Counted from the stretch's first letter, positions 1 through 64,000 are shown. The stretch: 64,000 nucleotides of DNA from Natrialba swarupiae (GCF_008245225.1 NZ_VTAW01000001.1:310001-374000), one strand, 5' to 3'. Numbers and translations: made by a program. Notes: a model not told the origin generated them from the letters alone.

Positions 1-89
1 GCCCGTGGCGATGCGAGACGACGACTGCGGATGGGCGCGACGCGTGAGGGTGGCGTAGTATTTTCCCGCTCGCGAACGACCGGACGAGT

Positions 90-665
90 ATGACCGGTGA
101 CGACTGTTGGCGCTGCAGAGCGGACGTCGATTCCGACGCGAACTTCTGTTCGGAGTGTGGCGCGGAGCTGACGGAGAGCCGAGACGACGACCGTGCGCCG
201 GTCGAGAGAGGTGCTGACAGGAGAGCAAAAGCGTTCAGAACCAGCAGGGCGAGTGAATACGAAACTGGCAGTGAGAGCGGATACGGTCCCGATCACGACG
301 TCGAATACGATCCGGGCCAGAGCGAATACGACACGAGCGGCGGCGAGATAGACGGTACGAACGACGACGAACTCCTGGCCGCGGCCGCACACCTCCTCGC
401 GATCGTGACGTGGGTCGTCGGCCCGGCGATCGTTCTCGTCGTCACCGACGATCCGTTCGTGGACGAAAACGCCCGCAACGCGTTGAACTGGCAGATCGTT
501 TACACGGTCGGCATGATCGCGGCGACGCTTCTCTCGGCCATCCTGATCGGGATTCCCTTCTTGATCGTCCTTCCGTTCGTCAACGTCGCCGTCTGTGCGA
601 TCGCCGCGGTCAAAGCGTACGGCGGCGAAACGTGGACATATCCGTTTACCCCCGATTTCGTCTGA
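90..665 (+). CDS. zinc-ribbon plus DUF4870 membrane protein
   Basis: A 191-residue protein. The N-terminus has a zinc-ribbon knuckle pair (CWRC at residues 6-9 and CSEC at 20-23). An acidic, Tyr/Gly-rich linker of about 90 residues follows. The last 90 residues hold three hydrophobic segments and the motif NARNALNWQIVY, which is typical of the DUF4870 (Tic20-like) membrane family. It is probably an integral membrane protein with a cytoplasmic zinc finger; no reaction can be assigned. The TGA stop codon is also the first three bases of a dispersed palindromic repeat, so translation ends inside the repeat. Family assignment is from motif memory. Confidence 0.8.
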   Translation: MTGDDCWRCRADVDSDANFCSECGAELTESRDDDRAPVERGADRRAKAFRTSRASEYETGSESGYGPDHDVEYDPGQSEYDTSGGEIDGTNDDELLAAAAHLLAIVTWVVGPAIVLVVTDDPFVDENARNALNWQIVYTVGMIAATLLSAILIGIPFLIVLPFVNVAVCAIAAVKAYGGETWTYPFTPDFV

Positions 666-746
666 TACGGATTGCTATCCCTGCGTACCGCACACCGGAG
701 AACGGATCCCGGATGCGGCGATACTGCTGGACAGCAGACCGTATGA
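663..746 (+). repeat. dispersed 3'-end palindrome, copy R1
   Basis: An imperfect palindrome. The left arm starting ATACGGATTGCTATCC (665-680) pairs with the right arm GGACAGCAGACCGTAT (729-744) with three mismatches. The inner part is also partly self-complementary and contains an ACCGGAGAACGGATCCCGG core. The first three bases, TGA, are the stop codon of the upstream gene. The inner core is almost the same as in the copy near 50.0 kb, which shows that this is a real repeat family. It may act as a 3'-UTR hairpin or transcription terminator. Confidence 0.75.
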
Positions 747-773
747 GCGTTCGGCCCCACATCTGTACGAAAA

Positions 774-784
774 GAAACTATTTT
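774..784 (+). promoter_or_regulatory. TATA-like box of carbonic anhydrase gene
   Basis: The AT-rich stretch GAAACTATTTT is centred about 29 bases before the ATG at 810. This is the spacing expected for a leaderless haloarchaeal transcript. Confidence 0.5.
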
Positions 785-809
785 GTTCGCCCTCCGTGCT
801 CGTTACGGT

Positions 810-1529
810 ATGGTTGATGAAGACGATCACGAACACGACGACGAGGTGCTAGAGCAACTGCTCGGGGGGAACGAGGTGCACATCGATGGTCTTCCGTCCG
901 AACACTTCTCGGCGGTCAAGTCCGGCCAACATCCCGAGGTGGTCTCGGTCTGTTGTTCGGACTCGCGGGTCCCACAGGAGCGGATGTGGGGGGTCGAAGA
1001 TCCCGGAACGGTCTTTACGCCGAGTAACATCGGCAACCAGGTCTGGGACGACGACGGGGGCGAGCGGATCGTCGACGGGGGCGTCCTGTACCCGATCCAC
1101 CACGCAGGAACCGAGGTCGCGGCGATCGTCGGTCACACCGGCTGTGGAGCGGTGACGGCCGCCTACGACGTCGCGACAGGTGCCGACGAGCCCGGCCCAC
1201 GGGGTGTCGACAAGTGGATCGACCTGCTCGTGCCGGTCGTCGAGGAAGCCCTCGAGAGCAATCTCGTCGACGCGGACGCAGACCGGGAGACGGTGATCAA
1301 CCAGCTCGTCGAGTACAACGTCGACTATCAGGCGACGTTCCTCCGAGAGTCCGAGGACGTCCCCGAGGACGTCGACGTCTACGGCTTCGTCTACGACTTC
1401 CAGGGGATCTACGGCAACGAGGACGGACGGACCTATCTCGTCAACGTCAACGGCGAGACGGATCCCGACGTGATCGCCGACCTGATCCCCGACCGGTACG
1501 AGACGGCGACGCACAGTCTGCTGTACTGA
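810..1529 (+). CDS. beta-class carbonic anhydrase
   Basis: A 239-residue cytoplasmic enzyme that interconverts CO2 and bicarbonate. Zinc ligands are visible: Cys49 and Asp51 in the CSDSR motif (residues 49-53), then His109 and Cys112 in HTGCGA. The length fits the prokaryotic beta family. The ATG at 810 is preferred over an in-frame TTG at 783 because the TATA-like box at 774-784 would overlap the longer version. An acidic, His-rich N-terminus (DEDDHEHDDE) is typical of halophiles. It is monocistronic. Family assignment is firm; the physiological role (supplying bicarbonate to carboxylases or pH balance) is inference. Confidence 0.93.
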   Translation: MVDEDDHEHDDEVLEQLLGGNEVHIDGLPSEHFSAVKSGQHPEVVSVCCSDSRVPQERMWGVEDPGTVFTPSNIGNQVWDDDGGERIVDGGVLYPIHHAGTEVAAIVGHTGCGAVTAAYDVATGADEPGPRGVDKWIDLLVPVVEEALESNLVDADADRETVINQLVEYNVDYQATFLRESEDVPEDVDVYGFVYDFQGIYGNEDGRTYLVNVNGETDPDVIADLIPDRYETATHSLLY

Positions 1530-1653
1530 CGCCACTCCGAGCCTCTGGTCTCACCCCGGACTCACACCGACAGCACTCGCGGAAATCGACCGCCACCGGT
1601 CGGACGACGGATGCACTCGGTATCGTTTTACCGTCGGCGCCGAAAGTGACGAC

Positions 1654-1878
1654 ATGACGATGCGCTCGCTCCTCGAGTCGGACGTCGGGTTCTACTACGC
1701 GATCGGCGCGTTCACGCTCGCCGTCTTCGTCGCCGGAGTGGTCGGACTCTGGGCGATAGGTTCGAGCGGTGTCGGGACCAGAGAGCTGATCGGACTCGTC
1801 GTCGGGTTCGCCGCGTTCATGCTCGTCTACGTCGTCTCGATCGCCGTTCGACGCCTCGAGAAGGCCGAAGACGTCTGA
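1654..1878 (+). CDS. small membrane protein, two TM segments
   Basis: A 74-residue protein with two hydrophobic helices (about residues 13-35 and 46-67) and a charged C-terminal end (RRLEKAEDV). I do not recognise the family. A TTTTA element at 1626-1630 lies 26 bases before the ATG, so the gene probably has its own promoter and no leader. Short haloarchaeal membrane proteins of this kind are common and mostly uncharacterised. Confidence 0.7.
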   Translation: MTMRSLLESDVGFYYAIGAFTLAVFVAGVVGLWAIGSSGVGTRELIGLVVGFAAFMLVYVVSIAVRRLEKAEDV

Positions 1879-1896
1879 TCGCCGAGAGTCGGAGCG

Positions 1897-1902
1897 TTTA
1901 TA
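1897..1902 (+). promoter_or_regulatory. TATA box of cold-shock gene
   Basis: TTTATA is centred 30 bases before the ATG at 1930, as in leaderless or near-leaderless haloarchaeal promoters. Confidence 0.6.
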
Positions 1903-1929
1903 CGTGTGTAGGAACTCCCTTCAAAGGCA

Positions 1930-2124
1930 ATGGCGAAAGGAACCGTTGATTTCTTCAACGACACTGGCGGCTACGGATTCATCGAGACTGAGGACGCGGA
2001 CGACGACGTGTTCTTCCACATGGAAGACATCGGCGGCCCGGACCTGGAAGAAGGACAGGAACTCGAGTTCGACATCGAGCAGGCCCCCAAAGGCCCGCGC
2101 GCGACGAACGTCGAGCGCCTGTAA
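1930..2124 (+). CDS. cspA: cold-shock domain protein (CspA family)
   Basis: A 64-residue single cold-shock domain, the normal CspA size. It keeps the start MAKGTVDFFNDTGGYGFI with the RNP1-like GGYGFIE and the RNP2-like DVFFHME motifs. CspA proteins bind single-stranded RNA and DNA and act as RNA chaperones. Acidic substitutions are in line with a halophile. The gene stands alone with a clear TATA box. The symbol follows common haloarchaeal usage. Confidence 0.92.
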   Translation: MAKGTVDFFNDTGGYGFIETEDADDDVFFHMEDIGGPDLEEGQELEFDIEQAPKGPRATNVERL

Positions 2125-2225
2125 GGCGGATTCGTAACGGTATCGGCACTTGACTGCAGTATTTTACACCCGCAAGCGACAGCGCTGTCGGGAGATTTAG
2201 GACGCTATAGGTCACAGACTCCCGT

Positions 2226-2591
2226 ATGACCGAGCCACTGGTTCGTTCGGCAGACGAGATCGAGTACGAGGCGGTCGACGCCGCCGACGGCATGCAAAAG
2301 GGCGTCCTGATCGACGAGCGCGACGGTGCGCCGACATTCGCGATCCGTCGGTTCGTCCTCGAGCCGGGTGGAGAGGTGCCCGAGCACACGAACGCCGTCG
2401 AACACGAACAGTACGTCCTCGAGGGGAGATACACGGTCGGTATCGAAGACGAGGTATACGAGGTAACGGCGGGCGACTCTCTGTTGATTCCCGCCGACAC
2501 CGTCCACTGGTATCGAAACGACGGCGACGAGCTAGGTGCGTTCCTCTGTGCCGTTCCGAACGGCGACGACGAGATCGAACTGCTCGAGTGA
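2226..2591 (+). CDS. cupin-domain protein
   Basis: A 121-residue single-domain cupin. Cupin motif 1 is seen as GGEVPEHTNAVEHEQYVLEG (about residues 51-70), with His/His/Glu metal ligands. Motif 2 is PADTVHWYRN near residue 95, giving the third His. Such small cupins bind a divalent metal and may be isomerases, dioxygenases or sensors; the substrate cannot be read from sequence. A weak TATA (ATTTAGG, 2195-2201) lies about 28 bases upstream of the ATG. Confidence 0.85.
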   Translation: MTEPLVRSADEIEYEAVDAADGMQKGVLIDERDGAPTFAIRRFVLEPGGEVPEHTNAVEHEQYVLEGRYTVGIEDEVYEVTAGDSLLIPADTVHWYRNDGDELGAFLCAVPNGDDEIELLE

Positions 2592-2756
2592 CCGGTCCCG
2601 TCCGATCGCTCACGACGTGGGCGTTGCGGGCTGCTGGCGGCGAGGTGCCAGCGTCGTCTGGGATCCGAGAGACGTGTCACCAACACGTGTCATGAATTTG
2701 GCGTCGATTCGCCGTATCGGTACACTCTTGGGGCCGAATTCGCCATTGCCACCAGG

Positions 2757-3527
2757 ATGAAACGACGGCACCTCCTGGCGAGTTGCGGAACGTTCGGGCT
2801 CACGGCGGTCGCGGGCTGTCTCGGCGCGGCCGGGTTGGCCGAACACGAAGCGACGCCGGCCGGTGTCGCGCCGGCGACTCGAGCAGAGACCGGGTACGAA
2901 CAGACGGGAATCGAGGAGCTCGCGGTCGAAGAAGAGGTCGAAATCTCCGTCTACAGCGAGACGGTCGTTGCCCGCAACTATCTGGTCGAACACGAGAAAG
3001 CGATCGGCGTAGAGCCACTCGGTGAGCAACGCAGCGCCGTCTTCACCGTTCTGACGACCCCGAAGGTCGACGTCGCCGGTCGGGAGTTCAATCCCGTTCG
3101 AGAGATGTCCGCACGCGAACTCGTCGAATTGATCGAGGGAAACTACGACGACCTCGAGAACGTCGAGCACGAGAGGGACGACGACGTCGAGATCCTCGAC
3201 CAGGAGACGACGGAGTCGCGATTCAGCGCTCGAGCGGCGTTCGGCGGGATACCCGTCGACGTCAACGTCCACGTTAGTGAGGCGGTCGAGACCGCCGAAG
3301 ACTGGGTCGTGACGATCGGCGTCTACCCCCAGCAGGTCGCGCCTCGAGAGGAAGACAACGTCCGATCGCTGATGGAAAACGTAACCGAGGGCGTCGACGA
3401 AGACGAGACGGTCGACGGCGGAGAGGACGGTGAACGCGCATCGAACGGCGACGAGGTGGGAGATAACGAGAGTGACGAAGACGACCACGAGAACGGAGAG
3501 ACGGACGACGGAATCATCGACCTCTGA
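2757..3527 (+). CDS. DUF6517-like secreted lipoprotein
   Basis: A 256-residue protein with a Lys-Arg-Arg N-terminus, a hydrophobic stretch and the lipobox AVAGC (Cys21), so it is probably exported and lipid-anchored outside the membrane. The mature part is acidic and contains the hydrophobic beta-type segments VFTVLTTPKVDVAG and DWVVTIGVYPQQV. I recall this pattern from the haloarchaeal DUF6517 family, whose function is unknown. The last 45 residues are low-complexity Asp/Glu/Gly. The TGA stop starts a dispersed palindrome. Confidence 0.75.
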   Translation: MKRRHLLASCGTFGLTAVAGCLGAAGLAEHEATPAGVAPATRAETGYEQTGIEELAVEEEVEISVYSETVVARNYLVEHEKAIGVEPLGEQRSAVFTVLTTPKVDVAGREFNPVREMSARELVELIEGNYDDLENVEHERDDDVEILDQETTESRFSARAAFGGIPVDVNVHVSEAVETAEDWVVTIGVYPQQVAPREEDNVRSLMENVTEGVDEDETVDGGEDGERASNGDEVGDNESDEDDHENGETDDGIIDL

Positions 3528-3609
3528 TACGGACCACTGTCCCTCAACACCGTCGCAGTTGGGATCCTGCAGTCGTGCCGGAGCGGCGGGCCAGCGGTTC
3601 GGACGTGAA
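3525..3609 (+). repeat. dispersed 3'-end palindrome, degenerate copy R2
   Basis: TGATACGGACCACTGTCC at the gene's stop codon matches the left arm of the family. The right arm (about 3594-3609, GGCCAGCGGTTCGGAC) is only partly complementary. As in R1, the TGA is the stop codon of the preceding gene. Confidence 0.5.
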
Positions 3610-3939
3610 CCGTCACTCGAGACGGGTACTGGGTCGTCAGACACCTTCGGTTACCATCGCCTGAGACGTCGTAGCTGAATTGTCTCTACGCTCGAGTCTC
3701 TGTGTATCCCACCGATCTGTCCCTCATTCCAGCCATATTAATTACACTAGTCAGTGGTGGTTCGTTCGAGTGCGACGTGTGAGAGGATGACTAGTTTTGC
3801 ATCCTCTGGGGAAAACTGCCAGCCTCAGCGGAGCTAGTGGATTGACGTGGGATTCGTGCAGCGAGAACAGTCACCGCACGAGCTAATGTGGTATTCGACT
3901 CCATCTGCGTTGTGTCTCTATCCGGCACTCGGCGTTCGA
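3610..3939. other. intergenic gap with nested inverted repeats
   Basis: No convincing gene between the lipoprotein and the 3' end of the helicase. It holds two perfect 8-bp inverted repeats: AGAGGATG (3782-3789) with CATCCTCT (3800-3807), a 10-base loop, and ACTAGTCA (3746-3753) with TGACTAGT (3788-3795). The first could be a terminator hairpin for the helicase gene arriving from the right. The surrounding AT-rich patch (3738-3755) differs from its GC-rich neighbours. Confidence 0.45.
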
Positions 3940-6057
3940 CTACAGGTCGTCGTCGCGAAGCTCGATATCGGCGACGAGGTCGTAGGGGTGGGCGTCTTTC
4001 CGGATACCGTCGATGAGCGTGAAGGCTTCCCCAGGCTCTAAGAAGTGCTCCGTGACGACGCGACCGAGCGGGGTCGGCTCGAAGCCGTCGATGAACTCGT
4101 ACTGTAACAGCTTGCCGACTGCGTGTTTCGTCGGTACCTCGCCGAGCATCCGATCGTTGAGCGCCTTCGCCGACTTGCCGGCGACGGCGACGTTCGCGAG
4201 CGTCTCCTCGACGGCGCTTCCCTCGTCGTAGTGGGTCATCACCGACTCCATCTCGCCTTTGAGCAAGGTGAACGCGACCTCGTCTTCGGTCATCTCCATC
4301 GAGTTGTGGTACGAACAGTCGGGTTCGACGAGGACGTAGACGGTCCCTTCGTCGTGATAGTCCGGACGACCCGCACGGCCGAGCATCTGGGAGAACTCCT
4401 GGACGGAGAGCCACTCGATGCCCATCGCCAGCGAGTCGAAGATCACCTGGGAGGCTGGGAAGTCGACCCCGGCTGCGAGTGCAGCCGTCGTGACGACTGC
4501 TGCGAGGTCCTGTTCGCCGAACTGGCGTTCGACCGACTTCCGGCGTTTGTAGTCGAGTCCCGCGTGGTACGGCGCCGACGAGTACTCGAGTTTCCTGCTG
4601 ATCTCGTGACACCGCCTGCGGGAGTTCGTGAAGATGATCGTCTGGCCGCGATACCCTTTCGACGATTCGGTGTCGAACTCCCGTTTGACGAGTTTGTTCT
4701 CGACGCGTACCTTCTCCTGGCCGTCGGCGAACGTCACGTGTCGTTCGATCGGGACGGGTCGTTCCTCGAATTCGATGAGTTTCGCCTCGAGCGCTTTCGT
4801 CAGCTGTTCGGGGTTGCCGACGGTCGCCGAGAGGTAGATCCACTGGGCACCCTGGTACTCCTCACGTCGTTTGGCTCGCTGCTCAGTCGTGTACTTGAGC
4901 CGCGAGATCAGCCCGTCGAGACGGTGGCCGCGTTCGTCCTCTTTTAACGTGTGGACCTCGTCGATGACGACGGTCCCGATGTCGCCCATCTCCTTGCCCG
5001 TCCGCAGAGCGTGATCGATCCCCTCGTAGGTGCCGACGATGACGTCCGCGTTCGGATCGAACCGGTTGCCGTCGTCGTTGATCCGGCTCGCACCCACCCG
5101 GATGGTGACGTCGACGAGGTGGCCGTACTCCTCCTGGAAGTCCTCGTACTTCTGGTTCGCGAGCGCAACGAGCGGGACGAGAAACAGCATCGTCCCCTCC
5201 CCGTCGAGAACCCGGTCGATACCGGTCATCTCGCCGACCAGCGTCTTCCCGGTCGCCGTCGCAGACACCACGAGCTGGTCGTCACCGTCGATCAGTCCGT
5301 TCTCGACGGCGAGGCTCTGGACCGGAAGCAAGGTCTCGAAGCGGTCCTCGAGCAGTCCCTGGAGATCGGGGTGGAGATCCAGCGAGTCGACGCGGACGGG
5401 ATCGACCTCGTCGGTCGTCGCCGAAATCGTATCGAACTTCGTGAGATCGGGATCGAGCCGCCCCTCGAGCAGGTTGACGATCCGCTGGAGGTCCTGGACC
5501 TCGATCATGAGTTCCTCGAGGCGCTCTTTGGCGTCGCCGGTCACCGTTCCCGCCCCGGAGTAGGTGAGTTGGCGCTCGAGTTCCTCTCGAGCGCAGTCAC
5601 GACAGATCCAGTCGCGGTCGTCTTTGACCGCCGTCTCGGTCGTGATCGGCGAGTACCGTCCCGCGGAGGCGCAGTACCGGCAGGTCCGGACGGCTTTTGC
5701 CTTCTGCTCGAGTTGGTACCCCGAGAGCATCTCGGTCAGTTCCTCGCGAGCCTCGGGTGAGGTCTGCTCCGAGATACGAATCCGCTCGGCTCGCCGTGCC
5801 AGTTCGACGAACTCGTCGGGCTGGCGTGGCTCCTCGCTCGAGCCCTGTTTGAGTCGGAACTTGGCCGGCCGGGGGCCGGCGGACGTCTCGGAGAGGCCGA
5901 GTTTCGCCCGGAATAGCCGCTCGCCGCCGCGCTGGACGACGACCAGGAACTCGTCGCCCGTCTCGTGACAGAAGATCGTTTCGACCTGCTGGACCTGCTT
6001 CGACACGGACGCATCTAACGGGGATGGATACTTGAGCGGTTCGGACCTGGACGCCAC
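3940..6057 (-). CDS. Ski2-like DEAD/DEAH-box helicase with zinc finger
   Basis: A 705-residue superfamily 2 helicase. The N-terminal part has a Cys4 zinc finger (Cys126, Cys129, Cys152, Cys155). The motor follows: Walker A SATATGKT (265-272), the VIDEVH box, motif III LSATVGN, and motif VI QMLGRAGRPD, which is shared with Hel308 and Ski2. These enzymes unwind nucleic acid with ATP; whether this one works on DNA repair or RNA is open. The domain set corresponds to the haloarchaeal DUF5814-type helicases as I remember them. The gene stands alone; the next genes on the left and right are separated by repeats. Confidence 0.88.
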   Translation of the reverse strand: MASRSEPLKYPSPLDASVSKQVQQVETIFCHETGDEFLVVVQRGGERLFRAKLGLSETSAGPRPAKFRLKQGSSEEPRQPDEFVELARRAERIRISEQTSPEAREELTEMLSGYQLEQKAKAVRTCRYCASAGRYSPITTETAVKDDRDWICRDCAREELERQLTYSGAGTVTGDAKERLEELMIEVQDLQRIVNLLEGRLDPDLTKFDTISATTDEVDPVRVDSLDLHPDLQGLLEDRFETLLPVQSLAVENGLIDGDDQLVVSATATGKTLVGEMTGIDRVLDGEGTMLFLVPLVALANQKYEDFQEEYGHLVDVTIRVGASRINDDGNRFDPNADVIVGTYEGIDHALRTGKEMGDIGTVVIDEVHTLKEDERGHRLDGLISRLKYTTEQRAKRREEYQGAQWIYLSATVGNPEQLTKALEAKLIEFEERPVPIERHVTFADGQEKVRVENKLVKREFDTESSKGYRGQTIIFTNSRRRCHEISRKLEYSSAPYHAGLDYKRRKSVERQFGEQDLAAVVTTAALAAGVDFPASQVIFDSLAMGIEWLSVQEFSQMLGRAGRPDYHDEGTVYVLVEPDCSYHNSMEMTEDEVAFTLLKGEMESVMTHYDEGSAVEETLANVAVAGKSAKALNDRMLGEVPTKHAVGKLLQYEFIDGFEPTPLGRVVTEHFLEPGEAFTLIDGIRKDAHPYDLVADIELRDDDL

Positions 6058-6069
6058 TTCCGACGTTTC

Positions 6070-6145
6070 ATACGGATTGTTGCCTCGATCTCCCGGCGCC
6101 CCTGAGCTCGCGGCTGGGCCAGCACTGACTGACGGGAAGCCGTCT
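6070..6145 (-). repeat. dispersed 3'-end palindrome, degenerate copy R3
   Basis: Read on the minus strand, AGACGGCTTCCCGTC starts 4 bases after the histidine kinase stop codon, and the element ends with ACAATCCGTAT (6080-6070). The ends match the family consensus but the two arms pair poorly. It lies between the kinase 3' end and the helicase start. Confidence 0.5.
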
Positions 6146-6149
6146 CAGT

Positions 6150-7622
6150 TCACTTGACCGTTGGTAACGTGACTCTGACCGTGGTTCCTCCCGTATCTCC
6201 CTTTTCGACGGCAACCGAACCACCGGATCGCTTGATGATCCAGTAGACCAACCAGAGACCGAGGCCGCTTCCATGATAGAGGTCGTCGATTGCGTCGCCA
6301 CTCTCTAACACGGCACGATCCATCTCTGGGATTCCGTTTCCGTTGTCGATGACGCGTATCTCGACGTGTTCGGTTTCTACCGTAACCGAAAGTGAGACTG
6401 CAGGTGTCTCGGTATCGTTGTGAACGATCGCATTTTCGATCAGTTCTTCAATCGCCTTGTGGATATTCGTCGTCGCCGAGACGATCGCTTGGGTGGGAAC
6501 GTCCACGTCGACCTGTACATCCGGGACGCCGGCAGTGACCGAGCCAGCGGATCGCGTGACAGTATCCACGATATCGATCCGCCGAATATCTGGCTGCTCA
6601 CTCAAGACGTCAGTGATCGCCCGGGACTTCTGACTCGTGGTTAGGAGGTTATCGGACAAGGTACTGATATCCTCGGCAGCGTCAGCCGCTTCTCCCGTCG
6701 TCTGAGACTGGATCTGTTCCGCCTGACCACGAATCACCGTCAGATTGTTTCGAAGGTTGTGCCGCAGGATCTGATCGACCACCCGAAGCTGTCGATGTAA
6801 CTCTATCAGCTCAGTGATATCTGCTTGAATTGCGACGAGTGCCTGGACCGTCCCGTCGTCCGTGATCGGTGATATCGTTTGATGGGCGGTGTAGAGCTCT
6901 CCGTCTTTTCGTCGGTCGACGATCTCCTCTTCCCAGACTTCCTCCGAGAGTACCGTTTCCCACAGCTCCGTGAAGTAGTCAGAGGGCATCTCCCCGGAGT
7001 TCAGAAGATTCGGCGTCTGACCGATCGCCTCCTCGCGCTCGTAGCCCGTCAACTCCTCGAAGGCAGGATTGACGTACTCGATCGTGCCATCTGGGTCGGT
7101 AATGTAGACGGCATGACCCGACGCCTCGACGGCCTCCTTGAACCGCCGGAGTTGCTCAGTCCGTCGTTGTAACTGTAGGGACTGGTCGCGAAGGCGAAGT
7201 AGTGCCTTGATCCGCCACCCAAGTTCGGCCCGTCGAATCGGGAGCGACACGATCTCGTCGACCGTGGTCCCGAAGACGTTGTCGACAATCTCACCCCGGT
7301 CTGTCTCGATGATTCCAGATCGACGTTCGGGCAACAGGAGGAGGACAGGAAAGAGCGCCGGTTCAGCCTCGGATTTGACCCGCCTGAGCTCGTCCGCGTG
7401 TCGTCGTAGCCCACCGTGGTCGACGATACAGAGGTCACACTCGGCCGTCTCGAGGCCCGCTCCGGCATCGACGACCCGGTAGAAGTCGTGCTCCGACAGC
7501 CACTCCTTTAGGACACGGTGATTTCCGTCCTCGGCGACGAGCGGATATATCCTCGCGGATTCGACTGACGAAGACGATCGGGGGTCGTGGTCGTCGTTCG
7601 CGTCCGAATCGTCCGGCGTCAT
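6150..7622 (-). CDS. histidine kinase: pseudo-receiver, PAS, HisKA, HATPase
   Basis: A 490-residue cytoplasmic sensor kinase without membrane segments. Residues 23-150 form a receiver-like domain (ECDLCIVD near 61-68) that resembles the one in the next gene upstream. A PAS domain follows (about 161-275: NPAFEELTGYEREEAIG). The phospho-acceptor is His288 in QILRHNLRNNL, and the ATPase domain has an N-box (ENAIVHND) and DNGNGIP. The start overlaps the upstream kinase stop in ATGA, so the two are translationally coupled and belong to the KaiC-like operon. No response regulator is adjacent. The signal is unknown. Confidence 0.88.
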   Translation of the reverse strand: MTPDDSDANDDHDPRSSSSVESARIYPLVAEDGNHRVLKEWLSEHDFYRVVDAGAGLETAECDLCIVDHGGLRRHADELRRVKSEAEPALFPVLLLLPERRSGIIETDRGEIVDNVFGTTVDEIVSLPIRRAELGWRIKALLRLRDQSLQLQRRTEQLRRFKEAVEASGHAVYITDPDGTIEYVNPAFEELTGYEREEAIGQTPNLLNSGEMPSDYFTELWETVLSEEVWEEEIVDRRKDGELYTAHQTISPITDDGTVQALVAIQADITELIELHRQLRVVDQILRHNLRNNLTVIRGQAEQIQSQTTGEAADAAEDISTLSDNLLTTSQKSRAITDVLSEQPDIRRIDIVDTVTRSAGSVTAGVPDVQVDVDVPTQAIVSATTNIHKAIEELIENAIVHNDTETPAVSLSVTVETEHVEIRVIDNGNGIPEMDRAVLESGDAIDDLYHGSGLGLWLVYWIIKRSGGSVAVEKGDTGGTTVRVTLPTVK

Positions 7623-8740
7623 CGGTCACCCACCTGGGAGTCCGTCGGGAGTGTGACGACGACGGCGGCACCGCCGTCGGTGGAGTCAGTGATTCGAACG
7701 GTACCCCCGTACTGCTCGACGAGCGTATCGACGAGGTAGAGCCCGACGCCAGCACTCGGATGGTCGAGTCCGTCCTCGGTACGACCGAGCACCGCATCCC
7801 GACGGTCTGACGGAATGCCGGGTCCGTTGTCGGCGATCGTGACGACGACACTCGCCGTCCGTCTCGTGACCGTGACTGTAACGCGGGGCGTCCTCGAGTT
7901 GTTGTGCTGGACGGAATTGTTTAACAGGTTCCGGAACACTGAGGAGAGCAGTTCGTTGGCCTGAATCTGTACGGGAGGTATCTCACCGTCGACGACGAAC
8001 TCCGCGTCTTCGAACAGCGAGCGCCGTTTCACGATTTCGTCGGCCAGTGCATTCTCGAGGGCGATCGGCTTCAGTTCCGGGTCGTCGTCCATCTCGAGGA
8101 TCTCGACGAACTCGCGAACGGCCCGCGTCAAGTCCACGACGTTGTGACTGCTGTCGAGTACTCGCTCACAGATCTCCTGGCCGGCCTCGTCGACGTGGTC
8201 CTCGAGCTGTCCTGCCCAACCAGTAATGACGTTCATCTCGTTTCGGATGTCGTGGCGGGTAATCCGATTCAAAAGCAGGAGTTGCTCGGTCTTCTGGGCG
8301 ACCGCAATCGATTGGTCCCTGATCCGACGGAGGTTCTCGAGTCGACTTCGAAGCTCGACGTGCTCGATCGGTGTCGTGACGACTTCATCGACGAACTCCC
8401 AGAGGTTCTGGTCCATCGTGTGGCGGGCCCAGGCTTCGACCGAGGCGAAGTCCGAGGCGGAACTGACCAGCAACACTGGCAACGCACCGGTTTCAGCACG
8501 CCGACGGTCACGGACGACAGTCACGTTCTGTCGGAGAGTACGCTCGTCGAGAACACAGATATCGTACTCGGCGTCACGGAGACGATCCTGCCCCCCGGAA
8601 ACAGCCACGTACTCCTCCTGGGCGCGCACCCACTCGAGGAGGACTCGTCGGTTACCGGGATTCGAGATCGCGGGCATGACGCGGGTCCTCCTCACTGTTT
8701 CCGAGGGAGGTCCCGCCGATTCGTGGTGCTCACTCGTCAT
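7619..8740 (-). CDS. histidine kinase: pseudo-receiver, HisKA, HATPase
   Basis: A 373-residue kinase. The N-terminal domain (about 18-140) has a receiver-like pattern (AEYDICVLDERTL, then PVLLVSS, then PIEHVEL) and ends in RIRDQS, which is nearly shared with the neighbouring kinase. There is no PAS domain. The phospho-acceptor is His163 in RITRHDIRNEMNV; the ATPase domain has NNSVQHNN and DNGPGIP. It overlaps the KaiC-like gene by 11 bases and the next kinase by 4. The two kinases look like a tandem duplication, with the PAS domain gained or lost in one copy. Confidence 0.88.
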   Translation of the reverse strand: MTSEHHESAGPPSETVRRTRVMPAISNPGNRRVLLEWVRAQEEYVAVSGGQDRLRDAEYDICVLDERTLRQNVTVVRDRRRAETGALPVLLVSSASDFASVEAWARHTMDQNLWEFVDEVVTTPIEHVELRSRLENLRRIRDQSIAVAQKTEQLLLLNRITRHDIRNEMNVITGWAGQLEDHVDEAGQEICERVLDSSHNVVDLTRAVREFVEILEMDDDPELKPIALENALADEIVKRRSLFEDAEFVVDGEIPPVQIQANELLSSVFRNLLNNSVQHNNSRTPRVTVTVTRRTASVVVTIADNGPGIPSDRRDAVLGRTEDGLDHPSAGVGLYLVDTLVEQYGGTVRITDSTDGGAAVVVTLPTDSQVGDR

Positions 8741-10187
8741 CCGTCCAGGTGGGTGTGCCGGTCAGGATACCACGAAGGTCGGACATCGGTTCGCCGACTG
8801 TCAGCCCGTGTTCAGTAATCTGTAGCTCCCGGAGCCAGTTTTCGTAGTCACTCGTGCGCATCTTGAGGACGCCGATCACCTTTCGGAGCTCCCCTCTGTA
8901 TTCGACGTGGCGGAGAACGACGATATTGTCGGCAAGGTGGCTCATCTGCTGTTCCGTGGCCCGGAACTCGCCGGTGATCTGATGAACCTCGTTCGTGACT
9001 ACCCCGGTCACGCCCATGTTCCGAAGGTATCGTCCGATCTTGATCAGGTGTTGTGTCGCGTCGCCTCCCGTTCCTCGAAGCGCTCGTTCGTATCCGCTGA
9101 CGCCGTCGATCATGATAATCTCCGATCCTCGATCTTCGACCTCCTGTCGGAGATAGTGGGTAAATTCGTCGATCGTGAGCGCGTCCGGGCTGATCTCTTC
9201 GATATGGAGTGTTCCGCGCTCTATCATCTCTTTGACTGGAATATTGACAGCCTCCGCCCGCTCGAGCATGGTCGAACGACTCTCCTCGAAGCTGTAGAGG
9301 ACCGACCGTTGACCACGGCCAGCGGCTTCTTTCATGAACTGGAGACTGGTGGTCGTCTTCCCGACTCCAGTCGGCCCACTCAAAAACGTGACCGTTCCCG
9401 TCGTGAGTCCACCGCGGAGGAGCGAGTCGAGTTCCGGGACGCCCGAGGAGAGTTTCTCCAAACTGAACTCCCGCTCGTGGTCGTCGGGGACCAGTCGGGG
9501 CCACACGCGCATTCCGTCGTCGGTAATCGTTACTGTGTGAGGCCCTCGCTGTGCAGATGATCCACGGAACTTCGAGACGTCGAGCGTCCGCCGACGCTGA
9601 TTGTGGTCGAGACTGATGACGGTATCAACGAGAAACTGCAGGTCGTCGTCGGGAACAGAGTCAGCAGCTTGTGACGTTAGCAGGACCGTCGCCCCCTGCC
9701 CTTTGAGAAAATCGAGAAGTGCAAGGACCTGTGTCCGAAACTGATGTTCGTCCATCGTTATATATCTAAGTTCCGTGATCGGATCGATGACGACCCGGTC
9801 TGGAGCCAGTGTTTCTACTTCGTCACGGATATTCTCGACGAGCGATGGGTTTTCTGTCTCGCCGGACTGGAAGAGGTCGTATGTCTGGTCGGCGCGAAAC
9901 TCTTCTCCGGTCGGTGAAAGAGTGAGAAAGTCGACTGGGCCGATATCCAGTCCGAAACTCTCCGCGGTATCGCGAAGGTATGCGGTTGGTTCACCGAGAT
10001 TGATATAAAGTCCCTGATCCTCAGAACGTACGCCCGCTGCAAGAAAATGAAGGCCGAAAATCGTTTTTCCTGTTCCGGGTGAGCCCCTGAGGAGCGTCGC
10101 AGAAGAGGGGAGAAGCCCCCCGTCGAGTATCGTGTCGGCCTGTCGGATTCCAGTCTCGATTCGCCTTCGGCTACTGAAACGGCTCAT
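8730..10187 (-). CDS. KaiC-like tandem RecA-fold ATPase
   Basis: A 485-residue protein with two RecA/KaiC ATPase domains. Domain 1 has Walker A GSPGTGKT (35-42) and Walker B RVVIDPI (131-137). Domain 2 has Walker A GPTGVGKT (271-278) and Walker B EIIMIDGV. The size and double-domain layout match cyanobacterial KaiC, but no KaiA or KaiB gene is present in the window. The ATG at 10187 is chosen over an upstream in-frame ATG at 10283 because the TATA box at 10208-10218 lies 26 bases before it and the extra residues are not protein-like. It is first in an operon with two histidine kinases and probably passes an ATP-dependent signal to them. Confidence 0.88.
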   Translation of the reverse strand: MSRFSSRRRIETGIRQADTILDGGLLPSSATLLRGSPGTGKTIFGLHFLAAGVRSEDQGLYINLGEPTAYLRDTAESFGLDIGPVDFLTLSPTGEEFRADQTYDLFQSGETENPSLVENIRDEVETLAPDRVVIDPITELRYITMDEHQFRTQVLALLDFLKGQGATVLLTSQAADSVPDDDLQFLVDTVISLDHNQRRRTLDVSKFRGSSAQRGPHTVTITDDGMRVWPRLVPDDHEREFSLEKLSSGVPELDSLLRGGLTTGTVTFLSGPTGVGKTTTSLQFMKEAAGRGQRSVLYSFEESRSTMLERAEAVNIPVKEMIERGTLHIEEISPDALTIDEFTHYLRQEVEDRGSEIIMIDGVSGYERALRGTGGDATQHLIKIGRYLRNMGVTGVVTNEVHQITGEFRATEQQMSHLADNIVVLRHVEYRGELRKVIGVLKMRTSDYENWLRELQITEHGLTVGEPMSDLRGILTGTPTWTDDE

Positions 10188-10207
10188 GTGATTTGGTAAT
10201 ATAGTCA

Positions 10208-10218
10208 CTATATATAGG
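10208..10218 (-). promoter_or_regulatory. TATA box of KaiC-kinase operon
   Basis: CTATATATAGG is centred 26 bases before the KaiC-like ATG and predicts a leaderless transcript. It sits in a very AT-rich 80-base block (about 10190-10270), the most AT-rich point of this part of the window, with a second TATATATAATG patch at about 10259-10269. Confidence 0.65.
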
Positions 10219-10421
10219 TTTGGGCTACCATATAAGGGAATTAGACTCAAGTAATATCTATATATAATGTCGATATCGAACATCCTTTGGACATACGTCT
10301 ACTCTTCTCTCAGCATCATGTGGATGAGACGATGAGTCTGTCTGTTCGGCCACAACGGTGAAGGTCGAGAGTTCACTTATCACGAGCACAACCGCAGGCC
10401 ACGCCTCGAGTGGAACATCCG

Positions 10422-11309
10422 ATGAACCCGACCTCACCCGACGCCGTCGATCCGCCCGCGAACGTGCTGTTGGTCGACGGCGAGTCCCACGGGTTGGGGT
10501 CGTGTGCGGATCTGTATCACCGAGGTTCGATCGACGCGTTGCTCACGGTATCGACCGGCGAGGCTCGAGCGGAGCCGCCGACTCGAGCGGCGGTCGACGG
10601 ACCGGTGGAATCGATCGTGGTCGGTGAGCGACACGCGGAGACTGACGACCGCGGGATGTCGGGCGGTCAGCAGTCGATCACGGATCCAGGCGACCTTTCG
10701 GCGATCGGAACGGCCATACTCCGGTGGTGTGCCCGATGGTCCGACTCCGATAGACAGATCGCGATCTGTTTCGACTCCATAGACGGCGTGCTCGAGTACG
10801 CGTCACCGAGCGAAACGTACCAGTTCGCGGAGGCACTGACGAGCCGACTTGCGGATGCGGGCGTCAACGCACACTTTCACTTCGATCCTGCGAGCCAGGA
10901 GTCACAGGTCGCCTCGACTCTCGAGGAGATTTTCGACGAGGTGGTGACTCTCGATGGACCCGAGGACGACGACCGCGAAGAAGAGGTAGCGGGCGAAGAG
11001 CGTTCGACCGAGACGGAGAGCGACGACGGACCGCTCGATCGGATCGCCGAGGAGCGTTCGTTTTTGACCGAAACCGCGACGGAGTCACAGCCGGAGGCCG
11101 ACAAGTTCGTCGAGGCGACCGACGCTGCAGTCGCCGCTGCGTTCGATGACGATCGAACCGACGAGTCAGTCCCGTCGTCGGAACGGGAGTCGGACCGCGA
11201 GTTACCGGAAGCGACCGACGCAGTGGTCGCCGCGGCGTTCGAGGAGAGACGCGACGACGAGCGACCGGAGTCGGGTTCGACGGAAACCGACTCGACGACC
11301 GACGCGTAA
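10422..11309 (+). CDS. DUF7504-like RecA-fold protein, truncated by in-frame stop
   Basis: A 295-residue acidic protein from the ATG at 10422 (a GTG at 10410 is possible). The segment around residues 60-180 (CARWSDSDRQIAICFDSIDG, then HFHFDPASQESQVASTLEEI) resembles degenerate RecA/KaiC-like halobacterial proteins of the DUF7504 type; no Walker A is present. The C-terminal part has two copies of an EATDAxVAAAF motif about 40 residues apart. The reading frame continues past the TAA at 11307 for another 32 coding-like codons, so this stop is probably a nonsense mutation. It is divergent from the KaiC-kinase operon, which suggests a linked role. Confidence 0.75.
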   Translation: MNPTSPDAVDPPANVLLVDGESHGLGSCADLYHRGSIDALLTVSTGEARAEPPTRAAVDGPVESIVVGERHAETDDRGMSGGQQSITDPGDLSAIGTAILRWCARWSDSDRQIAICFDSIDGVLEYASPSETYQFAEALTSRLADAGVNAHFHFDPASQESQVASTLEEIFDEVVTLDGPEDDDREEEVAGEERSTETESDDGPLDRIAEERSFLTETATESQPEADKFVEATDAAVAAAFDDDRTDESVPSSERESDRELPEATDAVVAAAFEERRDDERPESGSTETDSTTDA

Positions 11310-11408
11310 CCGCTCGAGGGCGGCGGAGACGGCCAGTTAGAGGACTCCGGAGACGAACGGCTCGAGGGACGACGGTCGGACGACGCCGACGAGTGGAACT
11401 GGGAGTAA
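11310..11408 (+). pseudogene. cut-off C-terminal tail of the DUF7504-like gene
   Basis: In the same frame as the upstream gene, the 32 codons after the TAA encode an acidic tail ending SDDADEWNWE before a TAA at 11406. The composition (Asp/Glu/Gly-rich, closing Trp residues) looks like a natural haloarchaeal C-terminus. No start codon or ribosome site precedes it. It is therefore best explained as the original end of the protein. Confidence 0.6.
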
Positions 11409-11483
11409 GTGTCATCGAGCACCGAGATGGGATCGGGGACGGAACGAAACTCTTTATGATGTGCGCCCGAAATGGTGGAGTAC

Positions 11484-11556
11484 GGGATCGTGGGTTAGCT
11501 TGGTATACTTCGGGCCTTGGGTGCCCGTGACCCCGGTTCAAATCCGGGCGATCCCA
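11484..11556 (+). tRNA. tRNA-Pro (UGG)
   Basis: The 73-base sequence folds as a cloverleaf. The acceptor arms GGGATCG and CGATCCC pair fully, and A is the discriminator. The anticodon stem CGGGC/GCCCG encloses the loop CTTGGGT, giving anticodon TGG, which reads CCA proline codons. The T arm is CCCGG-TTCAAAT-CCGGG. CCA is not encoded. No intron. TTTATG at 11452-11457 is a possible promoter element about 30 bases upstream. Confidence 0.93.
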
Positions 11557-11833
11557 TTCATTCTGTCGCGAACGAATTCGTGACCGACGAGTTTGTGACG
11601 ATCACGGGGATGTAAGGGAGATTTGGGTCTTGCAAAATGGCGTTCGAGACGGACGGTCCCGTACAGTCTGTTGTCAGTCATTTTGACGTAACCGCGAACC
11701 GCCTACAGTTGTGCTGGGATATCGGTGCCGTGGAACATCCCGGTCTACAATAACAACTGCGACGATGTATGCATTGATCCTACAGCAGTCGTGCAATCAG
11801 TGGGAATTGACTTTCAGTGGCTGCCATCGGTAC

Positions 11834-13117
11834 TCAAGCGATTGTTGGCCACTCGACGTCGAACCCGTCGGTTTCGATCTCGGTTGAGGGATTGAGAGCT
11901 GTGGGACTATGCAGACCTCCGATTTGACCCGGTATCTCGATCGAGAGAGACAGCATCCGAATTTCGTAGGCCAACCCGAACTCTGTTGTAACTTCGGACA
12001 GATCCATGCCCACTATGTCGAAGCTATTCACTTCGACAATCTGCTCGCCACCGACATCTGTGATGAGAATCCGAGCGATTGGATCGTCGCCGTGGTCTTC
12101 GGTGACACCAGTAGCAGCCCCGGTGCTCCCCGTGCTCGTTTCGGCGTTTTCGACATCCGCACCGTCGAAGTTGGCTCCTTCCTCCTCTAGGGGCGTCAGG
12201 TTGAATCCAACTCGAGAACCGAATACGTCGTCGCGATTGTGATCCACCACCAGGTCCTCGTCGGCTCCGAGCGTCTGGGTATCGGACGCGTACGTGACGT
12301 CGCTTACGTCGAACTCCCCATCAGTTGAGATCGTCTGTTCCGGTGTTTCGAGCAGGAACGACTCGCTCTCGGCTGTCGCCTCGAGGTTCGTCACGTCGGT
12401 TCCGTCCGCTGTACGGACGGTTCGAAGCTCGATTTCGTACGTGAATTCGTCGAACAGATCGTTGGTGACGATGCTTGTCGTATTCAGGTTCACGATGTCG
12501 AACCCTTCGATAACGACGTGACTGTCGTCAACATTTTCCAGCTCGATGATGATTTCGTCGGACTCTTCCGTCACATCTGTAGCGGCCACATCTGCGTTCT
12601 GGACGTTGGAATCGTCGATCTCGATAGACGCGTCGTCTAGGATGTAGCGATGAGACCCGTTGATCGTCGCGGGTAGTTCGCTCGAGTTGAACACGACTGT
12701 CACTTCGTCCACCGACTCCTCGCCAACATCGATCTCGAGCGCGTCGCCACCGTCGACACCGGTGCCGAGTTGCTGATTGACCGAATGTTGGCCTTCGTAG
12801 AAGTCCTCGGCACCGAAGTCTCCGTCTATCGATTGGCTCGTTCCGACGACGACCTCACCGGTTTGCCAGGCGGAAAAGACGTCACCTAACAGGTTACTGT
12901 CGATATCGCCGCGCTGCCAGTCGTTGAACGCCTCTCCAAGCCCGTTGGAGTCGACCACCCCTTCGTCGTTCGCGTACTCCGTGATCGAGTTATCCGAATA
13001 CGTAACCGCGTCGATGCTCTCTTCGGTTGCGCTAACCGTACCGGTAAACCCGACAAACAAGACCGAGACAATCAGGAGCGTCGAGAGAGAGTACACAGCT
13101 ATCGAACGTCGGCTCAT
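11834..13117 (-). CDS. secreted surface protein with dockerin-like N-terminal repeat
   Basis: A 427-residue protein with a Sec-type signal peptide (about residues 1-30, cleavage near VSA). Residues 53-90 contain two half-repeats, EGVVDSNGLGEAFNDWQ and DIDSNLLGDVFSAWQ, a dockerin-like or EF-hand-like pattern that is often seen near the ends of large haloarchaeal surface proteins. The rest is acidic and beta-rich with several N-glycosylation sequons (NSS, NGS, NTT). There is no PGF-CTERM or C-terminal membrane helix, so it may be released or held by other proteins. Its upstream region carries two 75-bp repeats. Function unknown. Confidence 0.75.
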   Translation of the reverse strand: MSRRSIAVYSLSTLLIVSVLFVGFTGTVSATEESIDAVTYSDNSITEYANDEGVVDSNGLGEAFNDWQRGDIDSNLLGDVFSAWQTGEVVVGTSQSIDGDFGAEDFYEGQHSVNQQLGTGVDGGDALEIDVGEESVDEVTVVFNSSELPATINGSHRYILDDASIEIDDSNVQNADVAATDVTEESDEIIIELENVDDSHVVIEGFDIVNLNTTSIVTNDLFDEFTYEIELRTVRTADGTDVTNLEATAESESFLLETPEQTISTDGEFDVSDVTYASDTQTLGADEDLVVDHNRDDVFGSRVGFNLTPLEEEGANFDGADVENAETSTGSTGAATGVTEDHGDDPIARILITDVGGEQIVEVNSFDIVGMDLSEVTTEFGLAYEIRMLSLSIEIPGQIGGLHSPTALNPSTEIETDGFDVEWPTIA

Positions 13118-13157
13118 CGAGACGTCCCTCGTCCCAGTAGCGTCTGTCCGCGATTAG

Positions 13158-13232
13158 TGCTTTGGCACGCCTGCACTGCAGGGTCGAATTCGGTGGTGTG
13201 GTTCGAGTCGACCCTGCAGTCGACGCTTGTCG
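13158..13232. repeat. 75-bp direct repeat, copy A, with inverted repeat inside
   Basis: Identical to the copy 178 bp away except for one base (T/C at 13203). It contains a perfect 13-bp inverted repeat, ACTGCAGGGTCGA (13175-13187) and TCGACCCTGCAGT (13208-13220), with a 20-base loop. It starts 41 bases upstream of the surface-protein ATG and so sits in that gene's promoter or leader. Confidence 0.9.
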
Positions 13233-13335
13233 AAGTACTAGTGTGCTCGTCGTCACTGTACGGGGAAATCGATTTGTATAGGTACTTGACGTTCGATGGC
13301 CTCCGCCCTTCCATTCGGAAGGTCTCCACGCGTAC

Positions 13336-13410
13336 TGCTTTGGCACGCCTGCACTGCAGGGTCGAATTCGGTGGTGTGGTCCGAGTCGACCCTGCAGTCG
13401 ACGCTTGTCG
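13336..13410. repeat. 75-bp direct repeat, copy B, with inverted repeat inside
   Basis: Second copy of the 75-bp repeat, 74 of 75 bases identical to copy A and in the same orientation. The 13-bp arms are at 13353-13365 and 13386-13398. Weak similarity continues for about 25 bases to the right of both copies, which suggests a tandem duplication of a larger unit whose spacers have decayed. Confidence 0.9.
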
Positions 13411-13757
13411 GAGTAGTACGCTCGTCGTGATCGGTAATCCCATACGCGAAGATACTGAAATACTGTTTCATTACTGTTCGCTGACTTTCCCGTAATCGTA
13501 TAGGTATTCTCAAGGTAACCTGTGTACTCGATATCTCGATACGCAGTCGACGCGAATTCGTACCCGTGGAACGTTTTTCAGTCCATGTGATAGCTGATAC
13601 TCCCGATTAGCGTGTTAGATTACGTTGTCGTCGAGATCTATGTCGAGTGAAAGAAACTCCCATCGAATTCGGTGCGTGATGGGATGGATAAACATCGCTC
13701 ACCCAATATTATTTCACCGCAAATCAAACTCGTCTACGCCGCACTTCTCGCGACCGG
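13411..13757. other. gene-free, relatively AT-rich stretch
   Basis: No open frame with haloarchaeal codon use is visible. The base composition is lower in GC than the surroundings, with TATA-like patches around 13495-13505 and 13680-13720. It separates the repeat pair from a small gene on the minus strand. It could be decayed mobile DNA, but no transposase or integrase trace was found. Confidence 0.4.
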
Positions 13758-13928
13758 CTACCGCCAGTCGTCGACGGATACAGCGTCTGATTTTGCCGTG
13801 GCGAGCCACGCATCGTCTCGAGTGAGGTCGGCGATGACGAGGTGTGGCCGTCCGTCCACCTCGTCGACTGCCGCGGTCACCTCTTGGCTCGGAACGCCTC
13901 TCTCGAGCGACGTCGAGTCTGCCACCAT
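13758..13928 (-). CDS. 56-residue haloarchaeal protein (DUF7556-like)
   Basis: A short gene with an ATG at 13928 and TAG at 13758. The product has acidic residues and a pattern of alternating hydrophobics (AAVDEVDGRPHLVIADL), then RDDAWLA and a C-terminal DDWR. I recall small halobacterial proteins with the same HLIIADLSRDDAWL core and Trp-Arg end, filed as DUF7556; the number is from memory. Codon use (GAC, CTC, GTC) is native. The function is unknown. It stands between the repeat region and the PurU gene, on the same strand as both neighbours. Confidence 0.7.
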   Translation of the reverse strand: MVADSTSLERGVPSQEVTAAVDEVDGRPHLVIADLTRDDAWLATAKSDAVSVDDWR

Positions 13929-14043
13929 ATTCCCCTATCTTGCCCGGTGGGACAAGAACGTTTCGATAAGGTCTACAGAGGTGTTCGAACATACACTAGA
14001 TACCGATATTAGAAAACAATCTCATATCGGGGGAACTGAGTCG

Positions 14044-14120
14044 TGATACGGTTTCCTGTCCGCCAGTGCCGGCACACCTGCGCCCCCTGGAGCGGGAGAT
14101 CGGGACAGGAATCCGTACGA
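14044..14120 (-). repeat. dispersed 3'-end palindrome, copy R4
   Basis: The arms ATACGGTTTCCTGTCC (14046-14061) and GGACAGGAATCCGTAC (14103-14118) pair at 14 of 16 positions around a GC-rich loop of 41 bases. It lies 66 bases beyond the purU stop codon. Confidence 0.75.
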
Positions 14121-14185
14121 GTGGCGGCGACGGGGCTGTCGAACGTACCGTCGAGAGAAACCGCGTCGGGGACCGCAACTGGCGG

Positions 14186-15145
14186 TCAGTTTTCGTCGGC
14201 GACTACGCTGCCGATACCGTCGACCGGTCGATCGGGCGTCACCTCTTCGAGTTCCTCGGGGAGACCGAGCTGGTAGTTCGTGCCGTTCTCCCGCACTGTC
14301 GTTCGACCCCGGTGGACCGAAACGTCGCCGTTTAGGTGCAGGCGGACGGCCTCGAGTAAGGCGTCGGCCTCGAGGGGCTGACCGCGGCGTTTCAACAGGT
14401 CGACGTCGGCGTCATCGGGGACGTCGAACGCCCGTTGGGTGATGATCGGCCCCTGATCTAAGTCGGTCGTGACGTAGTGGGCGGTGACGCCGGCGACGCG
14501 GACGCCTTCGTCGACGGCCTGGCGATAGGCCTCGGCACCGGGAAACGCCGGCAACAGGGACGGGTGAACGTTGATGATCCGATCCTCGTACCGGAAGACC
14601 ACGTTCGGGGAGAGAATCCGCATGTAGCGTGCGAGGACGATGAGATCGGCGTCGTACTCGGCGAGCAACTCGAGCAGCTCGTCTTCGTTCTGTCGCCCCT
14701 TCTCGTCGCCGATATCGTGAAACGGGACGCCGTAGTGTTCTGCAAGCGGCTGGAGGTTGTCGTGGTTCCCGATGACGACGCCGATGTCAGCGCCCAGATC
14801 GTCGTTGGCCCACGCCTCGAACAGCGCCTCGAGACAGTGGCTCTCTTTCGTGACGAGGACGGCGATCTGCTGGGTCTCGCGGTCTGCCGGGAAGCGAACC
14901 TGGACGTCGAGTCCGAGATCCGTTCCGAGCTCGTGGAGATCCTCGCGGAGCGTCTCCTCGGTACAGACCATCTCCGAGGTGTCGACGGCGAGGTACATCC
15001 GAAAGAGGCCGTCCCGAACCGCCTGATCGAGGTCCTCGATGTTGACTCCGCGCTCGAACAGGAGGCTCGTCACCCGGGCGACGAGCCCGGTGTCGTCGTC
15101 TCCGATCACCGTGATTTCGGTCACATCGGTCGTCATCAGCGCCAC
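14186..15145 (-). CDS. purU: formyltetrahydrofolate deformylase
   Basis: A 319-residue enzyme that hydrolyses 10-formyl-THF to THF and formate. The N-terminal ACT domain (about residues 8-90) starts TVIGDDDTGLVARVTSLLFE. The C-terminal formyltransferase domain has the INVHPSLLPAFPGAEAYRQA segment, followed by VTAHYVTTDLDQGPI, which are the conserved family motifs with the catalytic His and Asp. The length is slightly above the bacterial 280. A second ATG at 15136 (MTTDV) is an equally good start. Formate made here could feed PurT- or PurP-type purine steps; purS and purQ lie 8 kb away. Confidence 0.92.
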   Translation of the reverse strand: MALMTTDVTEITVIGDDDTGLVARVTSLLFERGVNIEDLDQAVRDGLFRMYLAVDTSEMVCTEETLREDLHELGTDLGLDVQVRFPADRETQQIAVLVTKESHCLEALFEAWANDDLGADIGVVIGNHDNLQPLAEHYGVPFHDIGDEKGRQNEDELLELLAEYDADLIVLARYMRILSPNVVFRYEDRIINVHPSLLPAFPGAEAYRQAVDEGVRVAGVTAHYVTTDLDQGPIITQRAFDVPDDADVDLLKRRGQPLEADALLEAVRLHLNGDVSVHRGRTTVRENGTNYQLGLPEELEEVTPDRPVDGIGSVVADEN

Positions 15146-15283
15146 CTCCGCTCGAGCGAATTTCGATACATCAGTACGATGTTCAGTTGGTCGGCGGCTA
15201 AAAACCCTGCTTTCCGTCGCGACCGTGCGTGATTGCTACCATGCCCCGACCGGCTATCAGGGATTGCTAACTATACTATCGCA

Positions 15284-15292
15284 CTTATTAAG
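15284..15292 (+). promoter_or_regulatory. TATA box of flavoprotein gene
   Basis: CTTATTAAG is centred about 29 bases before the ATG at 15317. Confidence 0.55.
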
Positions 15293-15316
15293 TTCGAGCG
15301 GGCCGATCGATTCGGT

Positions 15317-16606
15317 ATGAGTCAATCGTTCGACCACGAGGTCGCGATCGTGGGCGCCGGACCCGCCGGAATCGGAACCGGTGTCGCACTCTCGAGTCTC
15401 GACGTCGAGTTCGTCGTGCTCGAGCGCGATCGGATCGGCGCGTCGTTTCGCCAGTGGCCCGCCGAGATGCGACTGCTGACGCCGTCGTTTCCCGCCAACG
15501 CCTTCGGCGTGCGCGATCTGAACGCGATCACGCCGGATACCTCACCCGGCCTCGCACTGGACTGTGAACACCCGACCGGCGACCAGTACGCCGACTACCT
15601 CGAGGCGATCGCGGAGTACCACGAACTGCCGATCGAGACCGGGGTCGACGTCGATCGGGTCGTTCCCGACGATCGAGCGGCGGACGCCGAGGACTCCGTC
15701 GGGTTCACCCTCGAGACGAGCGACGGGTCGATCCGCACCCGTTACGTGATCTGGGCGGCGGGGCAGTACCAGTATCCCACGGATGGAGCGATTCCCGGTT
15801 CGTCACACGCCGTCCACGTCTCCTCGATCGACTCCTGGGCGCACCACGCCGACACCGTGGGTGCCGACCTCGCGGCCGACGACCGCGATCCTGGGTCGAC
15901 GCGAGTCGACGAATCGCCTCCGACGGCGGCCGACGGTGCCGGCGTCGCTGTACCCCCGTCGGACGACGTCGCCGTGATCGGGGGCGCCGAAAGCGGCATC
16001 GACGCCGCGCTCGGCCTCTCGGAGACCGGTCTCTCGGTGACCGTGCTCGACGAGGAAGGGACCTGGCAGTATCGCAGTCCCGATCCCAGCGAGGTGCTCT
16101 CGCCGCGAACGAACGAGCGTCTCGAGGCGGCGCTCGCCGACGATCGGCCGATCGAGCTCGTTCCCGGCGCGCGCGTCGATCGGATCGAACGCGTTCGCCC
16201 GACGGACGATCAGGCCGACGACATCGCCGACGTCGACGAGGGATACGACGTGTTCACCGCCGACGGCGAACGGGTTCGCTCGCGAACGCCGCCGGTCCTG
16301 GCGACCGGCTTCGAAGGGAGCCTGACGCTCGTCGAGGACCTGTTCGCGTTCGACGGCGAGTTCCCCGAACTCACCGACTGCGACGAGTCGACGGCTACCC
16401 CCGGATTGTTCCTCGTCGGTCCGCAGGTCGCACACGACGGCCAACAGTTCTGTTTCATCTACAAGTTCCGCCAGCGCTTTGCCGTCGTCGCCGAGACGAT
16501 CGGCGAGCGACTGGGCGCCGACGTCGACCCGCTCTCGGAGTACCGTGAGAAGGAGATGTTCCTCGAGGATCTCGACTGCTGTGAGCCCGACTACTGCGAT
16601 TGCTGA
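15317..16606 (+). CDS. FAD/NAD(P)-dependent monooxygenase-like oxidoreductase
   Basis: A 429-residue flavoprotein. The N-terminal FAD site is VAIVGAGPAGIG (residues 10-21). A second dinucleotide-binding site appears as VAVIGGAESGID near residue 220, as in flavin-containing monooxygenases and related YpdA/CzcO-type enzymes. The motif ATGFEGS precedes the C-terminal FAD contact GLFLVGPQV. The C-terminus ends in a Cys-rich CCEPDYCDC, which could bind metal or form a redox disulfide. The ATG at 15317 is supported by a TATA box. Substrate unknown. Confidence 0.85.
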   Translation: MSQSFDHEVAIVGAGPAGIGTGVALSSLDVEFVVLERDRIGASFRQWPAEMRLLTPSFPANAFGVRDLNAITPDTSPGLALDCEHPTGDQYADYLEAIAEYHELPIETGVDVDRVVPDDRAADAEDSVGFTLETSDGSIRTRYVIWAAGQYQYPTDGAIPGSSHAVHVSSIDSWAHHADTVGADLAADDRDPGSTRVDESPPTAADGAGVAVPPSDDVAVIGGAESGIDAALGLSETGLSVTVLDEEGTWQYRSPDPSEVLSPRTNERLEAALADDRPIELVPGARVDRIERVRPTDDQADDIADVDEGYDVFTADGERVRSRTPPVLATGFEGSLTLVEDLFAFDGEFPELTDCDESTATPGLFLVGPQVAHDGQQFCFIYKFRQRFAVVAETIGERLGADVDPLSEYREKEMFLEDLDCCEPDYCDC

Positions 16607-16788
16607 TCGCAGACTGTCTGTCGCCGAACGTATGACACCGCCCCAGGATCGATTCGCGACACGTGGGACTCGTTCCTTTGTTTTGTCGTACAATCGAGTG
16701 AAATATGTCTGACAGGGTTTTATGCTCTCGTCTGTGGTAGGCGTTTCAGTCACGAGCAGTGACAGTCAACACCCCCTAGGTGAGCACC

Positions 16789-17103
16789 ATGACAGCAACC
16801 ACGGACGACCACGGCGGACACCGGATCGACCCCGACGCGGAGACTGCACTCGTCTCCCACGACTGGGACGCCAGCGAGTCGCTCTCCCGGACGATCGTCT
16901 CGACGGTCGCGGCGCTCTCTGGCAGGAATCCAGCCGAGATGGAACGGCTCTACGATCGGATCGATCCGGACGGCCTCGAGGCGCTCTTCGAGCCGACGAA
17001 CGCCGGCACGAACCGAAATGCGGGAACCGTCTCGTTCCGTCTCGAGGGCTACACCGTTACCGTCCACGGCTCGGGATCGATCGTCGTCACGAAAGCACCC
17101 TGA
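16789..17103 (+). CDS. HalOD1 domain protein
   Basis: A 104-residue protein made up mostly of the halobacterial output domain 1 (DWDASESLSRTIVSTVAALS, then TVSFRLEGYTVTVHGSGSIVV). This domain occurs alone or fused to signalling modules in Halobacteria and is assumed to be a signal output. The ATG at 16789 is preferred over a GTG at 16780 because AGGTGA lies six bases upstream. It converges on a small unknown gene. Confidence 0.85.
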   Translation: MTATTDDHGGHRIDPDAETALVSHDWDASESLSRTIVSTVAALSGRNPAEMERLYDRIDPDGLEALFEPTNAGTNRNAGTVSFRLEGYTVTVHGSGSIVVTKAP

Positions 17104-17122
17104 CGCACGTAGGCGACGGACC

Positions 17123-17380
17123 CTACGTGAGTTCGTCCGCCCGTCGGCGAAGCGACCGATCGAGCGACGTTTCCTCGGCGAGCGCCTCGAGTTCGTCGGT
17201 CGCTCGGCAGGCGGCGAGTCCCTCGAGCGCCTGGCGGCGGAACTCGCCGCGGAGCCCGGCAGTTTCGACGACGATCGCCAAATTTTGGCGTTCGCCGCGT
17301 TCGATCAGACGATCGATCGCCGCCCGTCGGTGATCGTGTGTGACGTTCGACTTCATCGCGGTTCGAAAGTGTGTCGACAT
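17123..17380 (-). CDS. small hypothetical helical protein
   Basis: An 85-residue protein (or 77 residues from a second ATG at 17356). The pattern is HDHRRAAIDRLIERGERQNL, then GLRGEFRRQALEGLAACRAT, then EETSLDRSLRRRADEL. It looks all-alpha and I have a sense of similar single-domain proteins in other halobacteria, but I cannot name a family. The reading frame has native codon use. It lies 132 bases downstream of a small gene on the same strand. Confidence 0.6.
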   Translation of the reverse strand: MSTHFRTAMKSNVTHDHRRAAIDRLIERGERQNLAIVVETAGLRGEFRRQALEGLAACRATDELEALAEETSLDRSLRRRADELT

Positions 17381-17512
17381 TGGAGTGTTGTGTCTGGGTT
17401 TCGTCGGTCGGTGTGGTTGGTGAACGGTTCCACGCGTCTGGATGACTCGAGTTCGACGTGTCGGTCAGCGGACGCCGGTTTGGGGTTCGTCGGACGAGGT
17501 CGCCGCCGTCGA

Positions 17513-17728
17513 TCACCTGGCGTCCTCCCGGGAGACGAACGCGTCGCCGATGGCGGTGATCCGTTCTTCGGTCACGGATTCGGCGTCGAACGCGTTGTAT
17601 ATCGTACAGACGTCGACCCCATTCTCGCGGCGGTCGACGTACGCCTGGTAACACGGCGAGACGTCGCGGTTCGCCGACGGGAAGTCGTTCGACGGTGTCT
17701 GTTCCGCGTCGGATTCACGGTCGGCCAC
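17513..17728 (-). CDS. small hypothetical protein after the G3E GTPase
   Basis: A 71-residue protein from a GTG at 17728, which has GGTGA five bases upstream; a GTG at 17737 is possible but has no room for a ribosome site. The C-terminal half, CTIYNAFDAESVTEERITAI followed by GDAFVSREDAR, resembles short halobacterial proteins with a CTLYP...W...EGSFVSLEE ending (DUF7511-like), but that link is weak. It starts 14 bases after the G3E GTPase stop, so it is cotranscribed. Confidence 0.6.
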   Translation of the reverse strand: MADRESDAEQTPSNDFPSANRDVSPCYQAYVDRRENGVDVCTIYNAFDAESVTEERITAIGDAFVSREDAR

Positions 17729-17742
17729 GACGGTCACCCCGC

Positions 17743-19035
17743 TCAGTCCGCAATGCCGATTTCCTCCTGTGTATCTCCGTGATCGTGGTCGTGTCCCTCC
17801 GGCTCCGTCGCCTCCTCGAGTTCCTCTTCTTCCTCCGGCTCGAACGTCGGGAATCGATCCTCGTAGGCCGAGTGATCGTCCTCGAGTTCGTCGTCGGTGA
17901 GCAGACACTCGGCGAGGGCCGAGCGGACCGACTCGTGGTCCATCTCCGTCCCGATGAGAACGAGCTGGATGCTCCGATCGCCCCACTGATCGTGCCAGAA
18001 CTCCTCGATCTCCGGGTTCTCTGCCAGCTGTTCCTCCCGTTCGTCGGCGGGGAGCGAGTCGACCCACTGGCCGGCGGGAGCGATCCGAACCGACTGGCCG
18101 GCGATGTTGACCGACAGCGCCTCCGCATCGCGGTTCGCGAGCCAGAAGTGGCCTTTCGCTCTGACGACTTCGTCCGGGAACTCGTCGAGCAGGTCGGCGA
18201 AGCGCTCCGGGTGGAACGGCCGTCGCGCCTCGAAGACGAACGAGGTGATTCCGTGTTCTTCCTCGGCGGACTGGTGGGGCTCCTGTAGCTCCTGGATCCA
18301 GCCGGCGGAGTGGCTCGCCTCCTCGAAGTCGAATCGGTCGGTCTCGACGATCTCTTCCGGATCAATTCGACCGTGTTCGGTCCGGACGATCTCCGCACGC
18401 GGCTGGAGCGCCTCGACCGTCGACTCGATCGTCTCGAGTGTCTCCTCGTCGACGAGGTCACACTTGTTGAGCAAGAGGACGTCGCAGAACTCGACCTGTT
18501 CGACGAGCAGGTTGCCGAGGTGTTTTTTCGTTCCGTCGTCGTCCAAGATTTCGTCGGACTCCATCGCCGTCTGGAACTGGTGGGCGTCGACGACGGTGAC
18601 GGTCGTATCGAGGTGACAGCCCGAAAGCGGTTCGATGCCGGTCTCCTCGTAGAATTCGGTGGGATCGAGATCCGACTGGTCGAATCCGAGGGTGAGCGTC
18701 TGGGCGACCGGAAGCGGTTCGGCGACGCCGGTCGACTCGACGACGACGGCGTCGAACTCCCGCTCGGAGGCGGTGAGCTCGCCGATGGCGTCGAGCAAGT
18801 CCCCGCGCAGTTCACAGCAGATACAGCCGTTCGAGAGTTCGATCAACTCCTCGTCCTCGTCGGCGATGTCGGAGGACTCGGCGACCTGGTCCGCGTCGAC
18901 GTTGACCTCGCCCATGTCGTTGACGAGCACCGCCAGATCGCGGTCGCTCTCGCAAAGCACGTGGTTGAGTACGGTCGTCTTTCCCGCACCGAGCGTTCCG
19001 GACAGAACCGTCACGGGAGTCGAGTTGTCGTCCAT
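17743..19035 (-). CDS. G3E (CobW/ZigA-like) metal-chaperone GTPase
   Basis: A 430-residue GTPase of the COG0523 family. Walker A is GTLGAGKT (residues 13-20), the metal-binding signature is GCICC (70-74), and the base-specificity motif is NKCDLVD. The C-terminal CobW_C domain holds His-rich ends (GHDHDHGDT). These proteins deliver Zn, Co or other metals using GTP. It is divergent from a FeoB-like transporter across an AT-rich 142-base gap, so both may answer to the same metal regulator. The specific metal cannot be read from the sequence; zinc is a reasonable guess. Confidence 0.9.
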   Translation of the reverse strand: MDDNSTPVTVLSGTLGAGKTTVLNHVLCESDRDLAVLVNDMGEVNVDADQVAESSDIADEDEELIELSNGCICCELRGDLLDAIGELTASEREFDAVVVESTGVAEPLPVAQTLTLGFDQSDLDPTEFYEETGIEPLSGCHLDTTVTVVDAHQFQTAMESDEILDDDGTKKHLGNLLVEQVEFCDVLLLNKCDLVDEETLETIESTVEALQPRAEIVRTEHGRIDPEEIVETDRFDFEEASHSAGWIQELQEPHQSAEEEHGITSFVFEARRPFHPERFADLLDEFPDEVVRAKGHFWLANRDAEALSVNIAGQSVRIAPAGQWVDSLPADEREEQLAENPEIEEFWHDQWGDRSIQLVLIGTEMDHESVRSALAECLLTDDELEDDHSAYEDRFPTFEPEEEEELEEATEPEGHDHDHGDTQEEIGIAD

Positions 19036-19068
19036 CGTTTAACAAATGTGCCTCCTCCGTAATAGAAG

Positions 19069-19102
19069 TTATTATCTAAAACGCCATTTTTAATAATAGG
19101 CG
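19069..19102. promoter_or_regulatory. AT-rich divergent promoter with inverted repeats
   Basis: Between the G3E gene and the FeoB-like gene lies TATTAT (19070-19075) facing ATAATA (19093-19098), and a 21-base element CGCC-N13-GGCG (19082-19102) with an AT-only centre. This could be the binding site of a metal-dependent repressor, with TATA elements of both genes nearby. No regulator gene is adjacent. Confidence 0.35.
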
Positions 19103-19177
19103 CTCCAAGTTCTCGCTCGAGATGAGACCAACGAGCGATGACTCGAGCGAGGGCGTGACGGAGGGAGTATTGTCGAG

Positions 19178-20938
19178 ATGAGCGACGGCGGAGATTCCGA
19201 CGAAACGAATGCTGACGAAATCTCTAGTGGAACCCGAGAGCACGATCGTGACGACGAGCGGGTCGTTCTCGTCGGAAAAGAGAGCGTCGGCAAGACGGCG
19301 CTCGCGGCCGCGCTCACGGGGGCGACGGCGACCGACGAGAACGTCGGCGGCTCGACCGTCTCGAGTGAGGTGTACCGAGCCGACGGCGTAGAGATCGTGG
19401 ATACGCCGGGGATCACGCTCGAGGCCGACACCGAGACGACCCGCGAGACGCTCGCCGAACTCGAACGAACTGATCGGGTCGTCCTCGTCGTGCCGGCGAC
19501 CGACGTCGACCGCGATCTCGCGGATCTGCTCCCGCTCGTACAGGGGCGGACGGGATCGATCGTCGTCACCTACTGGGACAAAGTCGAGGACACCGACGGC
19601 GCTCGAGAGGTGATCGCGGCGCTCGAGGACGATCTCGCGGTTCCCGTCGTGCCGGTCGACGCGCGAAACCTGTCACGGGTCGCGGCCGACGGCGGCGTCG
19701 CACGCTCCGATGCGACTCCCGCTGGTGGCACCTCCACAGGAACCGGTGCCACCGACGCCCGATCGGTCCTCGAGGCGATCCGCGGCGGCGCGGAACTTCC
19801 GGGCGGAGCCGCGACTCACGTCGGCTGGCAGATCGAACCTCCCGAAACGGTGTTCGAGCGGCCCTATCTCGGTCCGATCGCGAGCGGGCTCGTCCTCCTG
19901 TTGCCCGCGCTCGTCGCCGTCTGGTTCGCCAATACGGTCGCAGGGCGACTCGATCCCCTCGTCGGCGGCGCGCTCGAGCCGGCGGTCGGCTGGGCGGCGA
20001 CGCTTCCCGGTCCCCTCGCCGCAATCTTGGGCGGCGACTACGGCCTGCTCTCGATGGGGCCGTTCCTGTTCGTCTGGGCGCTGCCGACGATGCTCATCTT
20101 CGCGCTCTTTATGGGCGCGTACAAGGCCAGCGGCCTCGTCACCCGCGTGACGACCGCGCTCCATCCGGTCATGCGTCGAGTTGGGCTGACCGGCCGGGAT
20201 CTCGTCCGCGTCGTGATGGGCTTTGGCTGTAACGTCCCCGCGGTGACGAGCACCCGGAGCTGTTCGGATTGTACCCGCTGTACGACGATCTCGGCGATCT
20301 CCTTTGGCTCGGCGTGTTCCTACCAGTTTCCCGCCACGCTGGCCGTCTTCGCGGCCGTCGGCATGCCCTGGCTCGTCGGCCCCTATCTCGCGATTCTCGT
20401 CGCGACGACGCTGATCTACGTCCGGCTGATCGCCCCGCCCGAAGCGCGGACGACGACGATGGCCGTCGACCGCCGGACGTTCCTCGAGTGGCCTCGTCCG
20501 CGTGCGATCTGGCGCGAGGCCAGGACGTCGCTTGCGAGCTTCGTCAGGACCGCACTGCCCGTCTTCGCGGCGATCTGTGTCGTCGCCGCCGTCCTCGAGT
20601 ACGCCGGCGCGCTGGACCGACTCGGCGTCGCACTCGAGCCGGCGATGGGCGTCTTCGCGCTCCCGGCGGAGGCCGCGCTTCCGGTCGTTCTCGCCTCGAT
20701 TCGCAAGGACGGTATCGCGCTGTTGACCGCCGACACGGCCGGCGTCGCGGCGCTCTCGCCCGTCGAGGTGCTGGTCGCGGTCTACCTCGCCGGCGTCCTG
20801 TTGCCCTGTCTCGTTACCGCCATTACGGTCGCTCGAGAAGTCTCCTGGACGTTCGTCGCGAAGATGCTGGCCCGCCAGGCCGGCGCGGCGATCGGTTTCG
20901 CGCTCGTGATCGCGTGGGTCGGGACGGCGCTGTTCTGA
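19178..20938 (+). CDS. FeoB-like metal permease with altered GTPase domain
   Basis: A 586-residue membrane protein, shorter than classical FeoB (about 750). The N-terminal G domain keeps G1 GKESVGKT (residues 34-41) and G3 DTPG but has TYWDK where G4 NKxD is expected, so base recognition may be altered. The membrane part has about eight helices and the FeoB gate motifs GFGCNVPA and the Cys-rich SCSDCTRC, plus a second gate repeat. FeoB imports Fe2+; being next to a G3E metallochaperone, this one may carry Fe, Zn or Mn. No feoA is seen. Confidence 0.85.
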   Translation: MSDGGDSDETNADEISSGTREHDRDDERVVLVGKESVGKTALAAALTGATATDENVGGSTVSSEVYRADGVEIVDTPGITLEADTETTRETLAELERTDRVVLVVPATDVDRDLADLLPLVQGRTGSIVVTYWDKVEDTDGAREVIAALEDDLAVPVVPVDARNLSRVAADGGVARSDATPAGGTSTGTGATDARSVLEAIRGGAELPGGAATHVGWQIEPPETVFERPYLGPIASGLVLLLPALVAVWFANTVAGRLDPLVGGALEPAVGWAATLPGPLAAILGGDYGLLSMGPFLFVWALPTMLIFALFMGAYKASGLVTRVTTALHPVMRRVGLTGRDLVRVVMGFGCNVPAVTSTRSCSDCTRCTTISAISFGSACSYQFPATLAVFAAVGMPWLVGPYLAILVATTLIYVRLIAPPEARTTTMAVDRRTFLEWPRPRAIWREARTSLASFVRTALPVFAAICVVAAVLEYAGALDRLGVALEPAMGVFALPAEAALPVVLASIRKDGIALLTADTAGVAALSPVEVLVAVYLAGVLLPCLVTAITVAREVSWTFVAKMLARQAGAAIGFALVIAWVGTALF

Positions 20939-20956
20939 GGGCGACGTCCGTCGATC

Positions 20957-21363
20957 TCATCCAGACGACCGCTCGAGTTCGCGGTCGTCCCCCTCGATGT
21001 TGCCGCGCTCGACCGTGCTGTCTTGCTCTCCGTTTGCGAGATACCGTTCGACGTCGGCGACCGTCTCCGTCTCGAGGAGAATCTCGAGGCGTCGCTCGAA
21101 CTCCGCGTCGGCGAGTTCGCCGTCGGCGTACCGGACGCGGAGCCGCTCGAGCGCGTCGTTGGGATCTTCGCCGTCGTCGGACTCCTCGTCCGCGTCCGTG
21201 GCGGATTCGTCGTTGGCTCCTACCACCGCTGCGGCGAGCCGTCCGAAGATCTCCCCCCGAAGACGAACGCGAAAATTGCGACGATCAGCGCGACGCCCGT
21301 GTCGATGGCCGCGAGTGCGACGAACGCGAGCAGAAGGCCGACGATGACGATGGCTGCCGGCAT
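20957..21363 (-). pseudogene. SHOCT-domain membrane protein, frameshifted at a C6 run
   Basis: Two overlapping frames together give one sensible protein. The ATG at 21363 opens a two-helix membrane part (MPAAIVIVGLLLAFVALAAI, then IVAIFAFVFGG). The frame then breaks at six C bases (21253-21258; G on the coding strand), and the other frame continues GEIFGRLAAAVVG and a C-terminal SHOCT domain (DPNDALERLRVRYADGELAD, then EFERRLEILL). One extra G would restore a protein of about 135 residues. It is either a real frameshift mutation, a phase-variable homopolymer or a sequencing error. SHOCT domains often mediate oligomerisation. Confidence 0.65.
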
Positions 21364-21402
21364 CGAACGCTCCGCACCGGGCCACTCTCCGGTCGTACAC
21401 AC

Positions 21403-21420
21403 GTGTTCGTGAACGAACAC
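21403..21420. promoter_or_regulatory. 18-bp palindrome upstream of SHOCT gene
   Basis: GTGTTCGT-GA-ACGAACAC is perfectly symmetric apart from the two central bases. It lies 40 bases before the ATG of the SHOCT gene and next to an AAAAA tract (21421-21425), where the promoter would be. It looks like an operator. Confidence 0.45.
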
Positions 21421-21540
21421 AAAAACGGCTGGCCTCGGTCTCACGGTCGATCGAGATGGAGGGGATGTGAACGAATCTCCGTCGGATAACAGGAGTTAAT
21501 ACTACTGGGAGAAAAAATAATAACCGGTGTAGTGGACTCG

Positions 21541-22764
21541 ATGCTTGAGTGTGTCATCATCGGCGGCGGCATCCACGGAACGTACCTCACACAGCGGCTG
21601 CTCCAGGACACCGCCCTCGGGCGCGAGGATCTCCTGATCGTCGATCCCCACGATCGGTTGCTCGCGTCGTTCCGCCAGAAAGCCCGTGCCTGCGAGATGG
21701 ACGCCTTGCGCTCGACGTTCGTCCACCACGTCGGGACCGAGCCGTTCGGCCTCGAGAGCTTCGCCGAGGCTCGCGACCGCGAGGACGAACTGCTCCCGAC
21801 GCCCGGCTACCCGCGTCGCCCGTCGCTGTCGCTGTTTCTCGACTACGCCGACGCCGTGATCGACGGCAACGACCTCGAGTCGCTCCATCGCCGCGCCGCG
21901 GTCGAGTCGATCCATCGCGACGGCGAGGCGTTCGCGCTCGAACTGGCCGATGCGGACGGTCGCGTCACTGAATCGCTCGAGACCCGGGCCTGCGTGCTGG
22001 CGATCGGCCACGGCGGTCGGTATCGTCGGCCGTCCTGGGCGGCCGGCGTCGAGGGCATCGACCACGTCTGGGACGACGGGTTCGACCCCGACGCCCCCGC
22101 ACCGGAGACGCTCGTCGTCGGCGGCGGGATTACCGCCGCCCAACTCGCGACCTGTCTCGCCGACCGCGAGGACGTTACGATGCTCTCGAGACGTCCCCTC
22201 GAGACGGCGACCGTCGAGGCCGACCCGCGCTGGATCAACTGGAACCACATCGAGCGCCACCTCCACCGCCACCCACCAGGATCGCAGGCACGGTACGAGA
22301 CGATCCGCGAGGCCAGAAACGACGCGACGATCCCCGAACCCCTGTTCGACCGCCTCGAGACGGCGATGGACGAAGAGTCGCTTCGAGTTCGTCACGGAGA
22401 CGTTCGCAGCGCTCGTCGCGTGGACGGTCGCACTCGTCTCGCACTCGCGGATGGCGGCTGTTGCAGCGCCGACCGCGTCGTCCTCGCCACCGGGTTCGCT
22501 CCCGTCTTCTCCCATCCGTTCGTCGACCGGGTTGCCGACGCGCTCGGACTCGAACGCGGCTTCCGTGGCATGCCGGTGCTATCCGACGAGACGCTCGCCT
22601 GGCGACGCACGGACGGCGAGACGAGCCGGCTCTTCGCCTCCGGCGCGCTAACTGCAGGCACCGTCGGGCCGCTCGCCGGCAATATCGCGGGCGCACGCCG
22701 GGCAGCCGACCGCCTGAACCCTGGCGTCGAGTCCGTCGTCGATTCGACCCGCCTCACCCCATAA
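21541..22764 (+). CDS. FAD-dependent oxidoreductase (ornithine monooxygenase-like fold)
   Basis: A 407-residue flavoprotein. It opens with the FAD-binding IIGGGIHGTYL and contains a second glycine motif VVGGGITAAQLA at about residues 194-205 for NAD(P)H. The segment RACEMDALRSTFVHHVGTEP and the late ATGFAPVF resemble SidA/lysine N-hydroxylase-like enzymes. Downstream of the FAD site the sequence is diverged, so the substrate is open. The ATG at 21541 is preferred to a GTG at 21532. No siderophore genes are nearby. Confidence 0.8.
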   Translation: MLECVIIGGGIHGTYLTQRLLQDTALGREDLLIVDPHDRLLASFRQKARACEMDALRSTFVHHVGTEPFGLESFAEARDREDELLPTPGYPRRPSLSLFLDYADAVIDGNDLESLHRRAAVESIHRDGEAFALELADADGRVTESLETRACVLAIGHGGRYRRPSWAAGVEGIDHVWDDGFDPDAPAPETLVVGGGITAAQLATCLADREDVTMLSRRPLETATVEADPRWINWNHIERHLHRHPPGSQARYETIREARNDATIPEPLFDRLETAMDEESLRVRHGDVRSARRVDGRTRLALADGGCCSADRVVLATGFAPVFSHPFVDRVADALGLERGFRGMPVLSDETLAWRRTDGETSRLFASGALTAGTVGPLAGNIAGARRAADRLNPGVESVVDSTRLTP

Positions 22765-22862
22765 TCCGAGATCCACATCCCGTCTCCGTCGCTCTGTAAT
22801 CCGGAATCCACCCCGTCTCTGTCGCACTGTAACTCGAGATCAACTCCGTCTCTGTCGCTCGA
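22762..22862. repeat. three degenerate 33-35 bp tandem repeats
   Basis: Units start at 22762, 22797 and 22830. Each reads roughly TAATCCGAGATCCAC followed by CCGTCTCTGTCGCTCTG with scattered changes. The first unit overlaps the end of the flavoprotein gene (TAA stop), and the last runs up to the rhodanese promoter. No spacers, so not CRISPR. Confidence 0.75.
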
Positions 22863-22873
22863 GATCCGCATCG

Positions 22874-22880
22874 TTTTATT
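22874..22880 (+). promoter_or_regulatory. TATA-like box of rhodanese gene
   Basis: TTTTATT is centred 26 bases before the ATG at 22903. Confidence 0.5.
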
Positions 22881-22902
22881 CTCGTGTTCGATATTGGGGT
22901 AT

Positions 22903-23274
22903 ATGAGCAAGATCGGCCCGGAGCAACTCGAGGCGGAACTCTCGAGTGAGGAGCCACCGTACGTTCTCGACGTTCGACCGCGCGAGGCGTATCAACGCGA
23001 GCACATCGACGGCAGCCACAACGTTCCCGTCTACCACGATCTTCGCGGCGGTGACGAAGCGGAGTTTCGCCGAACACTCTCGGACGTCCCGGCCGATACG
23101 ACCGTTGTCACGGTCTGTAAGGCAGGTATCGTCGCCCGCAAAGCGACGACCATTCTCGAGGACGAGGGGTACGATGCGGTGACGCTGGCCGGCGGCCAGC
23201 GCCGCTGGAACGGCTACCAGAACGGATCGTTCGGTTACCGGCTGCGATCGGCTCTGGTCGGATTGCTCCCGTAG
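22903..23274 (+). CDS. rhodanese-like sulfurtransferase
   Basis: A 123-residue single rhodanese domain. The CH2A-like start is YVLDVRPREAYQREHIDGSH, and the active-site loop is VCKAGIVARKA with the catalytic Cys. Rhodaneses carry persulfide sulfur between donors and acceptors, used in thiolation or detoxification. The ATG at 22903 fits the TATA box; an in-frame ATG at 22894 is possible. The gene stands alone behind a tandem repeat block. Confidence 0.88.
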   Translation: MSKIGPEQLEAELSSEEPPYVLDVRPREAYQREHIDGSHNVPVYHDLRGGDEAEFRRTLSDVPADTTVVTVCKAGIVARKATTILEDEGYDAVTLAGGQRRWNGYQNGSFGYRLRSALVGLLP

Positions 23275-23393
23275 TCGGCTCTGGTTGGATTGCTCTCACA
23301 TATCGTTCACGTACACAGCGGGGGATATCCACGATCGTGTAACACCGAGCAAAGGCGAAAGCGTTTTTGAGCACGGTTACGGGTTATCAGACG

Positions 23394-23645
23394 ATGACCG
23401 CCTACACCGCGACGGTGACGGTTCGACTCAAACACGGCGTGCTGGACCCCGAGGCCGAGACGACCAAACAGGCCCTCGAACGGCTGGGATTCGCCCTCGA
23501 GGGACTTCGGTCGGCTGACCGCTTCGAGATCGATCTCGAGGCCGAGTCGGCCGACGCCGCCCGCGACCGCGCCGACGAGATGGCCGAGCGACTGCTGGCG
23601 AACCCGACCATCCACGACTACGACGTGGAGGTCGACGAACGGTAG
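23394..23645 (+). CDS. purS: phosphoribosylformylglycinamidine synthase subunit PurS
   Basis: An 83-residue small subunit of the three-part FGAM synthase, which turns FGAR into FGAM in purine synthesis. The sequence TATVTVRLKHGVLDPEAETT, followed by ALERLGF, is diagnostic of PurS. PurS dimers bridge the glutaminase PurQ and the synthase PurL. The TAG stop is directly followed by the purQ ATG, so the two are coupled. purL is not in the window. Confidence 0.95.
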   Translation: MTAYTATVTVRLKHGVLDPEAETTKQALERLGFALEGLRSADRFEIDLEAESADAARDRADEMAERLLANPTIHDYDVEVDER

Positions 23646-24335
23646 ATGACCGTCGCAATCATCAGATTCGGCGGCTCGAACTGCGACCGCGACGCCGAGC
23701 GCGCCCTCGAACACCTGGAGGTCGACGCCGAGATCGTCTGGCACGAGGACGGGCTTCCCGAGGACACGACGGGTGTCGTCCTCCCCGGCGGGTTCTCCTA
23801 CGGCGATTACCTCCGTGCCGGCGCGATGGCTGCCCGCTCGCCGATCCTCGAGGAGGTTCGCGAGGCCGCCGCCGACGGCGTTCCGGTGCTCGGCGTCTGC
23901 AACGGCGCACAGATCGGCTGTGAGTCCGGTCTCACCGAGGGTGCGTTCACCACGAACGAGAGCGCGCGCTTCCAGTGTGAACACGTCTACCTGCGGGTCG
24001 AACGCGACGACACGCGGTGGACCGCCGCCTACGAGGAAGGCGAGGTTATCGAGGTGCCGATCGCTCACGGCGAAGGGCGCTACGAGGTCGACGACGACCG
24101 CCTCGAGGAGCTCGAGGCCGACGACCGGATTCTGTTTCGCTACTGTGATGCCGACGGCAAACTGACCGAGGAGGCAAACCCCAACGGATCGAAAAACAAC
24201 GTCGCCGGCGTGCTGGGCGAACGCGAGACGGTCGCCGTCCTGATGCCCCACCCCGAACGCGCGACGCTTCCCGATATCGGTCCGACCGACGGCCAGGGAA
24301 TTCTCCGCGGATTCGACGGCGCAAGCGGGGCGTAG
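23646..24335 (+). CDS. purQ: FGAM synthase glutaminase subunit PurQ
   Basis: A 229-residue class I glutamine amidotransferase. It opens VAIIRFGGSNCDRDAE, has the nucleophile Cys in VLGVCNGAQIG (about residues 84-94), an HGEG segment, and the catalytic His in LMPHPERA. It releases ammonia from glutamine and passes it to PurL. There are no bases between the purS stop and this start. Confidence 0.96.
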   Translation: MTVAIIRFGGSNCDRDAERALEHLEVDAEIVWHEDGLPEDTTGVVLPGGFSYGDYLRAGAMAARSPILEEVREAAADGVPVLGVCNGAQIGCESGLTEGAFTTNESARFQCEHVYLRVERDDTRWTAAYEEGEVIEVPIAHGEGRYEVDDDRLEELEADDRILFRYCDADGKLTEEANPNGSKNNVAGVLGERETVAVLMPHPERATLPDIGPTDGQGILRGFDGASGA

Positions 24336-24449
24336 TCCGATCTCCTGTCGTGAGACGGGCCGACTGTGGGGACCCCTCGAGAGACGAGGCGACTCGAACA
24401 GTAATGTCACTGGAGTTCTTCGCCACGAGTAGAAGCGAGTGACTTTCAC

Positions 24450-26870
24450 GTGAACGAGTCCGAAACGCGCGTCGTCTACGTCGATCCCGATCCGGCGGTG
24501 ACGATACAGCGGGCGCTGGCCCGTCTCGACGCGACGGTCGAGATCGTCGAAACGGCCGAACGGTGTCTCTCTCGGCTGACGAGCGGTCCCGTACACTGCG
24601 TCGTAACCGCCGCCACCCTCCACGACGCCGATTGCGTGGAGTTCTGCCGGCAAGTGAGCGCACACGATCCGGACGTGTCAGTCGTCGTCTGCCCGGCCGA
24701 CGGATCCGAAGCGCTCGCGGGAGAACTCCTCGCAGCCGGAGTCGACGGCTACGTCCCCCGGGAACAGGGACAAGAGGTCGTCGAGAACCGTGTCGCTGAC
24801 GCACTCACGACGACCGAATCGTCGTCTGACTTCCTCGACGACCCGACGCATGCGGACGCACTCGAGGTTCTCCACGAGACAACCCGGGAACTCCTCCGGG
24901 CCGAATCGACCGAGGAGATCGCGACGATCGTCATCGAGGCAACCGAACACGTCCTCGATCGTCCCCTCGCCGGTGTTCGATACTACGACGCGGACGCCGA
25001 GACGCTCGAGGTGGCGGCGACGAGTGTCGAACTCGCGGAGCGAACGACGGAGGTACCGAGGGTCGGTCGTGGCGATCACGTCATCTGGAACGTCTTTGCG
25101 GCCGGCGAGCCCGCGATCGTCGAGGACGTCTCGAGCATCGAATTTCCCTCCCACGTCGAACGATCGGTCGACAGTGCGGTGTTTCACCCGCTCGGAGAGC
25201 ACGGGACCCTCGCCGTCGCGACTACGGACGGCCTCGACGTCTCGGCGATCCACCTCGTACACGTCCTCGCCGCAACGGCGGAAGCGGCACTCGACCGAGC
25301 CGACCGCGAACACGAACTCGTCGATCGGAAAGCGAAGATCGAAACCCTCCACGCCGTCGCCTCGGATCTCGACGACTGTCGCACCCATCAGGACGTGTAC
25401 GATCTGACGGTCGAAGCGGCGGAGGACGTCCTGGACTTCGACGTCTGCGTCGTCGACGTCGTCCGGGATGGAATGCTTGTAAAGCAAGCGATGTCCTCCG
25501 AGTTCGACGATGACGAACCCGGGGATATGTCGATCGACGAGGGGATCGCGGGGAAGACGTATCGCCACGGTCGCACGTACCGCGTCGACGATCTCCGGGC
25601 GAACGACGACGCGCGACCGCACCGACCAGAGTTTCGATCGGTGTTGAGCGTCCCGATCGGTGACCGCGGCGTGTTTCAGACCGTTTCGAGTCGCCGCGGG
25701 GGATTCGAGGAGGAAGACCAGGAACTCGCCGAACTGTTGCTCTCTCACGTCAGTGACGCGCTCGAACGCATCGACTTCGAACAGCGACTCCGGACCGAAC
25801 GAGACCGCTTCGCCGCGCTGTTCGAGAACGTCCCGGACGCCGTCGTCGTCGGCCGCCACGACGACGTCGACGCCGACCCCACGATTCAGATGGTCAACCC
25901 GGCGTTCGAACGGATCTTCGGCTACGACGAGTCGGAACTCGTCGGCGAACCACTCGACGACATCATCGTCCCGTCGAGCCAGACTGACGACGCCCGGATG
26001 TACAATCGACTCAGTACTCACGGTGAGGTAATCGAGGACGAAGTCAAACGACGCTCCGTCGACGGATTGCGCGATTTCATGATGCGACTCGTCCCAGTGG
26101 AGACCGACGGGACGTCCGAGACGGTGTTCGGCGTCTACACCGACGTCACCGAACGCAAACGACGACGAAAGCGCGTCGAAATCCTCAATCGAGTGTTGCG
26201 CCACGACCTGCGCAACGGGATGAACATCGTCGGCGGCTGCGCCGAGATGCTCGCCGAAACCGCCTCCGCTGAGACCGCTCAGTACGCCGAGACGATCCAG
26301 GAGCGAGCCGACGAACTCGTGGAACTGGCCGAGAAGACCCGTGCGGCCGAACAGACCCTCGAGCGCAGCGAGTCGGTGGCCGAGCCGATCGACGTTTCGG
26401 TCGCCGTCGAGAACGCGCTCGCCCAGATCGAGCGGGAGTTCCCCGACGCCGACGTCGACCGATCGCTCCCCGATCGGTGTTTCGCTCGCGCCGACGTCTC
26501 CTTCGGGGCGGCAATCTATCAGGTTCTCGAAAACGCGATCGAACACAGCGACCAGTCGACATCCACGGTCGACGTCTCGCTCTGTGACCGACCGGAGAAC
26601 GGGTTCGTTCGGCTGTCGATCGCCGACGACGGGCCCGGCATTCCCGACGAGGAACGGGAACTCCTCGAGGAAGACCGCGAGATCACCCAACTCAGACACG
26701 CGAGCGGACTCGGCCTCTGGCTGGTCGACTGGGCGGTCACCCAGTCCGGCGGTCGACTTCGGTTCGAGGAGAACGATCCGCGAGGCACCGTCGTCGTTCT
26801 CGAGGTACCGCGAGCGGAACGCGAGTCGCCCGACGCGCTCGCGGACGGGCCAGCCCACGGCGAGGACTGA
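24450..26870 (+). CDS. multidomain histidine kinase: pseudo-receiver, GAF, GAF, PAS, kinase
   Basis: An 806-residue soluble sensor kinase starting at GTG 24450. Residues 6-115 look like a receiver domain (VVYVDPDP, then GVDGYVPREQ), but the phospho-acceptor Asp is replaced (VHCVVTAATL). Two GAF domains follow (about 140-285 and 300-435), then a PAS (455-570, FENVPDAVVVG and NPAFERIFGYDESELVGEP). His585 is the phospho-acceptor in RVLRHDLRNGMNIV. The ATPase domain has ENAIEHSDQ and DDGPGIPDEE. Probably senses small molecules or redox through the GAF domains. No partner regulator is adjacent. Confidence 0.88.
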   Translation: MNESETRVVYVDPDPAVTIQRALARLDATVEIVETAERCLSRLTSGPVHCVVTAATLHDADCVEFCRQVSAHDPDVSVVVCPADGSEALAGELLAAGVDGYVPREQGQEVVENRVADALTTTESSSDFLDDPTHADALEVLHETTRELLRAESTEEIATIVIEATEHVLDRPLAGVRYYDADAETLEVAATSVELAERTTEVPRVGRGDHVIWNVFAAGEPAIVEDVSSIEFPSHVERSVDSAVFHPLGEHGTLAVATTDGLDVSAIHLVHVLAATAEAALDRADREHELVDRKAKIETLHAVASDLDDCRTHQDVYDLTVEAAEDVLDFDVCVVDVVRDGMLVKQAMSSEFDDDEPGDMSIDEGIAGKTYRHGRTYRVDDLRANDDARPHRPEFRSVLSVPIGDRGVFQTVSSRRGGFEEEDQELAELLLSHVSDALERIDFEQRLRTERDRFAALFENVPDAVVVGRHDDVDADPTIQMVNPAFERIFGYDESELVGEPLDDIIVPSSQTDDARMYNRLSTHGEVIEDEVKRRSVDGLRDFMMRLVPVETDGTSETVFGVYTDVTERKRRRKRVEILNRVLRHDLRNGMNIVGGCAEMLAETASAETAQYAETIQERADELVELAEKTRAAEQTLERSESVAEPIDVSVAVENALAQIEREFPDADVDRSLPDRCFARADVSFGAAIYQVLENAIEHSDQSTSTVDVSLCDRPENGFVRLSIADDGPGIPDEERELLEEDREITQLRHASGLGLWLVDWAVTQSGGRLRFEENDPRGTVVVLEVPRAERESPDALADGPAHGED

Positions 26871-26906
26871 TCGAGCTTCGAGACGTCTACGCGGATCGCA
26901 CAGTTA

Positions 26907-27200
26907 TCAGGGTGCGTACAGGGAGTAGGCGATCACGAGGAAGCCGGCGAGCATTAACAGACTCTCGAGCAGCAATCCCAGTCGAAGCGGCACGCTGAGT
27001 ATCTCGTAGAGCATGCCGGCAAGGACGAGTCCGAGCGTGACGAGTCCGAACCCGCCCGCGAGATAGCCAAGCGCCGGCTGGCGGGTACGCTGATAGGCTC
27101 TGTAGGCGAAGAAGGTGATGACGCTGCCGACGACCAGCACGAGCGTTTTGACCACCGCCAGCGCGACCGCCGTCGACGTCCCGATGGCGTCCGGACTCAT
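26907..27200 (-). CDS. DUF7521-like membrane protein
   Basis: A 97-residue protein with three to four membrane helices. The segment VVKTLVLVVGSVITFFAYRA, then YQRTRQPALGYLAGGFGLV, repeats the pattern of the protein at 40684-41016 (FLKGILGFVIAYIAYRGYRR, then PMLYLSTGF). Both belong, as I recall, to the halobacterial DUF7521 family, usually paired with a winged-helix regulator. Here the neighbour is a histidine kinase on the other strand, convergent. The ATG at 27200 fits the hydrophobic start. Function unknown. Confidence 0.75.
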   Translation of the reverse strand: MSPDAIGTSTAVALAVVKTLVLVVGSVITFFAYRAYQRTRQPALGYLAGGFGLVTLGLVLAGMLYEILSVPLRLGLLLESLLMLAGFLVIAYSLYAP

Positions 27201-27342
27201 CCTGGCATCTGACTCGAGATTAGTGACGACCAACAAGTAGTTTCCGTTCGCCTCGTCGCCGTACCGAATCTTCAGTCCGGTCGTCGTCACGCGTTCGCCG
27301 CCACATCGTAACGTTTCCGTCCGTCGGGAGTGACCTTCCCCC

Positions 27343-27606
27343 ATGACGAGACTCGTCGAACTCGAGGCGACCGGCCCGCGAAAGCTCGATTCGGACGACG
27401 TCGACGACGAGAAGGGGAACGTCGCCGTCTGTCAGTGTGGCCTCTCCGATTCGTTTCCCTTCTGTGACGGCAGCCACCGACGAACGCGCGACGAAGCGGA
27501 CGGCGAGACGTACGTCTACGACGACGATGGCCGGAAACGGCTCGAACGCGTCGTTACGAGTGGGGACGAGAGCGGTGGCGCCGACGATCCCGATCAGGAC
27601 GACTGA
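27343..27606 (+). CDS. CDGSH iron-sulfur domain protein
   Basis: An 87-residue protein with the complete CDGSH motif CQCGLSDSFPFCDGSH (about residues 30-45), which binds a redox-active [2Fe-2S] cluster with three Cys and one His. The rest is acidic. Archaeal members are soluble and of unknown role, perhaps in cluster transfer or redox sensing. It is divergent from the DUF7521-like gene. Confidence 0.92.
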   Translation: MTRLVELEATGPRKLDSDDVDDEKGNVAVCQCGLSDSFPFCDGSHRRTRDEADGETYVYDDDGRKRLERVVTSGDESGGADDPDQDD

Positions 27607-27690
27607 CTGGCGTTGACGGATACTCCGCCCCCGTCTCGAGGCGATCTCGAGTTCGGGTGCGCACGGAGCCGACTACCTCGAAAGAGCCGT

Positions 27691-30222
27691 TCAGATCGAT
27701 CGCGCCGAGTTCGCGACGACCAGCGCGCTGCTTGCGGCCATCGCGACGGCGGCGAACAGCGGGTTCAACAGGCCGGCGATCGCGAGCGGAATCGCGACCG
27801 CGTTGTAGACGAACGCCCAGCCGAGATTCTGGCGGATCCGGCTGTTCGTCCCGCTCGCGACGTCGAACGTCTCGGCGACCGCCGTCAGGTCGTCGCCGAG
27901 GACCACGGCGTCTGCTGCGTCCGTCGCGAGCGTCGTCGCACTCCCCATCGCGATGCCGACGTCCGCGGCGGCCAGCGCCGGCGCGTCGTTGCTCCCGTCG
28001 CCGACCATCGCCACCGTGCCGCGAGCCTGGAGTCGTCTCACCGTCTCGGCTTTGGCTTCGGGTGGAACGCCCGCGAAGACCTGGTCGATCCCATCGACGG
28101 CCCGAAAGCGGTCGGCCGACGCCCCCTCGTCGCCAGTGAGCACGACGACGTCTCGTCCGTCGGCCAGCGTGTCGACAGCCTCGAGCCAGCGCTCGCGCGG
28201 CGCGTCGCCGACGACGATGACGCCCCTGACCCGGCCGTCCCAGCCGACGGCGACCGGAACCTCTCCCCGCCTTTCGGCGTCCGTGATCCGCGACTCGAGT
28301 TCTTCTGGAACCGTCAGTCCGCGCTCGTGACACCACTCCGGGTGGCCGACGGCGACGCGTTCGCCGGCGACCACGCCGCTGACGCCGCGACGGTCGCGTT
28401 CGAAACCCTCGACGTCGACCGCGAGTTCGCCGGCGAATTTCCCCTCGGCGGTGGAGTCGGTTCCGTCGGCTTCGTCGGCCACCGCCGCCACCGCTTCCGC
28501 CGCTTCGGTCGCGATCGCGGCCCCGATCGGGTGCTCCGAGAGCGACTCGACCGCGCCCGCTCGAGCGAGCACCTCCCCGGCCGAGTCGTCGCCGGTCGAT
28601 CCGTCCGGCGTCTCGACGACGACCTCCTCGACGCTCATCGATCCCGTCGTCAGCGTCCCGGTCTTGTCGAGGACGACGACGTCGACGTCAGGGGCGTCCT
28701 CGAAGAGCGTCTCTGCGACGACGACGATCCCCCGTTTCGCTGCGGCCTGGACGCCGGCGGCGATCGAAAGCGGCGTCGCGAGGCCGAGCGCGCAGGGACA
28801 GGAGACGATGACCACGGTCAGCCCGACCAGGAGACCACTCGAGACGCTCGAGCCCGTCGCGAGCAACGTCGCGGTCGCGACCGTCGCGAGGACGAGGACG
28901 AGCGGGACGAAGATCGTCGCGAGCTTGTCGGCCAGCCGCTGGACGCCCGGGCGCGAGCTCTGGATCGACCACATGATCGAGACGAGCCGATCGAGGGTGC
29001 TCTCGGCGTCCGCGCCGACCTCGAGGACGACGGGGGCGTCGGTGACGACCGTGCCGCCGCGGACGGGGTCACCGGGCCCCTTCTCGGCGGGCAGCGACTC
29101 CCCGGTGACCAGCGACTCGTCGACCGCGGCCTCGCCCTCGAGGAGTTCGCCGTCGAGCGGGATCCGTTCGCCCGGCCGTACGAGGAGCCGATCGCCGGGT
29201 TCGACCGCCTCGATCGGGACCGTCTCGCCGTCGACCCGCCGGGCCTCGTCGACGCGCTGTTCGGTGAGATCGGAGAGCAGCCCTGCCGCCCGCCGCTTGA
29301 TCCGCTCCTCGTAGTACGTTCCCGCCGTGACGACGAGGATGATCGCGACGCTCACGTCGAAGTAGAGGTCCGTCCGCCCGAGCGACATCGCGAGCGTGCT
29401 GTAGGCGTAGGCTCCGAGCGCCGCGGTGGCGACGAGCAGATCCATATTCGGCATCCCGGCGCGCAGGCTGACGAACGCACCCCGCAGGATGGGATAGCCC
29501 GTATAGAAGAGGACGAACGACGTCATCAGCCAGATGTTCACCGCGAGGTAGTAGCCGTCGTAGCCGCCGAAGTCGACGACCGGATCGTAGCCGAAGTAGG
29601 TCGGATACAGAAAGACCGCGTACCACACCATCACCATCATTCCGAACAGGCCGCCACCGATCAGGAACTTCACGAGCGCCTGATCGCGACTCGAGTCCTC
29701 CGCCTCCGTCCCGCGTTCGCGGGCGGTGTAGCCGTAACCGGAGACGATCTCGGGGAGGTCCTCGGCCTCGAGTCGATCGGGATCGTACGCGACGCGAACC
29801 GTCTCGGTCGCGTAGCTCGCTTCGACGGCCTGGACACCCGCCGTCGAGGACGCCGTCGCCTCGAGAAACGCCTCGCAGGTCGAACAGTGCATCCCCTCGA
29901 CGGCCAAAAACGCCTCCTCGCCGTCGAACTGCTCCGGGTCCGACTCCGCGTCCGGGTCGGACGCCCCCTCGAGGCGCTGGCGAACCTCGCGTTCGACGCC
30001 GTCGTCCCCAACACCGTCGAGTGTCCGGTGGACCTCGAGACAGCCACGACAGCAGAACGTTCCGGAAACGTCGGGTTCGGTGATCGGAGTCGACGGCGTC
30101 GGGAGCGAACAGAGAGTACACTCGTCGTCTGGATCACGCGACGCGGCGTCGTCGGCTTCGGCCCCGTCGGGAGCGAGGGGCACACTCGACCTGTCGCTGG
30201 ATCCGGCGTTGGAGTCTGTCAT
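27691..30222 (-). CDS. copper-type P1B ATPase with FixI/CcoI-like N-terminus
   Basis: An 843-residue heavy-metal pump. The first 70 residues hold a Cys cluster (CTLCSLP, then FCCRGCLEVH), like the extra metal-binding region of CcoI/FixI. An HMA domain follows with GMHCSTC (about residues 109-115). The membrane part has the ion-binding CPC motif (VVIVSCPCALGLATPLS); the phosphorylation loop is DKTGTLTTG, with TGES and a GDGSNDAPAL hinge. Being beside the ba3 oxidase genes and having the CcoI-type N-terminus suggests it supplies copper for oxidase assembly. General copper export is the alternative. Confidence 0.92.
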   Translation of the reverse strand: MTDSNAGSSDRSSVPLAPDGAEADDAASRDPDDECTLCSLPTPSTPITEPDVSGTFCCRGCLEVHRTLDGVGDDGVEREVRQRLEGASDPDAESDPEQFDGEEAFLAVEGMHCSTCEAFLEATASSTAGVQAVEASYATETVRVAYDPDRLEAEDLPEIVSGYGYTARERGTEAEDSSRDQALVKFLIGGGLFGMMVMVWYAVFLYPTYFGYDPVVDFGGYDGYYLAVNIWLMTSFVLFYTGYPILRGAFVSLRAGMPNMDLLVATAALGAYAYSTLAMSLGRTDLYFDVSVAIILVVTAGTYYEERIKRRAAGLLSDLTEQRVDEARRVDGETVPIEAVEPGDRLLVRPGERIPLDGELLEGEAAVDESLVTGESLPAEKGPGDPVRGGTVVTDAPVVLEVGADAESTLDRLVSIMWSIQSSRPGVQRLADKLATIFVPLVLVLATVATATLLATGSSVSSGLLVGLTVVIVSCPCALGLATPLSIAAGVQAAAKRGIVVVAETLFEDAPDVDVVVLDKTGTLTTGSMSVEEVVVETPDGSTGDDSAGEVLARAGAVESLSEHPIGAAIATEAAEAVAAVADEADGTDSTAEGKFAGELAVDVEGFERDRRGVSGVVAGERVAVGHPEWCHERGLTVPEELESRITDAERRGEVPVAVGWDGRVRGVIVVGDAPRERWLEAVDTLADGRDVVVLTGDEGASADRFRAVDGIDQVFAGVPPEAKAETVRRLQARGTVAMVGDGSNDAPALAAADVGIAMGSATTLATDAADAVVLGDDLTAVAETFDVASGTNSRIRQNLGWAFVYNAVAIPLAIAGLLNPLFAAVAMAASSALVVANSARSI

Positions 30223-30370
30223 CTGTCGAGCGAGTATCCTCGAGGGCGTCCCGGTCGGTGGTGTACAGCTCCCGATCGGACGTCCGTCGACTGTACGCCT
30301 CCCTCATCTGTCGACCGTTCTCGCCAGCCGATCAGCCGTGACCTGCCACGAGGGCATGCGACCATCGACG

Positions 30371-30580
30371 CTACGACGTCCCCGACGACCGCGGCTCCGG
30401 CTCGTGGTGGCCGTCGACGGGGCCGAACGCGACGTACAGACAGCCGAGAATGAACACGACGTTGACCGCGGAGACGGCCGCCGCCACCAGCGAACTCCCG
30501 AGTCCGTACCACGCGACCGGAACGAGCGCGAGCAACCCGACCGGGAGCGATATACGCGGAGAAGCTTCTTCGAGTACCAT
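30371..30580 (-). CDS. small ba3-oxidase-associated membrane protein
   Basis: A 69-residue protein with two membrane helices (about residues 12-30 and 32-54) and a His-containing tail (DGHHEPEP). Proteins of this size and shape are annotated in other halobacteria as a cytochrome ba3 oxidase subunit. It is divergent from cbaD across 98 bases and upstream of the copper ATPase on the same strand, which supports a role in the oxidase or its assembly. Confidence 0.6.
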   Translation of the reverse strand: MVLEEASPRISLPVGLLALVPVAWYGLGSSLVAAAVSAVNVVFILGCLYVAFGPVDGHHEPEPRSSGTS

Positions 30581-30678
30581 ACGCGAGGGTAGCTGTCGGA
30601 ACGTGTTAATACTGCCCCCGTTCCTACAGAGTGGGAATTGGTTTAGTGGTTAAGCGCTGGTCCTACAAACTCCACGGT

Positions 30679-30888
30679 ATGAGTCAAGCGACCGAAGAGC
30701 CGGTATCCGAACCGCGCGCGGAGGGAATCCGCGAAATTGGACACGACGAGTTCGATCCAGTGGGGACGCTCGCGTTAATCGGGCTCTACTTTCTCATTCT
30801 GATCGGGCTCTGGTTTTTCATGTACTTCGTCGAATTCCTCGGAAACGATCCGACGGTCGTCGGCACGGCCGTGGTGACACTTGCATGA
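30679..30888 (+). CDS. cbaD: ba3-type oxidase small subunit (CbaD)
   Basis: A 69-residue protein with one membrane helix (TLALIGLYFLILIGLWFFMY) after an acidic N-terminus. It matches the single-helix small subunit (IIa-like) of B-type oxidases in position and shape. Its stop overlaps the start of the CuA subunit by 4 bases (ATGA). It is first in the cba operon; GGTTAAGC (30648-30655) is a weak TATA element about 27 bases before the ATG. Confidence 0.75.
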   Translation: MSQATEEPVSEPRAEGIREIGHDEFDPVGTLALIGLYFLILIGLWFFMYFVEFLGNDPTVVGTAVVTLA

Positions 30889-31688
30889 ACATTCACACCT
30901 ACGAGAAACTGTGGCTCGTCGCGGCGATGTTGTTGATCGTCACGTTCATCGCGACGATCACCTACGGCTCGGTCGGCCTCGGGATCGCGATGGTCGGCGA
31001 CCAGCAGCCGACGGTCGAACCAACCGAACTCAGCGACGACGAACGCTTCGGCGACCCGCGCGTCGAACAGGTCGGTGAAAACGAGTACGAAGCCTACGTC
31101 GTCGCCCAGACGTTTCGATACCAGCCCGACCCGATCGAAGTCCCCGAAGACAGCCAGGTGACGTTCTACGTCACCGCCAGGGACGTCATCCACAGCTTCA
31201 GCATCGTCGGCACCAACGTCAACACGATGGCCATCCCCGGCGAGATCGCCGAGATGACCGTCGAGTTCGACGAAGTCGGCGAGTACGGTGTCGTCTGTAA
31301 CGAGTACTGTGGCCCTGGCCACCACGACATGGAGGGCGAACTCCACGTCGTCCCCGCCGAGGAGTTCGACCTGGTCGACCACTCGGTGGACACACCGACC
31401 GAGGTCGAACCCGACGACGAGGCCGAGTTCACGGTCGAAGTTCGGAACCGTCAACTCGACGATCTCGAGACGACGGTCGTCCTCGAGGTCGGCGACGAGA
31501 CGTTCGAAGAAGAGCTCGTCGTCGCCGGCGGCGAAACGGCGGAGACGACGATCGTCGTCGACACCGCGGATCTCGGCGAGGGCGACCACGACTGGACGAT
31601 CACCGTCGACGAGTTCGAGGAGGCCGGGACCCTGAGCGTGGTCGACCCGGACGCCGAAGACGACGACGGAGGTGACGACGATGAGTAA
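30885..31688 (+). CDS. cbaB: ba3-type oxidase subunit II (CuA) with extra C-terminal domain
   Basis: A 267-residue subunit that takes electrons from the donor protein. One N-terminal helix (residues 9-36) anchors a cupredoxin domain outside. The CuA ligands are all present with the spacing of the Thermus ba3 enzyme: His103, Cys138, Glu140 (backbone), Cys142, His146, Met149. Residues 160-255 form an additional beta-rich acidic domain (CARDB/Ig-like: EFTVEVRNRQ, then VVLEVGDETFEEEL), which is absent from Thermus subunit II. It ends in a poly-acidic tail. It overlaps cbaA by 8 bases. Confidence 0.9.
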   Translation: MNIHTYEKLWLVAAMLLIVTFIATITYGSVGLGIAMVGDQQPTVEPTELSDDERFGDPRVEQVGENEYEAYVVAQTFRYQPDPIEVPEDSQVTFYVTARDVIHSFSIVGTNVNTMAIPGEIAEMTVEFDEVGEYGVVCNEYCGPGHHDMEGELHVVPAEEFDLVDHSVDTPTEVEPDDEAEFTVEVRNRQLDDLETTVVLEVGDETFEEELVVAGGETAETTIVVDTADLGEGDHDWTITVDEFEEAGTLSVVDPDAEDDDGGDDDE

Positions 31689-33456
31689 CGCGTACATCGA
31701 CGAGTTCCCCGCGGAAGCGAGGATCGTCCGGGCCGCGTTCTACAGTTCGTTCCTCGCGCTGGCACTGGGTGGTGTGTTCGGGATCATCCAGACGCTTCAC
31801 CGGACCGACTTTCTCCGGTTTATGGACTCGGTGGACTACTACACCGTCCTCACTGCTCACGGCGTCTTCCTCGTGATCTCGTTTACGATCTTCTTCCTCG
31901 TCGGGATCTTCACCTGGGCGATAACGACCAGCCTCGACCGTGGCCTCGAAGACATCCGATTCAGCTGGGGCTGGTACTCGCTGATGGCGGTCGGAATAAC
32001 GCTGACCGGCGTCGCGATCCTGGCTGGCTTCACCGACGCGACCGATATTAGCGCATCGGTTCTGTTTACGTTTTACGCCCCGCTACAGGCGCATCCGATG
32101 TTCTACCTCGGACTGGTGCTGTTCGTCGTCGGCACCTGGCTGGCCGGCGCCGACTGGTTCCGATCCTGGCTGGCCTGGAAGGCAGAGAACCCGGACGAGC
32201 GGATCCCGCTGCCGACGTTCATGGTGTTGACGACGATGCTCATGTGGTACATCGCGACGCTGGGCGTCGCCGTGGCGATCCTCGCGTTCCTGTTGCCGTG
32301 GTCGCTCGGCTGGATCGACACCGTCAATCCGCTGCTGACCAGAACGCTGTTCTGGTTCTTCGGCCACCCGGTCGTCTACTTCTGGCTGATGCCGGCGTAC
32401 ATGATGTGGTACGTCATGCTCCCCAAAATCTCGGGCGGGAAACTGTTCAGCGACCCGCTCGCCCGCGTCGTCTTCGTGCTGTTTCTGGTGCTCTCGGTGC
32501 CGACCGGAATCCACCACCAGTACCTCGATCCGGGCATCGCCGAGGGATTCAAGTTCATCGCGATGACGAACACGATGTTCCTCCTGTTGCCGAGCCTGCT
32601 GACGGCGTTTACCGTCGTCGCCAGCATGGAACACGGTGCCCGACAGCGCGGCGGCGAGGGCTACCTCGGCTGGCTGAAAGCCCTCCCGTGGCGTGATCCC
32701 GTCTTCACCGGCATGGCGCTTGCGGGTCTGATGTTCGCCGCCGCCGGCTTCTCGGGCATGATCAACGCCGGCATGAACATCAACTATCTCGTGCACAACA
32801 CGTTCTGGGTCGTCGGCCACTTCCACCTCACCGTCGGCACCGCCGTCGCGCTGACGTTCATGGCCGTCACCTACTGGTTCCTCCCGCAGGTGACCGGCAG
32901 GGCGCTGTGGAACCGCTCGGTGGCGCTTGGACAGGTCGTCCTCTGGTTTATCGGTATGACGTTCATGTCCAACGCAATGCACCGCGGCGGCCTGCTCGGT
33001 ATCCCGCGTCGAACGGCCGAACCACAGTACGAGGGCTTCGAGTTCGAGGCCGCCGTCGGCAGCGTCGCCGAACTCGACGCCCAGATCGCCCTCGGCGGCG
33101 TGTTGCTGACGCTCTCGCTCGTCCTGTTCTTCGCGAACGTGATCGGCACGGCACTCAACGGCAAAAGCGACTCCCTCCCCGCCAACGGCTACGCCGAGAC
33201 ACTCTCCGGGCCCGAGGACGCTCCGCTCGTCCTCGACAACCTGAAACTCTGGACGGCCATCGCCGTCGTCCTCGTGATCTTCGCGTACACCTTCCCGCTG
33301 TTGAGTATCATCGAACGCGGCGGCCTCTTTGGCCCCGAAGTCATCCCGTTCCCGCTCACCCTCGAGTCGGTGACGACGGTCGGGATCGCCCTCGAGACCG
33401 CCGCCACCGAGACGGTCGACGGCGCGACGTTGGCGCTCGTGGGGGTGATCCGGTAA
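31681..33456 (+). CDS. cbaA: ba3-type heme-copper oxidase subunit I
   Basis: A 591-residue, roughly 13-helix catalytic subunit that reduces O2 to water and pumps protons. Low-spin heme ligand: His in VLTAHGVFLV. CuB site: GHPVVYFWLMP with the His-Tyr pair, and IHHQYLDPG with two His. High-spin and low-spin heme ligands: VGHFHLTVG. The absence of the D-channel motif and the length agree with a B-type oxidase. The ATG at 31681 lies inside the end of cbaB; the stop overlaps the next gene (TAATG). Confidence 0.95.
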   Translation: MSNAYIDEFPAEARIVRAAFYSSFLALALGGVFGIIQTLHRTDFLRFMDSVDYYTVLTAHGVFLVISFTIFFLVGIFTWAITTSLDRGLEDIRFSWGWYSLMAVGITLTGVAILAGFTDATDISASVLFTFYAPLQAHPMFYLGLVLFVVGTWLAGADWFRSWLAWKAENPDERIPLPTFMVLTTMLMWYIATLGVAVAILAFLLPWSLGWIDTVNPLLTRTLFWFFGHPVVYFWLMPAYMMWYVMLPKISGGKLFSDPLARVVFVLFLVLSVPTGIHHQYLDPGIAEGFKFIAMTNTMFLLLPSLLTAFTVVASMEHGARQRGGEGYLGWLKALPWRDPVFTGMALAGLMFAAAGFSGMINAGMNINYLVHNTFWVVGHFHLTVGTAVALTFMAVTYWFLPQVTGRALWNRSVALGQVVLWFIGMTFMSNAMHRGGLLGIPRRTAEPQYEGFEFEAAVGSVAELDAQIALGGVLLTLSLVLFFANVIGTALNGKSDSLPANGYAETLSGPEDAPLVLDNLKLWTAIAVVLVIFAYTFPLLSIIERGGLFGPEVIPFPLTLESVTTVGIALETAATETVDGATLALVGVIR

Positions 33457-33659
33457 TGCGTATCTCCAAGGCAGCGTTGCTCGTCGTCATCGCCTTCACC
33501 GTCCCGATCCTCGTCGAACTCCGGACGGTACTCGCCTGGGTCAACGTCGAACTCACCGTCCTCGAGTCGGTGACACTCGGCGTCGCGATGATCCTCGCGA
33601 TCCTCGTCTGGGCGCTGTGGCCCGAAAACGGCGAGAGCGGCCACTCGAGTACCCGGTGA
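33456..33659 (+). CDS. small membrane protein of the ba3 operon (CbaC-like)
   Basis: A 67-residue protein with two membrane helices (ISKAALLVVIAFTVPILVEL and VTLGVAMILAILVWALWP). Its ATG shares a base with the cbaA stop, so it is translationally coupled and the last gene of the operon. Similar proteins are called CbaC in other halobacteria; the letter is from memory. It converges on the next gene with only 4 bases between stops. Confidence 0.75.
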   Translation: MRISKAALLVVIAFTVPILVELRTVLAWVNVELTVLESVTLGVAMILAILVWALWPENGESGHSSTR

Positions 33660-33663
33660 CCGG

Positions 33664-33975
33664 CTACCAGGTCTCGATTCGCCCCGACCGAACGTCTTCT
33701 ACACAGCCCTCGCAGTCCGGATGTCCCTCCTCGTAACAGGCAGGTCGGTACTGCTCGTCGAGTTTCGCCCCACGCCGCTCGGCGTAGCGTCGACAGACGA
33801 TCTTCGCCCGCCCTTCCTCGTCGGACGGAAGGCTCCGGGCGTGTTTCGCCACCTGATACGCCTCCCGGGCCTCCGATAACTGTTCGTCGGTCGACTCGCG
33901 TAGCTGTTCGTACTCCTCGCCTGCCTCCTGGAGCTTCGACCGCAGGAATCGCTCGAGTCGACGACGATCCGCCAT
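33664..33975 (-). CDS. DUF7091-like protein
   Basis: A 103-residue cytoplasmic protein. It starts MADRRRLERFLRSKLQEAGE, is helical and charged, and has a C-terminal Cys cluster (CRRYAERRGAKLDEQYRPAC, then DCEGCVEDVRSGRIETW), which suggests a metal site. I recall it as the halobacterial DUF7091 family, function unknown. The ATG at 33975 gives the family start; a longer frame to 34038 looks unnatural. Confidence 0.75.
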   Translation of the reverse strand: MADRRRLERFLRSKLQEAGEEYEQLRESTDEQLSEAREAYQVAKHARSLPSDEEGRAKIVCRRYAERRGAKLDEQYRPACYEEGHPDCEGCVEDVRSGRIETW

Positions 33976-34112
33976 TACCCCCTGGTTCGGTCGCCTGCCC
34001 CATATACTGTTTGACGCACGAGGGTCGACGGGGATCACGTAGGTGTACTGACGTCTCTGGACTCGAGACAGAGAGTAAGGGTTAACTTCAGCCCGTGGTT
34101 CTCTCGAGACGA

Positions 34113-34220
34113 GGGCCCTTAGCTCAGTCTGGTAAGAGCGCTCGGCTCATATCGTGGTCGCACGCCAGTGCGGTTGTGTGGGATACCGAGTGGTCGATGG
34201 TTCGAATCCGTCAGGGCCCA
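34113..34220 (+). tRNA. tRNA-Met (CAU, elongator) with 33-base intron
   Basis: The acceptor arms GGGCCCT and AGGGCCC pair, A is the discriminator, and the D stem is GCTC/GAGC. The anticodon stem CTCGG/CCGAG is split: the loop begins CTCATA (anticodon CAT), the intron runs from about 34152 to 34184, and the 3' part resumes at A38. The T arm is GATGG-TTCGAAT-CCGTC. An intron after position 37 is known for haloarchaeal elongator tRNA-Met and needs the splicing endonuclease. Exons total 75 bases. The 3' end is duplicated 103 bp downstream. Confidence 0.88.
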
Positions 34221-34266
34221 TGGAGCGAGCCGAGCAATTCGCGAGGCTCGCGGAATGGATCGCTGT

Positions 34267-34312
34267 GGATTCGAACCAGGGAGGAGCTTTGCTCCGACCG
34301 CGGTTCGAATCC
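34267..34312. repeat. long stem-loop made from two opposing T-arm sequences
   Basis: GGATTCGAACC (34267-34277) and GGTTCGAATCC (34302-34312) are perfect 11-bp inverse complements. The 24-base loop holds a smaller hairpin around GGAG...CTCC. The right arm is also part of the duplicated tRNA-Met 3' end. Confidence 0.7.
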
Positions 34313-34323
34313 GCCAGGGCCCA
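34302..34323 (+). repeat. second copy of tRNA-Met 3' end (att-like)
   Basis: GGTTCGAATCCGCCAGGGCC plus CA repeats the last 22 bases of the tRNA-Met gene (34199-34220) with a single T to C change. Integrases of the tyrosine family often use such tRNA 3' ends and leave a duplicated copy. A decayed integrase 1 kb downstream supports this reading. Confidence 0.7.
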
Positions 34324-34522
34324 GGGAACCCGTAAGACCGACTTTGAGGCCTTGAAGCGGCTAATATTGGCATTTCACTGATTTTTCGCTTCAGGGGCTC
34401 ATCCAGAATGTGCGGGGTTCTTAGGTAGTGGAATTTGTCACGTTGCAGCGCTCTCGACTCAAACTCTTCTGCCCCATCTAGTGCGATGAACTCGATGGCG
34501 TTCAACATGGAATGCACCAAAA
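34324..34522. other. gene-free part of the integration scar
   Basis: No convincing gene. TGAAGCG (34353-34359) and CGCTTCA (34387-34393) form an inverted repeat around an AT-rich loop with TTTTT, possibly a terminator or an element end. GC content is lower than in the flanks. Confidence 0.4.
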
Positions 34523-34540
34523 GACACAGTATTCTGTGTG
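34523..34540 (+). promoter_or_regulatory. operator-like palindrome before vapB
   Basis: ACACAG (34524-34529), a TATT spacer and CTGTGT (34534-34539) form a perfect 6+6 inverted repeat that starts 32 bases before the vapB ATG. VapB-type antitoxins usually repress their own operon through such a site, so this is the likely operator. Confidence 0.5.
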
Positions 34541-34555
34541 TCCATAGATTCCTGT

Positions 34556-34786
34556 ATGCCCAGTATCACGGTCAACGTGGACGACGCCCTCAAAGAGCGG
34601 ATGGAACAGCACCCGGAGATCAACTGGAGCGAGGTCACGCGACAGGCAATCCAGGAGAAGATCGAGACGCTCGAACTGATGGACGAACTCACCAGCGAGA
34701 GCGAACTCACCGAGCGCGACGTTCAGGAAATCGCCGATACGATCAACGAACGTGGACGCGAGCGCGTCGAAGAAGAATCGACGTAG
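34556..34786 (+). CDS. vapB: VapB-type antitoxin
   Basis: A 76-residue acidic protein. The N-terminus PSITVNVDDALKERMEQHPE is a ribbon-helix-helix DNA-binding start; SEVTRQAIQEKIETLE is the second helix. The C-terminal half is charged, helical and likely wraps the toxin. The stop is 9 bases from the VapC start. The ATG at 34556 gives the proper beta strand; an upstream ATG at 34538 overlaps the operator-like palindrome. Confidence 0.85.
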   Translation: MPSITVNVDDALKERMEQHPEINWSEVTRQAIQEKIETLELMDELTSESELTERDVQEIADTINERGRERVEEEST

Positions 34787-34795
34787 ATTCGACGA

Positions 34796-35212
34796 ATGAA
34801 GCTGGTCATTGACGCCAACGTCGTCATCTCTGCACCCATCGCTGATTCGAAAACGCGGGCACTCATCGTTACACTCGAGCCGGATCTCTTGACGCCAGCG
34901 TTCGTCCACGACGAACTCGAGAACTACGAAGACCTGATCGTAGAGAAATCCGGAATGAAACTGGATCGAGTGAGACAGATCATCGACCTCCTGTTTCAGT
35001 ACATCGAGGTCGTTCCTGCCGACGACTTCTATCCAGCTATCGAGAGGGCAGACGCAGCAATCGGAGACACCGACCCCGACGACGTGCTGTACCTCGCGTG
35101 TGCGATCGCCTACGATGGGGCCATCTGGAGTGACGATTCTGACTTCGACGAGCAGAATCTGGTCGAGACGTACTCGACGAGTGACGTGATCGAGTCATTC
35201 GACACGCTCTAG
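34796..35212 (+). CDS. vapC: PIN-domain toxin VapC
   Basis: A 138-residue PIN-domain ribonuclease. The acidic active-site residues are visible: Asp6 in LVIDANV, Glu in DELENYED near residue 40, Asp in DTDPDDVLYLACA near 98, and SDDSDF near 117. Such toxins cut tRNA or rRNA when not neutralised by VapB. The pair sits between a tRNA-Met integration scar and an integrase relic, and so is probably cargo left from a lost element. Confidence 0.87.
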   Translation: MKLVIDANVVISAPIADSKTRALIVTLEPDLLTPAFVHDELENYEDLIVEKSGMKLDRVRQIIDLLFQYIEVVPADDFYPAIERADAAIGDTDPDDVLYLACAIAYDGAIWSDDSDFDEQNLVETYSTSDVIESFDTL

Positions 35213-35290
35213 CTCGGCAAATTTGTCTCTCAGGGCGCAACGCAGAGAGGGGCAGTTCGAGAGAGTTCAGCAGACAGCACGCCTACTTCG
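35213..35290. other. short gap between vapC and integrase relic
   Basis: No gene seen in 78 bases; the vapC stop is at its left edge. Confidence 0.4.
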
Positions 35291-35452
35291 TCAGTGTTCT
35301 TCGCTGCCAGGAAGATCTCGCCGTCGCTGCCGAACTCTTTCGCGTTCCAATCATTGATCGTAGTGACGGTCAAGTACCGTCTCGCCTGCGTCCCTATCAC
35401 TGACCACGTTTTCAGGAACGTCCGATTTGAGAAATGAGTAACCGCGCCCCGT
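35291..35452 (-). pseudogene. C-terminal relic of a tyrosine recombinase (integrase)
   Basis: On the minus strand the frame reads FLKSDVPENVVSDRDAGETV, then LDRHYDQ, a TGA (35351-35353), then LERERVRQRRRDLPGSEEH. This is the usual end of haloarchaeal XerC/D-like integrases: the DVPexVVSDR segment, the catalytic Tyr in HYD, and a charged tail after it. The TGA replaces a codon just after the catalytic Tyr. The upstream part of the gene, with the catalytic Arg and His, is missing. It is therefore a decayed fragment. Confidence 0.65.
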
Positions 35453-35584
35453 CGAACAGGACGGGGGCTCGGCGCGGAGGGGCACGCATGTGTGCGTTCC
35501 GTCGGTAGCGCGCCGCAATAATCGAGATCCTGATCGTGGAGGCAAACGAGTTGGCGGCGGGTCGCGGTCGTCGATCAGACAGAT
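35453..35584. other. gene-free stretch with GC-rich hairpin
   Basis: Contains CCGTC (35449-35453) opposite GACGG (35460-35464) and an outer CGCGCC/GGCGCG-like pairing at about 35443-35479, which forms a strong hairpin at the edge of the integrase relic. Nothing coding is seen. Confidence 0.4.
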
Positions 35585-35604
35585 CGAGACAGCAATCCGT
35601 CTCA
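35585..35604 (-). repeat. dispersed 3'-end palindrome, half copy R5
   Basis: Read on the minus strand, TGAGACGGATTGCTGTCTCG matches the family's left arm. Its TGA (35604-35602) is the stop codon of the DUF2391 gene, as in R1 and R2. The right arm is not recognisable. Confidence 0.55.
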
Positions 35605-36171
35605 GTGCTCGCCGGGGAGGATGTCGCCGAGTGAGCCGCCGATCGCCATCGCGGCGAAGATCACCGACACCTGACAGAGACTCACCCAGGGATCTGCCCA
35701 GTCGACCCGTCCCCACAGCGTCATCATCGCGGCGGCAGTCGCGAACGCGATGGCGAGGACCCACACGGGACGTCGCGGAATCACGTCAAGATACGGATCC
35801 GTGATACGGACGTCGCGAAAGTCCGCGACGTAGAGGATGCCGACGACCATCGCGACGGCGAGTCCGACGTTCACGGCGAAGAACGCGGGTGTCTCCGCGA
35901 GGAACTCGCCGATCTCGATGACGCCGTCCTCGACCAGCAGCGGCATCCCGATGACGACGCTCCCGACGAACGCCTCGGCTTTGTCCCTGCCGGTGAACTC
36001 GGTGATCACCCGACTGACCGTCCCGTTGTGTGAGAGTCGGTCGACCACCGTCTTCGTTCGTCGAACCTCCGTCCGTTCCGCCGGATCGTCGACCGTCTCC
36101 TCGAGCGTCTCGAGTTGATCGTAGAGGTCGGTCATCGTCACATCCCCTGGCCCGTCGTCTGACCCGAACAT
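35602..36171 (-). CDS. DUF2391 integral membrane protein
   Basis: A 189-residue protein. The first 65 residues are soluble and helical (DLYDQLETLEETVDDPAERT). Four to five membrane helices follow (AEAFVGSVVIGMPLLVEDGV; AFFAVNVGLAVAMVVGILYV; PVWVLAIAFATAAAMMTLWG; and VSLCQVSVIFAAMAIGGSLG). The pattern fits DUF2391, function unknown. The first ATG is supported by a TATA element (36196-36203) 28 bases upstream, which predicts a leaderless message. Confidence 0.82.
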   Translation of the reverse strand: MFGSDDGPGDVTMTDLYDQLETLEETVDDPAERTEVRRTKTVVDRLSHNGTVSRVITEFTGRDKAEAFVGSVVIGMPLLVEDGVIEIGEFLAETPAFFAVNVGLAVAMVVGILYVADFRDVRITDPYLDVIPRRPVWVLAIAFATAAAMMTLWGRVDWADPWVSLCQVSVIFAAMAIGGSLGDILPGEH

Positions 36172-36332
36172 GCACGGTTGCTCTCGCTCCCGAACGATAT
36201 ACTGTTGGACTCGGGTCCGGTGTGCTGTTGGATCGCAAGCGCGATCGTCAGCGCCGTTCGGTCGAAAAATCTACATAATCGAACGTCTGGAACCGATATC
36301 GTTTTGCGCCTACGGGTGTCATTCGTCCGGAT

Positions 36333-38021
36333 ATGAAACACGTCCAGGGACCGCTGTGTACGATCGACGTCGGCGAGCGCTCGGTCGAGACCGAACCAAT
36401 CGACGACGTCCTCGAGCGTTCGATCGGCGGTCGGGCGCTGGGAACCAGACTCGCCCACGATCGGGTCCCGTTCGACGCCGACCCGCTCGGACCGGAGAAC
36501 CGGCTCTACCTCGCGACGGGGCCGCTCCAGCACTCGACGATGAGCTTTACGGGCCGGATGTCGGCGACCGCCCTCTCGCCGCTGACCGACGGATTGCTCT
36601 CCTCGAACGCGGGTGGGTTCCTCTCGCGAAACTTCACCGGGACGGGCTACAGCGCCCTCGAGGTCACCGGCTCGAGCGACGAACTCCTCGTCGTCCACGT
36701 CACCGACGAGGGCGTCGAGTTCGAACCCGTCCCCGACCTGGCGGAGGCGACCGTCTTCGAGACGTGCGAGTACATCGAGGACGAACACGGTCTCGGTGCC
36801 GAACACACCGTCGTCGTCGGCCCCGCCGGCGAGAACGAGGTGCGATTCGCCTCGATCATGACGTCGAAAGAACGGGCGTTCGGCCGCGGCGGACTCGGCG
36901 CTGTCCTGGGATCGAAGGGGATCAAGGCGATCACGTTCGACGGCGACTCGACGAACGAGGTCGAGATTCCGCCGATCCAGATGGAGATCCACGGCGAGGC
37001 CGCCCAGTCCGATCACATCATGAAACGTCAGGGCACGTCGTCGGTCGCGTCCTACGCCGACAGCGTCGAGGCCCTGCCGACGCGGTACTTCTCGGAACTT
37101 TCCTTCGAACACATCGACGACATCGACGGCGACCGGATCGAGGAGAAAAAGTACAAGAAAGGGACCTGTTCGGCCTGTGCGTTCGCCTGCAAACTTCCGA
37201 CGAAAGACGACGAAACCGGCCTCGAGACCGAGGGGCCGGAGTACGAGACGCTGATGGCGTTCGGCTCGAACTCGGGTGTCGACGACATCGTCGACGTGAT
37301 GAAATCGAACAAGCTCTGTGACGAACTCGGGCTCGACACGATCTCCGCGGGCGACGTCGTCGCGGCCTACCTCGCGAGCGAAGACGAGTTCGGCAACGCC
37401 GAGTTGATTCACGAAACTGTCGAGAAGATCGCCTACCGCGAGGGGATCGGCGACACGCTCGCTGAGGGCGTCGACCGGGTCCACGACGAACTCGGCGTCG
37501 AGAACTGGACCGTGAAGGGAATGGAGTTTTCGGCCCACGACGGCCGCACCTTAAACGGCCAGGGGCTCGCCTTCGCCACCTCGAATCGCGGTGCCGATCA
37601 CATGTACGCCGAGTTCTACCCCTACGAGTACCCACTGGTCGACGCCGAGGATGCCTTCGAGAAGGAGGGTGTGGAGGGCAAGCCACCGAAGATCGTCGAA
37701 CTCGAGAACGTCAACGCGATCAAAGACAGCGCCGTCCTCTGTAAGTTCTCGCGGAGCTTCGTCGACGAGGAACGGCTCGCGACGCTGCTCGACGCCGACT
37801 ACGACGAACTACTCGAGATCGGCGCCGAAATCGTCGCGCTCGAGCGCCACTTCAACAACCAGCGCGGCTTCGATCGCAGCGACGACGCGCTCCCCTACGA
37901 CGACCAGATTCCCGGCTTCGAGGAGGGACTCGAGGAGTACTACGCGGAACGCGGCTGGAACGACGACGGGACGGTTCCCGACGGAGCGGTCGACGGAAGC
38001 GGCGTTCCGGCCGACGACTGA
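36333..38021 (+). CDS. aor: tungsten-type aldehyde ferredoxin oxidoreductase
   Basis: A 562-residue enzyme that oxidises aldehydes to acids with ferredoxin as acceptor, using a tungsto- or molybdopterin cofactor and one [4Fe-4S] cluster. The cluster motif is Cys279, Cys282, Cys286 in CSACAFAC, with a fourth Cys in AVLCKFSRS near residue 471. The N-terminal domain has GGRALGTRLAHDRV and the cofactor region TGPLQHSTMSFTGRM. The gene stands alone; no separate ferredoxin or MoaD-like gene is adjacent. Substrate unknown; amino-acid-derived aldehydes are a common choice. Confidence 0.9.
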   Translation: MKHVQGPLCTIDVGERSVETEPIDDVLERSIGGRALGTRLAHDRVPFDADPLGPENRLYLATGPLQHSTMSFTGRMSATALSPLTDGLLSSNAGGFLSRNFTGTGYSALEVTGSSDELLVVHVTDEGVEFEPVPDLAEATVFETCEYIEDEHGLGAEHTVVVGPAGENEVRFASIMTSKERAFGRGGLGAVLGSKGIKAITFDGDSTNEVEIPPIQMEIHGEAAQSDHIMKRQGTSSVASYADSVEALPTRYFSELSFEHIDDIDGDRIEEKKYKKGTCSACAFACKLPTKDDETGLETEGPEYETLMAFGSNSGVDDIVDVMKSNKLCDELGLDTISAGDVVAAYLASEDEFGNAELIHETVEKIAYREGIGDTLAEGVDRVHDELGVENWTVKGMEFSAHDGRTLNGQGLAFATSNRGADHMYAEFYPYEYPLVDAEDAFEKEGVEGKPPKIVELENVNAIKDSAVLCKFSRSFVDEERLATLLDADYDELLEIGAEIVALERHFNNQRGFDRSDDALPYDDQIPGFEEGLEEYYAERGWNDDGTVPDGAVDGSGVPADD

Positions 38022-38084
38022 TCGTCAGTCGACTCGTTTTTCGGTCGTCAATTCGGTACGTTTCGTGTCCGATACCTGCTAAGT

Positions 38085-40265
38085 TTACAGGCCCAGAAAG
38101 CCGAGCTGGAACAGCTGCCACGTGAACGCGAGTCCGAGGACGGCGAGCACCGTCTGGTGGATGCGCCCCCGCCTGCTCCAGTAGCCGTCGTCCCACGCGA
38201 GGGCGGTTCCGATCGTCGTCGCGACCGCGAGCGCCGCGACGAACGGCGGGAGTGCGAGCGCGACGCGTAGCGCGAGCGGCATCGTGACGAACGCGAGTTC
38301 GCCCGCAGTCCCGAACGACGCCACGAACAGTACGACGAAGGCGATCGAGACGACACACAGCGCGGTGCCGGCGGCTCGAGTGAGCCACGATCGACTGCGG
38401 AACCGCGACTCGAGTCGGCGTCGGATCGCTCTCGCGGTAGTGCCGTCCCCCTCGTCGCCCGCGCTTCCGTCCGCCTTGGCGCTCGCACTCTCGTTCCCGT
38501 CGCCGCGCGCTCGCGTTCGATACCGGCGCCAGCCGCGCCACATAGCGAGACCGATCCAGCCCAGGATCGACAGGGCGAAGCCGACGAGTGCGGCCCCGAT
38601 GGTCCCACCGACGACGGTCGTCCGCTCGTGGGTCGCGACCGGATCGAACGTCGCCATCGGCGCGCTGTTCAGGTGGACTGCCTCGACCGTCCCGTCGTCG
38701 ACCTCGGCGACGAGGGTGTCGTCGCCGTCGACCTCCTGATAGACGTACGGCTCGGTCTCGACCCACTCTTGCTCGTCGAACCCGAGCGTGTGGCTCTCGA
38801 GGCGGCCGTCGTCGGTCGCGTCGATCGATAGCCGGGTGACGACGCCGAGTGCCTGCTCGGGCCCGTCGTCCGGCACCATCGAGAGTTCGTACTCGCCGTC
38901 GACCGTCTCCGCTCGCTCGAGTGAGGTTCCGTCGCCGTCGTCGGTGCTCTCGATCGGTTCTTCGGGTGCCGTCGGTGTGGACGTGAGATCGTACGCCGCC
39001 AGGATCTCGTCGGCGACGTTCGCGGGGAGCGCCCCCTCGTTTCGGACGTTGTACGACACGAAGACGCCGACTTCCTCCTCCGGCGCGAGAACGAGTTTGG
39101 TGGTCTCGTGGAGCGTGCCGCCCGAGTGGGCGATCAGGTCGTCCTCGGGCGGGCCGTACTCGTAGAAGCCGTACCGCCAGTCGGTGAGCGCGGGATGGCG
39201 CTCGTGGTGGACGTCGTGCATCGTCGCGGCCGTCTCCGGCTCGAGGATCCGGGCGTCGCCCGCGGCACCGTCGCCGAGGTGGGCGCTCGTAAACGTCGCC
39301 ATATCGGTCGCGGTCGCGCTCATCGAGCCGGCGGGTCGCCAGTTGATGTAGACCCGATCGTCGCGCTCGACGCCGTCGGCGGTCGGCATATGTGGCGCGG
39401 CGAGTTCGCCCGGCTGATCGTCGGGGACGGGCTGGGCGAACGTGCTGTGGTCCATCTCGAGTGGCTCGAAGAGCTCCGACTGGACGTGCTCCTCGAAGGT
39501 GGTGTCGTGGGCCTCGGCGACGACGTGGCCGGCGAGCATCGTTCCCCAGTTCGAGTAGCGGGGCTCCTCGCCGGGCGGGCTGACCCGTTCGGGCTGGGTT
39601 TCGACCAGCGCCGTCTCGAGGCTGGTCACCTCCTCCGATCCCTCGACCATTCCCGGGTTGAGCTTCGTGTCGAAGCCGGCGGTGTGCGTGCCGAGATGAC
39701 GAAGCGTCACGGGCTCGTCGTACGTCTCCGGAATCTCGACCGCCGAATCCTCGAGGTAGGTGTTGACGTCCTCGTCGAGGTCGAGCGTCCCGTCCTCGAC
39801 ACCCTGCATCACGGCGGTCCACGTGACGAGTTTGCCGACGGAGCCGATCATAAACGCCGTCTCGTTCGCGCGGACCGGCTCTCCCGTCTCGACGTCGGCC
39901 TCGCCGTATCCCTTCGCGAGGACCGTCTCGTCGCCCTCGACGACGGCGACGGTCGCGCCGGGGACGTCGTGTTCGGCCATCTCCTCGGCGATCAGGTCGT
40001 CGACCAGCGCCTCGAGTTCTTCCTCGTCGTCGAACACTACCCCGTCGGGCGAAGCGTCCGTTTCCTGCGTCCCAGCCGAAGTATTCGCGGCCAGCACCGG
40101 GCCGGAAGCCAGTACCGGACCCGAAACGCCAGCGATCAGAAGCGAGACCACGACGACAGCCAGCAGAACGGACGAAAGCATCGACCGGCTGGCAGCGCGA
40201 ATCCGATCGGATCGGTGTGCGGGTGAACGTCTCATCTCGTTCGTTCCATCGGACGGCACCGTCAA
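38085..40265 (-). CDS. membrane-bound serine hydrolase (beta-lactamase class C fold)
   Basis: A 726-residue protein. A signal or anchor helix (residues 29-48) leads to an extracellular penicillin-binding-like domain with SxxK at Ser142-Lys145 (GSVGK), the YSN motif in RYSNWGTML, and an HSGG triad. After about residue 520 there is a beta domain and then five or so membrane helices (VVGGTIGAALVGFALSILGW and others). Archaea lack peptidoglycan, so it probably acts as an esterase or peptidase on peptides or lipids. An in-frame ATG at 40235 (MRRSP) may be the true start. Confidence 0.85.
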   Translation of the reverse strand: MTVPSDGTNEMRRSPAHRSDRIRAASRSMLSSVLLAVVVVSLLIAGVSGPVLASGPVLAANTSAGTQETDASPDGVVFDDEEELEALVDDLIAEEMAEHDVPGATVAVVEGDETVLAKGYGEADVETGEPVRANETAFMIGSVGKLVTWTAVMQGVEDGTLDLDEDVNTYLEDSAVEIPETYDEPVTLRHLGTHTAGFDTKLNPGMVEGSEEVTSLETALVETQPERVSPPGEEPRYSNWGTMLAGHVVAEAHDTTFEEHVQSELFEPLEMDHSTFAQPVPDDQPGELAAPHMPTADGVERDDRVYINWRPAGSMSATATDMATFTSAHLGDGAAGDARILEPETAATMHDVHHERHPALTDWRYGFYEYGPPEDDLIAHSGGTLHETTKLVLAPEEEVGVFVSYNVRNEGALPANVADEILAAYDLTSTPTAPEEPIESTDDGDGTSLERAETVDGEYELSMVPDDGPEQALGVVTRLSIDATDDGRLESHTLGFDEQEWVETEPYVYQEVDGDDTLVAEVDDGTVEAVHLNSAPMATFDPVATHERTTVVGGTIGAALVGFALSILGWIGLAMWRGWRRYRTRARGDGNESASAKADGSAGDEGDGTTARAIRRRLESRFRSRSWLTRAAGTALCVVSIAFVVLFVASFGTAGELAFVTMPLALRVALALPPFVAALAVATTIGTALAWDDGYWSRRGRIHQTVLAVLGLAFTWQLFQLGFLGL

Positions 40266-40340
40266 AGCGCCTCGAGCACGACTTCAGGGGATGAAGCCGT
40301 CGTCACGCCTATATATCCACTCACCCTGCACGTATCCACC

Positions 40341-40682
40341 GTGAGTGAGGAGCGTCTCGAGGAAGTCGCCGCCCTGCTCGAAGACGAGACGGCACGGCGC
40401 ATCCTTACCGAAACGTACCGAGAACCCATGTCAGCCAACACGTTGAGCGAACGGTGTGGCGCGTCGAAACCGACCGTGTACCGTCGGCTCGAGGATCTGC
40501 GTCGGTGTGACCTCCTCGAAGAGCGGACGCGTCCGGATCCCGACGGAGGACACCACCACACGATGTACGCGACGAACCTGGAGCGAATCCTCGTCGAGAT
40601 CGACGACGACGGCATCGAGTTTCGGATCGACCGCCGGGAGAACATGTCGGATCGATTCACCCGCCTGATCGAGGAGATGTGA
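40341..40682 (+). CDS. winged-helix transcription regulator
   Basis: A 113-residue regulator starting at GTG. The ArsR-like winged helix is clear: VAALLEDETARRILTETYRE, ANTLSERCGASKPTVYRRLE and HHHTMYATNLERILVEIDDD for the wing. It is divergent from the serine hydrolase and one base from the DUF7521-like gene. Family members in halobacteria usually regulate the membrane partner downstream. The ligand is unknown. Confidence 0.88.
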   Translation: MSEERLEEVAALLEDETARRILTETYREPMSANTLSERCGASKPTVYRRLEDLRRCDLLEERTRPDPDGGHHHTMYATNLERILVEIDDDGIEFRIDRRENMSDRFTRLIEEM

Positions 40683-40683
40683 G

Positions 40684-41016
40684 ATGCTCGAGACCCCACT
40701 GCAGGTACACGAGGTGTTTCGTGCGGATCAGTTCGAACTGGCGATGCTCGGGATCAACTTCCTGAAGGGGATCCTCGGGTTCGTGATCGCCTACATCGCC
40801 TACCGGGGCTACCGGCGAAACGAGAGTCGCCCGATGCTCTATCTCTCGACCGGGTTCGTCCTCGTCCTCGGCGTCCCGTTCGTCTTCTTCGTGGTCGCGA
40901 TTTCGCTCGTCGGGGCGATCGGCCCGGTGGCGGTCCTAGAGCAGGGAGTCGTCGCCGTCGCCGAACTCAGCCAGGTGATCGGTCTGCTCGTTATCGTCTA
41001 CGCACTTCGAATGTGA
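40684..41016 (+). CDS. DUF7521-like membrane protein
   Basis: A 110-residue protein with three membrane helices (GINFLKGILGFVIAYIAYRG; MLYLSTGFVLVLGVPFVFFV; LSQVIGLLVIVYALRM). The start codon follows the regulator stop by one base, so the two genes form an operon. It is a paralogue of the protein at 26907-27200. Confidence 0.8.
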   Translation: MLETPLQVHEVFRADQFELAMLGINFLKGILGFVIAYIAYRGYRRNESRPMLYLSTGFVLVLGVPFVFFVVAISLVGAIGPVAVLEQGVVAVAELSQVIGLLVIVYALRM

Positions 41017-41153
41017 CGCGGTTGGCTCGCTTTTCGTCGATCCTTCTTCGAACTCGGTCCCGCTCGTGACTCGTATGGGCTACTGTCTCGATCACCCGGC
41101 GCACCCGCCGTCTATGTCACGGATGCGCCGACGCCGACGGAGAGGAAACGGTC

Positions 41154-41489
41154 TTATCGGTCCGCGTCGCTTCGACCCTCGCCGTGGGGTGTCTCCCCCG
41201 ACGGGTCGCGGTCGTCCCCGCGCGACCGCAGTGGCGCGTCGTCCGCACGCGAGGGGTGAATGTTGAAGTTGTGTCCCCTGTACGGATCGGTCTCCGGCTC
41301 GTACGACAGCTCGCTTCGCTCGAAGATGTAGACGAAAAACCCGAACAGAGGGATACAGAACGTGATCGCCGCCCACTTCCACGGCGGCTCGAGCCCGACG
41401 CGGCCGGCGTCGTAGTAGGCAAACGCCGTCAGGCCGAGGTGCCAGGCAATCGGAACGCCCACGATCACCGCGAGCAAGATTGCGTCCAT
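41154..41489 (-). CDS. small two-helix membrane protein
   Basis: A 111-residue protein. Two hydrophobic helices (about residues 3-27 and 38-56, AITFCIPLFGFFVYIFERSE) are followed by a charged soluble tail (YRGHNFNIHPSRADDAPLRS). The tail is rich in Arg/Asp and may be flexible. The layout resembles phospholipase D N-terminal membrane proteins, but I do not trust that link. Function unknown. Confidence 0.6.
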   Translation of the reverse strand: MDAILLAVIVGVPIAWHLGLTAFAYYDAGRVGLEPPWKWAAITFCIPLFGFFVYIFERSELSYEPETDPYRGHNFNIHPSRADDAPLRSRGDDRDPSGETPHGEGRSDADR

Positions 41490-41637
41490 ACCGGGCCTAC
41501 GGCTCGAGCGTACTAAACTGCCGGCTTGCTCGAGGCTGGTCGACCGATCGAACGCGCCATGCCGGCCACGTGGGTGGCGTGCCGTGACCCTACCGACGCA
41601 GGGTCCACTTACAGGACTGCCAACTCGTTCGGCCGCA

Positions 41638-41904
41638 TCACAGCGATTCACCGCAGTACTCACAGACGTCCTCGTCGGCCCCGATTCGGGACCCACAGGA
41701 TGGACAGTTCTGACCGCCGGACAGATCGCCCGAGTCGGCGTTCCAGACGAAAAACCAGACGTAGACGAAGGCGACGAGGACGAACGCGCCGAATAGCCCG
41801 AACGCCAACGTCACGGTGACCATCAGGTAGACGACGACGAGTGCGACGATTGCCAGAATCACCATCCCGATTTCGCGCGTCGCGGACGGATATTCAGCGG
41901 TCAT
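41638..41904 (-). CDS. zinc-ribbon membrane protein
   Basis: An 88-residue protein with two membrane helices (IGMVILAIVALVVVYLMVTV and LFGAFVLVAFVYVWFFVW) and a C-terminal zinc ribbon (CPSCGSRIGADEDVCEYCGE, two CxxC knuckles). It is likely a membrane protein with a cytoplasmic metal-bound finger. Function unknown. Confidence 0.78.
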   Translation of the reverse strand: MTAEYPSATREIGMVILAIVALVVVYLMVTVTLAFGLFGAFVLVAFVYVWFFVWNADSGDLSGGQNCPSCGSRIGADEDVCEYCGESL

Positions 41905-42055
41905 GGCTCCTCGCAGAATAGTTGTATATTTAATAACAAAACCGTTCCGTCTTCGGTCGTCGTTCGAGCCGGCGTTCGCCGGCGGATCGACAGGTTTCCG
42001 GATCCACTCTCGAGTTCGATCGCTACTCCGGTCAGTTCACCTTGAGTTCGCTCCG

Positions 42056-43192
42056 TCAGTTTACGTCGAGTTCGATCGCCGCCCCCTGGCCGAAGCCGAC
42101 ACAGAGCGTCGCCAGTCCGCGGCCGCCGCCGCGCTTTTCGAGTTCGTGGATCAGCGTCACCGGGAGACGCGCGCCGGAGGCGCCGAGCGGATGGCCGATC
42201 GCGATCGCGCCGCCGTTGACGTTGAAGACGTCGGGATCGATGCCGAGTTCGTCCCGCGAGTAGATCGCCTGGCTGGCGAAGGCCTCGTTGAGTTCGACGA
42301 GATCGTAGTCGTCGATCTCGCGGCCGGTCCGCTCGAGCAGTCCGCGAGTCGCCGGAACGGGACCGATCCCCATCACGGTCGGATCGACGCCAGCGACGTT
42401 GTTCGAGCCGACTTCGGCCAGGATCTCGAGGCCGTGTTCGTCGGCGAAGGTCTCGCTCGTGACGAGCAACGCGGCCGCGCCGTCGGAGATCTGGGAGGCG
42501 TTGCCGGGCGTGACGGTGCCGTCGGATTTGAAGACGGTCGGCAGTTCGGCGAGTTTCTCGGCGGTCGTGCCGGGGCGGAGTCCCTCGTCCTCCGAGACGG
42601 TGCCGTCCTCGGTCTCGATGGGGACGATCTCGTCGTCGAATCGCCCTTCCTCGGTCGCCTCGACCGCACGCTGTTGGCTCCGTGCGGCGTACTCGTCTTG
42701 GGCCTCGCGGCTGACGCCGTACCGTTCGGAGACCGTCTCGGCGGTCATCCCCATCTGGAGTTCGCCGATGTTGTAGAGTTCGGCCATCCGGGGATGGACG
42801 TTGTGCGTGTTCTCGCCCATGGGGACGCGGCTCATGTTCTCGACGCCGCCGGCGACGATGGCGTCGCGGTTGCCCGCCGCGATGGCGTCCGACGCCGACA
42901 TCAACGCCTGCATCGAGGACGCACACCAGCGGTTGATCGTCGTCGCGGGGACGCCCTCGCCGAGTTCCGAGAGTAACGCGATAACGCGGGCGAGGTTGTT
43001 GCCTTGCTCGCCGCGTTGCTGTGCACAGCCCCACATCAGGTCGTCGATCTCCTCACCACCGAGTCCGGTTTCGGCGAGAATCTCGTCGATCAACGGCACG
43101 GAGAGATCTTCGCTCCTCACGTCCGCGAACGCGCCGTCCTCTTTGCCCTGTGGCGTCCGTACCGCCTCGACCACGACCGGTTTCTGTGCCAT
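42056..43192 (-). CDS. thiolase (acetyl-CoA C-acyltransferase)
   Basis: A 378-residue thiolase. The nucleophile is Cys90 in TINRWCASSMQ. The conserved NEAFASQ, GGAIAIGHPLGASGAR (catalytic His) and LCVGFGQG (second Cys) are all present. It cleaves 3-ketoacyl-CoA or condenses two acetyl-CoA, so it could serve beta-oxidation or the entry to mevalonate. No other fatty-acid genes are adjacent. ATTTAAG (minus strand, 43217-43223) lies 28 bases before the ATG. Confidence 0.93.
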   Translation of the reverse strand: MAQKPVVVEAVRTPQGKEDGAFADVRSEDLSVPLIDEILAETGLGGEEIDDLMWGCAQQRGEQGNNLARVIALLSELGEGVPATTINRWCASSMQALMSASDAIAAGNRDAIVAGGVENMSRVPMGENTHNVHPRMAELYNIGELQMGMTAETVSERYGVSREAQDEYAARSQQRAVEATEEGRFDDEIVPIETEDGTVSEDEGLRPGTTAEKLAELPTVFKSDGTVTPGNASQISDGAAALLVTSETFADEHGLEILAEVGSNNVAGVDPTVMGIGPVPATRGLLERTGREIDDYDLVELNEAFASQAIYSRDELGIDPDVFNVNGGAIAIGHPLGASGARLPVTLIHELEKRGGGRGLATLCVGFGQGAAIELDVN

Positions 43193-43303
43193 ACCCTACC
43201 GAACGCCGCTCACGGACTTAAATCCGGGAGAACCTCACGAAACTCGAGTCCAGTTTACAGTTCAACAGCGACCGCCACGCCCCCGGTCGGAACCGAGAAC
43301 AAT

Positions 43304-43311
43304 CCTTATCC
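43304..43311 (+). promoter_or_regulatory. TATA-like box of DUF5806 gene
   Basis: CCTTATCC is centred 27 bases before the ATG at 43335. It and the thiolase box (43217-43223) form a divergent promoter pair. Confidence 0.5.
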
Positions 43312-43334
43312 CACGCGTCTCGGAATAGGCCTCC

Positions 43335-44093
43335 ATGAGCCACGGACCGGACGCACCGGAGTCGGAACGAACCGCCTCGTCCGACTCGAGTGCGGACGAC
43401 GACGAGAGTCGAAGGGCAACGGAAAACGACGTCGACGAGGGGGCCGGTGGAGTCGGCGAGAAATCGGACGACGTCGACGACGGTGCGGGCGGAACCGGTG
43501 AACGAGCCGACGACGCGGCGGGCGCGACCGGCGACGGCGACTCGAACGACGACGGGCCGATGCCGGGCGTTCCGGACCCCGAGTCGGAAGAGTCCGACGT
43601 TCCCGAAGACGTCCAGAAGTACGCCCGGTTTACGAAGATGGACGGCGCCCAGTACGACCGGGTCAACGAGTTCCTGCGGGACCGAACCTATATCACCGCC
43701 CGCGAGTGGGCCATCGCCCGCCTCTGTTCCGATTTTCGCACGGAAACGGGCGTCGAGATGACCAAGATCGGCGAGAACCTGCCCGAACTCGTCCCCTTTA
43801 TGACCGACACCTACACGCCCCAGGCGGTGAATCAGGCCCGATCCTCCTTCGAGGACAAGGTTCGGACGGCCGGTGCAACCTTCCTCTACGGCGCGATGTG
43901 TGATTTCTTCACCGCCGAGGAACTCGACGACGTGATGTACGAATCGACCGAGGTCGCCAAGTTCCTCCTCGAGGTCGAAGGCGTCGACCTCTCCGTCGAG
44001 GACGAACTCGAGGCCGAAGAGCGCATCTCGAGCGTGATGCGGGAGGTCCGCGAGGCCAGCGAACAGCTCAGAGACCGGGACGAAGAGGAGTAG
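43335..44093 (+). CDS. DUF5806 family protein
   Basis: A 252-residue protein. The first 95 residues are low-complexity and acidic. The folded part starts QKYARFTKMDGAQYDRVNEF and includes FLRDRTYITAREWAIARLCS and MTKIGENLPELVPFMTDTYT. I recall this as DUF5806, conserved in halobacteria, of unknown function. The end is a charged helix. Confidence 0.82.
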   Translation: MSHGPDAPESERTASSDSSADDDESRRATENDVDEGAGGVGEKSDDVDDGAGGTGERADDAAGATGDGDSNDDGPMPGVPDPESEESDVPEDVQKYARFTKMDGAQYDRVNEFLRDRTYITAREWAIARLCSDFRTETGVEMTKIGENLPELVPFMTDTYTPQAVNQARSSFEDKVRTAGATFLYGAMCDFFTAEELDDVMYESTEVAKFLLEVEGVDLSVEDELEAEERISSVMREVREASEQLRDRDEEE

Positions 44094-44105
44094 CGGACGA
44101 CAGCT

Positions 44106-44753
44106 TCAGTCCGATTCCGCGTCCGTCGAGGCCGTCGCCGTGATCGGCTCGAGAAGCGTCAGGTCGAACCCCCAGGTGTGGTCGTCCACGCCGTACTGGT
44201 CCGATTCGAACCGGTACGTTCCCGCGGGCATACAGCCATCCGCATCGGGGTGGACGAGCAGGTAGTAGGTGAGGTAGAGACCTCCGCTCGCGTCCAGTGA
44301 GATCGACCCTCCCTCCCCCTCGGCGTACTCGAGTATCGACTCGAGGAGCCAGGACGACGCCCGCCAGCAGTCACCGTCGACGTGTTCTCCCCTCGTGTCG
44401 TCGCCTTCGATGAGGATCGGCTCGAGAACGAGTCGATCGTCGTTTTCGTTCTCGCCGATGCGCCCGGAAAACGGCGGATCGGGGCCGGTTTCGACCGTCT
44501 GTGCGAAGCTCGTCGCACCGTCGCCAGCGTGATTGTACATCGTAATGTTCAGCTTCGCCGGCGACTCCGGCGTCGCCCCCTCCTCGACTTCGACGCCGAA
44601 GCCGATGTCGACCGCCTCGAGTGCGTCGTCGGTTTCGATCTCGATTCCGTATTCGGGCTCGCTGTCGTCGTCACCGGCCGGAATCGAGGCCAGACAGCCC
44701 GCCGTTGCGACCACACCACCGCCGACCGCTGTAAGCATCGTTCGTCGCTTCAT
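44106..44753 (-). CDS. secreted lipoprotein of unknown function
   Basis: A 215-residue protein with KRR, a hydrophobic run and the lipobox ATAGC (Cys20). The mature part is acidic and beta-rich (VDIGFGVEVEEGATPESPAK). Two Cys residues (DGDCWRASS and ADGCMPAG) could form a disulfide outside the cell. No recognised family. Converges on the DUF5806 gene, with stops 12 bases apart. Confidence 0.72.
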   Translation of the reverse strand: MKRRTMLTAVGGGVVATAGCLASIPAGDDDSEPEYGIEIETDDALEAVDIGFGVEVEEGATPESPAKLNITMYNHAGDGATSFAQTVETGPDPPFSGRIGENENDDRLVLEPILIEGDDTRGEHVDGDCWRASSWLLESILEYAEGEGGSISLDASGGLYLTYYLLVHPDADGCMPAGTYRFESDQYGVDDHTWGFDLTLLEPITATASTDAESD

Positions 44754-44841
44754 ACGGTTCGGAGAAACCTTCGTAAAATAAAACTACCGAGACGGGGATT
44801 AAATAGTCGAGTTCGGGCGCTGGATCGGTTCGGCTTCGAGT

Positions 44842-45438
44842 CTACTCGGTCGGCCCGGTCTCGAGGTCCGACTCCTCGAGAAACAGCGACGGGTCGCCGT
44901 GGGAGAACGTCACCCACTGGTCGGAATCGTCGCCGTCGTCTTTCGCGGACGTGTCGGCGTCAGAATCCTCGGTGTCGTTCGAGTCTTCCGAACCCGCGGA
45001 TCGGACGTGAACGAGTAACTCTCCCTCGAGCACCGCCGTCTCGAGTACGGGACGCGCCTCGTCGACGGCGTACGTAAGCGGTACGCAGACCGCGGTCTCG
45101 CTCGTCGCGTCGCGTTCGACCGCGAGGGCGAGTCGACGGTCCGTCCCCGCCGCCGGCCGGTAGTACACCTCGGCGTCTGCGAACGTCACGTCGTCGTTCT
45201 CGACGAGCGTCTCGAGGAGGCCGTACTCGGCGTCCGACACCAGAACGTCGAAGCCGAACCGATCCTCCCGCTCGCTCGGCGAGACGGCGATCGGCTCGAG
45301 GAGGGCGGCGTCCCAGCCGTCTTCGCGGTACTCGTCGGCGATCGACGCCGCGTCCTCGAGCAGTTCGGTCCAGGACGGATCGGTCGTGGCTGCGTCGTCG
45401 GTCGAGGGGGAGTGGTCCGGGCCGGATCGTGGCGACAT
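44842..45438 (-). CDS. haloarchaeal hypothetical acidic protein
   Basis: A 198-residue soluble protein. It opens with a charged stretch, then a folded part: ELLEDAASIADEYREDGWDA, then FGFDVLVSDAEYGLLETLVE, and ends in an Asp/Ser-rich region. I do not recognise a named family with certainty. It follows the lipoate-ligase-like gene on the same strand by 33 bases, so the two probably share a transcript. Confidence 0.7.
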   Translation of the reverse strand: MSPRSGPDHSPSTDDAATTDPSWTELLEDAASIADEYREDGWDAALLEPIAVSPSEREDRFGFDVLVSDAEYGLLETLVENDDVTFADAEVYYRPAAGTDRRLALAVERDATSETAVCVPLTYAVDEARPVLETAVLEGELLVHVRSAGSEDSNDTEDSDADTSAKDDGDDSDQWVTFSHGDPSLFLEESDLETGPTE

Positions 45439-45471
45439 ACTCGAGTCAGACGTGACCGAGCCTCGAAAACG

Positions 45472-46278
45472 TTACCACGAACCCCCTCCCGAATCATCGG
45501 GAACTGACGGGCCGTCGTCGGTATCCGAGACGCGCGATACGTCCCCCGGTTCGCCGTCGACGAGTTCGGCAATCGGGCGCGGCTCGGGCTCGTCGTCGCC
45601 GGCGAGAGCGGTCTCGAGCGCCGCCCGGACCGTTTCTGGCTCGACGTCGATGCCGGCGTCGGCGAGCGCGCCCACGGCGTCCGGATCGAACGCCAGTCCG
45701 AGCGCGCCGTAGACGTCCTCGAGGACGCCCACCAGTTCGTTCCCTCCGTCGACGATGACGATACCGGCAGTGACCGCGGCCTGCTGTCGGACGCGCTGGG
45801 CGATACCGACGACCTTTGCCGATCGCGAGTTCCCGTCGCCGCCACCGGACGGCGCAGCGATCGACAGCGAGTGTGATCCCGGACAGAACGCGCCGTCGGG
45901 TTCGCCTCGTCGAGCCTCGAGGCCGACGTCGCCGAGCGCGCGTTCGATGGCCGCGGTCGTCCGCTCGTAGCGGTCGTCGATCCCCCGTCGAAAGTCCGTG
46001 ACCGGTTCGGCGCGGGCGAACGCGATCGTCGTCTCGCCGTCGTAGGCGACGGCTCGACCGCCGACGGCGCGCTCGACCGCCGGGAACCCGCGGGCTCGAG
46101 CCGCCTCCAGCGCACGGGAGTAGCCGTCGGTCCCGGCGTCTCGACGGCCGAAGGCGACCTGTCGGTGGGGAACCCAGACGCGAGCCGCGGGGTCGCCAGC
46201 GGCGGCTACCTCGAGGAGGCGAGTACTCGCTGCTCGGTCCGTTTCGATCGTCGACGGGCGTCCGCGATACAGCCGCAT
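45472..46278 (-). CDS. lipoate-protein ligase A family protein
   Basis: A 268-residue protein of the biotin/lipoate ligase fold. Conserved segments include RRDAGTDGYSRALEAARARG, the catalytic-type RAVGGRAVAYDGET, and FCPGSHSLSIA with a lysine in SAKVVGIAQRV (the family's lipoyl-AMP lysine). It would attach lipoate or octanoate to 2-oxoacid dehydrogenase or glycine cleavage proteins. The ATG at 46278 or 46284 are both possible. The C-terminal 40 residues are low-complexity. Confidence 0.82.
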   Translation of the reverse strand: MRLYRGRPSTIETDRAASTRLLEVAAAGDPAARVWVPHRQVAFGRRDAGTDGYSRALEAARARGFPAVERAVGGRAVAYDGETTIAFARAEPVTDFRRGIDDRYERTTAAIERALGDVGLEARRGEPDGAFCPGSHSLSIAAPSGGGDGNSRSAKVVGIAQRVRQQAAVTAGIVIVDGGNELVGVLEDVYGALGLAFDPDAVGALADAGIDVEPETVRAALETALAGDDEPEPRPIAELVDGEPGDVSRVSDTDDGPSVPDDSGGGSW

Positions 46279-46347
46279 ACGCACGGATTCGGGTCGACGA
46301 CCCTAAACGCTCCCGTCCCCTCGATTCACGAGAGTGGAGTCGACAGA

Positions 46348-47277
46348 ATGACGGTCGGAGTCCCCAGTTCGGTGCTCTCTCGCTACGCTCGTTTCTCGCT
46401 GTACAACTCGCCGTACCCCGCACACGACTGCGGCTGTGCGATCGACCTCTACCCGGGGACGCTCGAGGACGGGCGCACCACGGCCGCCCCGAGTCCCGTC
46501 TCCGGCGTCGTCCGCGAGACGCGGACGGTCCGCGCGCCGCCGAAACCCTACGCGCCCACGCACGATCACCTCCTTCTCGTCGACTGCGACGAGCCGCCCG
46601 AACTCGAGGGGTTGATCGCGCGTATCCTCCACGTCGAGCCGGCGGTCGAGGCCGGCGACCGCGTCGAGATGGGCGACTCGCTCGGCGAACTCGTCCGCGC
46701 GGGCTTTTTCGCCCCCTGGGTCGACAACCACCTCCACGTTGGCGTTCGCCGTCCCGACCAGAACCTCCGGCGGGCGACGGGGTCGCTCCGGCTCGAGCCG
46801 GACGTCGAGATCCGACCGCTCGCGTGGGATGGAACCGGAACGGTGGTCGCGACCGGCGAGACGTACGCCGTTCTCGACGCGCCCACCCACCCGAATCCGG
46901 GACCGGAGTTCGTCGGGATCGGAGTCGGTCGTGGGAACGGCGACCACGCCGACGGGTTCGCGGGCGTTCTCGACGGCGGGCTCCCCCACTACGACGGCGG
47001 CGGCCTCCTCGAGACGAACCACCGGCGAACGCGGGGTGTGTCCGATCACGGGACGCCCGAGGGGCCGCTCACGCTCGCCGGCGAACGAATCGGCACCCTC
47101 GAGACGGACGGTCGGACGATCAACTGGGACGACGTCGTCGTGACGGCAAACGGCGACCCCGTCACCGGCCTCTCGACGTTCTGCGCTCGAGACGGTGGCT
47201 TCGGCGCGAAACTCGTCGGGAGCGATCACGGGCTCGCAGTCGGCGAGCGAGTTCGGGTGGGCGTTCGTCGCGGGTGA
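46348..47277 (+). CDS. M23-like (lysostaphin-fold) protein
   Basis: A 309-residue protein without a signal peptide. The N-terminal half carries an M23 peptidase-type pattern: AHDCGCAIDLYPG (His and Asp), SPVSGVVRETRTV, HVEPAVEAGDRVEMGDSLGE and WVDNHLHVGVR (HxH). The metal ligands look complete enough to bind zinc, but the archaeal substrate is unknown; it may be a non-peptidase. The C-terminal half is unassigned. It ends 10 bases from the convergent serpin gene. Confidence 0.65.
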   Translation: MTVGVPSSVLSRYARFSLYNSPYPAHDCGCAIDLYPGTLEDGRTTAAPSPVSGVVRETRTVRAPPKPYAPTHDHLLLVDCDEPPELEGLIARILHVEPAVEAGDRVEMGDSLGELVRAGFFAPWVDNHLHVGVRRPDQNLRRATGSLRLEPDVEIRPLAWDGTGTVVATGETYAVLDAPTHPNPGPEFVGIGVGRGNGDHADGFAGVLDGGLPHYDGGGLLETNHRRTRGVSDHGTPEGPLTLAGERIGTLETDGRTINWDDVVVTANGDPVTGLSTFCARDGGFGAKLVGSDHGLAVGERVRVGVRRG

Positions 47278-47287
47278 GCCGGCTCGG

Positions 47288-48739
47288 CTACTCCGCTTCC
47301 AGGGTCTCGCCGTCGACGACACGACCGACGAACAGCGGCGTCTCCGTCGGCCGGTCCCGGACGTAAAAGAGAAACGGGCGATCGACGGTCATCTCGACGC
47401 GCTCGGTCTGGGACTCCGCAGTGTCCTCGACGACGACCGCCGTGGCGGCGGCCGCCTCGGTGCCGTCCTCGTCGACCTCGACGAAACTCTCGTGGAGGAT
47501 GTCGTCGATGGCCAGCAGTTCGTCGTCGCCGTCGACCATCCCAGTAAAGTCGGCGGAACCGACGAACGCTTGCTCCATTCCAAGCTCCTGCATGACGTCG
47601 ACGAGGCTGAACGACGATTCGATGCCGAATTTCGGAAGCTCGAGGTCGACCTCCGGACGCCGGGTCTCCTCGAGCATGATCGCGAGCCGGTCGACCGAGA
47701 ACGACTCCTCGAAGGCCTCGAACTCGCCCTCGGCGGGACAGACGACGATCATGCTCGTCTCGCCGTTGGCGTAGGGCAACTCGACCAGCTGGTGGCCATC
47801 GACCTCGGCGTACCGAAACTCCTCGACCTGGGACATCATCTGGACCTCGCTCTCGGTGCCGTCGAGGCTCGTGAAGGGTTTCGGTTCGGTCCCTGCCTGG
47901 TCGAACTCGTACTCCCAGGCCGCGAGGAAGTAGACCGCGTTCGTCAGGACCATCCGAGTCGCCTGGTCGATCGATCCCTCCGGAAGGAGATCCTCGATTC
48001 GGTCGTTCGTCCGACTTTCGACCCACTCGTTTATCTCCTGGCGGGCTTGCTCGGGGCTGTCCCTGAAGTCGACGACGTGCTCGCCGGCTCCGTAGTACGC
48101 CTCGAGCAGGTCGAGGTAGTCGTCGTCGAACGGGTAGGTCTGTTCTGCCCAGACGGCGTTGGCACTCGAGAGCTGGAAGCCGAGGTCGTCCTCGTCTTCG
48201 TCGTCGTCATCCTCCCCGTCGTCCGTCCACTCCGGCGTCTCGACTTCGGCACCGTCCTCGTTGCGCCGCTCGAACTCGTCTTCGAGCGCGCCGAAGGCGG
48301 CGTGGAGCTCTTCGCCCTCGAGGTCGTAGCGCAGCGCGTCGGCCATCTCCTCGGCGGTCTCGCCGCGTGCGCCAGCGTAGGTCATCGCCAGCGCGACGGA
48401 GATGCTGTACGGCGAGAAGAAGAGATTGTTGTCGGGCTCGTCCGCCCGAAGTTCAGCGAGCGCCTCGAGCGAGAACGCGACGTTTCCACGCACCTGCTGG
48501 GCGAGGGCGTCGACCTCGATATCGGGGTCGGTGACGGGGTCGATCCGTGGAAAGTCGGGAGCCTCCCGGTCGAACGAGCCATCGTCGCCGTCGGCGTCGC
48601 CGCTGTCGGTACCGTCGGGATCGGCATCACCGTCTCCGTCGGTGTCGTCCGAACTCCCGTTGCCGTCGCTCGTACACCCCGCGACACCGGCGAGGAGGGC
48701 ACCGGTGAGCGCGAGCAGGGACCGCCTATCGGGCATCAT
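47288..48739 (-). CDS. serpin-family lipoprotein
   Basis: A 483-residue protein. Lipobox AGVAGC with Cys22, then a Asp/Gly/Ser linker to about residue 65. The serpin core has NLFFSPYSISVALAMTYAGA, ANAVWAEQTYPFD, and the reactive-centre hinge EVDEDGTEAAAATAVVVED (short side chains, as in inhibitory serpins), then the C-terminal VDRPFLFYVRDRPTETPLFVG. It is predicted to sit on the outside of the membrane and to inhibit serine or cysteine proteases by suicide trapping. Serpins are sparse in archaea; some halobacteria have them. A short Asp/Glu-rich insertion lies near residues 160-175. Confidence 0.9.
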   Translation of the reverse strand: MMPDRRSLLALTGALLAGVAGCTSDGNGSSDDTDGDGDADPDGTDSGDADGDDGSFDREAPDFPRIDPVTDPDIEVDALAQQVRGNVAFSLEALAELRADEPDNNLFFSPYSISVALAMTYAGARGETAEEMADALRYDLEGEELHAAFGALEDEFERRNEDGAEVETPEWTDDGEDDDDEDEDDLGFQLSSANAVWAEQTYPFDDDYLDLLEAYYGAGEHVVDFRDSPEQARQEINEWVESRTNDRIEDLLPEGSIDQATRMVLTNAVYFLAAWEYEFDQAGTEPKPFTSLDGTESEVQMMSQVEEFRYAEVDGHQLVELPYANGETSMIVVCPAEGEFEAFEESFSVDRLAIMLEETRRPEVDLELPKFGIESSFSLVDVMQELGMEQAFVGSADFTGMVDGDDELLAIDDILHESFVEVDEDGTEAAAATAVVVEDTAESQTERVEMTVDRPFLFYVRDRPTETPLFVGRVVDGETLEAE

Positions 48740-48885
48740 ACACGACCCGCCGTGGGGAACGAGTAAACGCTTTGTGATAGGTGAAGGAGACGTTTGAGCG
48801 AAACGCGCCCGAACGGAGCGACGGGCGATGTGGCTGGGGCGGTTCCCGGCAGTGAACTTTCACTCCGAGCGCACCAATTACGGAT

Positions 48886-49089
48886 ATGGCCGATCTGCCC
48901 ACGGAGCCCGACGAGCCGTTCCGGGACGACGTGGGGGACGCCGACGTCTACAGGTGCTATCGAACGCTCGTGAACGTGTCTTGGGTGGTGTCTCTCAGCT
49001 CGATTCGGACGGGCACATCGTCGTGGCCGACGACCGGCTCCGTGACGCCACCGACGTCTCGATCCTCCTCCCGGCCGACGGCCGGCTGA
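48886..49089 (+). other. weak or decayed open frame before the thioesterase
   Basis: An ATG opens an acidic start (MADLPTEPDEPFRDDVGDAD), then composition turns Ser/Thr/Trp-rich and unnatural. A different frame then reads LDSDGHIVVADDRLRDATDV, which again looks native. Together this suggests a gene broken by a frameshift near 48955-48990. No family recognised. Confidence 0.3.
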
Positions 49090-49157
49090 ATAAACGCTCG
49101 GCAACCGACGACGAGAGAAGCGGTGCCGTCAAGGGCCTCCCCGTCGGACGGCGTTCC

Positions 49158-49643
49158 ATGACCGACGATCTGCAAGCCGCGATGGCGGAGTTCGACGACC
49201 TCGGGGAGGCCGTCAGCTACGTCGTCGAGGAACACCACGAGTTCCTCTCGTGGATCGGGACGACCGTCGACGACGTCGGCGACGGAACGATGACGCTCTC
49301 GATTCCCTACGACGAGAAGCTGACGAACGCGCGCCCGAACGGCCCGACGGACCGGCGGCCGGACATCAACGGCGGCGTCGCGGCGACGCTCGTCGACACC
49401 GCCGGCGGCCTCGCGCTTCGAACTGAACTCGAGGACCCCTTCGGCGGCGAGGTTGCGACGATCAACCTGAACGTCAACTACCTCCGGCCGGCGACCGGCG
49501 ACCTCACCGCGCGGGCGGAGGTCGTTCGAGCCGGTTCGAGCGTCGGCGTCAGCGAGGTCGTCGTCGAGAGTACGACGCCCGACGGCGAGACGCGCGAGGT
49601 CGCAACCGGCCAGGGGGCGTATCGGCTCTTTCGCGATCGGTAA
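49158..49643 (+). CDS. PaaI-family hotdog thioesterase
   Basis: A 161-residue hotdog-fold protein. The characteristic stretch is PDINGGVAATLVDTAGGLAL with the catalytic Asp, followed by TINLNVNYLRPATGDLTARA. It would hydrolyse acyl-CoA, probably aromatic or small acyl groups. The ATG at 49158 is chosen because the hotdog domain starts there; the open frame runs further upstream without coding character. Confidence 0.88.
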   Translation: MTDDLQAAMAEFDDLGEAVSYVVEEHHEFLSWIGTTVDDVGDGTMTLSIPYDEKLTNARPNGPTDRRPDINGGVAATLVDTAGGLALRTELEDPFGGEVATINLNVNYLRPATGDLTARAEVVRAGSSVGVSEVVVESTTPDGETREVATGQGAYRLFRDR

Positions 49644-49726
49644 TGTCGTAGTGGACGGAGTGGCGTACTGTCCCTGTGTCCGACCGGGACGGATTTCGCC
49701 CCACAGATCTGACGAACACCAGACGA

Positions 49727-49864
49727 TCAGTTTGTACTCGAAGCGGCGGAATCACCATCGTGTCGGCCGAACCAGACCCGTGCGTAGAGGAGGAATCCGG
49801 CCGCCGCGACGACGAGGAAGTAGAGGTAGATAGCCACCTCGAGGTGTGCGGGAACCACGTCCAT
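49727..49864 (-). CDS. 45-residue single-helix membrane protein
   Basis: A short gene. The product has one membrane helix (EVAIYLYFLVVAAAGFLLYA) and an Arg/His/Asp tail. Codon use is native (CTC, GTC, GAC). Function unknown. It lies downstream of the small repeat operon on the same strand, beyond palindrome R6. Confidence 0.55.
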   Translation of the reverse strand: MDVVPAHLEVAIYLYFLVVAAAGFLLYARVWFGRHDGDSAASSTN

Positions 49865-49955
49865 ACCCACGGACTGATCCGACGGTCCATACCAATACGG
49901 CTGAACTGATTCGTCTACTATGAGGGCACCGGCCACGGGCGACGACGGCTGGATT

Positions 49956-50041
49956 CGAGACGGTCTGCTGTCCGTCAGTACCGCCACACCCGGAGAACGG
50001 GTCCCGGATGCGGCGGCACACAGGGACAGCAATCCGTCTGA
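49956..50041 (-). repeat. dispersed 3'-end palindrome, best-preserved copy R6
   Basis: The arms AGACGGTCTGCTGTCC (49958-49973) and GGACAGCAATCCGTCT (50024-50039) pair at 14 of 16. The inner region, GTACCGCCACACCCGGAGAA then CGGGTCCCGGATGCGGCGG, is nearly the same as in R1, 49 kb away. It lies 3' of the small membrane gene at 50140-50301. Confidence 0.8.
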
Positions 50042-50080
50042 GACGGCAGACAAGGCGGTCGAGTTGCAGACGTCAACGGG

Positions 50081-50154
50081 AATCGGATCGACTCCTCTCG
50101 AGGGCAAGAATCGATCACTTTCGAGAACAATCGGATCGACTACTCTCGAGAGAC
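50081..50154. repeat. degenerate tandem repeat at the 3' end of a small gene
   Basis: Three units beginning AATCG at 50081, 50109 and 50129 share an AATCGGATCGACT-x-CTCTCGAG core. The last unit contains the stop codon of the small membrane gene. The first and third units are nearly identical. Confidence 0.6.
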
Positions 50155-50301
50155 CATCACGTACCGGATACCGAGATAGACCATGACGAGGCCGAACGTG
50201 ACGGCGTACAGCGTCGAACCGGCCGTTGCCGCGACGACCAGTGCGGCGCCGTTGAGCGCGATCCCGAAGACGTACATCAAACCGAGTCGGCGACGGTTCA
50301 T
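50140..50301 (-). CDS. 53-residue two-helix membrane protein
   Basis: Starts MNRRRLGLMYVFGIALNGAA, a short positive N-terminus and a membrane helix, then a second helix (YAVTFGLVMVYLGIRYVMV). Its ATG overlaps the stop of the upstream repeat-protein gene in ATGA, so the two are translationally coupled. Function unknown. Confidence 0.65.
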   Translation of the reverse strand: MNRRRLGLMYVFGIALNGAALVVAATAGSTLYAVTFGLVMVYLGIRYVMVSRE

Positions 50302-50501
50302 CGGCGTTCGCCTCCCTCGTTGACGGTAGTCGCCGGTCCGCGAATTTCGAGGGGGCCGTCCCGATTCGTCACCGTCTCCTCGAACACCCGATTCGTCACC
50401 GTCTCCTCGAACACTCGATTCGTCTCCGTCCCCTCGAACGTCCACCGCGAATACGTCCCCTCGAGCGTCCAGCCTGTCACGATCCTGCCGACCCTGTCCA
50501 T
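50298..50501 (-). CDS. 67-residue protein with four 9-residue repeats
   Basis: The product holds TLEGTYSRW, TFEGTETNR, VFEETVTNR and VFEETVTNR in a row (about residues 12-47). They come from four 27-bp direct repeats in the DNA (50362-50469), the last two nearly identical. Nine-residue periodicity with alternating hydrophobic and Thr/Glu residues suggests a small beta structure or a filament. Coupled (ATGA) to a small membrane protein. No family recognised. It could also be a non-coding repeat with an open frame, but coupling speaks for translation. Confidence 0.5.
   Translation of the reverse strand: MDRVGRIVTGWTLEGTYSRWTFEGTETNRVFEETVTNRVFEETVTNRDGPLEIRGPATTVNEGGERR
50362..50469. repeat. 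four 27-bp tandem repeats
   Basis: Units at 50362, 50389, 50416 and 50443. The first two differ at one base (CGATTCGTCACCGTCTCCTC core); the third and fourth are more diverged. The 27-base length keeps the reading frame, so copy-number change would lengthen or shorten the encoded protein in 9-residue steps. Confidence 0.85.
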
Positions 50502-50643
50502 ACGGAACCTTCGAAGGCGTCGATAAAAACCCTCGTACTACGGCTGGCGGTCGGACGGTCACAGCGAACCGTCTCGTACGGTGTCCGTCAGCGCCGGTCG
50601 GTCCGCGAGCAACCCTGCGATCCCACCGCGACAGCGTTCCGCA

Positions 50644-51054
50644 TCAGACCAGTTCGCGGTAGATTCGGCCGAACGCCTGCCGGCGCAACGTCGCGACCGC
50701 CGCCTCCTCCTCGTTCTGGAAGGTCGCAGCGACGGCCTCCCCCTCGGGTCCCGCGTGCCAGACGACGTTGTCGACGTTCTCGTTGCCGATCTCGGTGACC
50801 TCGCCTTCGTACTCGTCGCGCCACTTCTCGTACGCTTCGCGGGAGCCGACGGCGACCGACAGGAGGCTCGCGAACAGCGCGTCTCGAGCCGTCTCGACGA
50901 CGTCGCCCGTGACGCGGTCGTCGTACTCCGCGCGGTCGAACGACATCGCCTTGGCGACCTCGCGAACGACCGTCTGGGCCGCGGGGCCGACCGATTCGTA
51001 CGCCTCGCGTGCCTCGGCGGACGACTCGAACTCGAAGCTCCCGACCGTGTGCAT
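50644..51054 (-). CDS. DUF5809 family protein
   Basis: A 136-residue soluble helical protein: MHTVGSFEFESSAEAREAYE, then VGPAAQTVVREVAKAM, then VWHAGPEGEAVAATFQNEEE. I recall it as DUF5809, found next to DUF5810 in halobacteria. Function unknown. It follows the DUF5810 gene on the same strand by 48 bases. Confidence 0.82.
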   Translation of the reverse strand: MHTVGSFEFESSAEAREAYESVGPAAQTVVREVAKAMSFDRAEYDDRVTGDVVETARDALFASLLSVAVGSREAYEKWRDEYEGEVTEIGNENVDNVVWHAGPEGEAVAATFQNEEEAAVATLRRQAFGRIYRELV

Positions 51055-51102
51055 ACGCGAACCGTCGGGCGACGGGTAGTTACGCGTTTTCGTTCGATCC
51101 GG

Positions 51103-51555
51103 TTACGCGGACCCGTCCGCGTCGTCGGATGACTGGTCGCGGTCACCCGACTCGCCGGCGTCGCTCCCGCCCCCGCCGTGTTCGTCGGCGTCTCCGCCCA
51201 CCTCCATTCGCCGGGTCAGTTCACGGGCCTCCTCGAGGACGCCCGCCGCCTCCTCCGTCAGCTCGCCGCGTCCTGACCGGCGACTCTGTTCTGCGAGTCC
51301 GGCCTCGAATCCCGGCGGACGACCCGGCTCGGTGTCGTGGCTCGCGCCCTCGAACGCCGGCGTCTCGATCTCCGGGGCGTGTTCGGCGACGATCTCGCCG
51401 AGTTCCGTCGGCGAGCAGTCGCTCCACTCGGGGGCGTGCTCCTCGAGCCACTCGAGGTGGTCCCGACGGCCGAGCGAAGCGGTGACCGCGAGGTGGTTCG
51501 CGAGGTGTTCGGCGTCGGCCTGTTCGACGTCACAGACCGGACAGGCGTATCCCAT
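51103..51555 (-). CDS. DUF5810 zinc-finger protein
   Basis: A 150-residue protein. The N-terminus MGYACPVCDVEQADAEHLAN (CPVC plus later His in HLANH) forms a C2H2-like finger, followed by DHLEWLEEHAPEWSDCSP. The tail is acidic and low-complexity. It matches DUF5810 as I remember it; probably a nucleic-acid or protein-binding partner of the DUF5809 protein. The ATG at 51555 is chosen because the finger starts there. Confidence 0.82.
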   Translation of the reverse strand: MGYACPVCDVEQADAEHLANHLAVTASLGRRDHLEWLEEHAPEWSDCSPTELGEIVAEHAPEIETPAFEGASHDTEPGRPPGFEAGLAEQSRRSGRGELTEEAAGVLEEARELTRRMEVGGDADEHGGGGSDAGESGDRDQSSDDADGSA

Positions 51556-51772
51556 ACGGAACCCGTGACCGCGGACGGGTAAAACGTCCACGCACCACGG
51601 GACGAGAGGTCGGATCCCTGCCCCCGAACCTGGTGTTAAATATAGTACATTTCCCCATCCAGAGCGAGGCCGAACCGTCCACACGACCCCGTCAGTCGCC
51701 TGCTTATTTTATATCTAGTGAATATCCCGTGAGAACGAACATCATGATTTATTGAATTATATAACACCAATA

Positions 51773-51778
51773 CTTATG
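51773..51778 (+). promoter_or_regulatory. TATA-like box of the secreted nuclease gene
   Basis: CTTATG is centred 28 bases before the ATG at 51803. The 60 bases upstream are unusually AT-rich for this chromosome, with ATTATATAAC at 51757-51766. Confidence 0.5.
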
Positions 51779-51802
51779 TGATGGGAAAGAACAGGGGACA
51801 TC

Positions 51803-54800
51803 ATGGGCACGCACGACACGATCGGTGATAACCGACTCGGGCGACGTTCGTTCGTCTCGTTGCTCGGGGCGACGGCAGGAGCGTTCGCGCTGTCGGGATC
51901 GACGGGCGCGACGGCCGGTGAATCGACCGCGAGCGACGGCCTCGAGGCGCTGTCGTTTTACTCGACGGCGTCGCAGGTGAGCGCCGACTACGGGCCGCTG
52001 GCGGACGACGACCACGTCGTCGCGTGGGCCTCCGAGGAGGCGTCCGTAATGATCGCTGACGAAGAGGGAACCGACGAGGACGACGTCGTCTTCTACGAGG
52101 ACGAGCGCATTCCGCTGATCAGCCAGGACGGCAACGTGATTGGGATCGGCAGCGCCGGCTTCCTGAGCGACGAACGCGGCGGCTTCCACTTCGGCAACGA
52201 GCAGTTCGTCCTCAACGCCTGGGACGAGCTGATGGGACCCAACAGCACGGTCCTGTGGGACGAGAGCCACCAGCAGTACTGGGACCTCGAGAGCCACGGG
52301 ACGTTTCGCCGCTACGCGGAAGACCACGGCTACGACCTCCAGGCACTCGAGGAGTTCGACGCCGACGGGACCGTCCTCGAGTTCTACTCGACGGCGAGTC
52401 AGATCTCAGCCGACGGTGACGCGCTCACCGAAGACGACCTCGCGGGCGACGACGACCGCTCGGTGCTGGCGTGGGCCGAGGCGACGGCGACGAACGTCGA
52501 CGGAACCGACGAGGGCGCGTACATCTACGGCGACGACGAGCGAATCCCGCTGATCACGCGGGACGGCAACGTCGTCGGCTTCGGCGCGCCGTTCGCCGAG
52601 GACGAGAGCGACCGGGACGATAACAGGGAGTTCGTTCTCAACGTCTGGGACGACGTGGTCGACGGCGAGACGGTCTACTGGGACGAGAGTCACGGCCAGT
52701 ACTACGACGCTTCGCAGTTCGAAGGCCTCGTCTCGGACGCCGAGGCGGCAGGCTACACCGTCGAACCGACCGACGATCTGCTCGCGGTTCTCGGTGGGGG
52801 TTCGGACGATGACGAGACCGGCGACGCCGACGACTCGAGCAGTGACGGCGACGCCGATGACTCGAGCGACGGTGACGGAGTCACGGACGCCGACGCAGTG
52901 GTCATCACCACCCCCGCGGAGGCGTTCACGGACGCGGAACTCACGGCGCTCGCGGCGTTCGTCGACGATGGCGGGGCCGTTTTCCTCCACGACCAGTCGG
53001 ACTTCGGCGGCCACGACGAGACCGACAACCTAAACGAGATCGCCGACGCGCTCGAGTTGGGCTTTCGGTTCAACGCGGACCAGGTCGAAGACGACGCGAC
53101 TGGCTGGGCTGAGTTCGTGTTCACGACGACCGACTTCGCCGAGGAGTACCTCGAGGGAGACGTCTCGGTCGGACTCGACGACGCGGACGGGCTCGTCGTC
53201 ACCACGCCCGAGTGGGAGTTCTGGGACGACGAACTCGAGGCGCTCGAGTCGTTCGTCGACGACGGGGGGAGCGTCTTCCTGTTCGACCAGTCGGATTTCG
53301 GCGGGAACGACCAAACGGAGAATTTGAACGAGATCGCCGACCATCTGGATCTCGCCTTCCGGTTCAACGGCGGCCAGGTCGAAGACGAGGTCTACAACGC
53401 CGGACCGGAGTACGAGCCGCTGTCGACGGAGTTCTCGCCGGCGTTCGACTACTTCGCCGACAGAGACGGCGTCGCCATCGAGTTCGAGCGCGGCGAGGAG
53501 TACTACGGACGGGTCGTCCGCGTCTTCGACGGCGACACGTTCGAAGTCGAGTTCGACACCGAGTACGGCTACCGCGACGTCGTCCGTCACATTGGGATGG
53601 ACACCGCCGAGACGCCGCCCGCCGAGAACGAACCCGAAGAGTGGTTCGGCATCCCCGACGACGCGGACGAACACCTCTACGAGTGGGGCGAAAACGCCAC
53701 CGAGTTCTCGCTCGAACTCATGGCACCCGAGGACGCAGAGGCCGGCGACACCGACATCGAAGGACGTCACGTCAAGATGACGTTCGACGAGAACGAGCCG
53801 CTTCGGGGCAACTACGGTCGATTGCTCACTCATATGTACTACGATCCCGACGAGTTTGCGGCCGACTTCGCGACCGACTCGTTCTCGCGAAACTACAACC
53901 GCGAGACGATCGAGGAAGGCTACGCCCGCGTCTACTCCTCCGGTTTCTCGAACCACGACGAGTGGTCTGCTCTCGAGGAAGACGCCCTCGCCGAGGGACG
54001 TGGCATCTGGTCGGCGGCGGACTTCGACGCGCTCGAGGCGATCCGCAACGACCCAGTCGAGGAGCTGTTCGTTCCGTCGGCACGGAGCATCCGGAGCGCC
54101 GACGGTTGGGGCGGGAGCCCGCTCTCGGACGACCGGGTGGCGGTTTCCGCCTCCTCGAGCGCCGACCAGGAACTCGAAGACGGTGGCGTCGCCTACGACG
54201 ACGAGATTCCGCTGGTCGGCGTCGACGAGGACGAACGCGTCGCACTCGTCGGGGGGTTGATGATCCACGAAGAGTACGAAGAAGGCGAAGAGTTCGACGT
54301 CGACACGAGCGGTTACGGCAACTTCCCGTTCCTCTCGAATCTCCTCGATCACCTCTCGGAGACCGACGGCGACGTCCTCGTCGCTGGCGGACAGGGACAG
54401 TTCAACGCCGATGGCTCGCTCTCGCTCGAGCGCTGTCAGTACTACCTCCGCTATCTCGAGGGAGTGGGCCTTCGCCTCCGCCAGATCAACGACCTGCCGG
54501 AGACGCTCCCGGCCGAAGCGGAGACGCCACGGGCCGTCCTGGTTACGGCACCGGCTCGAGAGCTCGAGTTCGACGAGATCCTCGCGCTTCGGGAGTTCCG
54601 AAACGACGGCGGCGCCGTCGTCATGCTCGGCAGTGCCGAGGCGTCGGCCGATCACACGGAGAACCTGAACGATCTCGCGGACGCGCTGAACACGGACCTC
54701 CGATTCAACGCGGACGCGGTCGTCGACGAGGAACACAACCTCGCGGACGACCCGACCGTACTCGAGACGACGGCCTTCGACGAGGCGTTCCCGCTGTTCG

Positions 54801-55123
54801 ATGCCTACGATCCATCGCCACACGAAGAGGACGAAGACGAGGACGAAGCGCCCGGAAACAGCGGCGACGCGCCGGGCCATCAGGGCGACTGTCCGGGCAA
54901 CAGCGGCGACGCCCCCGCCGCCGGTGACGGCTGTCCCGGAAACAGCGGCAAGGCACCTCGAGGGAGCGGTCCCGGCGACGGCGGACCACCGGGACACGCC
55001 GGAAACGGTGGCGGGCCACCAGGGCACGCCGGTAACGGCGGCGGGCCACCGGAACACGCCGGAAACGGCGGTGGCGGACCGCCCGGACACGCTGGTAACG
55101 GCGGCGGACCGCCTGGCAACTAG
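51803..55123 (+). CDS. large Tat-secreted protein: DUF4350-like repeats, nuclease domain, GPPGH tail
   Basis: A 1106-residue protein. Twin-arginine signal (Arg14-Arg15, then a hydrophobic run to about 38). Two related modules follow (about 48-190 and 192-330: FYSTASQxSAD, ERIPLISxDGNV, WDESHxQY), then two GATase-like DUF4350 modules (about 360-435 and 460-535: ITTPAEAFTDAELTALAAFV, DDGGAVFLHDQSDFGGHDET). A staphylococcal-nuclease domain spans about 563-735 (YYGRVVRVFDGDTFEVEFD, then RHIGMDTAETPP and GNYGRLL). A third DUF4350-like region (740-1000) and a Gly/Pro/His-rich repeat tail (1010-1106) end it. Predicted to cut nucleic acid outside the cell, perhaps while bound to a surface by the other domains. 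Catalytic Arg/Glu residues appear partly retained. Confidence 0.78.
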   Translation: MGTHDTIGDNRLGRRSFVSLLGATAGAFALSGSTGATAGESTASDGLEALSFYSTASQVSADYGPLADDDHVVAWASEEASVMIADEEGTDEDDVVFYEDERIPLISQDGNVIGIGSAGFLSDERGGFHFGNEQFVLNAWDELMGPNSTVLWDESHQQYWDLESHGTFRRYAEDHGYDLQALEEFDADGTVLEFYSTASQISADGDALTEDDLAGDDDRSVLAWAEATATNVDGTDEGAYIYGDDERIPLITRDGNVVGFGAPFAEDESDRDDNREFVLNVWDDVVDGETVYWDESHGQYYDASQFEGLVSDAEAAGYTVEPTDDLLAVLGGGSDDDETGDADDSSSDGDADDSSDGDGVTDADAVVITTPAEAFTDAELTALAAFVDDGGAVFLHDQSDFGGHDETDNLNEIADALELGFRFNADQVEDDATGWAEFVFTTTDFAEEYLEGDVSVGLDDADGLVVTTPEWEFWDDELEALESFVDDGGSVFLFDQSDFGGNDQTENLNEIADHLDLAFRFNGGQVEDEVYNAGPEYEPLSTEFSPAFDYFADRDGVAIEFERGEEYYGRVVRVFDGDTFEVEFDTEYGYRDVVRHIGMDTAETPPAENEPEEWFGIPDDADEHLYEWGENATEFSLELMAPEDAEAGDTDIEGRHVKMTFDENEPLRGNYGRLLTHMYYDPDEFAADFATDSFSRNYNRETIEEGYARVYSSGFSNHDEWSALEEDALAEGRGIWSAADFDALEAIRNDPVEELFVPSARSIRSADGWGGSPLSDDRVAVSASSSADQELEDGGVAYDDEIPLVGVDEDERVALVGGLMIHEEYEEGEEFDVDTSGYGNFPFLSNLLDHLSETDGDVLVAGGQGQFNADGSLSLERCQYYLRYLEGVGLRLRQINDLPETLPAEAETPRAVLVTAPARELEFDEILALREFRNDGGAVVMLGSAEASADHTENLNDLADALNTDLRFNADAVVDEEHNLADDPTVLETTAFDEAFPLFDAYDPSPHEEDEDEDEAPGNSGDAPGHQGDCPGNSGDAPAAGDGCPGNSGKAPRGSGPGDGGPPGHAGNGGGPPGHAGNGGGPPEHAGNGGGGPPGHAGNGGGPPGN
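54850..55121 (+). repeat. Gly/Pro/His coding repeats in the nuclease tail
   Basis: The DNA encodes first PGNSGDAP-type units (three copies, about 54850-54955), then five GGPPGHAGNG-type units of 30-33 bases (about 54979-55121). The units are near-identical at the DNA level and so could expand or contract. The peptide looks like a collagen-like or elastin-like extension. Confidence 0.8.
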
Positions 55124-55206
55124 CGGTCGGCTGACAGCCAATCGGATCGGGGCCACTCTCACAGTTCAGGCCGGCGATACAACCGACGGGGACCCGTCAC
55201 GCCCGT

Positions 55207-56388
55207 ATGGACGAGACGGACACCGGGACGATCGCGTACGGCGACGAAATTGCCGGCGCGGAGACGTTCGCGGAGCAGTCGCGTCGGCGAGCCGAGACCG
55301 AACGCGACGCCGTCGAGTGGGCCATCGAAGAACTCGAGTCGCAGGTATCCACACAGGGTGTCGACCTCGAGCCGTTGCTCGAGTACGCGCGCCGGAGCCG
55401 CGAGAGTCTCCCGGATCGTCACCGACGATCCTACGAGGCGATGGCCGACGCGTTCGACGTCGATTCCGACACCTACGAGGTGTACGTCTTCGCGTTCTCG
55501 GAACTCTGTGAGGAGCTGGCCGAGGGAACGGGGCGATCGGAGAAGAACCCGAAGGGATGTACGAACGCGCTGGTCTCGAGTCCGAAAGCCGATCTCGAGG
55601 TCGTCGACGGGCCGCTCGTGTGCAAGAATCGGGACGTTGCAGGACGTGGCGTCCGGCCCAAGTCGATCGTCGAACAGCCGCCGATCGACCGCTACCACGG
55701 CTTCCTGACGGTCGACACCTGCGGAACGATCTCGATTTTCAAGGGCGTCAACGACCGGGGACTCGTGGCCGCGAACACCTACATCGACAGCGAGCGCGAC
55801 GACATCGACCCCGAACACCAGCTCCGGAACGGAACCGCCATCCGGATCGTCCTCGAGGAGTGTGCCACCGTCGCCGAGGCGCGGACGGCACTCGAGTCGT
55901 ACCCGACGCGTCGGCTGATGGGCCAGACGCTGTTTCTCGCCGACGACACCGACGCCCTCCTGCTCGAGATCGATCCCGTCGCCGAGCGGATCGCGGTCGA
56001 CGACGAGTCCGTCGTGACGCGGACGAACCACTTCGTCCACTCACGCTCGACGGAAACCGAGAGTTCGACGACCCGGCGGGAGCGAGCGCTCGAGTTGCTC
56101 GAAGAGAAGGGGCGACTCGACCGGGACGATCTGTGGGAGATCGCACAGGATCACGAGAATGGACCGGGCGACGACTCGATCTGTCGCCATCCGGAACCGG
56201 AGACGGACGAACCACACGCGTTCGGCCAGCTGACGACCGCGAGCACGGCGATCTTCGAGGGCGGATCGCCGACGATCGGGGTCGCGATGGGCACCCCCTG
56301 TGAAACCGAGCGGGCGCGGTGTTCGTTCGGCGAGGAGATTCCGGCCGACCTGCGGACGGGGGCGCGGTGGCTCGAGCGGATGCACTGA
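55207..56388 (+). CDS. C45-type autoproteolytic hydrolase or acyltransferase
   Basis: A 393-residue Ntn-hydrolase of the acyl-coenzyme A:6-aminopenicillanic-acid acyltransferase (C45) type. The nucleophile is Cys118 in NPKGCTNALV, which would become the N-terminus after self-cleavage between Gly117 and Cys118. Later conserved parts are CKNRDVAGR, GLVAANTYID and TRTNHFVHS. The reaction in archaea is unknown; amide hydrolysis of acyl-peptides or polyamine conjugates is plausible. It starts 83 bases after the nuclease gene on the same strand. Confidence 0.85.
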   Translation: MDETDTGTIAYGDEIAGAETFAEQSRRRAETERDAVEWAIEELESQVSTQGVDLEPLLEYARRSRESLPDRHRRSYEAMADAFDVDSDTYEVYVFAFSELCEELAEGTGRSEKNPKGCTNALVSSPKADLEVVDGPLVCKNRDVAGRGVRPKSIVEQPPIDRYHGFLTVDTCGTISIFKGVNDRGLVAANTYIDSERDDIDPEHQLRNGTAIRIVLEECATVAEARTALESYPTRRLMGQTLFLADDTDALLLEIDPVAERIAVDDESVVTRTNHFVHSRSTETESSTTRRERALELLEEKGRLDRDDLWEIAQDHENGPGDDSICRHPEPETDEPHAFGQLTTASTAIFEGGSPTIGVAMGTPCETERARCSFGEEIPADLRTGARWLERMH

Positions 56389-56411
56389 TTCGACCGACCG
56401 AAGTCCGACCG

Positions 56412-57548
56412 TCAGACGCGAACGCGGTGTCGGCCGAGGTCGGCCTCGAGTCGCGTCGCAGCCTCGAGACGGAGCCGCTTCGCGTGCCGTTTCGAGAGTC
56501 GCGCGTCGGGCAACCGATCGGCCAGCGGATCGTACGCCGACGGCGAGAACCCGAACCGCCGCAGATAGCTTCGGACGCGCTCCGACTCGAGCCCCTCGTG
56601 GATCGCCGTGTCGGTGATCTCCTCGACGGTGTCGAAGACGGGCAGTGGAACCTCGTCGTCGATACCCCCCGTGGGTTCGGTATCGGCGGCTGGAACGGAC
56701 GAATCAGCCTCGAGAACGGAACTGACCGAGTCAGCCTCGAGGACGGTGGTTCCGCGCTCGTCCGCTCGCGTGACGACCGATCGGACCTCCTCGGCGAGAC
56801 GGAGCACCTGACTCGGGAGGGCTGCATCGGGTGAGCGCCACTCCACAGTCGGCATCGCCTTCCGGAGCCGAACCGGCGTCCACACCGCGTCGTAGGGCGC
56901 GAACTCGTCGTCGACCGTTTCGGGGTCGACGCCGCGGTCGATCGCACGCTCGCGGAACCGCTCGTAGGCGTCCTCGAGTTGTTGGTCCCACTCCGCGACG
57001 CTGTCGACGTACGACCAGAGCTGCCCCTGATCGGGACAGGGGCCGTAACACGACCGGCGGTAGAGATACGGGCGGGCACACTCGAGGAGGTGCTCGCCGC
57101 GGTAGTGCGAGGCACTGTTGACGAGCGCGAACGCGGGATCGATCGCCGTCACGGCGTTGAGTTGATCCGCGACGTTCGACTGCTCGAAGTGGACGTGGGT
57201 CCCGGCACAGACGCGAGCGTCGTCGAACGTCGGTCCCACGATCTGACGCTGGAGTTCGGTTCCTCGCTTCTCCCGATAGGGGATCTCCGACGGCGTCGCG
57301 TACAGCGGCGTCGAAAGTGGCACGAGACGTTTCTCCTGGTCGTATGCGGCGTCGACGACCGTTCGAATCCGTTCCGTGAACTCCTCGCGGAGTTCGGCCA
57401 TCGATCCGCACGGACTCGTTTTGATCTCGATCATCGGCTCGACGAACTCGGGATCGATCCACTCGGCGACGTCGAGCAGTGTGTCGGGCGAGCACAGGTC
57501 GCCCTCGTCGTCGACGACCCAATACTCGACCTCGAGGCTAGTGTTCAT
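56412..57548 (-). CDS. glutamate-cysteine ligase (GCS2)-like protein
   Basis: A 378-residue enzyme of the carboxylate-amine ligase GCS2 family. It starts MNTSLEVEYWVVDDEGDLCS, has EMIEIKTSP-like substrate contacts (VEPMIEIKTSPCG) and the metal-binding GTHVHFEQS. Haloarchaea use gamma-glutamylcysteine as their main thiol, made by GshA of this family, but the family also has members with other roles, and this copy has a long acidic insertion near residues 280-315. I therefore leave the symbol open. Confidence 0.78.
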   Translation of the reverse strand: MNTSLEVEYWVVDDEGDLCSPDTLLDVAEWIDPEFVEPMIEIKTSPCGSMAELREEFTERIRTVVDAAYDQEKRLVPLSTPLYATPSEIPYREKRGTELQRQIVGPTFDDARVCAGTHVHFEQSNVADQLNAVTAIDPAFALVNSASHYRGEHLLECARPYLYRRSCYGPCPDQGQLWSYVDSVAEWDQQLEDAYERFRERAIDRGVDPETVDDEFAPYDAVWTPVRLRKAMPTVEWRSPDAALPSQVLRLAEEVRSVVTRADERGTTVLEADSVSSVLEADSSVPAADTEPTGGIDDEVPLPVFDTVEEITDTAIHEGLESERVRSYLRRFGFSPSAYDPLADRLPDARLSKRHAKRLRLEAATRLEADLGRHRVRV

Positions 57549-57974
57549 GGATATCTCTGTTGGATGACGGTCGGACGACGACCCCGGAGAACCGCCGGGG
57601 CGTAAACGGACACGATCGAGATGCGAGTTCACGTCGTGTCGAGAACTCGTCCCGTCGTCCGATCTCCCTCTCCTGTGGTAGCTCGTGGTAGGAAACACCA
57701 GCGTGAATCCATTGAGCCTGCGTACGAAGGGAATGCGAGAACGTGACGAACGACCCTCGAGACGGCCGAGATCCGATTCGGCCGACGAGACGTTCCGGAG
57801 TCACTCGAGCGGGCTCCCGACGCCATTCGAGCGGAGTTCGTCGGAGACGACCACGGCCGCGGCTCCCGTCCACGGAGGGGTGAGTCGGTTTGCCGACTAC
57901 TGACGCGAGTGTTACGTGGTTGATTCGAGGTCCCTGCTAGATTGATACGTCTGGGAGGATATGATATACCACGT
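57549..57974. other. 426-bp divergent intergenic region
   Basis: Holds the promoters of the ligase gene (left) and the three-gene oxidoreductase operon (right). A GGGAGGA tract at 57953-57959 and GATATGATATACC (57958-57970) precede the rightward ATG. A plus-strand open frame at 57685-57903 has poor codon use and no visible family, so I do not call it a gene. Confidence 0.45.
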
Positions 57975-58595
57975 ATGAGCGACGAAACGAGTGCGGACGA
58001 AACCGAAGCGGACTCGCCATCAGTGATCGTCGTCGGCGGCGGGCCGGCCGGACTGAGTGCCGCGCTGTTTACCGCGAAAAACGGCCTCGAGACGACGGTC
58101 TTCGACGCCGACGGGACGTGGATGCACAAGGCCCACCTCTTCAACTACCTGGGGATCGGCTCGGTCGGCGGCAGCGAGTTCATGTCGACGGCGCGCCAGC
58201 AGGTCGACGACTTCGGCGCCGAGCGCCGGCAGGACGAGGAGGTAACCGACATAGAGCGAGCCGATGAAGGCTTCGTTGTCGAGACCGACGACGGAACGTA
58301 CGATGCGGCGTACGTCGTGTTGGCGACCGGCGCGAACCGCGACCTGGCCGAAGAGCTTGGGTGTGCGTTCGCGGACGACGTGGTCGACGTCGGCGTCGAG
58401 ATGGAGACGAGCGTCGAGGACGTCTACGCGACGGGTGCGATGGTTCGCACAGAGGAGTGGCAGGCCGCCATCTCCGTCGGCGACGGCGCTGCCGCGGCAC
58501 TCAACATCCTCTCGAAGGTACGCGGCGAGCACTTCCACGACTTCGACGTCCCGGCAGACGCCGAACGCGTCTTCGGCGACGTCGTTGCGGAGTAA
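57975..58595 (+). CDS. thioredoxin reductase-like FAD protein, short form
   Basis: A 206-residue flavoprotein that binds FAD through VIVVGGGPAGLSAALFTAKN and the late C-terminal motif DVYATGAM. It lacks the NADPH-binding domain and the CxxC redox pair of true thioredoxin reductases, so it must use another partner or act as a flavin oxidase. The ATG at 57975 is chosen; the operon continues with a VOC protein 5 bases on. Confidence 0.8.
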   Translation: MSDETSADETEADSPSVIVVGGGPAGLSAALFTAKNGLETTVFDADGTWMHKAHLFNYLGIGSVGGSEFMSTARQQVDDFGAERRQDEEVTDIERADEGFVVETDDGTYDAAYVVLATGANRDLAEELGCAFADDVVDVGVEMETSVEDVYATGAMVRTEEWQAAISVGDGAAAALNILSKVRGEHFHDFDVPADAERVFGDVVAE

Positions 58596-58600
58596 CCACG

Positions 58601-59224
58601 ATGTCCGAGGAATCTACCAACCCAGTCACGCCAGAACCGCCCGACAGCCCCTTCCAGACGACGGGTACTGACCACATCACCATCTGGGGGAGCAACGAGG
58701 AAGACACCGTCGCGTTCTACCGCGACCTCCTCGGAATGCCCCTCGTGTTGCGCCAGCCGAACCTCGACGACCCATCCCAGACCCATCTCTTCTTCGACAC
58801 CGGCGACGGGCGCATCCTGACGTTCTTCGTCAGCGACGACCGCCCCTCCAATCGCCGCGGCCAGCGCGGCGGCGTCGGCGCCGTCCACCACCTCTGTTTC
58901 AGCGTCGACCCCGAGGAGTACGAAGACGTCATGGAGTCACTCGAGCAAGCGGGTCACCGCTACAACGTCTTCGATCGGGGGATCTTCCACTCGATCTACA
59001 CGAACGACAACAACGGGCTCGTGATCGAACTCAGCACCGATAAGTACGAGATTCCCGACGACCGCCGCGGCGAGGTGCTCGCGACGGCACAGGAACTCCG
59101 CGAGGCCGACGGAGCCGACTACGCCAAAGACGAGCACCTCCGCGGGGCGATCGAAGAACTCGGCCTCGAGGTGATCGAACACGACCTCCCCGACGCCAGC
59201 GCCGGCGTCGGTGGTGTCGAATGA
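58601..59224 (+). CDS. VOC-family ring-cleavage dioxygenase-like protein
   Basis: A 207-residue vicinal oxygen chelate protein. Metal ligands: His in TDHITIWG (first module), His in GAVHHLCFS (second), Glu in GLVIELSTDK. The repeated beta-alpha-beta modules and the length fit glyoxalase/extradiol-dioxygenase types such as MhqO. It could open hydroquinone rings. It overlaps the next gene by 4 bases. Confidence 0.85.
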   Translation: MSEESTNPVTPEPPDSPFQTTGTDHITIWGSNEEDTVAFYRDLLGMPLVLRQPNLDDPSQTHLFFDTGDGRILTFFVSDDRPSNRRGQRGGVGAVHHLCFSVDPEEYEDVMESLEQAGHRYNVFDRGIFHSIYTNDNNGLVIELSTDKYEIPDDRRGEVLATAQELREADGADYAKDEHLRGAIEELGLEVIEHDLPDASAGVGGVE

Positions 59225-59940
59225 GCGCGGACGAGGGGCCACACCAGGACCAGCCGCTCCTGTCGGCCGGCACGCCCCTCGAGGAGGCCGAGGCGGCGGT
59301 CGTGCTCGTCCACGGCCGCGGCGCGACCGCAGAGAGCATCCTCGGGATGGGAACCGAGATTCACCGCGAGGGCGTCGCGTTGCTCGCGCCACAGGCAGCG
59401 GGTCGCCAGTGGTACCCGAACTCGTTTCTCCAGCCCGTCGAGACGAACGAACCCGGACGAACCTCGGGGCTGCAGGCGATCGCCAGCGCGCTCGAGGACG
59501 CAGACGAGGCCGGAATTCCGGCCGAGCGCGCGATGGTCATCGGCTTCTCGCAGGGCGGCTGTCTCGGAAGCGAGTTCGTCGCACGAAACCCGCGTCGCTA
59601 CGGCGGCTTCGCCGCGCTCAGCGGCGGGCTCATCGGCGAATCGATCGATCCCGACGACTATCTCGAGACCGACGGCGTCTCCGCGAGCGAGACGAACGAA
59701 GGCTCGTCGGAGCAAAGCGCCGACGGCGACCTCGAGGGGACCCCCGTGTTTCTGGGCTGTAGCGACGTCGACCCACACATTCCCCTCGAGCGCGTCCACG
59801 AGACGAAACGCGTCCTCGAGTCTCTGGGCGCCGACGTCACCGAGCGCATCTACGAGGGGATGGGCCACGGCGTCAACGAGGACGAACTCGAGTTCGTGTC
59901 GGGGATGGTCGACGACCTGCTCACGGACGAAGACGATTAA
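59221..59940 (+). CDS. alpha/beta hydrolase of the carboxylesterase/phospholipase type
   Basis: A 239-residue esterase. Oxyanion start VLVHGRGATAESIL, nucleophile Ser in GFSQGGCLGS, Asp in CSDVDPHIPLERV, and His in GMGHGVNEDE form the triad. It resembles MhqD (YodD) esterases. In Bacillus, mhqO and mhqD are in one operon that detoxifies quinones; the same pairing here, plus a flavoprotein, suggests a related role. Asp/Ser-rich insertion at about residues 150-175. Confidence 0.87.
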   Translation: MSADEGPHQDQPLLSAGTPLEEAEAAVVLVHGRGATAESILGMGTEIHREGVALLAPQAAGRQWYPNSFLQPVETNEPGRTSGLQAIASALEDADEAGIPAERAMVIGFSQGGCLGSEFVARNPRRYGGFAALSGGLIGESIDPDDYLETDGVSASETNEGSSEQSADGDLEGTPVFLGCSDVDPHIPLERVHETKRVLESLGADVTERIYEGMGHGVNEDELEFVSGMVDDLLTDEDD

Positions 59941-59970
59941 CTGTCACGCGTCGAGACCGAACCCCATCTT

Positions 59971-60525
59971 ATGCCGTTCGGTCACGTACGGTGTGTCGTG
60001 GCCTCACACCCGGCGGACAGACGTGCGTTCCTGTCGACCGCGAGCGCCGCCCTCGCAGCGACGGCCGTCGCGGGCTGTCTGAGCGACGACGGTGGCGCGG
60101 ACGACGCCGAAGAGCCGATCGTCGACGTCGCCGAGGCGACCGCGAGCGAAGGCGAGACCGACCCCGACGCGTGGGCGGACGTCGACGAAATTCGACTCGA
60201 CGGCTACGTCGGCGGCTGGGTCGGCGTCTCCCCCGACCACGTCGATCGGATCGAGAACCCGACGCTGGTGCTAATCGAGGGCAACGAGTACGAACTCACC
60301 TGGACGAACCAGGATGGCGTCAAGCACAACCTGGCGATCCACGACGACGAGGGTGAAGTGGTCGACGAGTACGCGACCGGCGTCAGCGAGGACCTCGGCG
60401 CGACGACGACCCTCGAGTTCGTCGCACGACCCGAGATGGCGATCTACATCTGCGAGCACCAGCCCGCGATTCAGTACGGCGAAGTCGTCGTCCTCGAGGA
60501 CACCGACGGGTCAGCGACGCACTGA
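59971..60525 (+). CDS. cupredoxin-like lipoprotein with altered copper site
   Basis: A 184-residue exported protein with Arg-Arg (DRRAF), a hydrophobic stretch and the lipobox AVAGC (Cys36). The C-terminal 100 residues resemble a plastocyanin/halocyanin fold: LIEGNEYELTWTNQDGVKHN, then EFVARPEMAIYICEHQPAIQ. One His (KHN) and one Cys (YIC) fit type 1 copper ligands, but the second His and the Met seem shifted or replaced (EHQPAIQ instead of xxHPxM). It may bind copper differently or not at all. An alternative start is the GTG at 59998. Confidence 0.75.
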   Translation: MPFGHVRCVVASHPADRRAFLSTASAALAATAVAGCLSDDGGADDAEEPIVDVAEATASEGETDPDAWADVDEIRLDGYVGGWVGVSPDHVDRIENPTLVLIEGNEYELTWTNQDGVKHNLAIHDDEGEVVDEYATGVSEDLGATTTLEFVARPEMAIYICEHQPAIQYGEVVVLEDTDGSATH

Positions 60526-60532
60526 TCGCCCG

Positions 60533-60547
60533 ATGGGTGAGACCCAT
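60533..60547. terminator. hairpin between convergent genes
   Basis: ATGGGT (60533-60538), a three-base loop and ACCCAT (60542-60547) form a perfect 6-bp hairpin between the stops of the cupredoxin-like and UspA genes. It may end transcription from both sides. Confidence 0.45.
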
Positions 60548-60559
60548 GGGTCCGGCGGG

Positions 60560-60976
60560 TCAGCGAACGACGGTGACCGGAACCGGCGATCGCCGGACGA
60601 CCCGTTCGGCGACGCTTCCGAGCAACACGCGAGAGACACCGCTCCGGCCGTGGCTACCCAGGATAACGTGGTCGACGTCGTGCTCCTCGGCGAACGCGAC
60701 GATCTCTCGGGCCGGTTGGCCGACCGTTACCTCGGTCCTGAACGCGACGTCGTCGGGGTTCTCGAACTCGGGAACCTCGTCGAACCCCTTCTCGGCGATC
60801 TCGTCCCGACGGTCTTTGAGATACTCCCTCGCGAGATCGATGCCTGCGGTCGTCGATCCGCTCGCTGCCTCGGCGACGCGCAACAGGACGATTTCCTCGT
60901 CCGGATAGGTCGCGAACGCGTGTTCGGCCGCTTTCCGCGACGGCGTGGAGCCGTCGAACGCGACGAGAACTGTCAT
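60560..60976 (-). CDS. universal stress protein UspA
   Basis: A 138-residue Usp domain. It starts MTVLVAFDGSTPSRKAAEHA and ends with the ATP-binding signature GSHGRSGVSRVLLGSVAERV followed by RRSPVPVTVV. Likely ATP-binding, stress-related and dimeric. TAAAGTATA (61002-61010, minus strand) lies 28-30 bases before the ATG, so the transcript is nearly leaderless. Confidence 0.93.
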   Translation of the reverse strand: MTVLVAFDGSTPSRKAAEHAFATYPDEEIVLLRVAEAASGSTTAGIDLAREYLKDRRDEIAEKGFDEVPEFENPDDVAFRTEVTVGQPAREIVAFAEEHDVDHVILGSHGRSGVSRVLLGSVAERVVRRSPVPVTVVR

Positions 60977-61038
60977 GATACCGGATACCACCGCTCGAGG
61001 CTAAAGTATATCGACGAATCCAGTCGCTCGACAGTTCG

Positions 61039-61117
61039 GACGGACTGCTGTGACGGCGTACCGGTGTGACTGCAGGACGGGCCCGGTCACGCCGGTACTG
61101 ACGGACAGCGGTCCGTG
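61039..61117 (-). repeat. dispersed 3'-end palindrome, copy R7
   Basis: ACGGACTGCTGT (61040-61051) pairs with ACAGCGGTCCGT (61105-61116) at 11 of 12 positions. It contains GTACCGG...CCGGTAC and CGGGCCCGG inner pairings. It lies about 140 bases 3' of the aminopeptidase stop and just upstream of the uspA promoter. Confidence 0.7.
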
Positions 61118-61253
61118 TGATCCCGTTCGTCGCGGTCGTTCTCTCACGGGTCGCTGGCGGCCCGCACGGATTTCTGCGTTTTCGCTCCGCTCGAACCACC
61201 CACACACCACGGCTCGCAGTGCTCGCCGTTCCGACTCGAGGTCGTCGCTACGC

Positions 61254-62360
61254 TCAGACCTCGCCGTCTTCAAAAACGAACGTCCCGTCCTCTTGAACGC
61301 GCTCGCCGTCGACCTCGATGAACGAGCCCTCGCTCATGTCGACGATCATGTCGACGTGGACGGCGGAGTCGTTTTGCTCGTTGCCCTCGCCGACCGTGTC
61401 GTCGTAGGCACGACCGACTGCCATGTGGACGGTGTCGCCCATCTTCTCGTCGAACAGCATGTTGTACGTAAACTGGTCGATGTCGCGGTTCATCCCGATA
61501 CCGAGTTCGCCGAGTCGCCGAGCACCGTCGTCGGTGTTCAACACCTCGGTGAGGACGTCCTCGTTTTTCGCCGCCGAGTGCGAGACGACCTCGCCGCCCT
61601 CGAACTCGAGGTAAACGTCCGTGATCTCCCGGCCCTGGTGGTACAACGGCATGTCGAACAGCACCTCCCCCTCGACGCTGTCGGGCTGAGGAGCGGTGAA
61701 GACCTCGCCGCCAGGGAGGTTGTGCTCGCCGTGGTCGTTGATCGTCGGATTGCCCGACAGGGACATCGTTACGTCCGTCGTGTCGCCGCTGACGATCCGG
61801 ATCTCGTCGGCTGGATCGAGGATCTCGACCATGTTCTCCTGGTGGTCGCGCTGGGTCTCCCAGTCTTTGTTGACCGCGTCCCAGACGAAGTTCTCGTAGC
61901 CCTCCGTGCTCATCTCGGCGAGCTGGGCGTTCGCCGGCGCGGGGAACTGGGTCAGACACCAGCGCTTCGAGAGCCGTTCCTCTAAGATCGGCCGGTGGGC
62001 CTGACTGTACGCCGCGCTGGTCTCCGGATCGACGTCCGACGTCTGGGTGACGTTGTCGCTCGCCCGGATCGCGATGTAGACGTCCGTCTGTTCGATGAGC
62101 GCGAGCTCGTGTTCCGGGGTATCGAAATCGGGAGTCCCGCTTTCGTCGCCCGCAGCTCGAAGGTACGCACGCTGGTGTCGTTTGCCGGTCCGCTGGCTCG
62201 TCGTCACCGGGTTCGCTCCCCGGTCACCGATCACCTCGTGGAGGGCGACGACCAGGTCCTCGGCGACGGGGTGGGCGTCGACGACGACGTTGTCTCCCTC
62301 CTCGAGATCGACCGAGTGGGTGGCGATGATCTCGGCGTGTTCGCGAATGCGCGGGTCCAT
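61254..62360 (-). CDS. M29-family metallo-aminopeptidase
   Basis: A 368-residue enzyme of the thermophilic aminopeptidase (M29) family. Conserved segments are DPRIREHAEIIATHSVDLEE, the metal-binding NLPGGEVFTAP (Glu), YLEFEGGEVV (Glu), and NDSAVHVDMIVDMSEGSFIE (His, Asp). It would release N-terminal residues with two Co or Zn ions. Start at 62360, as the domain begins there; a longer frame to 62426 looks unnatural. Palindrome R7 lies at its 3' side. Confidence 0.88.
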   Translation of the reverse strand: MDPRIREHAEIIATHSVDLEEGDNVVVDAHPVAEDLVVALHEVIGDRGANPVTTSQRTGKRHQRAYLRAAGDESGTPDFDTPEHELALIEQTDVYIAIRASDNVTQTSDVDPETSAAYSQAHRPILEERLSKRWCLTQFPAPANAQLAEMSTEGYENFVWDAVNKDWETQRDHQENMVEILDPADEIRIVSGDTTDVTMSLSGNPTINDHGEHNLPGGEVFTAPQPDSVEGEVLFDMPLYHQGREITDVYLEFEGGEVVSHSAAKNEDVLTEVLNTDDGARRLGELGIGMNRDIDQFTYNMLFDEKMGDTVHMAVGRAYDDTVGEGNEQNDSAVHVDMIVDMSEGSFIEVDGERVQEDGTFVFEDGEV

Positions 62361-62460
62361 GTCACACAGGTCTTCGAGCGGGCGGATACCGTTTTCGAAT
62401 CGGCGACTCGCGGCGGTCGCCTGCACGCGAGATCACTCGAGGCGACTCCCGACGGCTCGG

Positions 62461-62694
62461 CTATCGGTTTTCGCCACGGTTCGCCAGAAAGATCCCGAGG
62501 TAGATCGAAACCAGCGCACAGACGACTCCCGCAGCGAAGGCGATCGTGTACGGCGACTCGAGGGCGAGCGCGTCGTCCTCGATCACCCAGCCGGTGAAGC
62601 CAACGATCACCAGGGCGATCGCCGCGAGACGCAGGACGGAGACGAACCGGCGGGAGGTGTTCGCACTCGGGTCCGCGGATTCGCGTTCGGTCAC
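62461..62694 (-). CDS. small two-helix membrane protein
   Basis: A 77-residue protein with two membrane helices (VLRLAAIALVIVGFTGWVIE and YTIAFAAGVVCALVSIYLGI). Function unknown. It lies 76 bases from the next gene on the same strand. Confidence 0.65.
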   Translation of the reverse strand: MTERESADPSANTSRRFVSVLRLAAIALVIVGFTGWVIEDDALALESPYTIAFAAGVVCALVSIYLGIFLANRGENR

Positions 62695-62770
62695 GGGTTC
62701 ACCGTCCGTCCCGATCGTCGTCCAGTTTTCGGTCGGCAGTCGATTCTCGGCCGAACGGGTGTCGACACAC

Positions 62771-63796
62771 TTACTCCACCGACTCCGCGGACTTCGACGG
62801 GCGGCGAAATCTGTCCGGATCGATCGCGTGCGCCAGGGGCTCGAACTCGGTTTCGAGCGGATAGCTGAGGACGTCGTCCGGGTTTGCGAGTATCCGACCG
62901 AGGACGACCTCGGAGATCCGGGCGACGGGGTTCCAGGTGTCGTAGTAGACGTCGTAAACGTGCTCCATCTCTTCGGTTTCCATGTACTGAAAAAGTGAGT
63001 AGCCGTCCGGTCGTCGCTCGAGAAAGACCGACTCCGTGTACATTTCCTCCGCCTCGATCATCGCCTGACTCCACGTTTCGATCGGGCCAAGCTCCAGTTC
63101 ACCGTCGATCACCCGCCGCGAGAGCGACGCCATCCAGTCGGCGAACCGCCCCGGGAGCCCCGAGTTGAGGTCCATCCGGACCAGTTCGACGTCGACCGTC
63201 CGTTCCGACGCGAGTTCCGGGCCAGCGAGCACCGCTCGGTCGGTCGGTTCGATCGCTCGCGGCCGGTTCGGGTGGACGGCGTGAACGATCATCTCCCGGT
63301 CCACCGGTTCCGTCTCCGGACGTACCGCGTCGTGGTCGACGGGGAACGCATCGGCGAGCACCGTCTCCGGGTCGTCCCACGTTGCGGTCACGGAGCGCGG
63401 AACCTCGACGTACCAGACGAGTTCGGGCTGGGCCGTTCGATCGAGGAACAACGACGCGGTCGTCGCCGCGTCGACGCCAAGCAACCAGTCGGGATCGTCC
63501 TCGGCAACCCGGCGCCGCACCTCGGCGACGATTCCCTCGAGCGCATCCGCATCGAGTCCGTCCGCATCGAGCCGTCGTCGGACGAGGAACGCGGCCGCGT
63601 GGCGCTCCGTGACGACCTCGTCGTCGACCGCCTCCGAACCGACACCGTCGTCGACCGCGACCGAACCGAGATCGCCGCCCGCCGTCGCCGAATCACGCCC
63701 ACTCGATCGGAACCGACGCCAGAGGAACACACCGGCGAGTGTCGCGATTCCCGCCACGAGTCCGTACTGCCGCCATCCTCGGGAGCTTTCCGTCAT
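62771..63796 (-). CDS. haloarchaeal protein with DUF6176-like C-terminal domain
   Basis: A 341-residue protein. One N-terminal helix (YGLVAGIATLAGVFLWRRF) anchors it. The middle is acidic. The C-terminal part, ESVFLERRPDGYSLFQYMET then EEMEHVYDVYYDTWNPVARI, resembles a DUF6176/EthD-like dimeric domain, but I am not certain. Start 63796 is preferred over 63844, which would extend over the TATA region. It is divergent from a regulator gene at the window edge. Confidence 0.65.
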   Translation of the reverse strand: MTESSRGWRQYGLVAGIATLAGVFLWRRFRSSGRDSATAGGDLGSVAVDDGVGSEAVDDEVVTERHAAAFLVRRRLDADGLDADALEGIVAEVRRRVAEDDPDWLLGVDAATTASLFLDRTAQPELVWYVEVPRSVTATWDDPETVLADAFPVDHDAVRPETEPVDREMIVHAVHPNRPRAIEPTDRAVLAGPELASERTVDVELVRMDLNSGLPGRFADWMASLSRRVIDGELELGPIETWSQAMIEAEEMYTESVFLERRPDGYSLFQYMETEEMEHVYDVYYDTWNPVARISEVVLGRILANPDDVLSYPLETEFEPLAHAIDPDRFRRPSKSAESVE

Positions 63797-63850
63797 ACCC
63801 GAGAGGAGAGACCGAACGGAAATCGGATTGGTCACGAAACACATCGGTTT

Positions 63851-63862
63851 TTTATATATTAA
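63851..63862 (+). promoter_or_regulatory. TATA box at the right edge of the window
   Basis: TTTATATATTAA is centred 26 bases before the ATG at 63882, predicting a leaderless message for the rightward gene. It probably also serves as part of the divergent promoter for the leftward gene. Confidence 0.6.
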
Positions 63863-63881
63863 GAGTTCATCTCGAGAGGCG

Positions 63882-64000
63882 ATGAAGTCGATGCACGTCT
63901 CCCTCGCACACGACGAGGAAACGCTCTCGCCGATCCATGCGGCGATCTGTGACTCACCCGACCTCGAGCGGGAGGTCGTCCTCGGCGGGCAGTCAGTCGA
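63882..64000 (+). CDS. partial Bat-type HTH regulator (truncated by window end)
   Basis: The first 39 residues, MKSMHVSLAHDEETLSPIHA then AICDSPDLEREVVLGGQSV, look like the N-terminus of halobacterial regulators with a C-terminal HTH_10 (bacterio-opsin activator-like) domain, which often begin with a beta strand and a PIHxxI helix. The rest lies outside the window, so the HTH cannot be checked. Confidence 0.5.
   Translation, partial: MKSMHVSLAHDEETLSPIHAAICDSPDLEREVVLGGQSV

Follow-up and report, generated by a model that had tools for sequence, protein, structure and literature searches.

A Predicted Exported Nuclease of Natrialba swarupiae Whose GIFT Domains Are Probably Nested in One Another

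Which modules make up the long chain encoded near the end of this Natrialba swarupiae DNA, how are they joined, and what would the product do outside the cell? Within the window, by which we mean the whole 64-kb stretch analysed, translation gives a single ORF at 51803–55123 on the plus strand, coding for 1106 amino acids. This ORF is real. The protein has a haloarchaeal composition (24% D+E, 4% K+R), and 12 orthologs with the same layout match it end-to-end over their full length at 67–72% identity, from which we conclude that the gene is under long-term selection. It is single copy in the 4.2 Mb genome, which is 100% complete. An earlier note, made from the sequence, had recognized a Tat signal, an SNase domain and three DUF4350-like segments. 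The parts list very nearly stands, both in the sequence and in a Pfam search, which returned PF00565 (SNase) and three DUF4350/ABC_transp_aux/IFT52_GIFT stretches, all above cut-off. The parsing does not, since the segments are halves of GIFT domains, two of which appear to be nested and not serial; that reading missed the nesting, which is the main point here.

Parts of the encoded chain

The order along the chain is A1-A2-B1-B2-SNase-A3-B3-tail, where A and B are half-domains defined by HMMs built from the protein's own repeats. The features are as follows.

51769..51779, +, TATA-like AT-rich site AATACTTATGT, centred ~29 nt 5' of the ATG (read from the sequence)
51803..51922, +, predicted Tat signal peptide, residues 1–40, with RR at 14–15 (sequence)
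51950..52357, +, GIFT half A1, aa 50–185, predicted front of the outer GIFT domain (module HMM; AB profile 2–136 of 234)
52376..52780, +, GIFT half A2, aa 192–326, predicted front of the inner GIFT domain, with WDESHGQYYD (module HMM, AB profile)
52781..52879, +, Asp/Ser/Gly-rich linker between A2 and B1, aa 327–359 (sequence, layouts of relatives)
52880..53152, +, GIFT half B1, aa 360–450, predicted rear of the inner GIFT domain (Pfam, module HMM, AB profile, AlphaFold)
53174..53458, +, GIFT half B2, aa 458–552, predicted rear of the outer GIFT domain and partner of A1 (AB profile 132–234 only; outer pairing from relatives)
53495..54022, +, SNase domain, aa 565–740 (PF00565 above cut-off; EcnA model; family profile against SNase structures)
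54065..54496, +, GIFT half A3, aa 755–898, predicted front of the C-terminal, diverged GIFT domain (module HMM, AB profile)
54518..54802, +, GIFT half B3, aa 906–1000, predicted rear of the C-terminal GIFT domain (Pfam, module HMM, AB profile)
54803..55120, +, disordered G/P/N/H-rich tail, aa 1001–1106 (sequence; low AlphaFold confidence over 970–1106)

Judged by the promoter spacing of haloarchaea, the TATA-like site is compatible with a leaderless transcript. The Tat-type signal, RRSFVSLLGATAGAFALS (RRSFVSLLG), has its two arginines invariant in 13 aligned orthologs, which is in keeping with the export that had been proposed, and cleavage is likely after ATA. No cysteine or lipobox was found near the signal; the only cysteines of the protein are at 878, 1030 and 1044.

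The SNase domain scores 28.5 bits against PF00565 (cut-off 21), and the profile of its family can be aligned with staphylococcal nucleases of solved structure (E-value ~2e-12). The catalytic residues are D578, R595, D600, T601, E603 and R673. Among these, D578, R595, D600, E603 and R673 correspond to Asp21, Arg35, Asp40, Glu43 and Arg87 of SNase and are invariant in the 13 aligned orthologs; 151 of the 152 relatives that could be scored, across all layouts, retain the same D/R/D/E/R set in full. The Arg/Glu/Arg triad whose loss would have spoken against a nuclease is, in other words, intact, and a staphylococcal nuclease of the Ca2+-dependent type appears to be the best reading of the sequence. 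Its best named model is EcnA (NCBIfam NF047969; E-value 2.4e-21 over aa 565–737), an equivalog with a cut-off of 180 bits against which the domain scores 76.3; it is related to EcnA, but is not one. The EcnA model spans 151 positions without accessory domains, whereas the window protein carries GIFT domains. No second SNase gene accompanies it in the complete genome.

The tail consists of an acidic run followed by PGNSG and GGPPGHAGNG repeats. It had been described as collagen-like and possibly variable in length. Its length does vary among orthologs; the likeness to collagen was rejected, as the repeat unit of 10 residues (30 bp, 4.3 copies) breaks the G-x-y register, and the longest G-x-y run has 5 triplets, a length that also turns up in 23% of sequences obtained by shuffling these residues. 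The tail sequence was not found elsewhere in this genome.

Half-domains of a GIFT fold and their pairing

Each A half ends in WDE[SG]HGQ followed by a helix and then a strand, while each B half starts with ADxVVxTxP. Together A and B form one GIFT-type domain, and in most relatives B begins 3 residues after A. The duplicated WDESHxQY modules, here A, and the DUF4350-like segments, here B, which had been listed separately, are thus complementary halves of one GIFT fold, present three times. The modules are there, but in three A halves and not two: A1 ends in WDESHQQY with the helix and strand, and the overlooked third (755–898) has diverged to AGGQGQF where the others have WDESHGQY. Motifs of B1 are TTPAEAF, HDQSDFGG and FRFNADQV.

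AlphaFold modelling of A2-B1 with an alignment of 89 rows gave a pLDDT of 90.3 and a pTM of 0.89, for a construct that presupposes the pairing of A2 with B1. The structure prediction that had been suggested for finding the domain borders was informative for this part but not for the full length, where a shallow alignment of 13 rows gave a pLDDT of 47.8 and a Foldseek list that was mostly noise. With the A2-B1 model, the top Foldseek matches were to Pseudomonas IMPa and to the GIFT domain of IFT52 (probability 1.0), and sequence profiles agree with the latter (5fmr, E-value 5e-4; PF23355, the IFT52 GIFT family, above cut-off). IFT52 (PDB 5fmr, 5fms) has one intracellular copy which serves as a protein-binding module in cilia, whereas the window protein would have three exported copies, two of them nested. 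The B halves also pass the Pfam cut-offs of DUF4350 and ABC_transp_aux (GldG-type); those families are linked by their names to membrane ABC systems, while the window protein is a soluble exported chain. A class I glutamine amidotransferase was considered as an enzymatic alternative and rejected, there being no nucleophilic cysteine in A1, A2, B1 or B2 and no invariant cysteine in the 89-row alignment. The motifs conserved in the two halves (DExH, TxP, DQSD and FRFN) fall on predicted strand ends or immediately behind them, a placement which suggests that the A and B halves may share a pocket.

How are the halves paired? When a 234-position profile of the single AB domain was run on the whole genome, it matched this gene as 2–136, 4–227, 132–234 and 2–231; in terms of domains, one half, a complete domain, the other half and a second complete domain. 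A2-B1 is the contiguous match (4–227). By homology and by this profile layout, we propose that the GIFT domain A2B1 sits within the GIFT domain A1...B2, and that the third GIFT domain follows the SNase. The linker between A2 and B1, which holds a 27-bp repeat at 52819–52877, is the site at which relatives carry an Ig-like domain, a further GIFT domain at the third and innermost level, or both.

A different history would give the same order of halves: A-A and B-B may have been tandem-duplicated separately, leaving an array of A and an array of B, or crossed pairs A1B1 and A2B2. Relatives were gathered from the window protein's own family, a scan of a genome collection (in which an alignment query gave matches and a single-protein query gave none), a class-wide search and 100 further genome stretches. 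This yielded 157 non-redundant ORFs with an SNase and GIFT halves. Among them the numbers of A and B differ in no case other than those with a split, truncated, frameshifted or deleted half, so that the halves are balanced in all intact relatives, and A-A-B or A-B-B intermediates are lacking. The innermost A-B linker of three-level proteins is also of normal length, at 3 aa (2–6) against 3 aa (1–4) in single AB domains.

A mean-field coupling model trained on unnested AB domains only was then applied to the pairing. It chose the nested pairing in 6–8 of nine three-level proteins in all twelve settings, with chance at 1 in 6, these proteins being related and their counts hence not independent; on a positive control of known pairing it was right in 11 of 15 cases. 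With the two-level proteins, including the class of the window protein, the nested pairing was chosen in 6–8 of 14, counts subject to the same relatedness, and the mean favoured nesting every time. In favour of arrays or crossed pairs, the two-level proteins do not separate the pairings in the coupling and distance-correlation tests, and by mean identity it is the innermost A3 and the outermost B3 that are most like single-domain halves. We regard separate duplication as improbable nonetheless, on account of the balance of halves, the linker, the three-level proteins and, above all, the recombinant described below.

Relatives, nesting depth and a recombinant

The commonest layout, with S for the SNase, is AB-S-AB (71 of the 157; in 17 others of this kind the terminal A is partial or split), and 11 have S-AB. 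AABB-S-AB, nested twice and the class of the window protein, accounts for 14. Nine are AAABBB-S-AB; three more have a split third A, which brings the three-level total to about 12. In about 17 of 157 the GIFT domain lies inside the SNase, as AB-s[AB]s-AB (15) or AB-s[ABAB]s-AB (2). In a tree of the shared SNase-AB core, 26 nested proteins group together in a single clade (100), within which the three-level forms surround the two-level ones. This position suggests that the two-level form lost its innermost unit; the layout of the window protein was probably derived from a three-level ancestor in this way.

The strongest evidence for nesting comes from a plasmid protein of Natronosalvus halobius (L068; WP_253438362, NZ_CP099998.1:152819-157315), whose annotation mentions nothing but a PKD domain. 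The tree places it with the simple proteins and not in the nested clade. In its SNase and terminal GIFT domain it shows 77–85% identity to simple relatives versus 44–54% to nested ones, while its A2, A3, B1 and B2 show the reverse, with 64–76% identity to nested proteins versus 38–51% to simple ones. The switch points lie within the outermost halves, A1 being host-like up to the DEGHGQ motif and B3 host-like from about NLNEIA on. By these identities, the protein is a natural recombinant, in which the GIFT domain of a simple AB-SNase-AB host received an inner block from a nested donor. Since the crossovers are inside A1 and B3, the initial A and the final B together make up the single GIFT domain of the host, a pairing which arrays or crossed pairs do not provide. 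The outer pairing is shown for this relative and would apply to the window protein by homology. What places these proteins among recursively inserted homologous domains is the recombinant, the support in the three-level proteins and, for the window protein, homology together with the profile layout.

We consider it likely, with some reserve, that this family evolves by recursive self-insertion: a complete Rossmann-type GIFT domain inserts into one and the same loop of a homologous GIFT domain, at depths of up to three levels, or else into a loop adjoining the active site of the nuclease, and homologous recombination swaps inner nests as cassettes. Growth would occur by placement of GIFT cassettes in surface loops of a GIFT domain or of the SNase, and conserved motifs would be the sites at which recombination exchanges them. 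The insertion site within the SNase is near the equivalent of aa 619–623 of the window protein, and the catalytic residues are kept; one or two complete GIFT domains were seen there in L039, L040, L046, L041, L106, L107, L111, L115, L124–L128 and others.

Some relatives depart from these layouts. An Ig-like segment of ~120 aa occupies the GIFT A|B junction that is used by the nested GIFT domain in L062 (aa 336–495), L067 (aa 660–814), L068 and L201, which indicates that this loop accepts unrelated domains. L019/L033, the only full-length ORF whose halves are truly broken, has an internal deletion joining mid-A2 to the end of B1. In Natronosalvus rutilus (L042, 7306-11821) a nested gene runs over two overlapping frames within the SNase, as a pseudogene or a sequencing error. 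The protein is patchy even within a genus; there was no match in three other genomes of the window's own genus (G038, G039, G040).

The nearest parallel is HABAS in the beta' subunit of cyanobacterial RNA polymerase (Si3; PMC11515920, PMC13114784), where domains of the same family are likewise inserted into one another at several levels. HABAS are small beta domains of an essential intracellular enzyme, whereas the GIFT domains are ~230-aa Rossmann domains of a secreted one; furthermore, the number of GIFT levels varies between close relatives, and a recombinant has caught the transfer. Nested HABAS copies may swap strands (PMC11515920, PMC13114784), and by analogy nested GIFT copies may do so as well.

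Each element has been described before: SNases that act outside the cell, GIFT domains, and recursive insertion (in HABAS). What is new to us is that they occur together, that nesting depth varies among close relatives, and that there is a recombinant, and no paper on this architecture, on variable nesting depth or on the recombinant was found in the literature; the earlier impression of an unfamiliar architecture was a fair one. The deposited names of relatives follow single domains, so that a widespread but unnamed haloarchaeal family of exported nucleases, including this organism's single SNase, is scattered under 'PKD', 'lamin tail' and 'thermonuclease'. A domain inserted into its own homologue has seldom been described. 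If our reading is true, a number of levels that changes between close relatives offers a natural system for how nested domains arise, fold and get exported, and one family with unnested, two-level, three-level and catalytic-domain-inserted forms, as well as a recombinant, makes it possible to test in what order the events took place and what nesting costs in folding.

Probable role outside the cell

Probably, though short of certainty, the product is a Tat-exported SNase that cuts extracellular DNA and is placed between GIFT accessory domains, the N-terminal ones nested as A1[A2B1]B2. The intact active site together with the export signal supports an extracellular DNase. The chain would fold in the cytoplasm, with the A1...B2 domain carrying the second complete GIFT domain in its beta2-beta3 loop, and would then be exported in folded form by Tat. 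Around the active site the GIFT domains would act as non-catalytic modules, perhaps for binding, spacing or shielding of the nuclease; the insertion beside the active site in the ~17 relatives suggests substrate contact or regulation. The nucleotides released could serve as a phosphorus or carbon source, or biofilm DNA could be remodelled.

The closest functional precedent is HVO_1477, an exported haloarchaeal SNase that is required for the growth of Haloferax volcanii on external DNA (PMC3929857); a related role, in biofilms, has been discussed for Halorubrum lacusprofundi (PMC5118699). HVO_1477 is a lipoprotein of 327 aa with a lipobox, a lamin tail and no reported GIFT domains; the window protein has 1106 aa and three GIFT domains. 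It shares with HVO_1477 the export signal and the SNase, while the lipobox and lamin tail were not found, the signal having no cysteine and Pfam giving no LTD match; some GIFT-SNase relatives do end in a lamin-tail domain. Since the genome has no other SNase, an HVO_1477-like role in the use of external DNA is the most likely one. The DNA scavenging envisaged in the earlier note is accordingly plausible by analogy, and the best reading is of an extracellular DNase that either feeds on DNA in its surroundings or remodels it, along the lines suggested for HVO_1477.

Perhaps the main role is instead the processing of DNA at the cell surface or in biofilms, with the GIFT domains and a variable C-terminal module (tail, PKD, lamin-tail, EF-hand or Ig-like) keeping the nuclease within the matrix or the S-layer. 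We rate this as possible, if somewhat the less probable case. The C-terminal modules of relatives, namely PKD, lamin tail and an EF-hand pair, with Ig-like segments also occurring, are typical extracellular binding modules, and HVO_1477 too has a lamin-tail domain (PMC3929857). The window protein, however, has only its disordered tail and no such module, and feeding and matrix remodelling look alike in sequence.

The other use that had been suggested, attack on competitors, fares worse. An exported nuclease whose repeats and modules vary between relatives might resemble a polymorphic-toxin-like effector aimed at competing archaea, with the tail as an adhesin. But the SNase is central and is not a swappable C-terminal toxin tip, and a general DNase of the extracellular space would need help to get into cells. 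No recognisable immunity gene was found next door, nor any delivery or toxin-repeat domain, PADLOC gave no match, and the locus is syntenic downstream within the clade (AAT-family hydrolase, GCS2 ligase). We therefore reject a polymorphic toxin or defence role and hold the weapon to be very improbable. A phage origin was likewise rejected, the one match being a weak, SNase-only one to an Archaeoglobus provirus.

The neighbouring genes code for DUF5810, DUF5809, AAT-family hydrolase and GCS2 ligase proteins. The DUF5810 and DUF5809 genes, members of small families, are divergent, at 51103–51684 (−) and 50644–51054 (−), respectively. The hydrolase (acyl-CoA:6-APA acyltransferase-like) lies directly downstream at 55207–56388 (+) after a gap of 83 bp, and in 7 relatives such a gene is likewise found close to the family member.
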